Positions 1 to 64,000 of a stretch of DNA of 64,000 nucleotides are shown here, in pieces; within the stretch, counting starts at the first letter, position 1; every line of letters starts with the position of its first letter. The notes beneath the pieces were generated by a model, which was not told the origin of the DNA, did not search any database, and saw nothing but the letters and a program-made list of their open reading frames with translations. Position numbers and translations under genes: made by a program. Where the stretch lies: assembly GCA_037833965.1 (NCBI GenBank), contig AP031353.1:28088501-28152500 (forward strand). Reading direction: 5' to 3'. This DNA is from Marchantia polymorpha subsp. ruderalis. Lineage: Eukaryota > Streptophyta > Marchantiopsida > Marchantiales > Marchantiaceae.

Positions 1-2225
1 AGGATTAAGCGGAGAAATGTAACATCTCAGCCGTTAGATCACTCTACATATTCAAATGTGTATAATAATGTATAATACAATATTAAACTCATCAAATGTT
101 GAAGCTGATTATTATACATAATCCTAGTTGGACCCATTAGAACCTAAATTGATTGATGAGACTCATCAAGTTTCATTTTATCCATGGAAACCATCGATAA
201 CACTCACTCACAAAGTTCTAATATGTGTTATTGTAAACTAAAGCTCACATCATATGCGAGCTTTAGTGGAACTCTACGATCGCAAAACGATGTGACAAAC
301 GCAGAAAGGTTTTGAATTTTGAGTTTTCGAAAATTGTACTCGATGTGGAATATGTGGAGGAAATTTACAAGGAATGAAGCAGAGTACTTGAGAATTCGAG
401 TGTAATGGGGAAATCTTCGAGTCCGATTGTACTGAGTGTATATTAGAGCGATTCAATGATGAACGGAGATTACAGTCACGCGAGGACATTGACGCTGTCA
501 TCCTTGCATTACCTCCACCGTTTCTTGATACTATAACATGTGTGACATGTACCGCCTATGGTGTCCTATCTAAAAACACTACACTTAAAGTTTACCAGGA
601 ACACGAAACTTGAAGGTGACCAGGAACCCCTTTAGGTTCTAATGTGTCCCATCAAGTAAATACGTCTATTTTCATTTCCCATACATTTCATTGCAAAACT
701 TCGTCACAAGCAATAAATTTAATTGTTCATTGTCATTTTAGTCACCTCGCCATATCTAGTTTACTGAAGTATGTGATTGACATCGCTGATAGGACTATTC
801 CTCTTGAGACGCCCGACATGTTTTCTGTCCAGTGTTGTGTAAGGTTCAAATTGTGCCGTTCTTGGTATATCTGCTACTAGAAGTTTACTGTTGGAGCATT
901 TCTGGCGTTGGATAACTGTAACAAGCATTTCGTCAGTTTTTTCGTCGTGCTGTTGACCTGATTACTATAATCTCAAGTACGACTCCTTTGTTTCGAAGTT
1001 AATGTACAATACAGCTTCTGTCATGAATCGTCCACACATAATACAAACGGTCCATCACATTTCAGCAGACTTGCGTAAGCGTGGACATGTGTAGAGAACC
1101 GACTCCCTCCCGCTCTCGTAATTTTGAAGAAGAGAAACCTGAGAGGTCGCGGTTCAGACAAAACAAACTTGAACAGAGAGGCGGCACGTGAGAGAATGTG
1201 AACTAGAGGTAGAATGAAATGCAACTATGCATTGTGCAAGACGAAGCAAGTCATCATGTTCAAGTGTTACGTTGGATTGGATCGGATGAGTATTACTCCT
1301 GTCTCACGATGGTATTATTACTGCCGTAGTGATTGAACCCTCTTATTTTGAATGATACACCAAACTTTGGTGCCTGCAATGGAGGATGCTTGGAACTGTC
1401 CGTGTTACTCCTGTTATAATGTTTAGGATGTTCTACCACAAACGATCGAAAGAGAACAAGGCATCTCTAACTTTAGTTGTCGAATGCACCAAGACTGACC
1501 GCAAGACCTCATGAGTCCACGATGGGCCAGCCACCTAAGGCCATGAATGTACAAACCATGTTACGTACCACATCTGTTTCAAAGTAGACACTACGATCCC
1601 AAGCCAAATCACCAATGACATCTCAAATGGCAGACAAGTGCATGGCCTGGTAACATTCAAAACATCGAGCAATTCAGAGGTCAATGAATGTAAATTATCA
1701 CTCAAAGCTAAGCTCCTCACTCGCGGTGAACGTTCTTCCTCGTAAGTGATACATGCAAGACATTAGCTATGAAAGTCAAATCTTTTTCAAGTGGATGCTT
1801 GAACACAATTTTCTACAAACTACTAGTGGGTTCTTTTCCAAAGAAAAAAGGTGGAAGAAACTTCCGTCTTTAGAAAATTTGGATAAGTCCAAAATCAGAC
1901 CAATTTATGAGCCATTTACAAGTGCTCTCCACTCAACCGGATGCCTTGTGAATGGGTGCGAGGCTGGGCTACGATAACTATAACAAATTTCATACTCTGG
2001 CAAAAATGTTAATGATTTCCTCTGGAATAAGAGCAACTAATATAAGAAGTGACAGGAAAGCTCTGTGTAGTATCTTGTGGGTTGAAAAAGTAAAGATGCC
2101 GTTTGAGGTGCCCTTTTGATGGCTTTCTCCTCATTATCAATTGATTGTACCCACATCAGAAACCATTGTCCATATATGGGCAATACATGTTGGAAATATG
2201 CTCGTCAGAAATCAGTCCGCCGCAA
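1..2225. other. intergenic, no gene supported
   Basis: Mixed-composition sequence downstream of the phosphate carrier, which is transcribed towards it. Only short open frames of 60-80 codons are present, with no recognisable motif and no convincing splice structure. The part next to 2226 should hold the 3' UTR of the phosphate carrier. I see no tRNA B-box, repeat array or transposon motif here. Confidence 0.5.
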
Positions 2226-4616
2226 TTAATGTGACTTCGCCTTCTCATCAGTTGGGGCGCTTCCCGTAGTTGGCCTGATATGCAGAAGAAAAACAGGGCA
2301 CCGTTAACCCAGTTCGACAGATGTACTGAACATCCACGTACTCTAGATTTAATGATTCAGTCTATGTACATCTGATTACTACATTCCCTCAACCTGAACA
2401 CATTCAGCAATCGTAAATGATAGTTTTGGCATAACCCTAATAACCAAGTACGCAGAAATAGGGAGATAGAGAGGGAAGAGGTGTGCAAGATGTATGCAAC
2501 TTACAGTCCAACGAAGACCTTGAATGCGTCATAAATACCCCACTGAGCTCCTGTTAGTGTTCCGATCATCACAATTCGAAGAGGTAGACCTCGGGTGAAG
2601 AGAGCCACCATACCCATTTGGTTAACGGCCTGTGACATTACAACCGAAACAAAATCAGCATAAAAAATAGACCGCTTGTGGCATCACGAACAGTTGGGTA
2701 TCGGGTGATGAAGAACATAAGCTTGACTCAACACCATAAAAAGTTAACAAGAATGATTGACATACTTGTCCAACAGTGGCGCCCTTGGCGTTGTTGAGGA
2801 AGGAAACAAGGTTATCAGCTGGATGAGACACAATAGCGCAGAAAACTCCAGCGATGTAACCAGCGGCAAAACTGACTCCCAATTGGGTGCCCTTGGAGCA
2901 GTCCTTCTTTGGGACTGGCACAACGTACTTGTAGAGGGCCTCGACAGTGCTCTCGAAACAGGCGAACTTCATCATGGTGTCTGCATAATATAATATATAT
3001 GTCAACTTACAAATCCTGTAACGTGACACGATCCAGCTGAACAGACATCGAACAACCGTACATTCGTAATTTGCCTGGATAATATCGCTATCATCAAGAA
3101 GTAAGAACACATTGTTCTTCTCCGCCGTTTAAAAATCCCTCTAGAAAGGAGCAAGAAATAGACTACGCTAGAAATCCAAGTGAATGCATTAAACCTAAGC
3201 CAGATCTCCAATCATCTTTGATCATACCAACCATTCACCTCTACTGCAAACGAGAAATTCAAACTGAAACTGTACTCTGATTGGAGACACTGGGCTACCA
3301 AGAAAAGTTTCAAACTGAAGGCAAGGAGGTAAATACGTCAACGAAGCGAGTACTTACAAGGAATTTGGCGACCCCAGAGTGGAACCAGTCCCTTGTAGAG
3401 TCTGCAGAAATCGAACAATATGGCCCAATTAACGAAACTATACAGAAAAATACTGGGTACCAACGCTTAGTCTGAAATGATGCGCACGATAGAAACCAAG
3501 ATGGTCGCACATCTCATCTATAAGAATATATATTGATGCAACAGTCGTCACGAGATAATGCGATAAATGCTCAAGAAAATCCAAGACTTACCCAGCGTAA
3601 CCATCAGCGGCAACGAACTTTGTGAAACCATCTGAGAGACCGTTAGCAAATCCAGGCTTCGTCTGCACACGCACTTTGATGGCCTCCATAGGGCACAGAG
3701 CAATATCTGCGAAGAACTCAGCAGAAGCAGAACCAGCCAGGTAGATGAAGGTCTTGTACTTATAAGCGTTCTCCTCTCCAGCCAAGTCAGAATAATACTT
3801 CTTGAAGAACTCGTACAGACCAAATTTGCAGGCTCCTTGAGCACTGTATCCGAGCAGAGTAGGGACCCATCCCTTCACCAAACCTTTCATGCCCTGTTCG
3901 GCCAGAATGGTCTTGAAACCATGACCAATACCCTTGTATTTGGCAGGGTCGATCTGAAAGTGACATGTCGCCATGGTAAAATCTTGTATCAGAAAAGCAA
4001 GAATGACATGTTTCCATAGTAAGATTAGACAAACAGTTGATCGCAAAACAAGACAGTCCGTCGAGCATTTGACCAGGAAATTTCACATTACTTTGAACCA
4101 TAAGAGCCTTGTGGTTGCACAGATCAGAATCCCCAACGATACATGTCATAACATTCAACACTTGGACAACGCACGGATATGGCTATCCGAACAAACCAAG
4201 AAAATATATGGTTTGAAATACTACAAAGAAGATAAATCCTCACAAACCTGAATGTTACACTTGACGACGTCCAAAGGAGTAACCATGGTGTGGGTAAGAC
4301 CGCAACTCATGATACCACCGAAAGTGCAGGCGGCGTAAAACTCCTTAGAGTACATGGCAATTTTGCCTGGCTCAGAAGCCGAGGGGATCATGAAGTTGGA
4401 TCCTTGGGCAGCCGCAACGCTGGATCTGGAAGCGCCGACATTCTTGGCGCTGTTGGGCCTGAACCTGGCGAATGGGTCATACAAGGCAGCGGTGGATGCG
4501 GCAGCCGCTGGAGCCCCACCGGAGGTCCTGGACAGCAACGACCTGACGCTGCTGGCGTTGTACAAATGCTGGGGCAGCAATGACTGCTCCGCAGACCTTC
4601 GATCGACCATGGCCAT
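2226..4616 (-). CDS. PHT3: mitochondrial phosphate carrier protein (six exons)
   Basis: Inner-membrane carrier that imports phosphate into the matrix (H+/Pi symport) for ATP synthesis; member of the SLC25/PHT3 (MPT) family. Exons on the minus strand are 4616-4248, 3953-3592, 3401-3358, 2980-2766, 2629-2505 and 2274-2226. All have GT/AG borders and the phases join cleanly to 387 aa, close to plant MPT proteins. The three carrier repeats are visible. Repeat 1 has TPLDVVK near residue 117, repeat 2 has CPMEAIK near 211, and repeat 3 has the degenerate HPADNL near 311 that is usual for phosphate carriers. The N-terminal ~75 residues are Ala/Ser/Arg-rich, as expected for a mitochondrial presequence. 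The last exon is only 49 nt and gives a C-terminus beginning PTTG and ending KSH-stop. The start is the ATG at 4616 (MAMVDRR); an in-frame ATG at 4667 is possible but less plant-like. No break is seen. Confidence 0.95.
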
Positions 4617-5900
4617 CGCTGCCTTCTTCTCAAACCACACACAACACAGAAAATTCACCCGACGCAATCTCCTGTCGCCTCGGCCTCGCGATCGATCACC
4701 GCCTCGAGGAATCGATCAATCTCTCCCTCGCTGCCGAAGATAAAACCACCCTTGCCAATCGCGAGAGGTTGACTGACCAACTCCACCGAATCGATCGCGA
4801 GACCGATCCGCCTCTCCCGACGACTGACCGAGCGAATGCTGCGACTAATAATGCTCTGACCGATGATGCAGCACACGGCGGACCTGCTGTGTGCTGGTAG
4901 TAGTGGTGGAGGAGGAGCCGAGAGGAGAAAGTGCGGGAGGAGGGAGCAATGCCCTAAGCGAGCGAGAGCTTGCTTCTCTGCTTCAGCCTCAGCAGCTGCA
5001 GCTGGTGGTGTAGGGGAGCGAGCGAGCGACAGCAGCAAAGCGCTCGCTTGGCTGGCTGGGAGACGTGCGAGCCATGATTGGTCCGCATCGCCCCATGCGC
5101 TCAATTCAGTCGAGGTCTGCGCCCGTCGCCTCCCGCCACCTGGACGCCCTTTCTGTTGCCGCATACGACCTCGTGCGGCCCCGCCTCCCTTTCCGGCCGG
5201 CCGTCCGTCCCCTCCTCCCTCCCTCCGCCCATCGGCGCCTTCTGCTGGCCTTCTGCAGCATGGACGCGGTCGGCGAACTCGACCCCGCTTCGTCCCCACT
5301 GCCGCGAAACGCGTCGACGGCGGTCTTCGCAATCAGAAACGTTGTTCTCGTCTGGCTCGGTCCGGTCGGAAACTCCAGAGGCTGGCGCGCTCGTCGAAGT
5401 CGGTGAGGATTCGTATCTTCCAATAGAGAATATCCGCCGGCGGGATCAAGGACTCCGCCTATTTCAGCCCGCAGATCCTTCTCATTGGTCAATAATTTTT
5501 ATTTTATTTATTTCTTCAATCCCTTCCTCCATTAAACTCGCCGAAACACCGAAGCGCAGCACTTTTGTCCTGTCTAGCGATTCTCGCCTACATTCCTCGG
5601 CTTCGAGAGAAGTGGTAGCATAATCGTCGGAGAAAGTGTTAATGCGGCACCACGTTTACGACTTGGTCAGTTAGCGTTGCAGTTCAGGCCGGTCCAGCGT
5701 GTAGAAGGGGAAGGAGCATGTACTGCTGGGCGGGACCCACACCGAGAAATTCGATGGTTCAGAATGTCCCAGCTCCACAAAGCAAGGAGACGGGGCCCCA
5801 CATGCTCCCGTCAGCCTTCGATTCGCATCTCCAGATTCCGGCCCGTGACGCAAGCGAGGGTATTCACCTGGTCAGAAGAAAACCGGAGGCCAGGTCTACT
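4617..5900 (-). promoter_or_regulatory. GC-rich 5' leader and promoter region of the phosphate carrier
   Basis: GC-rich, Ser/Pro/Arg-coding-looking sequence directly upstream of the carrier start. It gives long overlapping open frames on both strands (for example 4863-5426 plus and 4655-5332 minus), but these have only low-complexity composition and no domain. I read it as 5' UTR and core promoter, not coding sequence. The exact transcription start cannot be placed from sequence. Confidence 0.5.
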
Positions 5901-7950
5901 TTGTGCAACCTCAACTGTTGATGTGTCAATCGGACGGCTCATATTCACATCTTCTGAACTTTTTGGAAGTCTTCGGGAGAGACAGTACGCGGTTGCCGGA
6001 CTCTTAACCGCAGTTTTGCGTCGCGATATATGGTTGACTAAAGACATCGACATTATACGCCGGCGTGTCGTGAGGTCTCCTACCACCTCTCTACTATGTT
6101 CGGAAACCAGTGCACGGTGGTGAGGGACTAAAGTCCACCGCATGTGAACCGCATACGACTTCCGTGCCGTAAAGAGCACTCTCGAACGCACATGGACCGT
6201 GCCACCCATGTTTGACCTTCCGTCTCGGTATCACGCACGGTCCACGGAGAGGCAACCACTGCTGCACCCGAGTGCTCGTTTGAGGGCCACCACCCAGCTT
6301 CTCATGTGGACGGATGGTTGTTGGGTTTCCATGCTTGCCCTCGGCTAAATTTGTCGATCTCTCTGCTATAACAGTGGTGGTGAGTGTCTACAGAACCACC
6401 AAGTTGTCCTTTCGGAAAAGTAGCACCCTAATAGATCTCGAATCGCCATTCCATTCAATCTAGAAACAAAGCTTTATCCTCGTTCGGATTCATATGTTAA
6501 TATCTTGTCACGAATATGATCACCTTAGATATATTTGATAGTTTCAACGGAATAGTGCAATTGTTTCAAGAACAAAAGAGTTAGTTTCAAATGAGTTGTT
6601 TGAACTATCCTTCTTTTCCAATATATTCCTGTGTCTTGCAAGAGTTATTTTTGGTCAAAAACTATAAATATGATTTCGGCATCACATTACAGTCGCCCCG
6701 TAATGATCACGAAGCATCTAACCCTGGTAATTTATTAGAATCTATTCAAAGGTATATTTCTTATAACTTCAATGTATGAATCAATTCGCAGTGACAACGG
6801 CAGAATTAAATTCTTTAAATTATTTTTTCAGGTAAATTACCCTGAAGAAATATATATATTGCAATCCAAGTTCATGAAAATACTTCAAAAAAATATGATG
6901 ATGTAACATATGAACAGATTTAAAATTATTTTATATTAATGTATATGATCAATATTACATATCAATGCATGAATTTCAATAAAATATATTTAATTCTGAC
7001 TTTTCACATGTAATTTATTATGTTCGGTATAATTTATATACCAATAAGATGTAATGCACATTTTGTAATTTCAAAATTTTAATCATCAATTAGTTTCAAA
7101 AAATCATAATAAAAAATATTTTGAGCATTCCAACTTGAGAATAAAGTTACTTTTGAAGTTCAAATACTTACATAAATTTTCAGAATTTCACTCAATACCA
7201 ATTCAAGAATGATGAATATTATTCTCATATCATGAATGAATCTCTTTTGAGTTTAAAAATATACATTTTATCAGATACTTGAATATTAATATATTCAATA
7301 TGTTCAATTCTGTAAGATTGATCATATATCATAAAAATTGGATTGTTTGATATTCAAAAAATATAAAGATATCTAATGTAACAAGATTTGACAATAACAA
7401 TCACCATTTAAAATTCCCATATCAAAATAAGATTGAATGAATCATAATCAATGATTATACATCATCATAGTCAATTGTAGGCCTACTAAAATAAAGTCCA
7501 AATTTAACTTCTATGAGATGCTTATAAAATATTAATATTTAATATATCTAAAAGTACATTCGTACAACATCATTACAATTAAATTTGATATAAGTATACT
7601 CTTTATGAGGATAACCTCGTAGATAATAATATTTTTTGCGGTTGCAAAAATTTAAGAGTACAAACTAAGTAGTTTTTGGACATACAAATTTACTTAGTGA
7701 TTCACGATCTCAATTTTTTGATCTCATCTATTTTGACCTTGACGCATATCATTGTTAAATCCACAACAAAACAAACATCAAAATGGACAACTAGAAACGA
7801 CGTAGAGTCTCGAGCAATGCTGAGAAATGCATTATCTAGAAGCGCTTTTTGTCCAATACTAGTTAGTCACAACATGAAGTTGCTAATTGTATCACGAAGA
7901 ACGACTTGTCACTTGGTTAAGATCTCGCGCCTTAAGCATCAAATGCAATC
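5900..7950. other. intergenic, GC-mixed falling to AT-rich
   Basis: Composition drops from mixed GC to strongly AT-rich at about 6430. The open frame at 5677-6123 has no recognisable motif. The AT-rich part holds only chance frames. The frame at 7676-7957 may be degraded upstream sequence of the pogo-like transposase that follows, but I cannot align it to a known domain. Confidence 0.4.
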
Positions 7951-7954
7951 ATTT

Positions 7955-8700
7955 TGATGACAAGCATTTCAAGAGAGTATTTAAAGTGATGCACAACAAG
8001 ATCAAGAGTCATACCGATGAATGACTCGAACTAGAGGCTGCATTATTTGAATTTCAACAACACATACAAGACTCTAAAGACATTATCATTGGCTACATAC
8101 TGAAAGAGCACAGAGATATTATACTTTGGCTTAATACAAGTATACGACAATATCAAAATGGTTGAATGGTTGGTTGAACTTGTAGCACTTGTTGAAAAAC
8201 TTCAACAAGTGCTACAAGTTTAAACAATCACTACAACATGGTGAATCAGGCTCTGCAGAGATCAACGTAAAATTGTACATATGAAAATAGTATGTCAGCT
8301 TTGTACAGATTACAAGTTATGTGATATTTTGGATATGGATGAGAAAGGTCTAAATCAACAAAGAATATTTAATCGTATTCTTGCAACAAAGAATATGGTT
8401 GGAACAAAGAATAGCAAAGAATGTATTGTTGTAGACCTCACGACGAACGCAAACGACTCCAAGAAGCTGAATTCTTGGATCCTTGACAAACCTAAGAATC
8501 CGCGATGTTTTAAGATCATCCAACTCAACAATTTCTTTATGTCATACATATACAACAAGTTTAAATAAAGTATCAGAGTTATATTCGAAGAATATCTACG
8601 TTGGTTTATAGGAAAATGCGAAAACGAGGTAAAAAGGTCTCAAGATCGATGGATAATTTCTCTGCTCAAGCACTAGACGTGCAATTTGTTAGTGGTTAAG
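7955..8700 (+). pseudogene. pogo/Tigger-type DDE transposase, degenerate
   Basis: Remains of a Tc1/mariner-superfamily pogo/Tigger (CENP-B-related) transposase. From about 7990 to 8170 a broken frame looks like the HTH_Tnp_Tc5 DNA-binding domain, ending in NG where family members have NGW (here TGG appears as TGA). Next comes a HGESGSAE-like block. The frame 8281-8566 holds the start of the DDE domain: DILDMDEKGL with the first catalytic Asp, then GTKNSKE, NAND, and DKPKNPRCFK, all in the family order and spacing. After a frame change near 8605 the second catalytic motif reads MDNFSAQ, where family members have DNxxxH, so His is replaced by Gln. Stops and frameshifts make it non-functional. 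The third catalytic Asp is not seen. A perfect hairpin at 8177-8220 interrupts the N-terminal half. Confidence 0.8.
8177..8220. repeat. perfect 20-bp inverted repeat with 4-nt loop
   Basis: Arms 8177-8196 (starts AACTTGTAGCACTTG) and 8201-8220 are perfect reverse complements separated by AAAC. It lies inside the degenerate pogo-like transposase, between the DNA-binding and DDE parts. Confidence 0.9.
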
Positions 8701-9169
8701 AGTATTAATATCACAAACAAGTTGCTTTGCTTTCAAAAATTATAACTTCAGTCTAGTAGTTACTAAATCAGGAATTATTGCAAACTTCAAGGTTTATTAT
8801 TGCAAGCTATAAATCTTAAAGATTCAAAGTCAAACAAAATTTTAAAGTCAAACAAAAATTTTTTAAAAAAATCAACCCATTGAAGACATTGCAATGAGCA
8901 CGCACCAAAGTGTGGAAACGTAGTTTTTTTTTTTTTTTTGAAACGAGAAATTTGAGAGATAGAAGACTAGTGATTTCAAACTTTTAGGATAATAACAATT
9001 CAAAGTATAGTAAATAATGATTTGGTAGTATATGACAAGTTAGGAGGAGTGGTTTTCATTTAGCTTTATCTCTTTCAAGTTAGTGTTTTTACTTGTAGGC
9101 AATAAAGTTGAATTAGATGAGTTATGATCTGATAGAGTAAATATTTCAAAACGTTTTCAATTTGTAACT

Positions 9170-10430
9170 ACTTGACTTAGTTAGGATCTTGATAGATAGA
9201 AATTGGCACGCTTGTTCTAACGAGCCCAAGAACGGATAGGGCACACCAGGTAATGAGTGTCGAAAGTGGTTGGTATGGATAGACGAAGGCGCAGAAGGGC
9301 CTTCGACCAAAGAAACTTCGGATTTCAGAGAAGTAACTTCGACCTTAACGCCTTTGGCCTTGGAGCATGGATCTTGCGGAAGCTATATTTTCGCGCTAGA
9401 GTGTCAACTTGAGCTGAAATTTCATGAGGTTGTTGGTTTTAGCTGAACGCAAAAATTTCAAAAAAGTTTGCAAAATTTCAGCATCAACGGAGTTTGTTTG
9501 AAGAAGTTATTAATTTTGAGCTTTGAGTTTGAGTTTGTGTGAACCTTTGAATTTTGAAGAAGAGGCTGCGAGGACCTCAGACTTGGAGTTGATAGAGAAG
9601 CAGGAGGCTCAGTGCAGTGAGTTGAGGTCTCAATGGTCACCAGCTGAGGAGCAGTTATGTGAGATGGAGAAGAGATTGTCGGGGGCAGAAGAGAAGAATC
9701 GACAGTTAGCAGAGCAGACGAATGACGCCTTGACCGAGAGGGTGAACCGATGGCTGCGAAGGTTTGTATTATGGCAGGTCGAAACGCATAAATCGTTGCT
9801 ATTAAGAGATCTTGAGCGTCGTGCGAATGCAATGATAGCGAGTAGTGTTAGTGGGCAGCGCCGGTTAGCCAAGAAGTTGGACGCGTTTCTTACAAGTTCG
9901 CGCGACGCGATGTTGAACTTAGAGTTGGAGCTTGCAGTTGTTTTGCAAAGATTAGGTTTAGATTGGAAGTTGAACAGGAAGGCAACCGCCGACTTCGCGA
10001 ATGTAGGACCTGTTCGAAGCTCGCATCAGAGCGAGTGATAGCTCGGAGTTAGTTAGGAGTAAAGGTGTCCAATGCATTGGCCTTGGGGGACTTTTTTTGG
10101 ATTTAGTTTTCTCAGTTTTGAAGTCTGCATTCTCTGCGAGTCTGTGTATTGAGTGTATTGTCACCGCGCGAGAGGTACTTTGGTTTGTTGAAGATACCGC
10201 ATCCAAAGTAGTAGCCCAATTTGAATGTTCTGTGTAGCAATTGGCTAGATCAGGATTTAAAGAAGTTCGTAATTGGTAGCTTCGTGCTGTCCCTTAGTGT
10301 ACTCTTCGGCAATTTTCCCCCCTGAATACTAAGACTAGGTTGCGATCGACCTATGTGATGCTCCATTTGAGAATTTCATGAGTGATGTGTGTATTACGCT
10401 GCATTGCGTGTCCTTTTAATTGAACACATG
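9170..10430 (+). other. GC-richer island with a coiled-coil ORF, probable inserted element
   Basis: A distinct block of near-50% GC set in AT-rich DNA. It contains one open frame, about 9520-10038, of some 170 codons. No ATG is present near its start, so any native start or upstream exon is missing. The predicted protein is rich in Glu, Gln, Leu and Arg with heptad-like spacing (for example AEEKNRQLAEQTNDALTERV), so the N-terminal 60 residues look like a coiled coil. A conserved-looking helical part follows (WLRRFVLWQVETHKSLLLR). I recognise no named family. Similar coiled-coil frames often come from repetitive elements, so I suspect a transposon or retroelement product. Flanking sequence on both sides shares the same composition. 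Confidence 0.45.
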
Positions 10431-10839
10431 CAGTAGTTTTGGGAATGACAATGACCTAAGAATTCAAACTCCTCAATAGACTATTAAATACGTGACACTT
10501 TGTACTCTTTGTGTTGTTTCTGTACTCGAGGTATCGAATCTTTACCATTATGCTCCATTTTGGTTTTTATCTATCATTACACACAGCAAAATTGATGGAT
10601 CAATATTTTTTGCTGTGCAACAAAGATGTAAGTAACGTTTTGCTGGTTATCAATCAAGTTTGAAAATTCTTAAGTTTGAGTACAGGGTTTAGGATCATTT
10701 CAAAAATAGCACGATTGCATTCGACTTTCAAAAGTGATGAAACGTTAGGATGATCATGTTAGAATGCATTGCTAATTGGTGACTCAAGTCTACGTGCATC
10801 AACAGTTTAGAACAACACTTCGCAAAACAGATAGAACTT

Positions 10840-10918
10840 CACACTACATAATTGTGTCAATTGTGTTTACAATTTATAATAAACTTACACACTACATAAT
10901 TGTGTTTACAATTTACAA
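10840..10918. repeat. short imperfect tandem duplication
   Basis: The string CACACTACATAATTGTGT followed by TTTACAATTTA occurs twice in succession, with small differences between the copies. Confidence 0.75.
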
Positions 10919-10927
10919 ACATAGATT

Positions 10928-11170
10928 GTGATGCTTCACATTGTTGAAACTCTCATGCTTGATGAGTTTCTAAATCCAGCTGATATAACAGTCGAGGACG
11001 AAGATGTTTTTGCTGCGATGATTGAATATTACTGCGTGGATGATGAGATTTCTAGTGAGGAAGAGAATGAGAAGAATGTCAAAATTATAAGTACAATGGA
11101 AGCATTTAAGATGTATGGAGAAGATCAAGTTACAAAAAAGAAACATTCGCAATATGCGTGCATTAGATGA
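10928..11170 (+). pseudogene. acidic ORF, possible C-terminal tail of a pogo-like transposase
   Basis: An 80-codon frame beginning at GTG, with an ATG at 10931. It is strongly acidic (ITVEDEDVFAAMIEYY, ISSEEENEK) and ends with STMEAFKMYGEDQ. Pogo/Tigger proteins commonly end with an acidic stretch followed by an S-x-x-EA...L...YxEQ-type helix, so this could be the tail of the transposase at 7955-8700, cut off by the 9.2-10.4 kb island. The link is inference from composition and order only. Confidence 0.3.
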
Positions 11171-11199
11171 GATCAAGGTCGCATCGGATTGATACAAGA

Positions 11200-14100
11200 G
11201 TTTTACAACTGTTTAAAAGTACGATCAACAAACTTTTCATATTTAAATGGATCATCTTCAATATAAGTATACCTCAACATATCCTTATAATCTCACGGTT
11301 ACTATCGTATCCTTATATCAAATTTTTAACTATACTTTGTTTTGAAACTGCAAAATTGTCATTGAGTATTAATTTTCATCAATTTCATGAGTATTAATCA
11401 TTAAAATTACTTTGATTTTGAAGCAAAAGATATCATTTCAGCACAAACATCTTTTCAAGTACGTGTTGAAAATTATTACAAATAACTTAACAAAGAAATA
11501 TCATTAAACTTGAATGTTTGTTTTATGTATATTTAGGCTGCAAATAGTAATGAGCCAAAAATGAAAACATAATCAAACACAAGTTAAGATTTTCCAAGCT
11601 TCATTTTGTGCTGAAAATTATTGTCTCCATAATCAATCTCAACACACTTGTCTTATTTGAATGAGGAAGAATAAAAGTATATTTAATCATTTTAAGCGAT
11701 AAAAATTATCTCAATATTTTTGTGAGCACAAATGCAGCATTTGTTTTCATAATCTGTGCATTGATTATTGTTAATATGATTGATGAGTTATTTTTCCACA
11801 TCAAGTATGATGAAAATGAATCCTTGAAACACTTTTCCAATAAAAAAGTCTAAAATATTCAAGCTCCAACAAGATAGAACATATCAAATGATAACTATGG
11901 TCAAAATTTACAGTTGAAAATATATCTACTGATTTATTGTTTTGACAAACTATGCTAATGATGGAACAGATTTGCAACCATACAAAGAATTTAAAACTCA
12001 TTGGCTTTAATGATCATATGATTGATCAATTTGTTCGTGTTTTGGTCGTGTTACATACAGAAAGATTGATTGTTGATTTCATGACTCTATATAGACATTT
12101 TTCATATTTTATGATGGCTTATTCATTATGAAACATCTTTCATTGATATATGAATTTGAATGTGATTCATAAAATTCTTTTCAATTGACATTTGATAATG
12201 TTTCAGGTCTTTGAATGTCATATGTCTATCAACATTACTATTATAATTGTGGATATAATGTATGTTTTATATGTTTCATAAAATACTAAGCTTTTATTAA
12301 TTGATAATATGATGATTGACATCAAGGTAGTGTTCAAATTTTGATGCAACAAAAAAACATCCATGCAATTTTCAATATGAAATGAAATGTCTGAAAGAGT
12401 CATAATCTTATAGCAGTATCTTTTACACTTTTATTTCACATTTTAAGATATGTTTGAAGTATATGACTCGCTAGACTACATTTGGCAATGTATTGAAGTT
12501 TATGCTGGAAAATTATACTTGATTATTATGACTATTTATCTCTCTATGATTAATAATTTTAGACAACTAATATTTAGATAGTATATCATGTTTGATTATC
12601 AACAACAAATTTATCTATTGTTGTAACATCAAAGCTTAATCTTAGATTCATTGATTTTTTGTGATATTGAAACATGTTGATGAAGTGTCATACAGTTAAA
12701 ACTTTTGTCACATATGAAAATACATCACATAATTCATGTGCAGCCATGGTTTTATAAGTCGGTTGCCTAAATCACATAAATACGGTCAATTTAGTCACAT
12801 CAAGAAAGTTAATTTAGATAATTTAGGTGTCTTTGTGCTACAATCGCTTGAATGCATTTGAAAGCAAATGAAAGGTATGGAGAGAAAAAATCACTGTCAC
12901 TAGTGGGTTGTTGTGGGCTGTGATGCTCGTGGGCGAGATAAAAATGAACTTATAAACTCTGGATTATAAACAAGGTGAGTTACAAGACTAAAATGATTAC
13001 AAACTGACGACCAATCATCAAAATTTATTGGCTAGAATTTCACACGTTTCAATTCTCAACCAATCACAATCTAGATGCTTCGATTAATTTATGCACTAGA
13101 GTTAGTATCAATGTAAATAATTTATGCACCTCGTATACGGATGCCTAAAATAACCATGCATGTTCATGTGTCATAATTGTGAAAACATTTATCATCATCA
13201 AAATAATTCATGAACCAACTATTGATATCAATTGTATAGATAATCATGAGAAAATTGAGGTGAAGAAGATACTCAAGCAACTGATTTGAAGTCATGAATA
13301 TTTTAAAATATAATATTTGATTCAATGAATAAGATATCCATCAACTTGGCATCAACTAGTATTCTAGCTAATGCAATTTTGATAGTTCAAGAATTTGAAC
13401 AAATGTGAAAGTAGTACATTGCGTCTTAAAATAGAACATATTTTTAATGTTAGGTTTAATTAGTGTTTTGTACTAACTCGGATTAGTTGATGTTTAGTTT
13501 AATTAACTTGTCAGAATTAGCTTAATTATAACAACTTGGAGTCCAATTTCATTTTATCTTTGAAACTTCAGAATTTCATAAACAAAGTGAGTTTTAATGT
13601 ACGTAGCCCCTAAGTTGGGGATGAATCATTTACTTTTTGTTATATCTATTGTGGTGATTTCTCTTTCTTACTATTGGTATTTTTTTGATTTACTTGCAAG
13701 AAATTATATCAAATCTAGAACTTGAGCCAATTCAATCATTCATCCATTTTTCCACTCACTGCTACTTTTATTGGCTTAGATTTATCATTCTTAGTATCTG
13801 CAAACTCCTAGACGTCAATTGGAAAATTTGTCAATAACTGTACAAAGTATTCACTTGATGTACTGCTTCTTAATAAATTTAGAGACCAAATCCTTGCATC
13901 TCAACTTTTGAATCTTGCCACTTGTGGATGACATGTTTGATCTAAATAAATAACACCGCCAACATTCTCGCAACAATTTTCATGTTTGAGAGTCACAGAA
14001 TCTATAGCGAAAAGTGATCACTAATCTAATAACCAAAGAAAATATGTTCAAGATAATCTGTTTTCAAAGTAGATTGCGTTAACTTCAGCTCCGTGACACT

Positions 14101-17100
14101 TTTTTGACTATACGTCTAACTAAAGTACTTTGCAAACATAATTTTTTGCAGCGTTATTGTTTTCCTCACTGTATTTGACTCAACTTCAAACTTCTTCTCA
14201 ACTGAGTTGGAAGTAGATTGTGAGATAGGCCATCTTCATACTTCCTTGCTATTTGAATCTCCAATTTGACAACTAACCTGATAGAGGTTTCAAAGACAAA
14301 AAATTTCGCTCGGTGACCAAAATCATATGGTCATTAAAGGAGCATTGAATCAAACGGAAGACAAACCAGGGAACAATAAGAGATGCATTACTAGTTTGCA
14401 AGTGCAACTTGAGGTGCATATCAAAGAGTAAACTATCAAAAAATGTGATGGAATCCGGAGCCTTTGGCTTGACATTTTTTTTCTCTCTTCCAAAACAAAT
14501 AATCATCAAGTTTATTGTATTTTGATTATGTGAAATTCATTTTTTTCAATCATGATGATAGCCATATAATTTTGTCAAACTTTACAATAAATCACTTGTG
14601 TCATCCATATTGAATAATATATTTTATCATTTATGTTACAATATATTATAGATAATATGTATCATTAATACATTCACGTTATTCTCATCTTGAAAAACAA
14701 TTTTATAAAGCATTTGAAAATATATTGCAATTGAAAAAAAATTTTATGATAAATCATAGAAAAATCTTTCAATTTTTCATTTCTTATTTTTAATTATTAA
14801 AAATTATGTATCTACTCGTTATTAAGCAATGTAAAGAAGAAATGAACTTGGAGAAATGTAGAGATAAGGAGTAAAGATTGGTTAAACTTTGAATGTCATG
14901 GTGCAACCCATGAATATGGATTGTCGCAAGATAATTTGCAATAGTATAGAAAACAAATCATTGCAAGCAAATTCAATGTTGACAAAACGTGATTTGTCTA
15001 TTACTACGTCCAAATGATCATTAATTTTTTTTTAAAAACCTGATATAATGCTTGCAGCAAGCTAGAACTTGGAATCTTTATGGATTACCAAAACAATGGA
15101 AGTAATTATTAACTATCTTCCATTGAATTCATGTGATGGCTTTAGACCTCCATAATATATATAATAATATAAAATAAAATAGAGTTAAAATATAAAATTT
15201 TAACAAAAATGGATAGTATACTCTACTTGTGTTCATCATGCAAACTTGAACTCCTCATGCAAATCATCCATATTTTTTTGGAGTATGTCATGATAAATTT
15301 GACATGCACACATTGAACATACTTGCATTAATTCAATCATAATTTTGTTTTCAAAATTCATGAAATTGAATATCAATGAATATCAATACTTAATATCCTT
15401 TTGGACTTACTCAAATTCTTCATTTCAAATGCAAACTTATGTTGATTTTTGCATGTATCAGCATAGGATTGATTTTTTGTCAATGAGCATGTCATTCATA
15501 TGAAGTATTACAATAATGAGATTGAAGATATCATTATAAAACTTTTTCATGTATAGACATGGATCATGCACCGTTAAGAAAAAAATTTAAAAAAAATTGT
15601 ACTCTTGTGAACTCATTTAACATCGCGTTTCATTGTTTGTAAGCTTGTTTGAATACATAAAATGATTTCAGTAATCTACAAAACACTTCTTTCAATTTTT
15701 TTTGTCAAAGTCATTTTGTTATTTCATGTAGAGCTTTTACTTTAATGATTTATAGAGAAATGTTGTAACTACATGCGTTGCATAAACAAATTAAAATTTG
15801 CAACAAATGTACATATTAGTTGAATTGTGACATATTTTGCTACAAATGAGATAATTTTTTGTAATTCATACCATTTTCTTATGTGAAAACTCTTGCCATC
15901 AACCTAACTTGAAGATTATGATCTCGTCATCTATTTGATGATCATCATTGTTATATTTTTCAACTTGTACACTTATTTGAAATCAATCAAAATTTGATTA
16001 AACTAAAAATTTGTTAATTTCTAGGTTTTGTTATTCATCAACAACTATTCATCAACTACTATTTCACGTTCCATGATAGCATTACATTGATAGAGCCTTG
16101 AGCTTCTCTATAAAAAGAAGATTTTACTTCTTTTAAGATCAACAAAATGTCATCAAACTTCTTTGTATCAATATCACGATCTTTCAAAATGGATGAATTA
16201 AACCATAATTCATACATTGCAAAATCCATAGTAATTCAATTTGGTGATCTTTTATTAGACAATTCTGGTCAAAATCTATGTTTGATGAAGATATTTGAGT
16301 CTCACTCTCAATAAACTACTACTCCAATTCATGCTCTTCATGAATTTGCTCCATTTGTACCAGAGCTTTTCTTTGTGCTATATCACAAAATGATCAATTT
16401 CATCACCCTCAACATCTATAAGTGAAGATTTATCTTTGTTGATACAATAGTACTGAGATTTATATAATATTCACATCATTTTATTTAGCATTTGTAAAAA
16501 TAAGTTGTGTACAAAATAAAAAATAATATAGTAACAACAAATCACATTTGCACAAATAAATATATTCATAAATAAATCATAATAAAATAAATTCGGATTA
16601 AATAATTTCATTATCAATTTGTACTATGTTTAATTATAAAAATAGATTTTACTTCCACAAAATTTTAATATTGTCATTGAAAATATCAATAGATTCATTT
16701 ATACATTAAAATAAAAATTAGCGCAAGAAAATAAAAAAAAACTGAAATAAAACATTTAACAACTATACATTAAATTTAATATTTTTCAAAATCTTATTGA
16801 TATTTTAAGAATTATATTAAACATTATAATAAATAAAATAGATATTATTAAAATAACTAAAATATTTTATCAAAACTATTATATGATAAAATATATCATT
16901 TAATGAATAAATATACAATTCAGTTTTAACCAATTATAATGATAAATTTCATAACAATTTTCTATAAATTTTATCATTTCAATATGAAAATAAATCAAAG
17001 TTTTATTTTAATAAATTTTTTATAAATCACATGTTTTCATATAAAATATAATTTTAACACAAAATCATCAAATTGATCTGAAAGATTTTGACATGATATA

Positions 17101-18060
17101 TATTTTTAATTAAAACTTAAACAAATGATCACAAAAGTTTGTTGACAATATCATGCAATTAGATTATTAAATAAAATTCATAACTAAGAATAAAAATTTT
17201 GATAAAATAACTTACTTTCAGATAAAAAATAAATAATCAAGCAGATAAAATTAATCCTAGATAATTAAAAACTAAAAATAATTTGAATGTTAAAAAAATT
17301 GAGAATTTTACTAAATAATATATATAGTGTATTTCATTGATTACATTAAATAAATAATGATAATCAAAATAAATTGAGTTATATATGACATTTCATAAAA
17401 AGTCAAATACATATGTAATTTAATTGCTAGGAAGATTGTAATCAATACAACTCAAATAATTTGAAATCAAAATCAAATGCAATAAGTAATTATTTTGCCA
17501 TAGAAAAATAATGATAAGCATAATAGATTAAAAATATATCTTATTCACATCTTTTTGTTTAAATGTAAATTATTCATATTTAATATAGTTTTTAAATTTT
17601 CAATTTAATAGAAATACAAAAGTCAAATTGAAATCAACTTTGAAAATTGTAGATTTCAAAGTTGAAATCTTCATGTTATTTATGATAATGATATCAATTA
17701 TTTTATAATTTAATTCATATTTAACTTGATTTTGTAAGTTATGCAATATTGAATGATTTTTTTTTTGTTTCACATGGCTTTATTTTCAATTCTAGATATT
17801 ATATGTGTGGATAAAAAATTAATGCTTTTGAATAATCAAACTCAATAACTTATTCAATATTTTTTGTTATCATGTTATGTATATTATTTCGTTAATAATA
17901 TTAAGAATATTTATCAAATTCTACAATATATAATTATTATCCACCGTTGGAAATTTTTTGTAAAAATATGTATCATCATTAAACAAAAACTTGTGATCAT
18001 TTATTAGATGATGAATGGCAAGCAAAACTTGTCATAAATGTATAGTTTACTGAAGAATGT
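11200..18060. other. AT-rich gene-free block
   Basis: About 7 kb of very AT-rich sequence with long A and T runs and very few CG dinucleotides. No open frame above 80 codons carries a motif, and I see no splice-structured gene. A slightly GC-richer patch around 12850-13150 shows no recognisable feature. It most likely represents old, heavily mutated transposon sequence. Confidence 0.6.
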
Positions 18061-18064
18061 GTAT

Positions 18065-18245
18065 TTATCAGAGCCCAACATTGGGTGCCCATGCTCAAAA
18101 AAATTCATGCCCATGAGTTTTGGGTGACCATGAGAACAATGTTATTGTTCATGGGTGGGCACGGGTGGGTGTTATTTCCAGGTGGATATGAATGGGCATA
18201 GCTTCCAAATAGGTAGGGAACTCATGCCCATCAGTACTGCTTGAA
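18065..18245. mobile_element. hAT-like non-coding terminal segment with repeated GGGTGCCCATG-type motifs
   Basis: Short GC-rich motifs recur on both strands (GGGTGCCCATG, CATGCCCATGAG, CATGGGTGGGCACGGGTGGG, CTCATGCCCATC). Such clustered subterminal repeats are typical of hAT transposon ends, and this segment lies directly upstream of a hAT transposase remnant. The first candidate terminal bases are CAGAGCCCAACATTGGGTG near 18069. No matching 3' end or target-site duplication was found. Confidence 0.5.
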
Positions 18246-18629
18246 ACCTGAACCCTAACCTGTATGTTTGTCATGTAATAGCTGTCTCTTGTGTGTTCTA
18301 ACGCATTGGCGTGAACTCACGGAGTGCGAGATCAGTGCGCAAACTAGATCGTTCCAAGCTTGCACCATAGAATAATTGTGAATTTGCCAGACATCAATTC
18401 TGGAGATTTTACATGCGTCTGTGTTATTGAGATGATGGCATCTAGCTCTAATTCGCTAAATGCGCAAGTGATGAAGAAGTAACTAAAGAAGACATCGTCA
18501 ATTGACTTCGATCGGGTATTTTCGCTGCGCAAGAACCATGCTGGTATGAACTCTACATGAAAGATCAAAGAGTGGAGCAATGAAGATATTTGCAACAAAG
18601 GGCATCCCCATCACACATGACAACAAAAG

Positions 18630-19260
18630 ATGACGCTTGCGGCTGCTAACTTCTGCGCAGTTGACCTCTGACCATTTGAATCAATAGTCGGACAAGGTTT
18701 GAAAGTGCTTGTTCAAACAGTTTTGGTCATCGATGTTGCAAGCAATAAGCGGTTCATGGTCGATGACTTGTTGTGTCAACCAGTTACCGCCATACGCAAT
18801 ATAGAGACTCACGCAATGAAGGTGCGCGCTATAATGGCAAAGCATCTTCAAGAACACATTGATACTGACGTATCCATGGCAAGCACGCTTGATCTTTGGA
18901 CTGACAGTATCAAGAAGGTAGTTTACGTATCTGTCACGGCGCGTTACATCGACGAAGAGTTTGCTCTGCTTGCTCGAACATTGCATGTTAAGGTTGTTCG
19001 CGATGAGAGCCACATCGCCGTTATGGTTTTGGACGAATTCAAGGAAGCTCTAGACATCTTTGGTATCAAGGATTTGGTGTTCGATAAAATCATTGTTGTG
19101 GCGGATTGTGTATCGAACATCCTTGCCGAAGATGGCATTTCAAGCGAGTTTGACTTGTTAGGATGCATTGATCATAAAATTATGAAATGTTTGACCTACG
19201 TACTCAACAAGACTACTAAACAGGTCAATGGTAAGAAGAGTAAGCCTTTTTACATAAATT
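18630..19260 (+). pseudogene. hAT-superfamily transposase, N-terminal half
   Basis: The frame 18699-19376 (first codon TTG, not ATG) continues upstream through disrupted sequence that reads like A-x-F-C-A-V-D-L-x-P-F, the usual block before the hAT catalytic core. It then shows GLKVLVQT, TLDLWTDS with the first catalytic Asp, SVTARYIDEEF, and a degenerate second Asp block VVADCVSNI where active copies have TDNxSN. A C-x2-H pair follows (GCIDHKIM). After about 19250 the frame enters AT-rich, intron-like sequence and the C-terminal dimerisation domain is not found. A mutated, truncated copy. Confidence 0.78.
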
Positions 19261-20094
19261 TTACATTTTACATTTTACAATTTTTACATAAATACTATTT
19301 ATGTAATGGTTGCTTGAAATTTCACAATGTGTTTCATTTAATTTTAATTAACATTCATTTTTATCAACATCTCTAGAATTGATTGAATAATACGTAAACT
19401 TCAAAATAATCATCATAGTAAACGTTCTAATAAAAAAATAAGGCCTAAACTTCATATAACTACTAAAAATAAAATAAAAGATGACTTAACATTAAAAAGT
19501 GATACAGAAAAAGTTTTTAAGGAACTTTGATCATGATATTGACTGAGCATATGGATTGATAACACCATTTTGAATGATCTTCAAATAAGATTGAGATTCC
19601 AATTATGTTCAATCATCTGCTTATGTCAAAACACGTTGGATTGATCATCTAATTTCACGTTTTTTAGTTATTTATGCAAGTAAAGTAACATGATAATGTA
19701 GTGTTCTTTTACCATATAAAATCCTTAAACTTCCTGTGATAGTTTAATTTATTTTGATCATTACAAGATGATATATACAATTATTTTTTAAAATTAGAAA
19801 CTCACATTTTATTATAATTAAATAATATTCTGTTGTATCCACGAATGTAGCTTTAAAAATTGTACGAACAAGACTCATAAACTCCTGGACCCCCAGTCTT
19901 GTTCATGGTCAAAAAGTCCAACGAAAGTCTATGGTATCTGTAATCGAAGCGGTCCATGATCGAAAGAGATTTTAACCTTTAATCCGTGGACAAGCACCGT
20001 ATTCCTGCTATACCAGCACTTGAAGAGTGATGAGAAGCTAGTTTTTAGCCCTTCTTCATGCTCCGATTGAAACTTGATCCTGCAATGTGAAACC
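19260..20094. other. AT-rich sequence, no gene supported
   Basis: AT-rich sequence following the hAT fragment, becoming less AT-rich after 19850. It contains only chance frames. It may hold the decayed 3' part of the hAT element, but no dimerisation-domain motif is readable. Confidence 0.4.
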
Positions 20095-20395
20095 CCATCA
20101 CGCATCTTCAACTTCATCTCGCATCACGGTCATGTCTAGATCTCTTACAAGTCTCAATAATAATCTTTGTTTCACGAATGTAGCTATAATAATTGGTACG
20201 TTCTTTACTTAGACGTGCTTGTTTCACAAGCTTGTGTGTGAACCCCCATCACGCCTCACGCATCTTCAACTTCATCCCGCATCACGGTCATGTCTAGATC
20301 TCTTACAAGGCTCAATAATATTCCGTGTTTCACGAATATAGCTTTAAGAACTGGTACCTTCTTTACTCAGACGTGCTTGTTTCACAAGCTCGTAT
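20094..20395. repeat. two-copy direct repeat, offset 158 bp
   Basis: A unit of about 138 bp containing CGCATCTTCAACTTCATC, CATGTCTAGATCTCTTACAA and AGACGTGCTTGTTTCACAAG occurs at about 20099-20236 and again at 20257-20393. The copies differ by scattered substitutions, so the duplication is not very recent. It lies immediately upstream of the LRR fragment. Confidence 0.85.
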
Positions 20396-20544
20396 CAGGT
20401 TGACTTCTGCAGTAACCTCGTCAGCTCTAAGAATTTCGATGGTATTGTAAGAGCTGACGAAGAATCGCCGTAATCTACAAACACCTAGTACCATTTGCTC
20501 GGAATTTCGTTGGGCTACGAAGCGACGAAGATCTTTGATTTCAG

Positions 20545-21157
20545 ATGCTCCGGAACCGTACTTTAAGAGTGCGTGATGACATGCTGTGGAGGGTACTCGA
20601 TATTGCTCTTCGATGTATGCTGTTTCCGATGGAGCTATTGGTGAGAGGAGTACAGAATGTGCATCGTAGGCGCTGCCCACTTCTTGTCTATCTCTTGCTC
20701 TTCATTACAATTTTGAAAGGACTGGAAATAGTTGCGGCTCAGTTATCGAACACGCCCAGTGCAGGAACAGATTTTGAGGCGCTTGTGAATATCACACACT
20801 CATTCGAAAGCAATTCTCTTTCTACGAATGGGACCTGGTCGAGCTTTTGCAGTAACTGGATTGGAGTGACGTCCAACAACGAAAGCCGGGTGGTCTACTG
20901 GATCTGAGTTCGAAGAAGCTGGCTTGTATCATCCTCTGGCTGTCGGAAATTTTGCTAGGCTAGGGACACTTGATATTCATGATAACCAGCTCTTACGATC
21001 GATACCAGACGTCCTCTTCAAGCTTTCCGTTCTCAAATTCCTAGATCTCGGTCAGAACCTGCTTCACGGACCTATTCCAGACTCAGTGTGCTCATTGTCA
21101 TCAACGAGTCTGCGAAAACTATCTCTGGCAAACAACATGCTAAGCCCGCTCGTTTGA
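20545..21157 (+). pseudogene. LRR receptor-like protein, N-terminal fragment
   Basis: Plant leucine-rich-repeat receptor-kinase type extracellular N-terminus. Frame one (20545-20907) has a hydrophobic signal-peptide-like segment (PLLVYLLLFITILKGL), then an LRRNT-like domain with FEALVNITHSF and a W..FC.NWIGVT block. It stops where family members continue into the first repeats. A second frame carries LDLSSKKL, and a third (20924-21157) carries two LRR units: LGTLDIHDNQLLRSIPD and LKFLDLGQNLLHGPIPD, then LRKLSLANN. Two frame changes near 20890 and 20935 and a stop after the third repeat break it. No transmembrane or kinase domain follows, so this is a gene fragment. Confidence 0.78.
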
Positions 21158-21399
21158 ATCTTTGCACAAACCTTTGTGGTCTGTAGATGGGTCGAAAAAA
21201 CTTCACTGAATCTAAACCCAATTAGCTCAATCTTTCAACTCTTGACCTTCTCTCAACAGATAAACGACACTTCGACGAGATCATAGTCACAAACTTTATT
21301 CTTCTAAAAGATATGAGTGACAACACTGACTTGACCATCACTCGGCTCCTAAAGAGCAGATTTAATATATGTCAAAAGCTCTAGCCGATAGATGACTCT

Positions 21400-24225
21400 T
21401 TATCTCAAGTAGTGGTATTCTTCTTGGTATCTTTGTGACTTTTGAGCCCATTGTGAGGCGCCTATAATGAAGAGTCTGCATATTCTCACGTACTCTGCCA
21501 CAGCATTCTGATACTGAGGTTCAACCTTCAAGTTGCCACTTTTGTCTCGAACTCGTTGATCTTTTTTTTTAACATTTCGTTTGCGCGATTCATACCTTCG
21601 ATTTCTGACCATCCGAATTTTTCCATGATGATGAAGATCACATTGAAACGATCTCCTCGCTCTTGAACCTCCTAAGGCACTTATAAAGCTTTTGTAACAC
21701 TGTGCCCCAGAAAGATGAAGGTCTAGTTCTCAATATTCAATTGCAGTATTTTTCGTTTCCCACCTTTCGAGGCTATACTGAGCTAGGTATCCGTGACCAA
21801 TCCTTTCCTCAGTTCTAGCTGAAATATCGACTAAAGTAACGGTGCTGTTACGGACTACTAGAAAACTCGACAGACATTGGTACCTAGGGGTACACATCAG
21901 TAATGACAGGAGCTACTCCCCTAAACACAACCTTGTTTATAGGACTCTTCTGATATTTTTATTTCTAAGGCACTGTCAGCGGAAGATCTCCTCTTACCTT
22001 TGCAAATGAGTACATATCGTTCTCCCATGCTATGGCAAGGCAGCAAGCGCCCACGAGGGCTTGCATGTTTGTATCGACGAACACATCCTTCGGAATTTGG
22101 GGCCACTGTCGAGAATCGTTGAAGAGATCCGTCAACCCCTGCACAAGGTTGAAATCGTAAGACTGTTGTTGAGCACCTACCGTGGACCTTGAGATAATAA
22201 TAAATGCACAATGTGGTCGATTTCTTTGAATGCATTTCAGCAGTTTCCAGCAACGTGTTGACAATTGTGTACACCTAATTCTGCTAAACCGAAGTCTAAA
22301 CTAGAGTCAGCAAGCGCCCACGAGGGCTTGCATGTTTGTATCGACGAACACATCCTTCGGAATTTGGGGCCACTGTCGAGAATCGTTGAAGAGATCCGTC
22401 AACCCCTGCACAAGGTTGAAATCGTAAGACTGTTGTTGAGCACCTACCGTGGACCTTGAGATAATAATAAATGCACAATGTGGTCGATTTCTTTGAATGC
22501 ATTTCAGCAGTTTCCAGCAACGTGTTGACAATTGTGTACACCTAATTCTGCTAAACCGAAGTCTAAACTAGAGTCAGCAAGCGCCCACGAGGGCTTGCAT
22601 GTTTGTATCGACGAACACATCCTTCGGAATTTGGGGCCACTGTCGAGAATCGTTGAAGAGATCCGTCAACCCCTGCACAAGGTTGAAATCGTAAGACTGT
22701 TGTTGAGCACCTACCGTGGACCTTGAGATAATAATAAATGCACAATGTGGTCGATTTCTTTGAATGCATTTCAGCAGTTTCCAGCAACGTGTTGACAATT
22801 GTGTACACCTAATTCTGCTAAACCGAAGTCTAAACTAGAGTCAAGAACCAATGTCTCGTCTGAAAGAGATCAAGCCTTCAACATGACAGAAGTTAAGACG
22901 AACAAGTTTTTTCGCGTCATGACTGAAAAATCCCGATTCAGCTAATCGATGCTCATAACGTGAGCACGTTCTTGCAAGCAGAAGACAAGGAGTCTAAGGT
23001 GTCATGGTTGCGATTCTGCAAGCAATTGTGATGAGATGAAAAGAAAGCTTACTATCAGGGGCTGCACGCCCACGGATCGCGTTCGAAAGTCGGTGAATTC
23101 AGCCAATGACGTATGATACTCTCCGGATAATCTGCTCTTCGTCTCAGTAGCAATTGTCAATGTATAATTCTGTATATGTTGGGCCATTCTGACATTGCAG
23201 TCATATGGCAGGCGTTCACAGTACTATATAAATAAATCTCTGAGAGCTGATGCTAAAGGCTGCAATTCTAAACTCATCAGTCCTGCAACAACCATTGAAA
23301 CAATATCAGAGGTCGAAGTGCTGAAATGAAGAACATATTAACCTCCACTTCTACTAATTGACAGCTTCAGAATTGATAGTTATGTCAGAGTTTACGATGT
23401 TATTGAGTTTACGGTTTTGAGATCCATAGCTATCAGAATGCGGACCTGGATAACTCGTGTAACTTTAAATAACACAAAGACTGCGTGGAGTTGTACGCGA
23501 GACTAGCCCATGAACTAAGATCAATGAAACACCTGCGCGAGCTCTGGTGCGGGCGTAGGCGAGGGAATCCTCGAATGCACTAAAAAATCGTCACGTTGGT
23601 CGGTGGGGATACAATCGAACACCATCTCCAAGTTTCGGAGGAGACGAGGGTCCTCAGAGCAGAACCACAAGATAACCTTCTGCGTTTCGAGGATGAGACC
23701 GACGGTTTTATTCGTGTCCCTACAGATATCAAGCTTGTCGCAGAAATCATCAAGACAGGTAATCCAAGCCGTAAACTTGGCACACCAAAGAAAGTCCTTC
23801 CGATCAACGTCGTGGTACACTTCACCTGCGAAATACGGGGCTCTTCCTGACGTGAATTTCTTCCATCCCTCCGGGCCCATCTGAGTGTGGACATCGTGTG
23901 TGACAAGCCAATCGTGGGCCTTTTCACTGAACTCGGCTATCAGAGGATACAGTCCACGGTCCTCATAAGGAAGAGTGATATCGGGTACTTGGATTTCCTC
24001 CTCCTGATGAACTGGCAGCTGAGGTGATGAAGCTGCTGATTGAATTTTGTGGCTCCTTTCCTGTGACGCTGCTCTGCCATGAAAGGCGACCACTCGATCC
24101 TTGGATGCTACATTATTCTGCATCGGCACTATCACTGCGACATTCCTGCCCTCGCTTTTCCTGGACAAGAACCTCGAATTCACACCCATAAGCTTGGAGA
24201 AACTCCTTTGAGCTTTTGCCGCCAT
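21400..24225 (-). pseudogene. MTPSL: microbial-type terpene synthase-like (MTPSL), probably disrupted
   Basis: Class I terpene synthase of the microbial type found in non-seed plants; such enzymes cyclise prenyl diphosphates using Mg2+. Exon 1 runs from ATG 24225 to 23533. It has a Ser/Arg-rich plastid-transit-like N-terminus, then PYFAGEVYHDVDRKDFLWC and the metal-binding DDFCD motif. Exon 2 is about 23188-23053 (MAQHIQNYTLTIATETKSRL, EYHTSLAEFTDFR). Exon 3 is 22162-21998 and ends NDMYSFAK, the first part of the NSE metal motif. Exon 4 starts near 21662 with ERGDRFN, and the end near 21400 carries GASQWAQKSQRY, the W...RY motif. Problems: the reading frame changes near 21540 and cannot be bridged by a normal intron; FHDL at the exon 1 end needs a one-base shift; exon 2 and exon 4 joins are ambiguous in phase. 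Exon 3 also lies in a triplicated 267-bp unit. Family is clear; loss of function is likely. Confidence 0.82.
22041..22841. repeat. three tandem copies of a 267-bp unit inside the terpene synthase gene
   Basis: Copies begin at 22041, 22308 and 22575, each 267 bp and apparently identical. Read on the minus strand each carries terpene synthase exon 3 sequence (LTDLFNDSRQWPQIPKDVFV). Only the copy nearest 21998 keeps the exon's 3' part with the NSE motif and donor site. The other two stop shortly after ALVGAC with TGA. Near identity implies a recent expansion or an assembly artefact. Confidence 0.95.
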
Positions 24226-24931
24226 CGCGTGTTTGAAGGGAAGTGACCGAGTGAAGAGGACTTTCCCCAATCCACAGACGAACAGATCGCAAGTGATACT
24301 AAATTTGACAAGCAGCGTATACAAATACCATGATCCCTAGAGCCTCCATAAATACTGCTCACCACTCCGATAATGCTAGGCTGATATTGCAGACATTGCA
24401 GATTTTATCATGAGTCAATACCACTCAGTGCAAAATTCCTAAACTACTTCGCGTTATCATGTGAAGAACATCCTTACCGACCTCAGTCTTCGATCACATT
24501 AGAGTCGGAGGAACCGAGATCATTCTTGACTTGCGCAACGATGTGATGATAGTACATGCAACGGAAGGTTTGACTTGACAAACTTGCAACAATCAAAAGA
24601 AGATGAACATCGTCGCTGAAAAACTCATGCTGTATCATTCCACTGACGGTACTTCAGATGACAATTATTAAAATATTTGGTAATCTGATGTGAATCAATG
24701 TCATGTGTGGCTGTCAGTTTTACTCATGATTTTTGCGTCGCCTAGATGCTGTAACGGTACAAATTATTGATTGCTTAATTTAGTGCAGTGCTTAGTGCAA
24801 GTCTCCAACATCTCGCAACTTTTTTCCTCAACCCGACAAGTTGAAAAAGATAAGAACCAAATATTCCAGAACCTCTTGAATCATCTGAATTATGAGAAGA
24901 TACAGACATACTGAATGCAAGTTTCAAATCG

Positions 24932-25189
24932 TTGCTGAACCGATTGTCCGAAAACACACAGGTTATCAAGATTGCTGCAACCATTAATTTGTTTGAAGCA
25001 TTGCGCAGCCTTGCAACTGCGGTTATCGGCGTTGGCTTTATGTTTGAAATTTCTTGGCGTCTTACAATTTTGGCTTTGTTCGTTGTTCCGGCCATTTCTT
25101 TGGGTATACGCTCTTTCGGATGGTATCTTCGTGGGTTTTCACTCAACAGACAAGCTGATTTGGCTGATGCTACTTCAATCTTAGTTTGA
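24932..25189 (+). pseudogene. ABC transporter (TAP/ALS1-like, ABCB half-transporter) exon fragment
   Basis: About 85 codons match one internal part of a TAP-like ABCB half-transporter transmembrane domain. [19 protein letters not shown] is the conserved loop before a helix; then come [20 protein letters not shown] (membrane helix) and [16 protein letters not shown]. The first codon is TTG, with no upstream ABC sequence, and a stop follows DATSILV. No Walker A, signature or Walker B motif is nearby, so this is an isolated exon-sized scrap lying between the divergent terpene synthase and cis-prenyltransferase. Confidence 0.75.
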
Positions 25190-26561
25190 GTTCCTAGCGC
25201 GTGCATCAGCAGTCACCGAGCTCGTGAACTTGGTATTTCACGCTCCAGAACACTCGTCCGCAAGCCGTTTCCTGGTGCGGTAGTGAATGGTTGCGGGAGT
25301 ACGTTGCATGAGATAGACGGGACCGCATCGACTGACAGTTGTGCAGATCTGAGCCAGAAAACGACGAGGATCGAACTTCCCCCTGAACTGCGTCCTGAGG
25401 TGATGCCCAAGCATGTTGCGATTATCTTAGATGGCAACAATCGTTACTCGAAGGCGAGAGGCTTGCGTGGAGGTGAAGGCTTCGAAGTTTTGCTCAAGAA
25501 GAGTCTCAAAGAGGCTGTGAGAGTCAGCGTTGATTGGGGAATCGAGATACTCACACTCTTTTACTTCTCTTGCGACAACTGGAATCGAGGAATGGTCATT
25601 TCTAAAACCCATTTCTGGTTACTTTTCACTTTAAAGAGCGTAACATGTTCTGTCCTGACCCGTTTATAGTTCGTCAAGTTTAGATGTGCCCAGTATATAG
25701 TCAAGGGGTTGTAAGTTAGGTTCCAGTTAGATGACACTGCTTGACCAGCGGTAGATGTAGGCTTTATGGTTCTGAAGCGGAAGGTGTGATGGAGGTTGGA
25801 TACAGGTCGAAATTGACACAATCTTTGGGCTCTTTGAGTTGTATCTGATCAAGTATAGAGAAGCCATAATGAGGTCAGACAACCTGGCTTCTGTTTTTGC
25901 TATCTGTTTCAAAGTCTCTAAAAGTTCCATGCATATTCCTCCTTAATACTATAAACTTTTTCATAATGGTGCAGCTTCAAATCTATTTGTTGATATCTTT
26001 TGCGTATATTTCACAGCATTTGGCGATGTTTGTTACAGTCTGCAGTCCTCGCCGTGATACTTTTTAACGATCTTTGTAACGTAAGCTTCTACGCTGTTGA
26101 TCGTACAGGTATAACATTCAGTTTTCGATCATGGGCACTCTAGAGAGATTTCCTGAGACTTTGCAAAAACTGGTGGGTGAGGTGACGGAAGAGTCTCGCA
26201 ACAACAAGGGATGAAGGTTGTTGTGGCAGCCGGGTACGGTGGAAGACGGGACATTCTTCAAGCTACTCAGAGAATAGCTCAATTGGTGGCTAACAAAGAA
26301 CTCTCCATCGATGAGATAAACCTGGAAGTGTTCGAGTCACATCTCATGACAAATCACATGCATCCATCCAGTGTTGATCTTACGATGCGGACGAGCGGAG
26401 AGCATAGAATTAGCAACTTCCTTCTTTGGCAGATGGCGTGGACCGAGTTTGTATTTTTGAACGAAACCTGGCCTGAGTTTAGACGTGATTCGATGAAGAA
26501 TGCATTAATCAGTTACCAGTCTAGGGACCGAAGACTTGGTCTAAGAAAGACCAAGTTCTGA
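25190..26561 (+). pseudogene. cis-prenyltransferase (dehydrodolichyl diphosphate synthase family), one frameshift
   Basis: Enzyme of the UppS/DHDDS family, which condenses isopentenyl diphosphate in cis onto an allylic primer to give dolichol-type or short cisoid prenyl diphosphates. Exons are (25190)25403-25594, 25806-25873 and 26109-26561, with GT/AG borders and matching phases. Seen in order: HVAIILDGNNRYSKARGL with the catalytic Asp (the usual DGNRR is DGNNR), LTLFYFSCDNWNR, VEIDTIFGLFELYLIKY, FSIMGTLERFP, VVVAAGYGGRRDI, and DLTMRTSGEHRISNFLLWQ. All main family blocks are present, and the length from the ATG at 25403 is about 237 aa. One base appears to be missing near 26209, turning NNKG-M into a stop. 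The open frame extends upstream without ATG to 25190 and looks Ser/Arg-rich, so a transit peptide start may be lost. Divergent neighbour is a terpene synthase. Confidence 0.88.
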
Positions 26562-27480
26562 ATCAAGTCAATTGCAGTCAAGTCAAAAAGTGCGGCATAT
26601 CTCCACAGCGAAGTTCGAGCTAGATAAGAGAAAGCGTGAGACTAGTTGAGCGTAATATGGACAAATTGTCAACGGAAGTGTAAGACACGAAGCGTATGGT
26701 TGTTCTACTCTGCATCTCCCTTCTCATCGTGTAGGCAAATAGAGGAGGCGCACAGCAGCAGTTACACTTCTGACTGTGATTCTAGGGGAAGAACCAAGTG
26801 CACATCTGCTATAAGCCTCTACAACTAATCACACGCAAATCCTGTGTAGACACTCACGAGGACATGCATGTAAGCCTCTACAACTAATCACACGCTGATT
26901 ATGTCTAGAAACTCATAAGAACATGCATGTTTGTTGTTGACATGTACATTTCACGTGCATGCTGTTTCTAATGACATCAAACTGCGTTCAGCTTACCACT
27001 ACGAAGGGATTTGTCTGAATACTTTTTGTCCCTCCAACTGGTCGTAAGCACATCCTTCTTGTGTCTTTGTGGAGAAGCTATTGCGATTGTGCTGATGTAG
27101 GCCGATATATTGATAAATCAAGAAGCCCAATGCACACTCTGAGATAGTTGGGGCTTGTCATTGCCACATATCCCTAACTTTTATTAGAACTTAATATGCG
27201 TTCCTATAATAAGCGACATTCAATTTCAACACCTCTGACGATCCCAGGTTTATCAGCTTGAGCAGCCCATTCTTCCGTATTTGAACCATTGTTCGGATTT
27301 TGAGCGGCTCATGCACCCAGACTTCCTAATGTTGGGAGAATCCGGAAGATTTTGAGACCTACAGCGGAGACGACCAAATTACGAGAGTGAAAGCTTATTA
27401 TTAGAGCAAGACAAGTCAAGCCTAATGATAAGTCAGAAGTAACATATAGCTAAAAGATTCGTGGATCCAATCACGTTATG
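26562..27480. other. intergenic, no gene supported
   Basis: Downstream of the cis-prenyltransferase; it should include its 3' UTR. It contains a short tandem duplication (listed separately) and no convincing open frame. Confidence 0.45.
26812..26929. repeat. 59-bp tandem duplication
   Basis: TAAGCCTCTACAACTAATCA begins at 26812 and again at 26871. Both copies end in a ...ACATGCATG string. The middle part differs at several positions. Confidence 0.85.
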
Positions 27481-30400
27481 GTAATTTCAATGATAAAATT
27501 TGACTCCTATGTCCGGTTTATGACATAGTATCAGTATTACATTACTCAAATTTTATGATGCAATGCAACAATAACCCTTTAAATAGGATATTGAAAGCTG
27601 AATAAACACACGTGTAAACTTGAGTATGTAGTTAAGATTGTAAAATTTTTTGAACTTATACGTTAGATATTCCTAAAGTATATTTTTATTAAATTTAAAT
27701 TTTTTTATTTGATACAATTCTACGGTTATGAATTTGAATTCGTTGCTAGATTTTTAATTTGTCAGATTGTACGCAAGATGTATTGGAAGTATATCCCCCA
27801 GGACTGTATATATTGGAAATATATCCTAACGTTCTTTTTTTTCAAGTTAAGGACGTGACGATATCAACAACATGAACTAATGGAAGTTGTTGTGAGTTTA
27901 TTAGAGTAAGTTAGGTTAATGTTTGAATTAATCTAGAAAATACTTCAGAACACTGTCACTATATAAGGGACCCAGCGAAATCTTTTAGCTTGTGAAAATC
28001 CTATAACAAAATTCACGTTCTGCATTTTTAAATGCAGATATAAATGATTAATATTTTTTATTTGCGTTATAGATAACATTGATATAGATGTCAATTTATG
28101 TAATTTTTCAATATTTTTCATCAACACATATCTAAAATTTTACAACTCCAATAAAAAATCGCTAACGTTATGGATGCTTAAAACACATTTGGAACATTAA
28201 GCGTAGAATTGGAAATATTTGAAATTTTTCCAAATTTCATCTTGACAACAAAGCTTAAAACATATATCATATATTATTATAAAGCTATAAAAATCTTTTC
28301 TTTTCCTTGCCTGCATTGACTCGTTTTGACCAGCCCCTTGACCTTCTTTAAACACAACAACAGGGTTATGCCCCCACCACTGACACCTCACTATAAATTT
28401 TAAAAATATGTTATATAAAATCTTTATGGAAAAAATAACTATGAACATGACATTTAAATTTCATTTATCCGAAATAAATATATACTCCAAATATTTACTA
28501 ATTTTTAAAAAAACAAACGCAAATATATAAAAAAATTTCAATACAAGCATATTAAAAAATGTGCAGTCTAATACAAAGAAATCAGTGATGAAATATACAA
28601 ATTTTTTTTTATATATATAAGAGTTGGATCATAATAGAATCACATATTTGAATTTAAAAATGTGTTTCATGTATTAATTTGTGATATTGCAGAATAAAAA
28701 TATGACAAATGAAATAATATATTTTTATAATGAGCATTTTAAAAGTACTTTGATAAAAGTATTTAGAATTTAGAATTTACTCAGCAGAATAAGTAGAAGA
28801 GTTAGCACATCGCTACAAAAATTTAAAATCAAACATATTCAGATATTTTATAATTTAGATACAATATAATAATATTAAAAATTCAAGATTCAATGCAAAT
28901 TTTATTATTGATATATATTTTAATATATTAATTTTACTTTATATTTAATAATTTTAATTTTAAATCATTAATTTCATCAAGATTATGATAATTTAAATAA
29001 TATTTTTGATATTTTTATGAAACTATAATAAATATAAAAATTGTATAACAATAAATATTGATATTGAAATGCTAAACATATAATGCAAATACAAGATAAA
29101 AAATGGATTTTTTTTAAATAAGTTCAAAAAATATATATGCTTGTATTCATGATATTTTTTCATTTAAATATAATATAAAAAATTTAATTTTAAAGTAAAG
29201 TAATATAAGACATGTGAATTAAAACAATATGTAATTTATTAAATTTATATTTTTAATTCATATTTTTCATATTTAAATCTTTCTAAATACTCATAAAATT
29301 TGTCTTAACATTTTTAATGTTATATTTGATTTAAGTTACAATTCATGTGGTTTATATTGAATAATTTTATTATAAAAATTGATCATTATTTTCACTCATA
29401 GTGCTGTTTTTATTTTCATGAGAACTTGAGAATACTTATGATTTATAATGAGATATAATAATATCTTATAACTAAAAAAATCAAATTTAAAATGCAATTG
29501 TAGATTAAATCAATGCATCAATATCCAAGTGTAAACACAATGCATAATATATAGAATTTTTTCTTAAAATCCTAACTATACGAGTAATGTAACAAAGTTT
29601 TGTGATTATTAAATAATAAATGATAAAAAAAAATATAACACTTTAAAATTTTGAGCTAGAAAATCATTCACTTTACAAATTTTTAATGCATCTAGTTCAA
29701 ATTGAATATTTATACTCTCAACTACACAAAGCAATCCAAGTCATGTTAAAAATATTGAAATTCAAAAATTTTATACTTTTATCTGTTAAAAATTGTTTCT
29801 TATATAATAGCACTAATTAAATTGTTGCTAAAAATGCAACACAAAAATGTAAACATGTTTTAAATTGTTTTTTCAAGTCTATTGAATTAAATATGTCAAA
29901 TAAATAAATGGTGTATTTGTGTAATGTCAACAACTTCTTCAAGTCGGCGCATGTACCGACTAGTTGTGTGTGGAGTACTCCACCACCTGTAACATATCTT
30001 TGAAATAGTCATATCTTGATAGATGGATTCCACATCAACTTCTGCACCCACCGAGCAATTCAAATCAAAGTTCAACTAACATTGTTGAGTGAATAATGAT
30101 CAAATCAAAATAATCATTTCTGAATCAAAGCTAAACCAACATGGCTAAATGCAGAATGAAATCATTACAATAATTACTTTTGAATCATCACTCGATGTGC
30201 ATTGTACACAGAGAAACCTAGATAGACTTTCAAGAACGGAATTACATTTAAATATATATATGTGAAAAAAAATTTACATATATTTAATTTCACTCATTCA
30301 AACACTATTGTTATCCAAAGCCTGCAAACATTCAAAAACAATATAATTTTTTATTATTAATTAATTTAATAAATAATAATTTACATTAATATATGTAAAT

Positions 30401-33400
30401 TTTTCATTTTTCATTTTTCATTCTAATTATTTAAATAAAAAAATCAATAAAATAATATATGTATTAGATTTGTCTGTATATAGCAAAAAAAATTATTTAT
30501 TAAAATTTGATTTTTGTCATATATATTTTTAACAAGTTTTTTTTCTGAAGGCAAATATGATATTTCATGACCATTCATATTAAAATAACAATCATAAAAT
30601 ATATTTTTAATAATGTATTGTAAAATGAAAATTGTCGTATTTGATTGAATATATTAATGTTAAGAAATAATGATTTTATTTCTATATGTTTTAATTTAAT
30701 TTTATAATAATTCAATCTTATTCTAAAACACATATTTTGTAATCAAAATATTATAAAATTTATTGATTGAATTTAATTTTATAATCATTTACAATTAACA
30801 CATGCAATTGTTTTAAATCATAGTAATTTAATCTTTGACCAAATACAATTAAATTTTTAAAATTATTTTCACAAAAAATATAAAATATATTTTTTATATT
30901 TTTATTCAATTTTTTGATGGAAAGAAAATAAATATTTCATGAAATCTAAAAAATTATGAGTAAAATAATGTACAAAATTTACAATTAATATTTTTTATTT
31001 TCAACTCACTTATATATCAGTAAAATCAATAGATAAATCTATATCTAAATAAATATATCATCATAATAATCATATTAATTAGACTATCAATGTGAAATGA
31101 AAATCAATCATTAAATATCAGTATGAATCAAACCAATCAATGAATGATGACGATTGTAATATTTATAAAGAAAGCAATAAAAAATTAAAAATTTTTTTCA
31201 AAAGAAATTCATATATTTTAAGTTTCTGAAATAAATCTTTTATTTCTTTCTTCATATTTTTCAGAAAACTCACATACTCCTCATTGCTACAAAGTTTGCT
31301 ACTTAAGTCATATGTATTGCTTTATTGATATTATTTTTTAAACATTTCTTCTTATGAGTAAATTTTAAGATATCATCTTTTATACTAATAATATAAAATT
31401 TTTGAATCAATAAAATTTTTATTTGAATTTTTATTTGATGAAGCAAATTATGAAAAAAATTTATGAATAAAAAATACAATTTTAAAAATCCTATTAGACT
31501 TCTGCTCTCATAAACTCTATTAAATTGATTACATGTTTAAAAATTTTTATTTTACTCATAATATATTTGAATAAAATCATCAGTGCTTACTTGATATAGC
31601 AATATATCATTTAGAAAAAATTTAATTTCTTCACTTTAGAATTATTTAAAATTATTTATAAAATATAGATAAATCAATTATATTTATTTAAAAAAATGTT
31701 AAAATCAAAGTTTTTATTGTTTATTTTTTTTATTTTTATTTTAAAACTTATAATGCAAAAAATATAATGAAAAATAATTATTATTATGTTATTGAAATAT
31801 ATGCATAATTTTTTTAAATGGTGGGTTCATTCACAACAATCCATATGAGTGATTCAATTCAATTGAATCTATCCAAATAGTGTTGTTTTATCATATGCAT
31901 CAAGTGGATTGATGTATAATTTAAAGTTAAAATATTTTTCAAAATTTATGTGACACTACTTATACATTTTTTGTAAAACATTTTTCTTTATCAAGTTACA
32001 AAATGCAAGACTTCTTTTAAACAAATAAAATTTATGGTCCTTATGATATTTGCACAAAATTTTAGTTTTATTTTCATCTTGTAATATAGATGTCTAATTT
32101 TTTATCAAATATAAACAACAGAAAAGAAAAACAACAGCAGGATTGTCTTGCATTACATCTAATGTACATTAAAATAGTTTATTTTCATTCAGATGTGTTC
32201 TTATTTCATCAATGGATTTTTTATTTTGGACACTTATTTATGCTTGGTCATAAAATTGAAATATTTTTTTTGTCTTTACTTTACTCGAACTATTTTTAAT
32301 CATTAGATTTTTTAATTGAGAATTTTTGAATAATTTTTTTTCTATAAAATATGAATTTCTTAATAGTATTTGTACTTTATTCGTTTAAACACCATAAAAA
32401 ACTTTCAACAGCTATATATGAAGTGAATGTTTTTAAATATGTGAACTAAATACGTGCACGCATATATAAAGAACGTATGTAAATTTAAATCTGCTGTTCT
32501 AATTTAATATAATTAAAAAATGAATTGTTTACTTACTGTTGATTATGTTTCATTGATAGTTCAAATGAAAATTTGAAATCTGAAAATAGTTCATACCATT
32601 CTAGATAATTATTCCTTATTTTTTATTATACTTAGATTAGAGAAAAAGTGTTAGTTAATAAACAGAGCTATTTAAATATATTTATTTTATGATCATTTTA
32701 AATTTGTTCAATTTTTTTTCAATAAATAAATCCAAAGTATCAATTCACTCTAGAATGTCATCAATCGTTTTATTGCGATCAGTTCATGATTATGCTATAT
32801 CTTTTCAATAACCCTTGATGATTAGTTTTAAGAAAATTTGAAGTTTTAAAGATATTTTTTTTCATATAATTCATTTTTAAAATAAAAATAAAAATATAAA
32901 ACAATTATGAAAATAATATATAGTTATATTTTTATATATATATGAATGATAGAAAAGCTCTACCTATCATTATGTATGAATAGAATGTTTTTTCATAATG
33001 TTAACTAGTTTGGTATAAACAATGACGTAATTTTTTAATTGTTTTTTCAATTGAAGTTCCTGGTTAGATTTTTTTTTACTGTACATTGTAAATACATCAT
33101 AATTTCATGATGAATGGTTCCATGTCTACAAAACGATATAGTTTTAATCTTGTAGTTACATATAATAACATTAAAATTTCTACAAATCTTATGTTGCAAG
33201 TTTGATTATAATATTGTTGATAGCTAAATTACTTAATAAATGCTAATTATAATTATTCAAAAAAATATCATATATATAGTAAAATTAAATTCTCTTTTTA
33301 ACACATTATAAAATAAAATACATTATCGAGCATTATGAAGTTTGTGTTATACTTATTGAACATTGTTTTAAATTACCATTCAAATAGTATATTGTAGAAG

Positions 33401-35400
33401 AGCTTGAATAGAGTAAAATTATTAATTACTGGAAATTTGACGAATGCAATCAATTATTATATACATTTGGCAAGTTAACATGATTTCTATAAATTTTTTT
33501 TAAAAGTAAATGTAACTTTTATATTCTACCTTTTGATTCTTTGATTACCAATATAAAAATATTTGAGCTGATTCACACATGACATTTTATCAAAGAAGCA
33601 AAAATTTATCAATCAAAGAATGCTTCGATCAATTTACTAATTGTTTAACATAAAAATTCAAAAACCATATTCTATAATAAATAAACATATAATAGTTACA
33701 AAATATTAATGATTAATATTATATCTTATAATAGTAAATAGAATTTTGTTGCATGTTGTAATAACTTTTGAAAAGTAACTCATTTTATGGCAATTAATAT
33801 AATTATGCATGACTTGATAATAGAGTAAAGTGGTATAATCTATTTTTAGATTTAGATTATTATTTTAAATTTCATATATATTCGAATAATTACCTAATAC
33901 TTTAGCTTTTCATAATTTCAATAAAAAATTTTGTTGATTAAAATAATAATTTTAAAACAGTTTGTAATAATAACTCATGAAAAAACTTACTCAATATTAT
34001 ATTATATTTTGAAAATAAAATAACGCCTTTTTTCGAAATTTCATATTTACGTTGTGTAATGGATTAACATCAAAAAATATAATATTACATATACATATCT
34101 TACATACATATACATATATATATATATATATACATACATATATAAAGTGAAAATGCTGGATTTTTTAATGTTCAGAAATAAACAACAAATCTACATCAAG
34201 ACATATATTTATTTCAATATCATAATGTTAGGATTGTTTATGTGAAGTATACATTTAAACTCAATCTCAACTAAATCAAGAAACATCATCTCAGATAAAT
34301 CTCACTAAGCATTAAAGATTACAGAGGAAATATGTGGTTCATCACAATGATGATACATTAACAAGAACACAATATTTCACTCATAAACCTAATTGTATGT
34401 CAGAAACAAATCAGTTGACTATTTACGTAGTGATTTATTTAATTAATTAATATCAAGGTTAAGCTAACTATATTCTATTAAAAACTTGAGTTCACTCTTT
34501 GCATTTTAATGGATATCAAGTTTTACAATATTTATCTATAAAAAATAAAGTAAACATATTTGATGAAAATAACTAAATTATTGGTGTTAACCAAAATGAT
34601 TATGATCATTTAGGGTGTGTACGGAGATGATGATTATAGTGTAACTGAGTGATAGATGATTATTTGAAAAAAATTTCAATGAGAGAAAACATATGAAAAT
34701 TTGAAATTGTTAGAAAAACTATACACATGTTAAATGATGTTACAAAATATCAAAGTTTTGAAATATGAATAATACTGTGCAATGTGATGGCGAATTATTT
34801 ATAGAGAAATGTTGCGATAAAATATCATTATTTCAATACACAGAGTATATAAAAACATATTAATGGATTTAATATGTGTTTTTATTGTTGGAAGTAGGAA
34901 GCAAAAAGCCAACAATCAAAATAGAGGTGAGGAAAAAATTTACAAAACATGTTGAACTTAGAATTGTCTAACATGTCATATTTGATATAGAGAGTTCAAA
35001 ACATAAATGCATGGTTTGATTAATATATAGATTGAGTTGTACTTATAGAGCAAAGGTTTGAACTTTATGTAAATAGTTGGACCAAATGGATAGCAATTAC
35101 CTTACGAAATCAATACACTGTTGATCATTATCAAATCAATAGACTTCATTGAAATGTTTTTCCCAAAAGAAAGTTTGGATGAAAACAAAACTGATTTTCA
35201 TAGTGAAAGCAACGAAAAGTCGAGACATGTGATAATACAAATCAAAACTATACTTCAAGAGATTGATAGAAATTTAATGGTTTCTATTTAATGAAATCAC
35301 TCAAAAAATTATATGCATAAAGATGTACAATTCCTTTTGGGAATTTTATAATATATGTACAGTGTGAGAAAGCTTAATTGTATATAGGGTGTAGTCTGTA
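27480..35400. other. AT-rich gene-free block
   Basis: Nearly 8 kb of extreme AT-rich sequence, with CG dinucleotides very scarce in most lines. No open frame carries a motif. A less AT-rich patch lies at about 29930-30240 but has no recognisable coding signal. The composition fits ancient, methylated and deaminated repeats. Confidence 0.6.
34084..34144. repeat. TA / TACA microsatellite
   Basis: Alternating TACATA and TA units run for about 60 bp, including a core of uninterrupted TA repeats around 34116-34131. Confidence 0.9.
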
Positions 35401-37863
35401 ATGAGTAGGAAAATAGACTGGAAAATGAAGTTGCCGGTACTTTCAGGAGCATGTTTTATTTCAGCATATCATCCAAGAAAATGGGAAGAAGACAACAGAA
35501 ACAATGAAACATTTAATGAATACTGACACTTTAATGCAAATATGCCACACGTTCGCATGTGATTGAACGCTTTCCCAACATCGAAATTTTGTGGGAAAGC
35601 ATGCACAGACTGAAATCATTCGAAGATTTCGAATTTCTAAAATAGGCAGACGAAAGCAGTTTATACAACAACTTCAGCGGACCATAGGTACGCTTCTATA
35701 TCCAGAGTAGACGTAAGAGCTAGTAAAACTGGCGGGTTCCAGCTTGGCACGATGGGTCCTTGTTTGGCGAGGGGTCAGAGCCACCTGGAGCCACTGTTTC
35801 TGGCGGGGTGCTGAGTCGGATTCAAGGGGCTCGTAGGCGCACAGCGAGCTACATAAGTAGGAATTTCAGGTCTTTGGAGTCGGCCTGAATCTGGCATTTG
35901 TTGCGGTGAGATTGTGGCTTCTGCATTGCATGTAGAGAAAGCTTCGGCTCCAGCTTTACAACCAGGATGGATCTGCATTGTGTCTGAAGATAGTGTTAGT
36001 ATGATTGGGATTTCTCTTTACACGAGAACACGACGAAAGCGTCATGTGGTTTCTGAGTGTATGGTGGATGGTTAGTATATCACGGAGTTTCGTGTGGCAG
36101 GATGATGTAACGTGTTGTTGATTTTGTGTAGTAGCTGTCGCTTGTTGTCAATGACATATATCTGGTGGTGTTGAATGTAGTTAAGGCATCTTTCTCGGTG
36201 TTTGTGCTTCAATTTTTACTGCTATTACACCGCTGATGGTTCATTCAATGAAGTCCATGTGGACAGACGAATGTGGTGATCTCATATCATTTTTTTCTTC
36301 AACTGACGCCTATATGTCTAGGTTGGTTTTCTTTACATACCAGGCCTTTAAACTTTTCTGATGCTTGGAAATTTCTGCCTTCAGCTAGACGATAGAGTGC
36401 ATAGAGTCCATCGGAAGTAAACAAGATGCTTACAATGAAAAAGGTATTCGGTGGTGTACCGGTCAAGGAAATCGACTCAAGATGCGCAGTGTAGTGAACG
36501 ACTTGGAAAGAGAAGAAATCAGACATAAATTACTACGTCCATAATTGATAGTCACGACGGTTTCGCAACATCGCCCTCGCGTAAGCTATCTATTTGTACG
36601 GCCGAATGAACTGCTTTTATGTTCTACACCTTTTATTGACTGCTTACAACGAACATGGTTCATGTCACAAATACACAAAAACAACTCCCTTTCTCTCAAC
36701 ATATAAGTGTTTCTGCGTTTCAACAAGTAAAATTCTAGAACATGATCCATTCGTATATGTCATTTCAGCATTGCAGTTTTTAGTTTCTTGGATTCCCGAA
36801 ATATCTATCTCCCAAGTGAAAACGAAATGTGTTGGAAATGCGGTTGACTCTTCCGTACTGGATGGAAGCGTAAAATGTATTTTAACAAAAAAATATTCTA
36901 CCCATTCTATGTTTTAACGTTTAATCTAGAGCTTCTTGATAATCACTCGTCTTGGGAGGTTTCACAAATACTAGTTTCGATTTCCTCATAATCAGAGTAG
37001 CAACGGTGAATTGGATTGAATATCAATTGTACGAGGCCAATAGTAATTTATGTAAAATTTTACCTTATCCAGAAGGTAATATTAAGGTATTATTAAGCAA
37101 TACAATTGAGATTTTTTGGTACAGTAGCAAAGCTGACTTTAAAGTTTTTATAAATTGGATTTTTATGAGCAACATGTAAGGCGAGAGAGTACATCTGCTC
37201 AATGAAATAATGATCAGACCCTTGGAATGTTGTATTGCTAAGTATTGATTGAGGAGTTAGCTTTCTAAGTAAAAGTTGATTAGATATGACTTGGGAGTGT
37301 TACATAGAGAGTTATGAAAAAAATGTTGGATACTCATAGTTCATATGGTTAAAGGGAGTGAATTTAAAATTGTTGCAGGAATTCTACTTGCAGTTGAAAA
37401 ATACTCACACGACTACACTAGAAATATACGGTCACCCTTAAGTGCTACATCGACGAAGAGAGCTTCTGCCATCTTTCTTTTATAGTGACAGCATAACTTA
37501 AACTAGGATTATTAAACCTAAATCAAAGACCTGAATTAAATTATAACAAAACTACTTAAACTGCAAGAGAGTTTTGCTGATGTCATAGAGTAAGACATAA
37601 TTGATTCATAGATATCACATTCATAAAAGGGAGTTCAAAATTTGAAATTTTTTTATTTTGAAATAAATCATCTTGTTCCTAGGAAACTTTATTGTTAGAA
37701 TTTAAATCAGATGTTTAACTTATGTTGATTAAACAATAATTAGGCTAGGAGTAAGCTGTCGTTTTAAAAGAGAGCTAGCAGATGCTCTTGCTGACATTTG
37801 AAGATATTTATCCATGAAACTTCTTGTGTTTACGTGCACGTAGCCCTCAATGGTGAATAAGAT

Positions 37864-37892
37864 ACTTGAATGTCACGCACTGACATTCAAGT
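37864..37892. repeat. 12-bp inverted repeat, 5-nt loop
   Basis: ACTTGAATGTCA (37864-37875) pairs perfectly with TGACATTCAAGT (37881-37892) around CGCAC. Confidence 0.85.
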
Positions 37893-37932
37893 GTATGATA
37901 GTGGAGTCTTGGAGTTTCTCCCGTGAAAGTGG

Positions 37933-37988
37933 GTCACATATATGTAAGCACATATATGCTTCCAATAATGTGCTTACATATATGTGAC
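37933..37988. repeat. 21-bp perfect inverted repeat, 14-nt loop
   Basis: Arm 37933-37953 (starts GTCACATATATGTAAGC) is the perfect reverse complement of 37968-37988. Pairing extends about four bases further out with one mismatch. It lies 40 bp from another hairpin. Confidence 0.9.
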
Positions 37989-40979
37989 TCACATGCAATC
38001 TTCTCTCCAAAATGAAGAGTGTCTTCGTTAGTAATGGTGAACTTTCAGTGTTGTGCTAGAAACTTTTGGAGCCTCAAGCATTTTTATTTCCGGATAATCT
38101 GCGGCGTAGAGTAAGTAATGCTCATATGATTGAGATAAAGTATGGAAGATGGTAAGCTTTGGCCTGCAATACATATCTTTTGCAATTGCATCACATATTG
38201 AACGTGAACCTTAGGTGGGGAACAAGTTCGTTCCAACATGTATATGGTTTGAAAGTGGAAAGTTTAGTGATCTCTTCACGCAACAAAACATGGGCCACAG
38301 ACGAATAATAATGAACTTTTTGCATAGAAGGATGGGATGCTGAGTCCTTGGGTGGTAACGAAAAACAGCTTGAACTCTCTATATTTCCCATGAGACTTTT
38401 TTTGTAAAAGTATAAGAGAAAATGAGTCGATTCCCCATGTTTGATTGGCAGTGGGTTCCTTCCAACGATAATGGTCTTCCGTTTCGCTCCTCGACGGTAT
38501 ATTTCTGAAAACTTTGTCCAGTAAAGCAAGGATCTTAAACTGTATATTCCGTATGTTACTCAGCTTTATTAGGTAGTCATTCTCTCAAACCATCTCTACC
38601 GTAGACAACTTGGGAGACACATCTGTAGATGCCAAACTTTGGATGGTTGATAGAGAGATTCCCATGCACGGGGATTCTCCTCAGTTATGACGTCAAATGA
38701 AACTTCCAGTAATTTCATAGAAGGTACATCCTTGAATCCTCCTTAATCAAACGAAGACTTCCATGACCCTACTCATAGTTAAAGCTGAACTTGAGAATCA
38801 AATCTAGAATCTAAATCTCGACAAGTAATTATCAAATTCTTAAGTCTAGTTTTTGTAAACCCCACACTGATAAAGTAAAGCATTCCATCGTGAAAACCTC
38901 AAAATCGCATTTATGTGTATCATGTTGACCTCCTTTTGATTCATAAAGTGTACAGGTGGACGCTCGAACGACCAGTAATCAGAGGGCATTTTACATTGAA
39001 TCTTTGATCATTCCTTTGAAGGATCGTAATTGCTTTAATAAGAAAAACTATGTAAGCCTAACAGCAAAATGAGGATCGAATGTTGTGATGCCGGCGTTTG
39101 AAGGGTTTACAACACCTCACTCGACACGATGCCAATGATGACCATGAATTCCAGTTTCATGTTGAGAGCATGAATAACAACAAGATATACCAGGATCGAA
39201 ACCTTGAAGAGAACCCACGTTCTCACCAGGTCTCGCACTATTCCATAATGCAGATTCTTAGCACAAACCCACGTCCATTAGAGTGGAAATTGTGATCCTA
39301 AAATCTTGCAAACAGAGTTTATGGACCGAGCTCAATCAAGAACCTCGACGTTCCAAGAAAATACGCCCACCTACACCTACGGGCCGAGGACGAGGACGAC
39401 ACGCATGCAGACATGTGCGTGAGCGTGACCCACCTCACCTAAATCTTGGCACATTACCCAGTTTGAAATACATCATGCCCGAAAAGCTGCCATCGCTAGT
39501 TGATGTACTTCTTGGTCCTTTTGGGACGGCGACGAGAAATACATGACTCAGAACTCAACTTCGCCCTTTGAGATTGTTTGAACTGATTAGTAATTTCGAT
39601 CTACACTTGCATTTTGTTGTCTGGGGTGCAGGTCTGACATCTACCTTCGACCTTGTCATCGGATGAGGATCCGACTGAGGAGCAGCGGACGCAGGCAAAA
39701 TATTTTGGACTCCCTACTACAACTACTAGGGCCTTGCAACTGATGAGCTGAAGAGATGGAACGGGAAAACCTGCCTTTCACAAATCTTGTCATGCTCATG
39801 TTACTTTTGAGGTCGAGGACATTGTAGATCGGTGGTGGAGGGAAAGCAAAAGAGGAAAAATGAAGAACATCCTCAGCATGACGCCATTTCTTTGCGATCA
39901 CAACATTTGTGCTCCTCCAAAAGTGCGTGAAACGAGGATTGATTTTTTTCCATGTTGCTGCTGCTTTATTTACATTTTGGGGATTCTATGATGTTTTGTG
40001 ATTTCCACCCTTTCAAAGTTTTACAATTACGAAGGGGATCAAGATACCTTCCAGATATTCTATTGTCCAGACTCAGAGCTTGAAGACCGGGTCAAATTAG
40101 TGGTGAAGGCAAAGAACATGCATACGAGAAGCACAATAGTTTCTGTTTGCTCAACCGCCGTTACTAGACCCCAGTATTCGTGAAAAAAAATGAAACATGC
40201 ATGCCACACTTTAAACAAAGACCAGTACCTGAACATGTACTGCCCTTACCACCATTCCTGTTGTTCGTTCACCGGTCTTCTAGTGATTCTTGATATCACC
40301 TCCAGAAGTCAAACAAATGTATAAAAACAAACTTCGTCTCATCGCATGAACGATGTCTTACGACGATTTTATCTCATTCTCTCTGCAGACCATCTCTCAC
40401 CTTCAGCAAAGCCGGAGTGTTGTAAGAAAGATGTCAAACTAGAAATTGATCCACGTACTTGTCCTCCGGCGGAAATTCTCTAGACATTCGGTCCACACAT
40501 GTCTATCGATGCGCAAATTACTCGCAAACCAGGGTCCGAGATTTGGCTTGTGAATCATTTCTGGAACATTGCTTTCATACTCGGATCGATTGCCTCCATT
40601 GACTTTCGTTGACCCGAGTCGCACTCGCGACTGATGATGGTTGTGCTGAGTTCATCTTCATCTTTATTACTGGGTCCGGAATAAAAATTTCTCCGAAAGA
40701 TCAGGATGCTCGTCCTCAAGGGTGCTGCTGCTCACTCCAAAACTCGGATCAGTTTTGAATCGCAAGGAGGAAGCAAAACGGGAAAGCTCTGGCAGTGTAC
40801 ATCATCAGAACCCATCATCGGGAGCTAATTTAAGGTGGGAAGCGTTAGATGCGCCTCGCAGAGTCCTCTCGTCGGCCATGCGAAGGCTCCAAGGTCTGGC
40901 TGGAATCAATCAATCAGCGGTGATGATGATATGACGATGACCAGGGGAAAGAATTTTCAGAATCATTGTAATCCGGGAT

Positions 40980-43900
40980 GGAAGTATTGAGCCGGGACGA
41001 GGAAGCAAGGACCGTAAGGGAAGCGACAACAGTCCTCCACTTTCGAAAGATCCCGGAGTCCTAAGATCTCATTCTCCCACACGCTGCATGATAACTGCGC
41101 TGTTGCCTGCAGCAGCATCTCCAGCGGACGAACGGCAGAAGATCTCTAGGACTGCGTGGGATTGAATAAATCCCCCGGCAAGGACCGAGGCGCAACCACC
41201 GGTGGATAACGATTGCCGTCGCCACCGCCCCCCTTGGCTTCTCTCCGTCCGACCGGAACCGTTAGTTTGTCGCTGCCTGACTGCAGCGGGCGCCGGATTC
41301 AAACCCGCGCGCTAGTGGGATCCAGTCTCTCCTCCCCCCCCCCCAACCTTTCTTGCGTGACCGTTGTCGGGCTTGCATGGCCGACGAGAGGCCACCCTCC
41401 TGCCCGCGCATGACTGACCGGTCACCGGCTCCCCCCTTCGATCAAGAAACGTCCCCCCGGCGTATGACGGGGAATTCGGGGGGGGGGGGGGGGGGGGGGG
41501 TCTAAGGGGTGTTCAACTCAAACTGGTGGCCGTTTGGAGAGAGAGTCGAGTGAAGATGATCGAGTCGTGTGCAGTACCACTTCTGCTTCTTTCGTCTGGG
41601 CTGCTACGACGTGCATGATGGATTTCGATGGGGAAGCTTTTACACGTGTTTCGGTGGGCTTTGATGGAATGCCTTTCGGGGTGGACGGATGATTGTCTGC
41701 AGGAGGAGGTAGGGGAGGCGAGGACGTCTGCAAAATGGCTCTCGAATGCCTGCCAAAGTGCATGTGGGGGGTGAGAAGAAGAACAAGCGACGGTGTCATG
41801 AAAAGGGCGAGGATTCTAGTCGGGGACGGGCCACAATGTTCTCGGATGTGGATGTGGTGAAGAAGAGCTCGACAGTTGACCCGCGGTGGAATGCGCGGGG
41901 CTGGGGGTTGGTTCACCCTGGGTTGGGCGGGACCCGGACCTCCAAATGTGGCGGCGGGCCGATCGATCGACGAGAGGAACCGCCATCAGAGGAGCGAGAA
42001 AAGGTGGTCTACAGTGGAGCGAGCAGTGCGTGGACGAGAGTCGAGGCGAGGCCCAGATTTGGCAGCCAGTCAAGTCGTCTCACTGTTGGAGGAGGTGCGG
42101 GGAGTCGTATAAAACAGTTGTCCTCTGTCCAGCAGGGCAGGAGGAGGAGAACGATTGAGGCCGAGACAAGATCGGTTCATTAATGACGAGAACAAAGAAG
42201 GGAGCAAATCGACTCTTCTGTGCCGTTGTCCCTGCTTCCGCACTCACCCCCCAACTCTGACCACCGCTCTCCGGACAGCAGACGACAGCTGCACTCATCC
42301 GGAGCTGCAACGGAGACGACCGAGGGAGAGGATTAGAGGACAGAGAGTACGAGAAGAAGAGAAGTGGTGCACTTTCATAACAGCAAGGGAACGCAGCGAG
42401 CGAGTCCGCCCGCCCGTGATCGGGAGACTATCAAAACACCATATATGACACAATACGAGATTAGAGGGGACAGAGTAGAAAGCGCTGTGGGTGGAGGAGG
42501 CGGAGGAGGAGGAGTGATGGAGAGTAATGTAGGTGGGGTGAAGGCGTAGGTGACCGTGACCAGCTCGGCAGTGTCGGGTAGGTGATTGGAGTCCGCAGAA
42601 CAGTCCTGCATTGCAATCAGCAGCAGCAGGCTGAGGACGCAGAGAGCTTCTACTTCTTCTTCGTCTTCTTCTTCTCGGTAGAGAGAGCGGGGCAGCAGAC
42701 GAAGGCGAGCAGAAGTTTGGGGCGGGGGGAGAGGGGACAGGACGGGGGCAGGACGGAGACGGATGGATAGACAGGAAGCAAGATAGATTCCCGGCCCGGC
42801 CCGGTGCCTGGCATTCTATTTCCGAGAGGTGGTTTTTGGGAAGCCTGTGCGAGAGAGAGAGAGAGCAAAAGCCCGGGAAAAGGAAAAGCAGCGGACGAAA
42901 GTCAGAGCTGCTTCAAATCCCCACCCGAACTCAAACTCGAACAATTGTTCTGTCCCGAACTGACACGAAGCCAGCAGCCAGTCAGACCCCCAGAGAGAGA
43001 CAGAGAGAGAGAGGGAGAGAGAGACGAGACCCACGGCAGCGCAGCGCAGCTCGGTTTACAAATGTGGCCGGTGGGGGGACCAGAGACACGTTGAGAGGAG
43101 AGAGCGGCGCCCTCGCTCGTCTTCGCTCTCGTCCCCGTGCTTCGTGCTCGTGCTCGAGCGCGCCTGCCGGTCGCCCTCTCCCCTCGCGGATGCCGGTATC
43201 AGTCGCGCGACCCCATTGCGTAGCGCTGTGGCGCATTCGGTGTGTTCTCTCGATTGAATGAGTGAATGAATGCCACTCGAGTGGAAGAGAGTCTGTCTCG
43301 GTCGACGAGGGGAGGAGGAGGAGGAGGTTCTGTTGCGTAACCACAGGTGGTAGTTTGTAGTGGGACGAGTCGGGGCCTCGAGGTCAAGCAAACCGAAACG
43401 GGAGGGAGCGAGAGAGGGAAGGCAGGGCGAGGCAGGGCGAGAGCAGGCCCGACGAGCGAGCGAGATGGTTCTGTGACAGATTGAGAGACCGTCACAAGCG
43501 GAGAGCGTCGTGGTGCCACCGAGTCTTGTGCCCAGAGAGAGGGAGAGGGGGAGGGAGAGGGGGGAGGTGCACGAGCATTATCTGAGCACGAGCTCAGAAG
43601 GGCATTCTGGGGGCTGATTCGTCGGCTTTTCCGTTCGGTTGTGTTCGTTGGGAGGGAGGCGGGGAGCGATTCAAAAAGGTTTGAATAGCGGAGGCCCGGC
43701 CTGAGGGGAAACGGGGACTGCGGCATTTCGAGTTTTCATCGCCTTCTCGCCCTGGCTATGGTGGCGGGATTCCGTCTTCAAAGTGCAACAACTGCGTCGT
43801 CGCTGCTCTTGCTGCTCAAGCCCCCGGCATTGCGCTCGTCGAGGCCGTCCTGGCTATGGTGGCAGGATCCGCTGTTTAATTGCGCGTCCAGAGGAAGGGA

Positions 43901-43987
43901 TTAACATTTTGTCTCAGCTGCTGTCGCAGCACAGCCAGCAGCACTGATAACAACCACGAGACGAGTCGATTTGACATTCTGTCCGTC
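40980..43987 (+). promoter_or_regulatory. GC-rich, GA-repeat promoter and 5' leader of the TORTIFOLIA1-like gene
   Basis: About 3 kb of GC-rich sequence ends at the start codon of the HEAT-repeat gene. It is full of purine tracts: GAGAGAGAGAG at 42851-42866, a GA-rich stretch at about 42990-43025, and GGGAGAGGGGG near 43540-43562. It also has GGAGGAGG and CTTCTTC runs. GA repeats are known binding sites of plant BPC/GAGA-binding proteins. The many overlapping open frames on both strands are low-complexity and I do not call them genes. Transcription start and any upstream intron cannot be fixed. Confidence 0.5.
41478..41500. repeat. homopolymer run of 23 G
   Basis: An uninterrupted run of G in a GC-rich region upstream of the TORTIFOLIA1-like gene. 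A run of C lies nearby at about 41334-41344. The run could fold as a G-quadruplex, or its length could be a sequencing artefact. Confidence 0.9.
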
Positions 43988-46900
43988 ATGATGGGGAGGT
44001 CACGCGGGACGGCGAAAACCTCAGGGCCCCCGACTCAACTGCTGCTCATCGAGCTCAAGCATCGCATTCTCGGCGCCCTCCACAAGCTGGCCGATCGCGA
44101 TACTCAGCAAATAGCAGTCGATGACCTTGAGCGCATTGTTCTCAGCCTGTCCCCCGAAGGAATCTCCCTCTGCCTCAACTGCCTGTACGACACCGACGCT
44201 CAGCAGAAGAGCGTGGTTCGAAGGGAGTGCGTGAGGCTCTTCGGCACCCTCGCCACCGTCCATGGAGATTTGTTGATGCCGCATCTGACGAAGATCGTCA
44301 CTACAATCGTCCGCCGGCTCAAGGATCCCGACACCAACGTGAGGGATGCGTGTGTGGAGACTATGGGGTGCTTGTCTGCTCAGGTGCCCGGGGCAGGGGG
44401 CGAGGGAGGGCCGATGCCCGTTTTCGTCAAGCCTCTGTTCGATGCCATGGGCGAGCAGAATCGTAACCTGCAGATTGGAGCCGCCCTCTGCGTGGCCAGG
44501 GTCTTCGAGTGCCTCAAGACCCAGCAGCCTGCCATGCTCCAAAAACTCTGCCCCCGCATTTGCAAGTTCTTCAACGCCCCCAGCTTCCAAGCCAAAGCTG
44601 CGCTTCTGTCTGCGATCGGGAGTCTGTTCCAGGTTCCGAGCTAACCCTGCCACTTTCTCTTTAAATTTAACCAGCTTCCTGTATGCTCTTCGCCCCCGAG
44701 CTTCTCGGACACCACCTTGAAAGGATGAGCGAACCGAGCCTTCTTGGCAGTTGGTCGCAAGAATAATCGGCATTGACATCCTTGAGGGAATGCACCGGCC
44801 CAATCGATGAGGCTCGTAGGCGAATTCAACACTTCAGGGTTTTTGCTGGGTGTCGGCCGAATTGATTGAAGGTTCAAATAATGGACGCTTGTGGAATGTT
44901 GGTTGTGAGAGGATTTGTAGTTCGAAATAAAATTGTCGCCACATTTGGGTGAGAGGAATGATGATTGGCCAGGACAGGTCGTGTTCATTGCGGAGGGAGG
45001 ATCCGAATTTGACTCAGCCGACGCGTGTTTGATTTGCAGGCAGCAGGCACAGGCGCTGCGCAGTACTTGACGTCACTGGTTCCCCTGGCGCAAGAGGCTC
45101 TCGAAAACACAGACTGGGCCACCAGAAAGGCTGCAGCGGACACTTTGGCTCGCTTAGCCTCGACCGTGGGTCCTGCGCTGGTTGCTTTTAAGCCTGCTTG
45201 TACTCAAGCTCTTGAGAATTCGCGGTTTGACAAGGTAGCCAACGCGCTCGACTCACGACGCATGTTGATAATTTTGGATCGTTTGCTATGCTGTCTCTAG
45301 AGCTCCATCAGTCGACATCTTTTCTGTAGGTCCCATTCTGTGCGTACTGCCCGGACTCACACGGTCCCAACCGTGGATAATTCTTTTCCAAGTGATCGGC
45401 ACATCATTGCCCAAGCTTAAACTGGCCAAGGGCCAAACGCTACGCAGTGCCGCTTCCGTGTATTAGGGTCGGTGACTTGGGTAACAGGTTCAGCTCCTTT
45501 GATTGATGTGCGTCTATGGTTGGAAATTCTACGTGCAGGTCAAACCCGTTCGAGACAGCGTCGGAGAAGCACTTCAGCTATGGAAGAATCTACCCGCAGA
45601 ACCCGAAAACACCAGTCCAGGCGGAACAGTTGCCAACAGAGGTACTGTCCGAGGGTACTGGGCTTGATTTAGGAACATTTCTGAGGTGGATCGTTGACCT
45701 GAGGGTGAAGTGCTGGACAAATTTGTCGATCGTCCTACATCGTTAATCATTCCATTTTGTGGAAGCTTCAATTTGTACAATCTGTTTGCAAGGGTGGGGA
45801 TTTGCCGCTTTTCCTGATGGGTGGTGAACTGAGTGCATCTAATAAGTTGGACAATGGAGACTACAGGTGGATCCACCACCGACATACTAGGATATTGGAT
45901 GCTGGAGAAAGTCTTCTCGGTTGCGAATTTTGTCACCGAATGTACTGAGTTCTAGCTGTCTGGTTGCACGCAGACGGTGCGGCCAAATATTTCGATAGGA
46001 GGCAGAGTTTGTCGAACACGTCACCGACCAACGGATCGGGGAACTCCACTGGCGATTCAAATTCAGCCACTAAACCAGGCGGAGCTAAAAAAGGATCTGG
46101 TAAAACGGGACCAGAAAGTAGGAGTGGCAGCAACACAAAGAGGCGACCTCCTCCTCTTAGTGACATGAAACTAAACCCCGATTTCTTTAAGAAAATCGAG
46201 GGTAAAACTGATGATGACTGGGAAATTGAGGTGGCCCTTCCTGAACCCCGAGAGGCACCCGAGGACCCGGCCGAAGAAGATAATCTGCAGGCTCAAGATG
46301 TGAAAGTTGAGCACATAAAGACCCAGGATTATGCAGGCAATGGACTGCCTAATGCTGATGAGCAAGCAGCTGCGGCTAGACGAGCAGCTGTGGAGCAACA
46401 GTACCAAGAGAGTCTTGTTTGGAGGCGGGGGGAATTCACCGGTACGAATGAGAGGAGTTCCACAAAGCCTGGAATTGGATCTTATGATGGAAAGACTTTA
46501 AATAATAATTTGTCAGTAATCACAAATCCTATACCAGTCCTTGTGGAATCTCCTTGGATTGAGAAGGATAGGGACGTGGACAGAGATGTTGATAGTTGGG
46601 AAACTAGTGGTCCTGCCACGAGTCCTTCAAGTAGTGCTACCTACGAAGACGATGGTCCAGCCGTGAGTAGCATGGATGAATGGACGTCTGTGCAGAAACA
46701 GCTACAACGGCTGGAGTTTCAGCAACGGAACCATCTGAAAATGTTCCAGGTAATTGTCCGTGCTTTCCTTGCGGACACTTCTGAGTGCTCGGTGGAGAGG
46801 AAAATGAAAGTCGTATTCACGCTGATGAAAGGAGATTGTCTGACGGAACGTTTCTTCGTTTTGTTCAGGAGTTCATGGCTGATGTCCATCAAAGCATGCT

Positions 46901-48209
46901 CGAAATGGACTTGAGGGTTCGAGGATTAGAAAGAGTTATCAATTCCGCGCGCGATGTGCCTATGTCTGTGAGTAGAATAATGAACGGAAGCTCCTCGGGC
47001 TACGAAGCCCCTCCAGCTCGCTCTCTAAACAAGTTTCTGGCGAGTTCCCAGAGTTTGAGTGACAAGCTTAGAAAAGCAGCGAATTCGAGTCGGGCAGCAT
47101 TCGCTGATAGGGGGCCTGGCGGGGACCAAATGGCCTCTTCCGGTATGAGAAGCGGTAGATCTTCACCTTGGAAGGCTAACGATTCAGATGCGGATGGCTG
47201 GGATGATTACAGCCCTTCGAACAGGGTAGGACCATCTATCATGTCTCACGCAGCTCCCCCCATGGTCTCTCAAAGGATAATACAGAACTCACCCAACTCT
47301 CGAACTAAAAGGGGAGGTAGAGGAGCTCACGACAGCGATCCGGCACCCAGGCATGCGTGGGAGAGGTCTGGTGGATCGGGAGCTTATGGAGAAAATCACG
47401 TAGTCAGAAGTGTGTGGCAGGCCTCCAAAGACGAGGCCACTTTGGAAGCCATCAGAGGTGCTGGAGAAGATCCAAGAGGGCCTGGATCAGAACTAGAAAA
47501 ACCACTTGGTGCTTCTGCTAGAATGAACAACTCAGATGTAGGAGGAGCCAAAGGCAAGGAAACTTTTTGGATGCTATGGAGTCGTGCCATGGATTACATC
47601 CGAGTTGGAGACATGGACGCAGCTTATGTAGACGTGATGTCTTCGGGAGATGAGCTGCTGCTGATCCGATTGATGAGTCACACCGGACCTGTCTTAAACA
47701 AATTGGCCAGCGGCACGGCGTTGGAAATGCTCCAAATGTCCATTCAGCTGCTGCAACAGCAGAGTTTCTTGGATTCCGTCCTACCCTGGGTGCATCAGGT
47801 AAATTGCTGTGAGCTGTTCGCAGGTCTCCTGTGTTTTGTCTCAAGAGCTTTCTGATCAGATCCTGCGCTGCTTCTTGACGATTTGTATTGACGTTCAACA
47901 TGAACTGGTCAATGCGCAGTGGGTCTTCGGGCCAAATCTGAGGCATACTGATTGAAGTAAAATAGAAACAATCACTACATGCGTGTAATACGATTGAACT
48001 TTTATTAAACTGTTTTGTTTTTCTGTCAGGTTGCCGATCTGAATTCCACAAAGGGACCAGAGTTCTTAGGATTGACTATGGACGGTAAGAAAGAACTAAT
48101 TACGAGCCTTCAAGAATCAGCTGCGATGGAATTTCCTGAAGGTTGGATGGCGAGTTCAGTAGCAGATGTGGCGGCACAGTTGTGCAGCGCTTGGTCAATT
48201 GACCTATGA
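43988..48209 (+). CDS. TOR1: TORTIFOLIA1/SPIRAL2-type microtubule-associated protein (six exons)
   Basis: Plant-specific HEAT-repeat protein that binds cortical microtubules and controls their dynamics and severing, hence directional cell growth. Exons: 43988-44632, 45040-45234, 45539-45641, 45974-46749, 46869-47798 and 48030-48209. All borders are GT/AG and the phases join to 942 aa (Arabidopsis TOR1 is about 860). HEAT repeats fill residues ~15-310 (LFGTLATVHGDLLMPHL, VRDACVETMGCLSAQ, NWATRK-type TDWATRKAAADTL, VKPVRDSVGEALQLW). A Ser/Gly/Pro-rich linker follows, with PPLSDMKLNPDFFKK. A predicted coiled coil at ~550-600 (VQKQLQRLEFQQRNHLKMFQ) spans the exon 4/5 join. The conserved C-terminal domain begins near 806 (FWMLWSRAMDYIRVGDMDAA). 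The start is the first of two adjacent ATGs (43988, 43991). No break seen. Confidence 0.95.
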
Positions 48210-51200
48210 GACCGTCTCTAACTTCACTCTTTAAACTCAACTACCCCTACTCAATCACATGACATATCAGCGATGAGTTTGGGAGACCCAGACACCTTAG
48301 GTGACGTCTTTCTGTTTTGTACAAACGTTCAAAAGATATCACAGATCAATCGCATTGATCGTAAGCTTGCCACTGCTTGTCGTGGTGGAATTTTTCGCTG
48401 TTTTTCTCTAACTTACGAGAAACTAAACTTATCCACCTCATGGGATAGGAAGGACCCAACCAGCTATCAGGCTTGTAGCTGTGGTAAAGCACTTTCAAGT
48501 ACTTTAACCTGAATGTGTAGCATATGTAGATACTAGTCTAACTGTGGGCATGTACTTCATGACTTCAGCTGGAATACCATTCAAATCTTAAGATTCTTGC
48601 AACGGATGTCGTGGTGAATCGATGATGAATGAATGGTTCGGAAGTGCTTTTAAAGGAACAAGTTGAGGTTGTGTTTAGTCCATGTCCATCATGCTTGAAT
48701 GACAATCAATCCAATCAACCCCTTCGTCTGCACACGGCTTTTGGAGATCTAGTGCTCATACCCAAGGACCTGCTTCTGAAGTAATATCTGAATTCTGTCT
48801 ATACAACGTGGGAACAGCATCTATTCGTCTGATTTGGGCCCCGCAGTATTCTGTCCCACAGCACGTGCAGGAGAATGAAAGTCGTCTACTTGCAAACAAC
48901 TCCAAAAAATCCCAGAAGGCTCAGGGATAAAACCTTTGCATCCGAAGGCCCACACTAAACCCGAATTTTGGTGTTCTGTCGTGCGATGATACGTTCCATA
49001 GTGACTTGGAAGAGAGACAAGTTTGGAAGTTGTTCAGCGATCCCCCGGAGATTAGTCCCTAACAGTTCGCTACGTGGGTACAGGGAGGAATATTGTCCGA
49101 AGGCGGTGTCGAACACCTGTCTCAGGGCCTCAGTGGAAACACAATCGGAATCTATGTCACTAATGCCAGATCACCAACAAATTCCGTGTCAGTCTCGCGG
49201 CACGTTCCACGACCCGGAGGACTGGTTGGAATGACGAGTTGTTGAGGAGGTGTCAGCTCGGTGCACATGATCCTCATAGCTGGGCAAACTTTGCTTACTT
49301 TGCTTACGCCGGTCAGCGTAAGCCGCAACATGAAGGAAAGCCCCAGGGAATTATTGTCTCGGCAGTAATTCCAAACCATTCACCCAACGTGCTGAACAGC
49401 GTATCACGCCGCCATGTACAGGACAAAAAGCGGTGCTCACCTCGAAACATGTCCTCTACCTTATCCACGTTTCCGAGATGTACATGAGATCCACGGGTTT
49501 ATTTATGCAGACCTATACTCAAAATTGAATGTTCTGCTCAGATTAGCAGCAGGTGTGCAAGCTCACAAGCTCAATCACAAGCAGCAGCTTCTATCAGCCT
49601 GTTGTCGTTCTCTCGGTGTCTCGCATGTGCACGAGCCACTCGATCGGCGCAAGGTGTCAGCAGTTCAAACAAAAGGGAATTTTGAAACCCTTCGACAGCT
49701 CACGTCACTGGGTCGAGTATGAGCCCTGTAGAGTGCAGCTCTGACCGATGTGCAGGACGCCAGCTCGCGGAAGCCTCGACAACTTTCGAGCGCGGATTAA
49801 CTTGACTCATATTTATGCATAACAGGTCGTCAGAGGTGGCTTTCGTTGTCAGTCGTCACTCGCAAGAGAATCATTGTGTACACTGTGACATGTGACTTTC
49901 GAACCATATCCAGCTTTGAATTGAAGAGACATGTATCGAAGGTCCCTGCTCCAGATTGCCCACAATCGGCACAGCGATTGCAGGAGACCCCCTGCGCGAA
50001 GTTCGAGAGGATGCAAACCTGAATAATGAGTGCTTCTGCAGATGAGAGCAAGGTCAGAGTGGCACACGAGTCAATTTTGGTGCACTCGACTGACTCGAGA
50101 TATACTTCATGTGGGCGGCGGATTTAGTCAAGACAAGCTTTTTGGGGCCATTGAGTGGTTCGCAACCTTAGGGACATTGCCAGAAGTTTTGTAGCCTTTA
50201 GTCCACTCTATTGCCTCACATTACACTTCACTCTTCTCGTGGTCGAGACAAGCTTTTCGGCCCCAAGTTGGAGAATAATGAGAGCAAAGTATGTGAAGGC
50301 GTGGCTTTTGGAGCACTCCTGTGACCCCACCCCACCACTTGATTGACGACAAAACTTAGAGCAATGGAAAGACTTCCCAAAAACGGTGCTATCTCTGTGC
50401 CACGGCTTTTGATGATTTCACCATCATACTGAAGACAAGCTCCTAAGACAACACAAAACACGCAAGAGCTCTGTGTGCTGTTACTCTCGGGGAAGGAAGT
50501 CCCTACTACGAGTTAATTCCTCTGTGCCCCACCTTTGCAAGTTGCCAACGCTCTGTCTGGGACTTAGTGTCAGCGCCTCACCATCTTCCGGTGGTTCAGT
50601 ACATGCAGCCACAACTTTGCCGATAATTGAATGGCCGGTTGAATAGCTGAAGAAACACACTTTTGGACTGGACATAGCTTTCGACCCAGATAACATTTAT
50701 TTCCGTAATCCACTGGTTAGGAATATGCTGGTGGTTGCTTGACATTCATACGAGCCAAGAGACTTCCTTTGGCGGGGCTCTTACAAACTTATTTGGTCTT
50801 GAGGGAGAGTTTGAAAGGACATTAATAAAACCGACGGAGATTTATATGAGGAATGGGCTTCGTGGTCTAGAGAAAAACCACATGAAGTCCTCCTGCCATA
50901 CAGAGAAATAGAATGACCTGGCGACTGGACGGGCAAATTTCAGCAAGACTCAAATTAGGAACGCAAGGAGTTTCTCCTTGCGATTTGTGAGCCAAATATC
51001 CATTTGGCAAAGTCTGGAGTACTCTTCAGTCATGTTCCTGTCCAAAGAATGCAGTATTTGCATTATATCATATTATACATGTTGCTGTACGGATCCTATC
51101 TTTGTTAATTTCCTCCAAGCGTATGAGGGCCTGTGGCAGAAAAGAACCTAAACAGAATGTCTACATTTTTCTCAATACAAATACACTCAATTCACAACCT

Positions 51201-51286
51201 GACGATTGTCTGCTAGCGCTGAGGTGCTGAACAGTATCTTCAGTATGCTCTTGACCAAGTTCCATTACTCACGCTGATCTCCAGGC
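48210..51286. other. intergenic between convergent genes, includes both 3' UTRs
   Basis: Lies between the 3' end of the TORTIFOLIA1-like gene (plus) and the 3' end of RPB7 (minus). Frames of 60-100 codons exist on both strands but show no motif or linkage. I see no repeat or RNA gene. Confidence 0.5.
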
Positions 51287-53777
51287 TTAAGCTCCCCCAC
51301 CAGGGTTTCCAATCAAACCCAGAAAGTCATCCTTAATGGTTCCGATACAAAACTGGAAACAAACAAAGAATGTTAGAAGTGGAACTGGTGCTGGACCTGC
51401 TGCGCCAAGGTAATTTAAATACCTGTTCCTTCTTGGTTGCTTGACCGTTGAAAGAAACACAAGAGATATTACAAAACCCACAATCTTTGCGGTTTGGATC
51501 ACGATGTGAAAGATTCCCCCACTTAAGTTCAAGTCATCCATACTGTAGGAGGACAACTTGATCATGCTTCAAAGGTGCTACATCTCTTCCTGGATAGAGT
51601 ACGAGAGCACATAAAAAAAAGGCTAAAAGATAGACTTACAATTTCAGTTGCATCTACTCGAGTACCCACGATCTTGAGTCGGACTTCACTATCCTTCTGT
51701 ATCCTAACCTGTTCGGGGAATACAAAATTTTTAGCACTTCATAATGCCAAAAACGTAAGGTAACTGATATTCATCTGTCATCGTTGTACAAGCTGATGGC
51801 AGTAGCTAAACAATCAAAACAACATCATAAACAATACCAGAATTCTCAAAGCTACTTAATGGGTGTGTACGATAAAAAGACATGAATACGCTGGTGTGCA
51901 TAATAGTGCAGCAGATCGAATTACCGAGCCATCGGAGGTCTCGTAGCTTGGAACATCCCCAGATTGAAAAACCATGTCATCTGGTATCAGCTGAGATAAC
52001 AGAGAAAATTTCATCATGTCAAGCTAGAGAAAATTGCACAACAAAGGTTTTCAAACACCTCAACTGAGTACTTCGAAAAGTGCATCCGTGAAACTACTAG
52101 TTCAAACTTACATGGTTGGAGACGAAAATTTGTACGGGTCCGGCTTCAGCGAAGAAACCCATCTGCTCACATGTGATGACGACATATTATCTCCTGACAC
52201 AGACTGGGAGCTGACGTCAAGTTACTTAACCAAATATGTCCATGATTCCTTGAGGTGAACGGCTTTTTATTTCTCTGTTCCTCCACATCTCTGCAGAGTA
52301 AACGTTGCTGGACAAAATAACCAACATATTTTATGTAACCGAGATTTACAGCCTATCGATGCTGCGTAACCTCATGAGAACTGTAATCGTATTTATCACC
52401 ACACTCCCAGGTGTTTCCCTCTTCTCTCCCACCTACTTCTGTCCCGTATTCTCGCTGTACCCAATCACTCCTATTGGCACCGCTCGTATAGGGGGAAGGG
52501 TCTATCGTCTTCAAGTTATGAAGACCATAATATTACTTATGTGAGCAGCTCATTTGAAACATTCAAATAGGGTGCAGCAGTTAGATGGATCTCACTTGAA
52601 AGTGCATCTGACTATTCATGATTTTCAAGTACACTACTGATGCACGGGAGCTGTGGCTATCTCAAAAGTCAAACTTGCAAATGCACTGTCGGGAAGAAAA
52701 AGGTGTTTGTAGGAGTATACTTGCAATGGGTCCGAATAAGAGGTTCAGATGGGCACTGCAATTTATAGATTCAAGGAGGAGAACACTGGTGCTTCAAATT
52801 TCTCCTTAAATGGAACATGATATATACCTTAAGTGAAAAGACAAAAATGCAAGCATGGAAATAACTACCTTCGTACGACTTCATGACCGTAGATTTATTT
52901 ACTTAAATATTTGTTCTTGACATTGGTCATGCAGGGTTGTGCGCCAGCGACGAAAACTGATGTAGTGCTGGAATATTTAAGCAACTTCGTCTACAAGCTC
53001 TCCATGGGTATTTCGTGATTGTGGTTGCTTACAGTACGTCTTAACCCATGAAATTCGAAAATCCATATCTTCAGTACTGATCTATTTTGGCCCATTTCCC
53101 ACAAACTTGACGAGTCCGCTCTGGATTAGAGCCACTGATTAGAGTACTAATCTACAGACCAAACAAAGCAAGAGTGATTTCAATCCATTCACATTTCCTT
53201 CTTTCGCATGTTTATCAACATCTGACAGTCGGTTTTTTGTTGACATTCATCATATTGAACCCAAAAAACAAATGTCCCGAAGTGAAAAATGATACCTTAT
53301 TCACCATAGTGACGACGCTCTCAAGAATCTCTCCTTTGAATGGTCTAAAGACAACACACTGGTATTTCATAGGAAATGTGACGTATCCCGTCCCATCACG
53401 GATCAACCCTTGGCCAATTGTCTCCACAGCTGTGACAGCCACCACAAACCCGTGCCGACCACTGCCAAGAAAATGCATTATACAGCAGCTTTAACCACAA
53501 AACCCTCGTACTCCAATTCAGGTTCCCTTTTAGGTTTCATTCCGTCTGGTGTAAAACACGAAAATATTTATACTCTCAGACGTTACTAGATTCTTCGATC
53601 ACGCATGCTCCCAAGAGGTTTCAACACGGCAGACTTGAAGCCGCAGCTCAAATGTGCTCACCTGCAAGTACCCTCCACATCTTGAATCAGTTTCGAGATG
53701 AGCTTGTCTCTCAAATGGGGCCCAAAATGCCGAGGATGCAGTTGCATATTCCGCTCCAGATAGATGTGAAAAAACAT
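51287..53777 (-). CDS. NRPB7: DNA-directed RNA polymerase II subunit RPB7 (six exons)
   Basis: Stalk subunit of Pol II. With RPB4 it binds the nascent RNA and the clamp, and acts in initiation. Exons on the minus strand: 53777-53662, 53461-53296, 52162-52112, 51990-51925, 51708-51640 and 51352-51287. GT/AG borders and phases fit throughout, giving 177 aa, against about 176 for plant RPB7. The N-terminal tip domain starts MFFHIYLERNMQLHPRHFG and continues GRHGFVVAVTAVETIGQGLI and KYQCVVFRPFKGEILESVV. The S1/OB domain begins near residue 80 with GFFAEAGPVQIFVSNH, then LIPDDMVF, VRLKIVGTRVDATEI and the ending FCIGTIKDDFLGLIGNPGG. Four small C-terminal exons (51-69 nt) explain why single frames miss it. 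Intron 2 is about 1.1 kb. It is RPB7 and not the Pol III/I paralogue, judged by the FRPFKGE and IKDDFLG blocks. Confidence 0.95.
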
Positions 53778-54300
53778 GACTGCTCCGACGCTTGACTAAC
53801 GATCAAGAAGCTGCTCCCCCCTCCCTCCCTCGATCGATTCGCCAAAAGCTCAACAAACACTCGACTCGTCCTCCCAGGTTTTCGAAAGACGGATCCTGAT
53901 TTTCCCTCTCGACTGTCGCGGCACTTTCTTCCTCCTCTCCGTCCACGACGTGCTGAAGCAGAAGAGAAGCCAGCCGCTCTGGAGCTTCCTTGGCCTCCTC
54001 GCTGCTGACTGCTCTAAGGGAATCCGACCACCTACTCCGTGCCAAGGGCCCACTGGACTACAATCCTCGGACTCACCTCGTTGAGCCCAAAACCTCAATA
54101 CCTCAACCCAGCTCCTTCCGGTGCACACAGTGGAACGATGCTCTGGGATGCTCTCGGCGTCGCTTCTCTCCCGATCACTTTTGCCTCGACTGACGGCTAC
54201 TTGAATCGTCAGGCAAATTGAGCTTTTTGAGAGAAGTTTGAGTAGCCATACGGCAATACTTTTCTTATGGAATGAGAGATCGGACACTCGGGTATTTACC
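53778..54300 (-). promoter_or_regulatory. 5' leader and promoter of RPB7
   Basis: GC-rich sequence immediately upstream of the RPB7 ATG. A minus-strand frame of 80 codons (54045-53803) ends before the ATG and could act as an upstream ORF. It has no domain, so I treat it as leader sequence. After about 54330 composition turns AT-rich and transposon-like. Confidence 0.45.
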
Positions 54301-54479
54301 AAGGGCGTTCAAGGAGCTCTAATTGTTCAGCCCCACTGCTGCAACGTTGGAGGTCAAGGTTGAACAAGGAACTCTTAAGTTGTCTTAGGCGAGGGAGAGA
54401 GTGCTATACTATCACAAACATCGGAAGTGAATAGAACATTCTCTCGGTTTTCATTCCACTACAGAATATTGAAAAGGTT

Positions 54480-55440
54480 TAGGGGTTTAGAACTCAATGC
54501 TTGATCTAACCCCACAACCCGTGAACCAAATAGTCAGCATCTCACTCATGTTATCGTGTCAATGTAGTCATTGTTATCTTGTACAACATGAAGTAAGTCA
54601 TTATTATCTTGCAAAGCACGAAATAACTATCAAGCATTTATGAGAAACTAGAAAACTGTTTAAACTATGTTCATGCAATGACTCAAAACATGAAAATGGA
54701 AAGTTTAAAATATGGTTATTAGATACCATACTTAACAGGCAGGAAGTTCAAGTGAAAAGATATAAACCATTTATAAAGATACAACACCATCGGTACATCA
54801 AACTTAATTAAAGAGGATTTTAAGTTTTCATCTATTTTTATCATATGTTTTTGTTTACCTTGTTCAAATATTTTAGCATCTATACTAGATAAAAATAAAA
54901 AAGCAAAATTGATATTCTCTCACAAGATAATATTGCAAACACAAATCCATTTAAACTCAAATCTTATAAATGTGTCCGCTCCAACAATCAGTAAACTTTT
55001 TTCAACTTGTACCAAACACGCAAGATCAAGTGACAGTCAAATAGAAAAACACGAGTAGGAAACATTAACTTTGAGTAAACATTATCCTCTGTAACATATA
55101 CGATTATTCCGCATAAATACTAGACAGAAACATAGCACAAGTACACTCTTTCCACAAAACTTAACTAGAACTAAATTGTAGCCATAAAAGTGTAGAGTAA
55201 TAACATGAAGAATTAATAACAAACCTGATAGCATAGAGAGAATAGAAATCTCGTAACCTATATAATTATTACGTGAAAAGTTTTATAAATAAACCTAATA
55301 CAAGACATCTCTTTAGATCAGAGTAGAACTAAGTTGTACCTAAGTGAATAGATAAATATATAAAGAGATCACTGAAGATACTATGCTACCAAACTCTACC
55401 TGTGCTCCTCATAGACAACCTACATAGTAGCACATTGTCG
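54480..55440 (-). other. AT-rich sequence, candidate copia 3' LTR region
   Basis: Lies directly downstream (minus strand) of a copia RNase H terminus, where a 3' LTR would be expected. It includes a short tandem of GTCATT.TTATCTTG. No matching LTR elsewhere in the window was found, so LTR limits are not assigned. Confidence 0.3.
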
Positions 55441-55800
55441 CATGAAACTCTACAAAGAAATAACTTTGGCCAACGCATCAGCTGGATTAAGTTTACCCTC
55501 AATTTTGACAAATTCAATCATTTTATCAAGAGTTTACCGTGAATCTTGACTAACCCAACCATGATAGTTTACCGTCAATCTTGACTAGCTCAATCATTTT
55601 ATTAAACATGGCTTATCCGATAAAAATACATGATGTCGTTGTGCTTCAATGTACTGTACATAACTTGATTTCTAGCCAAATGTAAAGCACTATGGTTATC
55701 ACAATGAAGATCGATCACGCATTGTAATAATTTCATCTCCATGATAAGCCTATTGGCTACATCAAAAACACATGTTTCACTTTGGAACTCCACCAACACC
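55440..55800 (-). pseudogene. Ty1/copia RNase H C-terminal fragment
   Basis: The minus strand reads KLLQCVIDLHCDNHSALHLA, then NQVMYSTLKHNDIMYFY, matching the copia RNase H block (CDNxSAxxLAxNP...RTKHI). After a frame change it continues as MIEFVKIEGKLNPADALAKV and a stop, the usual copia polyprotein C-terminus. The first codon of the frame is TTG and the upstream part (RT and the first half of RNase H) is missing. A 30-bp local duplication of the sequence coding for the LDKMIE part lies at 55500-55600. Confidence 0.82.
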
Positions 55801-55809
55801 GGTGATGCT

Positions 55810-57290
55810 TATTGATCATTAATCACATAATGATCAAACTCCTCCACAATACTATCAGTGAATGGATATATTTCCTTGTTAGGATGGAGAGAGGCTCATT
55901 GAAAGTAAAGCTCCAATCGGATTTGGATGAAACATAAAAAACCTTGTTCGGGTCGGGGCGGATTTGGATTCGGCTAGAGTGTTGTATCCGACCCAAAACT
56001 TAATATTCAATGAGAAGAAAAATAGCAGAGTGTGACACAGTCTAACACATTAACCTTGACAGAGTTCAATCTCTTCGTGTGTATACTAAAACTAGGCCAT
56101 ATTCCTTTGGAAGTTCTGCATCAATCTGATTTTCTCTAATAGAAATCTTCTCCTAATTCATACATCTCGTTGATTGCAGTTTCCAAAGCTTTTGCGGTAT
56201 CTTTGATTTATTCTTTTGATACATTTTTGATCTTGTAGTAAAAGATCAAGAAATTTATAAATAGTTACTATCAATGAGTATGGATTGATGGCAGTTTGAT
56301 CAATGCAAGGTCTCTGGTAGAGTTGTATGTAAATAGAGCATTATCAAACTCTTCCGTCATCTCATCTTCATTTTTGAATTTGGAAAAGTAGCAATGATAA
56401 TCACCTTTTATTTTTAGAACAAACAACTTCGCTCAGGGCTAGTGATTGAGAGTAGTATGCACTTGTGGACTAGTTTGAGTATGTTTTAACATATATCATT
56501 AATATCTGATTTTATCTACACTCGTTACTAAATTTTGATCGATAAATGATGCTCATTCTTGAATTTGTTTTTTTCTTGCTCCTGCTCTAGGATAATTACC
56601 GTACGCCAAAGTTGACAGCGTTTTTGTAAGCAATCTTCAGCAAGCTGCGTTACTCTAATTAGAGCTCCTCCAACAATTGAACAGTTTGGACGACTTTGTT
56701 TATCGCTTTTCGCATCTTGTCATACCATTCGATTGGCGAGATACATAAAAATGTCAAAGTGTGCCTTACTCGATCGATGTCAACCATGAAGATTCAAGCA
56801 AAGCGGCCGTTGTCGTTGTTTACATCTGCCATGATTCAACAAAAGAGAGAAACAAATCGTCCATAATCTAACTCTCATAAGTCAAGTTGTTTGCTTGGAT
56901 TATCTAGCTCTTGTTAGTCAAGTTATTGGCATAGATTCAAAAAATAAACATGAGATTTTTTCTAGCAATCACGAGATTGCAATTTTATTGTATGAGGGTG
57001 ATTTGATACATACTTTGAAGTCAATAAATATTAAATCCTCACCATTTTTAATGAAGAAATCAGTAACAAAATCAAGAGGTGTTGTTTATAAACACATCAA
57101 TCGTTTAAAATAAGATGATAAGGTGTTGCACAACACGTTGTCAACAATTACAATGTGAAGCATGTGAAGAGTCATCAAAGAAGTCAATATTTTGAAAATA
57201 AAATAAAATAAACTTTTATCTATAGAATTTCTTAGCTCTAAAGAAGTAAATAGCAGCAAGCTCGGATTTTTCTAACAATCTTATTCGTGG
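55810..57290. mobile_element. 5' part of a hAT element, mostly non-coding
   Basis: Includes a patch at about 55905-56000 with CGGGTCGGGGCGGATTTGG and GTATCCGACCC, resembling the 3' flank of the hAT ORF (CGGTTTTTTGTG...AACCCAAC). Such paired subterminal motifs are typical of hAT ends. The frame at 56895-57113 is probably degraded N-terminal transposase. Exact ends and target duplications were not found. Confidence 0.45.
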
Positions 57291-58880
57291 ATCAATTGAA
57301 AATTTTGTGTTGTATGAGGCCAAAGCAGTCATCATCATTGAGTCAAAGTCATTTTTAACACTTTTGAAAATATTACTCAAATTCAAACGCATCAATGAGA
57401 TGATTCCAAAAACTGATGACCTTCAAAATGATATGTTGAAAAGAGTCAAGAAGATGAAAGCTAAGCTTAAAGTAAAATTCTGCCATACATATTTCATAGA
57501 ATTTGTGAACATCTTCAAACACATTTTCTTTTTTGACTATATTTGTTCATTTTGTTGATCCAGATTAGGTTCTTCATGAAAAGCTTTTTGCTTTTACGTA
57601 CACGACTAATCACAATGAGGTTGAAATAAAAAAAATTATACAGCAAACATTGGAGTAATTTGAAATTTTTAAGCGTGTTGGATGTTTGATCATGGACAAT
57701 GCCTAAAACAACAACACTTTAATGTAAAGCCTGGAAGACTTTATTGAGGATTTTTGCATTCGTGAAAGAATATCGAAGGCTTGGAACCAGATGATTTAAG
57801 GATTCTATGTCTATCACACATTATCAATCTTTTAGAGAAGCATTTGTAGTAGAACTAAAAATATTTTAATTGACAAAAAAATTCCTTACAATAATGCTTC
57901 TAACATCATCAAAAAACTACATTTTAGAGTAAAAAAGTTGCGCTCTTATCCTCATCAAAAAAAGCAATTTTGTGGACACTGCAGTCTTGCTAATTGTGAA
58001 AATATGATGATGATGTTGGATGTCTCAATTCATTGGATTTCAACATATTAAATGGTTGAAATAGCAATTAAAGTTCAAACTGTACTAAAAAATTGACTTA
58101 CTATTGATCTTCAAATCGGAAGCATCAACTAGATCACTTGTAGTTTAGTGATGATGAATGGCAAAGGTTTCAAAACATCTGTGATCAACTAAAAAGGTTT
58201 GAATAGCCCTTGATATTAATGTTAGGGGAGAAGTACCAACGTTCTTCCTTGTAATATTTGTGTTCGTTGAATTGTTTTCATATATTGAAGTACATGTGAC
58301 TATTCTTGACAATCTGAATCTAATGAAGAACGCTTTGTACGTTGCACACCAAGTTTTTTCCATTAAGATGATTCTTATTTCTATATGTTGGTTGTAATTT
58401 TGGACCCGAGTTTCAAAAAGTATACCTTGAGTAGAATGAGTTTGAATTGCTTTATCATAGATTGATATGTGCTACTTTTACGCTGTTGAAAAAGTTGTTG
58501 AATGCGATGAAAATGTTTCGTGGTGTGAATGAGATCAATTCAGTCCAAATGGTTCTCTCACACGAAGCTCAACAACCAATTGTATTTTTGGACATGTTTG
58601 TTCATCGCAAAGGTAATAATGAAATGGAAGATGAGGTCGACATATACCTGTCCTTACGACGTGAAGATCCTGGTGTCTAGCCGCTAAAATACTAGAAAGT
58701 TCATAAAAAATAGTTTTCTGTTATTAGTGTAATTGCAGAGTACGTTCTTTCTATATCGAGTTTATAAGTGGCCGTTGAATGTATTTTCAATTGCGGACGC
58801 GATGTGATTAGTATGTGATGGCACTCTCTCGTTCTTGCAACTTTGAATGCTCAGATGTTTGGCCAAGTGTTTTGACTTGA
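57290..58880 (+). pseudogene. hAT-superfamily transposase, degenerate
   Basis: Read across several frames. AVIIIESKSFLTLL (FxxVExxxF block) is followed by a degenerate IMDNAxNNN (active copies have TDNAxNN), then SIHWISTY*MVEIA (consensus RWNSTYLMLERA), ILDPSFKK (ILDPRFK block) and, near 58790, AVECIFNCGRDVIS followed by LATLNAQM. The last corresponds to the hAT dimerisation domain block SVASERxFSxAGRVIS. Many stop codons and frameshifts make it inactive. Clean frames survive at 57307-57558 and 58447-58680. The C-terminal part is duplicated in inverted orientation just downstream. Confidence 0.82.
58394..58794 (+). repeat. left arm of a ~390-400-bp inverted repeat (hAT 3' coding part)
   Basis: This segment, coding for the ILDPSFKK to CIFNCG part of the hAT transposase, is repeated as its reverse complement at 59064-59450. 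By eye the arms agree at roughly nine positions in ten. The right arm lacks about 14 nt corresponding to the stretch after 58650. Confidence 0.92.
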
Positions 58881-58956
58881 TTTACAATTAATAGAGCGTA
58901 CAATTTGTTTTTGTCCATAATTCTTTTTGGATTTCACCCAAATTGATCTAAACCCC

Positions 58957-59063
58957 ATTCGGTTTTTTGTGTTGGGTTCAGGTTGAAGATCAAACCCAAC
59001 TCAAATCCAATCTAATCAAAACCCTTATTGAAAAACATATTCCTACTAACAAGAACTTTATAG
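58957..59063. repeat. copy 1 of hAT terminal non-coding repeat
   Basis: Begins ATTCGGTTTTTTGTG and runs through AAACCCAACTCAAATCC and TATTGAAAAACATATT to ACAAGAACT.ATA. The same string in the same orientation occurs at 59452-59560. It therefore brackets the inverted arm. Confidence 0.88.
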
Positions 59064-59450
59064 GCAATTGAAAATACATTCAACAGCCACTTACAAACTC
59101 GGTAAGAAAGAACATACTGTTCAATTGCACTAATAGCATAAAACTATTTTTTATGGACTTTCAAGTATTTTAGCAAGTAGACACCAGGATCTTCACGTAT
59201 ATGTCGACCTCATCTTTCATTTCATAATTACCTTTGCAATGAACAAACATGTCCAAAAATACAATAAGTTGTTGAGCTTCATGTGAGGGAATCATTTGGA
59301 CTGAATTGATCTCATTCACACCACAAAACATTTTCATCTCATTCAGCAACTTTTTCAACAGCGTAAAAGTAGCACGGATCAATCTTGGGTAAAGCGATTC
59401 GAACTCATTCTGCTCAAAGTATACGTTTTGAAACTCGGGTCCAAAATTAC
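59064..59450 (-). repeat. right arm of the inverted repeat (hAT 3' coding part)
   Basis: Reverse complement of 58394-58794, with a spacer of about 270 bp between arms. On the minus strand it still has an open frame at 59382-59170 that is a near copy of the 58447-58680 frame (for example CGVNEINSVQM versus RGVNEINSVQM). Confidence 0.92.
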
Positions 59451-59451
59451 A

Positions 59452-59560
59452 ATTCGGTTTTTTGTGTCGGGTTTAGGTTGAAGGTCAAACCCAACTCAAA
59501 TCCGACCTAATCGAAGCCCTTATTGAAAAACATATTACTACTAACAAGAACTATATAGGG
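59452..59560. repeat. copy 2 of hAT terminal non-coding repeat
   Basis: Direct repeat of 58957-59063, about 90 percent alike by eye, ending at ACAAGAACTATATAGGG. It marks the probable outer end of the hAT element before copia sequence begins. Confidence 0.88.
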
Positions 59561-59569
59561 TATTGAATC

Positions 59570-60360
59570 CCATAGTCAATAATCGTGCACATCACCAGCA
59601 AATCCAAGAAAATGACACTTCTTGGATGTAACATACTCTTTCATAGGTTACTTTCATTCATACTTTAGCATCATAGGTTGTCATCCAAAATCTCATCCTC
59701 CTCAAGATCAAAGTTTTTCATATCATTAATCAATGAAGAAGAAATTGCGCCTTTGGCCTTTTTACGACAAGCTTTCTTGATGTGATCACTCTTGCCACAT
59801 TTCTAACAAACCACCGTCTTACTCTTAGGGATCAAACTCTTGCATCTTCATTTTGTCATCTTGGATCCAACACCCCTCCAACCGTTATCACCTTCCAAAT
59901 GTATTAGATCTTTAGTCATCGTCAGTACCATCTCGAAAATGGATGAACAAGATGATGGCTTTTTTTGATCAACCTCGTCTGCCAAAAGTACACTCACACC
60001 TCGTTGTAAATGATATCACCATAGAGGAGAATCTTTGATAGTGAATGGTAATTATAAATCTATGAATCCCTCCGTTCAATATTGCTAACAATAATAGTCT
60101 TGTCCTCAACAAGATAACGAGTCCCATGACATTTAACTTTTCTTTAACTTGCTTTTTAAAGTAAATAAGCACATTGTACATTAAAGGTTACACTATCATA
60201 TCTTAATACTCCAACCTGTCTTGATGTCATTTTTGTTCGTCAAAAAATTATAGACAATGGTAGCTTTTGAGATAATTTTCTTCATGTGAGTTATTTACTA
60301 GCTCTCATAAAAGTCTAAATGCACTAGTTGCGTTGAGAGATTTCCTATGATATCTTATTT
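59570..60360 (-). pseudogene. Ty1/copia gag fragment with zinc knuckle
   Basis: On the minus strand, in broken frames: LVNNSHEENYLKS-type gag sequence near 60290, QVKEKLNVMG with a following EDKTIIVSNIE at 60100-60170, and a zinc knuckle near 59770-59810. The knuckle reads C*KCGKSDHIKKAC (CX2CX4HX4C spacing, with Trp codon changed to stop TAG). Then comes ISSSLINDMKNFDLEEDE, and TSKKCHFLGFAGDVHDY*LWDS, which may be the start of the protease DSG region. The sequence ends exactly where the hAT terminal repeat starts. Confidence 0.72.
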
Positions 60361-62430
60361 GCCCATATTTTGTGGAAGATTCTTTTGTACGGAATATTTA
60401 TCAAAAGAATACTCTTTTGAATGGGATATTTTCTTCGCACGGAATCAACCTAACGGACAGAATATTCCGCCAGTTGTCCGCGTCTAACAGAACTACCTTG
60501 AATTGTCTGTCGCGTGCCCGCTCAGCCCTTGTCTGTCTGCGCTACCCGGTCCTACTCAATACTACTACTCGTGATTACCCACGTTGTCCAGCTTGCCCGG
60601 CGAGTGCTCTCATCTGCCAAGGACTGCTTGGCTTGCCCGGTCTATTCTACCTGCCACGCGATTGTCATGTCAGTTCCGCGTGTGGCCCGCATCAAGTGAC
60701 GATCTCTGATTGATCCGCGTCTCATCGCTCATCTTGAACTCGCCAAGTGATTCCCAAGTGAAAACTCCTCATCGCTACGCTGCCTATGTGTTTTGTTTGT
60801 GCTGACTTTTTAGCTCCTCGCGTATCTAGGTGCCAAACCCTCGCGCGTTTGGAGATTGGCGAGGCGATGGTGACATGATAGGATAATATGACATGACATT
60901 CAAGGAAATGACATGGCATCTTGTTTAGTTTTACATGGTCTGTTGTAGGTATAATTTGTCGCTCACGGAGATCGATACATGTCACAAAGAAGGGGAGAGA
61001 CATCGTTTGCGTGATGCGATTGCGTTGCGCTATGTGCATCGCTCGGCTTCGCGCAAGCGCTTGTGTCCCCTAAGTTTGCCTTTGTTGCTTTTGCCCAAGT
61101 GTTGGAAAATAGTCAACAAATTTGACAATTTTTGTTGAATCTATCGAGGTTTTGTGATAGTTTTTTCTACTATTTGACTTGCGCAGCGCCTCGCTCCTGT
61201 GCGCTTTCAAGCGACCCTACGCCTATGTCTAGCCTAGCACACTTCTGCGCGGATGCCTGTCTACTTGTTCATTGATCTCCACTCGGTCTCGCACATCTTT
61301 CGTCCATGCTCGTGATCGATCAACGCCTTGAATAATCGATCAATCTCTTCTTTCATCCCTTCCGAAGTCAAATCAATTTTTTGTTAGTAGCATTCGACTT
61401 GACATTCGTAACAACAAGAGCAACTAAGACAGAATAATTCACAATTGTGAATTATTCTTGTTTATCTTGTCTGAATAAGACGACAAGAATGAACTTGTTC
61501 ATGAAATTAAGTCAAGATAAGACGGAAAAAATAATTTCCGATGACAATCGGATGCACTGAGTACTCGAAGACAATTGTCTAAAAAAAATTGAGTATCCGC
61601 ATATTCTTACTCTTTTTGATACAAGTGCAAGTTGCTCTGACCTATCTTTAGCAGGTAGATCCAATCAGTTTGTTCTGAAGCTCATTGTTCTCAGACTATT
61701 TTGCAAATTTGTGGAGCGTCGTTCGAGATATTTATGACCCATTTTATCTTGACTCTGCTAGAAACTTCGTGTCACTTGTCTAAGGTCAAGGGATTGCAGC
61801 AATATGGAGTTTTTTCGTTGTGCTTGCAGCAACAAAATTGAAATCCTCCTTCCACTTGTTTGCTTATACTATCGATCAGGTTCTAATTATCTGAAAAATT
61901 ATTTTTGCAGCAACACATCTTGACGCACTTATGGATACTTTCCATACCATACCTCTTTCAACTAGTGAGGACTTCGGACCCGGCTGGAAATTCTACAATG
62001 AAAAGAAATACAAGAGTCGATGAGAGGTTCATATAAATACTATCAATGCACTCACTAATAATAGTGAGGAGCAAAGTACAAGTCCACGGTGGTGTCACTT
62101 TGATACTTAAAACAACAACTAAAAAATAAACGCTACCCTACTACTTAGGCTGGTGCACTACATCAACACCTCCTCTTGCACCAGACATATAAGAAACTCT
62201 TAAATTTTAACACTATGAGGTCTTCAGTTCTTCAATTTCATCGGCAGTTCCTCCTCTCATTTAAAAATAGAAGCTTCACAATGCCTTCAAGACAGCAACT
62301 TCACAATGCTAATTGCCAAAGACCATACATGATGCATATACGGCCACCTCTTCATTGTATCATGTTCTACTTACTCCTCTTCGAAGACGAGTGTGTTAAT
62401 TCACTAAATTGTGTTTATTAGTCTCAACTA
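60360..62430. other. no gene supported; candidate copia LTR or leader sequence
   Basis: The part at 60480-61350 is GC-richer with CG dinucleotides kept; the rest is AT-rich. Open frames at 60372-60713 and 60722-61039 (minus) carry no motif. As it lies between the gag of one copia copy and the 3' end of another, LTRs are likely within it. I could not identify matching LTR pairs or a primer-binding site. A 28-bp palindrome is at 61431. Confidence 0.35.
61431..61458. repeat. 28-bp perfect palindrome
   Basis: AGAATAATTCACAA followed directly by its reverse complement TTGTGAATTATTCT, with no spacer. Confidence 0.95.
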
Positions 62431-62441
62431 AATTTTACCGT

Positions 62442-64000
62442 TTATAATTTGAACAATGTCATGGCTTGTCCAAGACTCATCACTCCTATACTATGCCTGA
62501 AGCTTTGAAATTTGTTTTTTCCTAGCGATTTTGTGAAAATATCAGCTAGCTGGTTCGTAGTGATAACATGATGAATGTCATTTTCTCTGGATATGATCTT
62601 CTCTCTTACAAAATGATAATGAACTTCTATATGCTTAGTCTGTGCATGATACACAGGATTCTGTGCAATTTTCATGTCACTCTCATTGTTTACAAAAATG
62701 GAGGTTGTTACCTGATTAGATGGCTTTATTTTCTTGAACAATTGTTGTAACCATACTACTTCCTTGGCATCCTCATACAATGATCGGTTCTCGGCTTCTG
62801 TGGACGAGAGAGCAACAGTCGGTTGTTTCTTTGAACTCCATGTAATTGATTTTGACCAAAGTTGAAACAAGTAACCAAAAGTTGATTTTGGCTTTCACAA
62901 TCTCCTGTCCAATCCGCATCAGTCCAATCATTCATCATGGATAATTTTTCTTTTCGGTACAAAATACCAAAATCCCTTGTGCCCTTGAGCTAACGCAGCA
63001 CATGTTGTGCAACATTCATTTGTATCTTGTGTGGATTACTCATGAAGCAGCTCAAAATGCCCGTGACGTTTACAATGTCTGGTCGGATTGTAGTGAGATA
63101 CAATTGCTTGCCAATGATGCGCTATACAATGTAACATCAATAGATTTTGATTCAAGTTTGACACCCAACTTGAATCCTTCTGGTAGTGACATCGAAGTTG
63201 TTGCACAATCACTCATGATTCGACATGTGTGATATGTATTGGCATTGACTGAGGAAGAGGTCTACTTCAAGATGCAAGAATTTCACTCTTATATAGAATC
63301 CAAGAGGCCCTAGATCTGTCATTTCGAATCTATTTTGTAAATGATCTTTTAGCCGAGCCATTTTTTCACTATCATTATTGGTTATCAAAAGATCATCTAC
63401 ATAGAGTATGAGAATAACAATTTTTGTTCTAGTTTTGAGGAAGTATAAGTTGTAATCAGCATCGTTACAGTACAAATCTTGACTTTAAAGGTAGGTGTCA
63501 ATCTTCTCGTACCACGTTTGCTGTGCTTGGCAAAGTCCATATAATGCGTGATTGATTTGCATAATTTGGTCTCTTGTGAATGTGAAATCCATCCTGATGC
63601 TCCATGAACACCTCCTCTCGTAAGTCTCCATTCAAGAAGGCCGTTTTCACGTCTAAGTGGATGATCTTTCATCCACTTTGAGCAACCAATGCCACAAGTG
63701 ATAGCACAGTCTTTCACTTTACCACAAGTGCAAATGTCTACTCAAAATCCATTCGGGCTTTCTCCTCAAAACCACGCACCACTAATCGTGCTTTCAGCTT
63801 GTCCGGCTTCTTATCCAAAGCTGGTTTTATCTTATATATCCATAGTGCAGAGATACTTGGTTTGCCTACTGAGAGATCAACTAGATGTCAAGTTTTAGAA
63901 CTATTAATGGAGGCAATTTCACTTTGCATGGCGTTCATCCAACCATCATGAATTGATGTCTCCCAAAAGTTGCTATGTTCATTTGTATTAGTGACAGCAA
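62442..64000 (-). mobile_element. Ty1/copia retrotransposon polymerase (RT and RNase H), runs off the right edge
   Basis: Minus-strand copia pol. Near 63950-63740: WETSIHDGWMNAMQSEIASI and KARLVVRGFEEKARMDFE, the start of RT. At 63690-63500 the RT block LDVKTAFLNGDLREEVFME and then ALYGLCQAQQTWYEKI in another frame. At 63475-63209 the catalytic ILYVDDLLIT and RFEMTDLGPLGFYI. At 62960-62870 DWTDADWTGDCES. At 62870-62442 the RNase H part: SSKKQPTVALSSTEAENRSL, VNNESDMKIAQNP, TKHIEVHYHFVREKI, and LADIFTKSLG before a stop. At least three frame changes and stops show it is inactive. Integrase and gag lie outside the window. Confidence 0.93.

Follow-up and report, generated by a model that had tools for sequence, protein, structure and literature searches.

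Results

The window analysed here is a stretch of 64,000 nucleotides from Marchantia polymorpha subsp. ruderalis (contig AP031353.1, hereafter C4, positions 28,088,501 to 28,152,500). At about C4:28.11 Mb it carries a decayed terpene synthase gene and a decayed cis-prenyltransferase (CPT) gene in head-to-head orientation, with a short ABC transporter piece between them (Table 1). Both genes lie in a duplicated block of ~6.8 kb, with 84–90% identity per blastn block to C4:21.259–21.266 Mb, and the alignment of the two loci takes in both genes, their introns and their flanks, while the window copy lacks ~1 kb between the two genes when compared to C4:21.26 Mb. Within this block, exon 1, intron 1 and exon 2 of the synthase form a tract of 94–96% identity inside flanks of 85–92%, a profile that looks like past gene conversion, and the synthase dS (0.058) is therefore unusable as a clock. 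The three CPT copies (MpCPT5, its tandem copy CPT6 and the window copy) display a dS of 0.15–0.16 in every pair and provide no age order. Note that window positions 26871–27783 also match the flank downstream of CPT6 (77%, blastn).

Table 1. Features of the duplicated block (positions in the window; C3, chromosome 3)
Feature	Position	Strand	Remarks
Segmental duplicate of C4:21259196-21266171 (intact MTPSL2/CPT5 locus)	20278..27071	.	blastn
Leucine-rich-repeat gene fragment, in the duplicated block	20539..21157	+	repeat match within 20870-21157; blastn
Terpene synthase pseudogene, exon 4	21671-21400	-	89.7%; 1-bp deletion (frameshift)
Terpene synthase pseudogene, exon 3, sole full copy (NDxxSxxK part of NSE motif)	22165-21998	-	
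267-bp unit in exact tandem triplicate, covering part of intron 2 and the start of exon 3	22041..22843	-	
Terpene synthase pseudogene, exon 2	23282-23053	-	94.3%; in-frame stop at codon 251 position of intact MTPSL2 model
Terpene synthase pseudogene, exon 1 (N-terminal extension, DDFCD motif)	24225-23533	-	94.5% to MTPSL2 exon 1; one 1-bp deletion (frameshift)
ABCB-type transporter fragment, intron exactly removed	24931..25180	+	matches C3:3930573-3930709 (94%), C3:3930928-3931043 (86%)
CPT pseudogene (NCBI MpCPT7), exon 1, codon 40 onward	25193-25594	+	90.5% to MpCPT5
CPT pseudogene, exon 2, outside NCBI MpCPT7 model	25806-25873	+	85.3%
CPT pseudogene, exon 3	26109-26561	+	92.7%; 1-bp deletion (frameshift)

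The exons of the window synthase are 89.7–94.5% identical to those of the intact gene and bear two frameshifts, one stop codon and the tripled exon-3 segment; the NCBI acceptor would start exon 3 27 bases later, at ~22138. Exon 2 matches PF19086 barely above the cut-off (26.9 bits, E 4.2e-4), exon 3 falls below it (21.7 bits, E 1.9e-4) and exon 1 matched no Pfam family. The comparison with MTPSL2 gives a dN/dS of 1.25 (P 0.82), with no sign of constraint, and the changes are mildly skewed to the window copy (26 vs 19, 24 unresolved).

The prenyltransferase matches PF01255 at 25190–25669 (E 3.3e-11) and 26181–26561 (E 3.7e-34). Its first 39 codons and the region upstream of them are missing, and with them the original start. 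The distance of about 1.2 kb between starts given in a preliminary description of this DNA thus holds for the remnants (synthase ATG at 24225, start of the NCBI MpCPT7 model at 25403) and not for the original spacing. Between CPT5 and the window copy, dN/dS is 0.52, still under neutrality (P 0.0096), as the constraint acting on CPT5 would in part lead one to expect. Amino-acid changes are in excess on the window branch (34:15 vs 30:25), but not significantly so (P 0.16). Altogether, the window pair does not retain open, spliceable coding sequence, and the annotation of NCBI MpCPT7 is to be corrected, since it is very probably the pseudogene remnant of a CPT.

The ABC piece matches PF00664 (E 3.3e-11), with ABCB10 as its best solved relative. 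Its 253 matched bases have a single other match in the genome, on chromosome 3, where the intron is present, and the intact C4:21.26 Mb locus has no match to it. Because its intron is exactly missing, the piece is cDNA-derived debris of a chromosome-3 ABCB-type gene. Of the two origins first proposed for it, debris and third cluster member, only the former stands, the latter being rejected on the chromosome-3 origin and the exact loss of the intron.

As the preliminary description had supposed, the damaged head-to-head pair is the remains of a cluster whose intact copy lies elsewhere: a whole-genome search for intact neighbours of the two families found, at C4:21260323–21265714, MpMTPSL2 (minus) and MpCPT5 (plus), both intact and in the same order, so that the near relatives of both window members sit together and not at unrelated loci. 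The start codons are separated by 1,557 bp (intergenic region ~1.56 kb). The models of MpMTPSL2 (four exons) and MpCPT5 (three exons) are open with GT-AG borders; the former equals the NCBI model save nine residues at one acceptor, and the latter equals it exactly. MpMTPSL2 is a class I microbial-type terpene synthase (MTPSL) by its domain (PF19086, Terpene_syn_C_2, E 5.7e-27) and by the motifs DDFCD and NDMSSFSKE (NDxxSxxKE) of the spliced sequence, which we take to be the Asp-rich and NSE metal-binding motifs of this class. An NSE motif devoid of its glutamate, considered for both the window and the intact gene, was rejected, as the lysine is the last residue of exon 3 and the glutamate comes with exon 4. 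A protein search with the synthase alignment returned five proteins, all from Marchantia, four of which were the query rows themselves.

MpCPT5 is a cis-prenyltransferase by its match to PF01255 (E 7e-66) and by DGN, S..NW.R and RTSGE.R.SNF, presumably the conserved motifs of the family, whose positions are invariant in a four-sequence CPT alignment. Among solved structures, it is nearest to the nerylneryl, neryl and (2Z,6Z)-farnesyl diphosphate synthases of tomato; the NCBIfam models that fit it best are those of undecaprenyl synthases, and many of its plant matches are named dehydrodolichyl synthase 2-like. The sequence does not fix its chain length, and a C10 product is putative. The tandem copies CPT5 and CPT6 are under purifying selection (dN/dS 0.30 overall and 0.20 in codons 101–346; neutrality P 5.5e-6). 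Predicted structures of CPT5 and MTPSL2, built from four-row alignments, had a mean pLDDT of 36.3 and 39.6 and were left out of the evidence.

The genome holds 7 prenyltransferase loci and at least 34 synthase loci, the latter counted with models other than a dedicated fungal-type one. Calculated with these 34 under uniform and independent placement, the probability of a synthase within 2 kb of any of the six CPT loci outside the window is ~0.006, so adjacency by chance is unlikely. A search with the plant-type synthase family revealed no further neighbour for any prenyltransferase.

Discussion

Our results suggest, with a probability of about 0.8, that the window holds the dead duplicate of a two-gene terpene module, of which the working version at C4:21.26 Mb very probably makes limonene via a cis precursor, a route that tomato hairs take with different genes. 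Physical adjacency, as in the tomato type of cluster, is observed twice, in the intact pair and in its decayed copy. MpMTPSL2 and an ‘MpCPT’ have been assigned to the formation of limonene, with neryl diphosphate as the likely intermediate (Kumar et al. 2016, cited in the parts of PMC9680858 and PMC13068942 considered here), which agrees with the initial idea of a tomato-like cis-prenyl substrate, and both are reported to be co-expressed with oil-body markers (PMC9680858, same parts). The synthase of that pathway is the same gene by name, and ‘MpCPT’ is very probably MpCPT5. The parts of these two articles that we considered mention neither physical linkage nor a decayed duplicate, the primary 2016 description lying outside this scope.

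In the mechanism that we propose, MpCPT5 would join DMAPP and IPP in cis to form neryl diphosphate (C10), which MpMTPSL2 would ionise and cyclise to limonene, the cis double bond permitting direct ring closure. Both genes would be expressed with the oil-body genes, perhaps via their shared upstream region; a shared promoter and a plastid location are what we infer here. The block with both genes may then have been copied to C4:28.11 Mb, where ~1 kb including the prenyltransferase start would have been lost, a reverse-transcribed fragment of ABC-transporter mRNA would have landed at the break, and both genes would have decayed, this direction of copying and this order of events being the probable ones.

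On balance, we lean towards the view that liverworts, independently of nightshades, built a minimal cis-prenyl cluster by combining a microbial-type synthase, acquired horizontally, with a divergent plastid-like CPT around one divergent regulatory region, a module that duplicates as a unit and of which one duplicate died when a break was patched with reverse-transcribed transporter mRNA. The adjacency could instead be a frozen accident, in which chance neighbours without a shared promoter were co-duplicated as passengers, whatever their chemistry. No such pairing was seen in a related species, which fits an accident of this kind: M. paleacea has its nearest homologues of the two genes on separate contigs (1,845,149 and 2,543,969 bp), not adjacent in that assembly. 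Likewise, the synthase match nearest to CPT6 is 29 kb off, and the whole-genome search placed no prenyltransferase match next to an older synthase relic at C4:19.617 Mb. We consider this accident unlikely, given the single pathway for both products, the co-expression with oil-body markers (PMC9680858, in part) and the low chance of adjacency, be it under simple assumptions.

It is far less probable that the window pair still works in a reduced form, with MpCPT7 and a short synthase as real proteins. NCBI MpCPT7 is a 230-aa protein that maps to the window locus at 100% in pieces, and long open frames persist there, but the model takes in intron sequence and skips exon 2, thus bypassing the lesions; moreover, the CPT has lost its beginning, and the damaged synthase evolves with a dN/dS near 1. 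Least credible of all is the ABC piece as a former third member acting as a terpene transporter: its place between both genes, and the influence of MpABCG1 on oil-body sesquiterpene accumulation (PMC13068942, in part), would fit such a role, but the piece is short and of ABCB type, its only other match in the genome, on chromosome 3, keeps the intron, and the intact locus has no counterpart.

Should the intact pair prove to be a real module, clusters of CPT and synthase for cis substrates arose at least twice in plants, the second time with a microbial-type synthase. Convergent cluster formation could then be tested in a model plant whose genes are easily knocked out, and a compact intergenic region would be on offer for testing oil-body expression. 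In addition, the ABC piece, precisely spliced, resembles sequence of mRNA origin that was taken up where a plant chromosome had broken.

The synthases of the tomato chromosome-8 cluster are of plant type, whereas the Marchantia synthase is microbial-type (PF19086) and the module consists of just two adjacent genes, head to head. No P450 was recognised in the ORF lists (≥80 or 100 aa) of the 50 kb examined, an inspection without P450 models that could miss split genes. Microbial-type synthase genes are also duplicated in the chromosome-6 MTPSL tandem cluster of M. polymorpha, which differs by its five synthases, thought to be fungal-derived, and the word prenyltransferase is absent from the main text describing it (PMC12890914). 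The tomato cluster comprises CPT1/NDPS1, CPT2, TPS19, TPS20, TPS21 and CYP71BN1. As there (parts of PMC4364678 and PMC7422722 considered here), a cis-prenyltransferase adjoins the synthase that would consume its cis product (C10 being putative for MpCPT5), and monoterpenes would derive from neryl diphosphate in a specialised secretory cell type. The tomato region likewise has pseudogenes, with deletions in other Solanum species (same parts of both sources).

Results

The head-to-head arrangement of a terpene synthase and a cis-prenyltransferase, with an ABC transporter piece between them, is real, and the exons of the two genes were mapped on opposite strands. Searching the genome (241 Mb in nine contigs, the window being C4:28088501-28152500), we found that both genes, with their introns and flanks, align to C4:21259196-21266171 at 84-90% identity per blastn block. 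Among single exons and introns, identity is lowest in prenyltransferase intron 2 (76%) and highest in synthase intron 1 (96%).

Features mapped in the window (window coordinates)
Feature	Position	Strand	Remark
Terpene synthase	24225 down to 21400	minus	four exons
Cis-prenyltransferase	25193 to 26561	plus	three exons
ABC transporter membrane domain piece	24931-25180		between the two genes
Tandem array, 267 bp	22041-22843		across the synthase intron 2/exon 3 border
Leucine-rich-repeat gene fragment	20539-21157		copied along with the gene pair
Open frame, 234 aa	18672-19376		best Pfam match E 0.069, unrelated
TORTIFOLIA1-like gene pieces	43880-47855		PF24714 E 1.1e-81; PF24713 E 6e-32

Gene order and orientation are the same at this second locus, where both genes are intact: the synthase has 454 aa in our model (445 aa with NCBI's acceptor), the prenyltransferase 346 aa, and every intron is GT-AG. 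They are NCBI's MpMTPSL2 and MpCPT5, listed for Marchantia polymorpha subsp. ruderalis, and the intact relatives match NCBI proteins identically or save nine residues at one splice acceptor, which identifies the plant as this liverwort. Their start codons are separated by 1,557 bp, and a tandem copy of MpCPT5, here called CPT6, lies ~26 kb beyond it (C4:21291658-21293136; 345/346 residues matching AXG93_3205s1130). Window 23053-24225 aligns to 1514-2678 of the intact locus sequence (L066) at 94-96% over exon 1, intron 1 and exon 2 of the synthase, with flanks at 85-92%; this tract could possibly reflect gene conversion between the two loci. A frame resembling the leucine-rich-repeat fragment occurs at 9377-9817 of genomic stretch L069. 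The 234-aa frame resembles a transposase fragment.

Both members of the window pair are damaged, as the preliminary description had held, and this copy is dead. In the synthase, exons 1 and 4 have each lost 1 bp, exon 2 contains an in-frame stop codon, and the tandem array holds exactly 3.0 copies (100% between copies). The array either arose very recently or is an artefact of the assembly. In the prenyltransferase, exon 3 has a 1-bp deletion, and ~1 kb is gone, comprising 880 bp upstream of the start and the first 39 codons; these codons were lost in the window, since CPT6 and the M. paleacea protein retain them. NCBI's model for this remnant, MpCPT7 (230 aa), maps to the window locus at 100% in pieces and bypasses the lesions by reading through intron sequence and omitting exon 2.

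Selection counts agree in part with a dead window copy. Purifying selection is shown between CPT5 and CPT6 (dN/dS 0.30 overall, P 5.5e-6 against neutrality; 0.20 in codons 101-346), and MTPSL2 versus the window synthase is indistinguishable from neutrality (dN/dS 1.25, P 0.82). The intermediate value for CPT5 versus the window prenyltransferase (0.52, P 0.0096) would be as expected for a constrained copy against a free one. Amino-acid to silent changes were 34:15 on the window prenyltransferase branch versus 30:25 on the two intact ones, a non-significant excess (P 0.16). Polarised against the outgroup M. paleacea, 26 of the synthase differences map to the window copy and 19 to MTPSL2, while 24 could be assigned to neither.

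The ABC piece matches C3:3930573-3930709 (94%, 137 bp) and C3:3930928-3931043 (86%, 116 bp), and no further genome matches to the ABC part were found. The 218 bp between these stretches start with GT, end with AG and are exactly absent from the window piece, so it passed through an mRNA copy. It occupies the position of the ~1 kb that the window lacks relative to the intact locus, and its junction sequences contain no poly(A). We read this mRNA-derived piece as probable filler DNA at a repaired break or deletion breakpoint.

Genome-wide, seven prenyltransferase loci were identified, three of them of the window/CPT5/CPT6 type. Only these three fall within 30 kb of any synthase locus found (window 1.1 kb, CPT5 1.8 kb, CPT6 29 kb), out of at least 34 such loci, a lower bound obtained with no dedicated model for fungal-type synthases; the remaining four are at least 206 kb away. 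An older relic of the same synthase lies at C4:19615910-19619071 (72-76% in the two longer blocks), near which a whole-genome search found no prenyltransferase match. A relative 43% identical to the window synthase lies at C5:13805113-13807331, with none of the genome's prenyltransferase loci nearby.

Discussion

Altogether, the window pair itself is a fossil, and what makes the finding interesting is its intact counterpart, 6.85 Mb away. The proposal that the window pair represents remains of a cluster whose intact copy lies elsewhere was largely right (C4:21.26 Mb). The transporter piece is mRNA-derived. Its closest solved relative is ABCB10, and this ABCB type differs from the ABCG type that PMC13068942 treats in connection with oil bodies.

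The function of the intact pair is already largely published. Section 11 of PMC9680858, citing Kumar et al. 2016, presents MpMTPSL2 and MpCPT as synthase and cis-prenyltransferase for limonene, with high co-expression with oil-body markers; yeast-based characterisation of MTPSL2 as a limonene synthase is mentioned in PMC13068942, which also gives neryl diphosphate as the likely intermediate of limonene formation. The MpCPT of the literature is very probably our MpCPT5. In MpCPT5 the PF01255 domain is complete (E 7e-66), and the closest solved structures are the tomato nerylneryl, neryl and (2Z,6Z)-farnesyl diphosphate synthases; its chain length is not given by sequence alone, because among NCBIfam models it matches those for undecaprenyl synthases best. 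MpMTPSL2 shows PF19086 and both metal motifs. The N-terminal extensions of both proteins are acid-poor (2 and 4 acidic residues in the first 70), as is usual for plastid transit peptides, which they may be. Apparently new, within the literature covered, are the linkage, the duplication of the pair as a block, the recognition of MpCPT7 as a pseudogene and the filler derived from mRNA; no statement of the MpMTPSL2/MpCPT5 linkage was found in that literature, which lay outside the full text of Kumar et al. 2016.

In M. paleacea, the synthase relatives found sit on contigs of 1,845,149 bp, 8,438,675 bp (two of them) and 418,291 bp. The nearest prenyltransferase lies elsewhere, on a contig of 2,543,969 bp, and this separation would speak against a long-kept cluster. 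The synthase clade comprises five proteins, Marchantia only, within the word-based reach of the protein search. Among the 120 prenyltransferase matches listed of 6,180, four reach at least 73%, all from Marchantia and including the window's own MpCPT7, and the others are at most 46%.

The tomato chromosome-8 cluster, as described in PMC7422722 and PMC4364678, pairs CPT1 and CPT2 with synthases that use their cis products, and also holds pseudogenes. The liverwort pair most likely works in the same way, MpCPT5 supplying a cis product to MpMTPSL2. Unlike in tomato, however, the liverwort synthase is microbial-type, and therefore, we infer, the pairing must have arisen separately from that of tomato.
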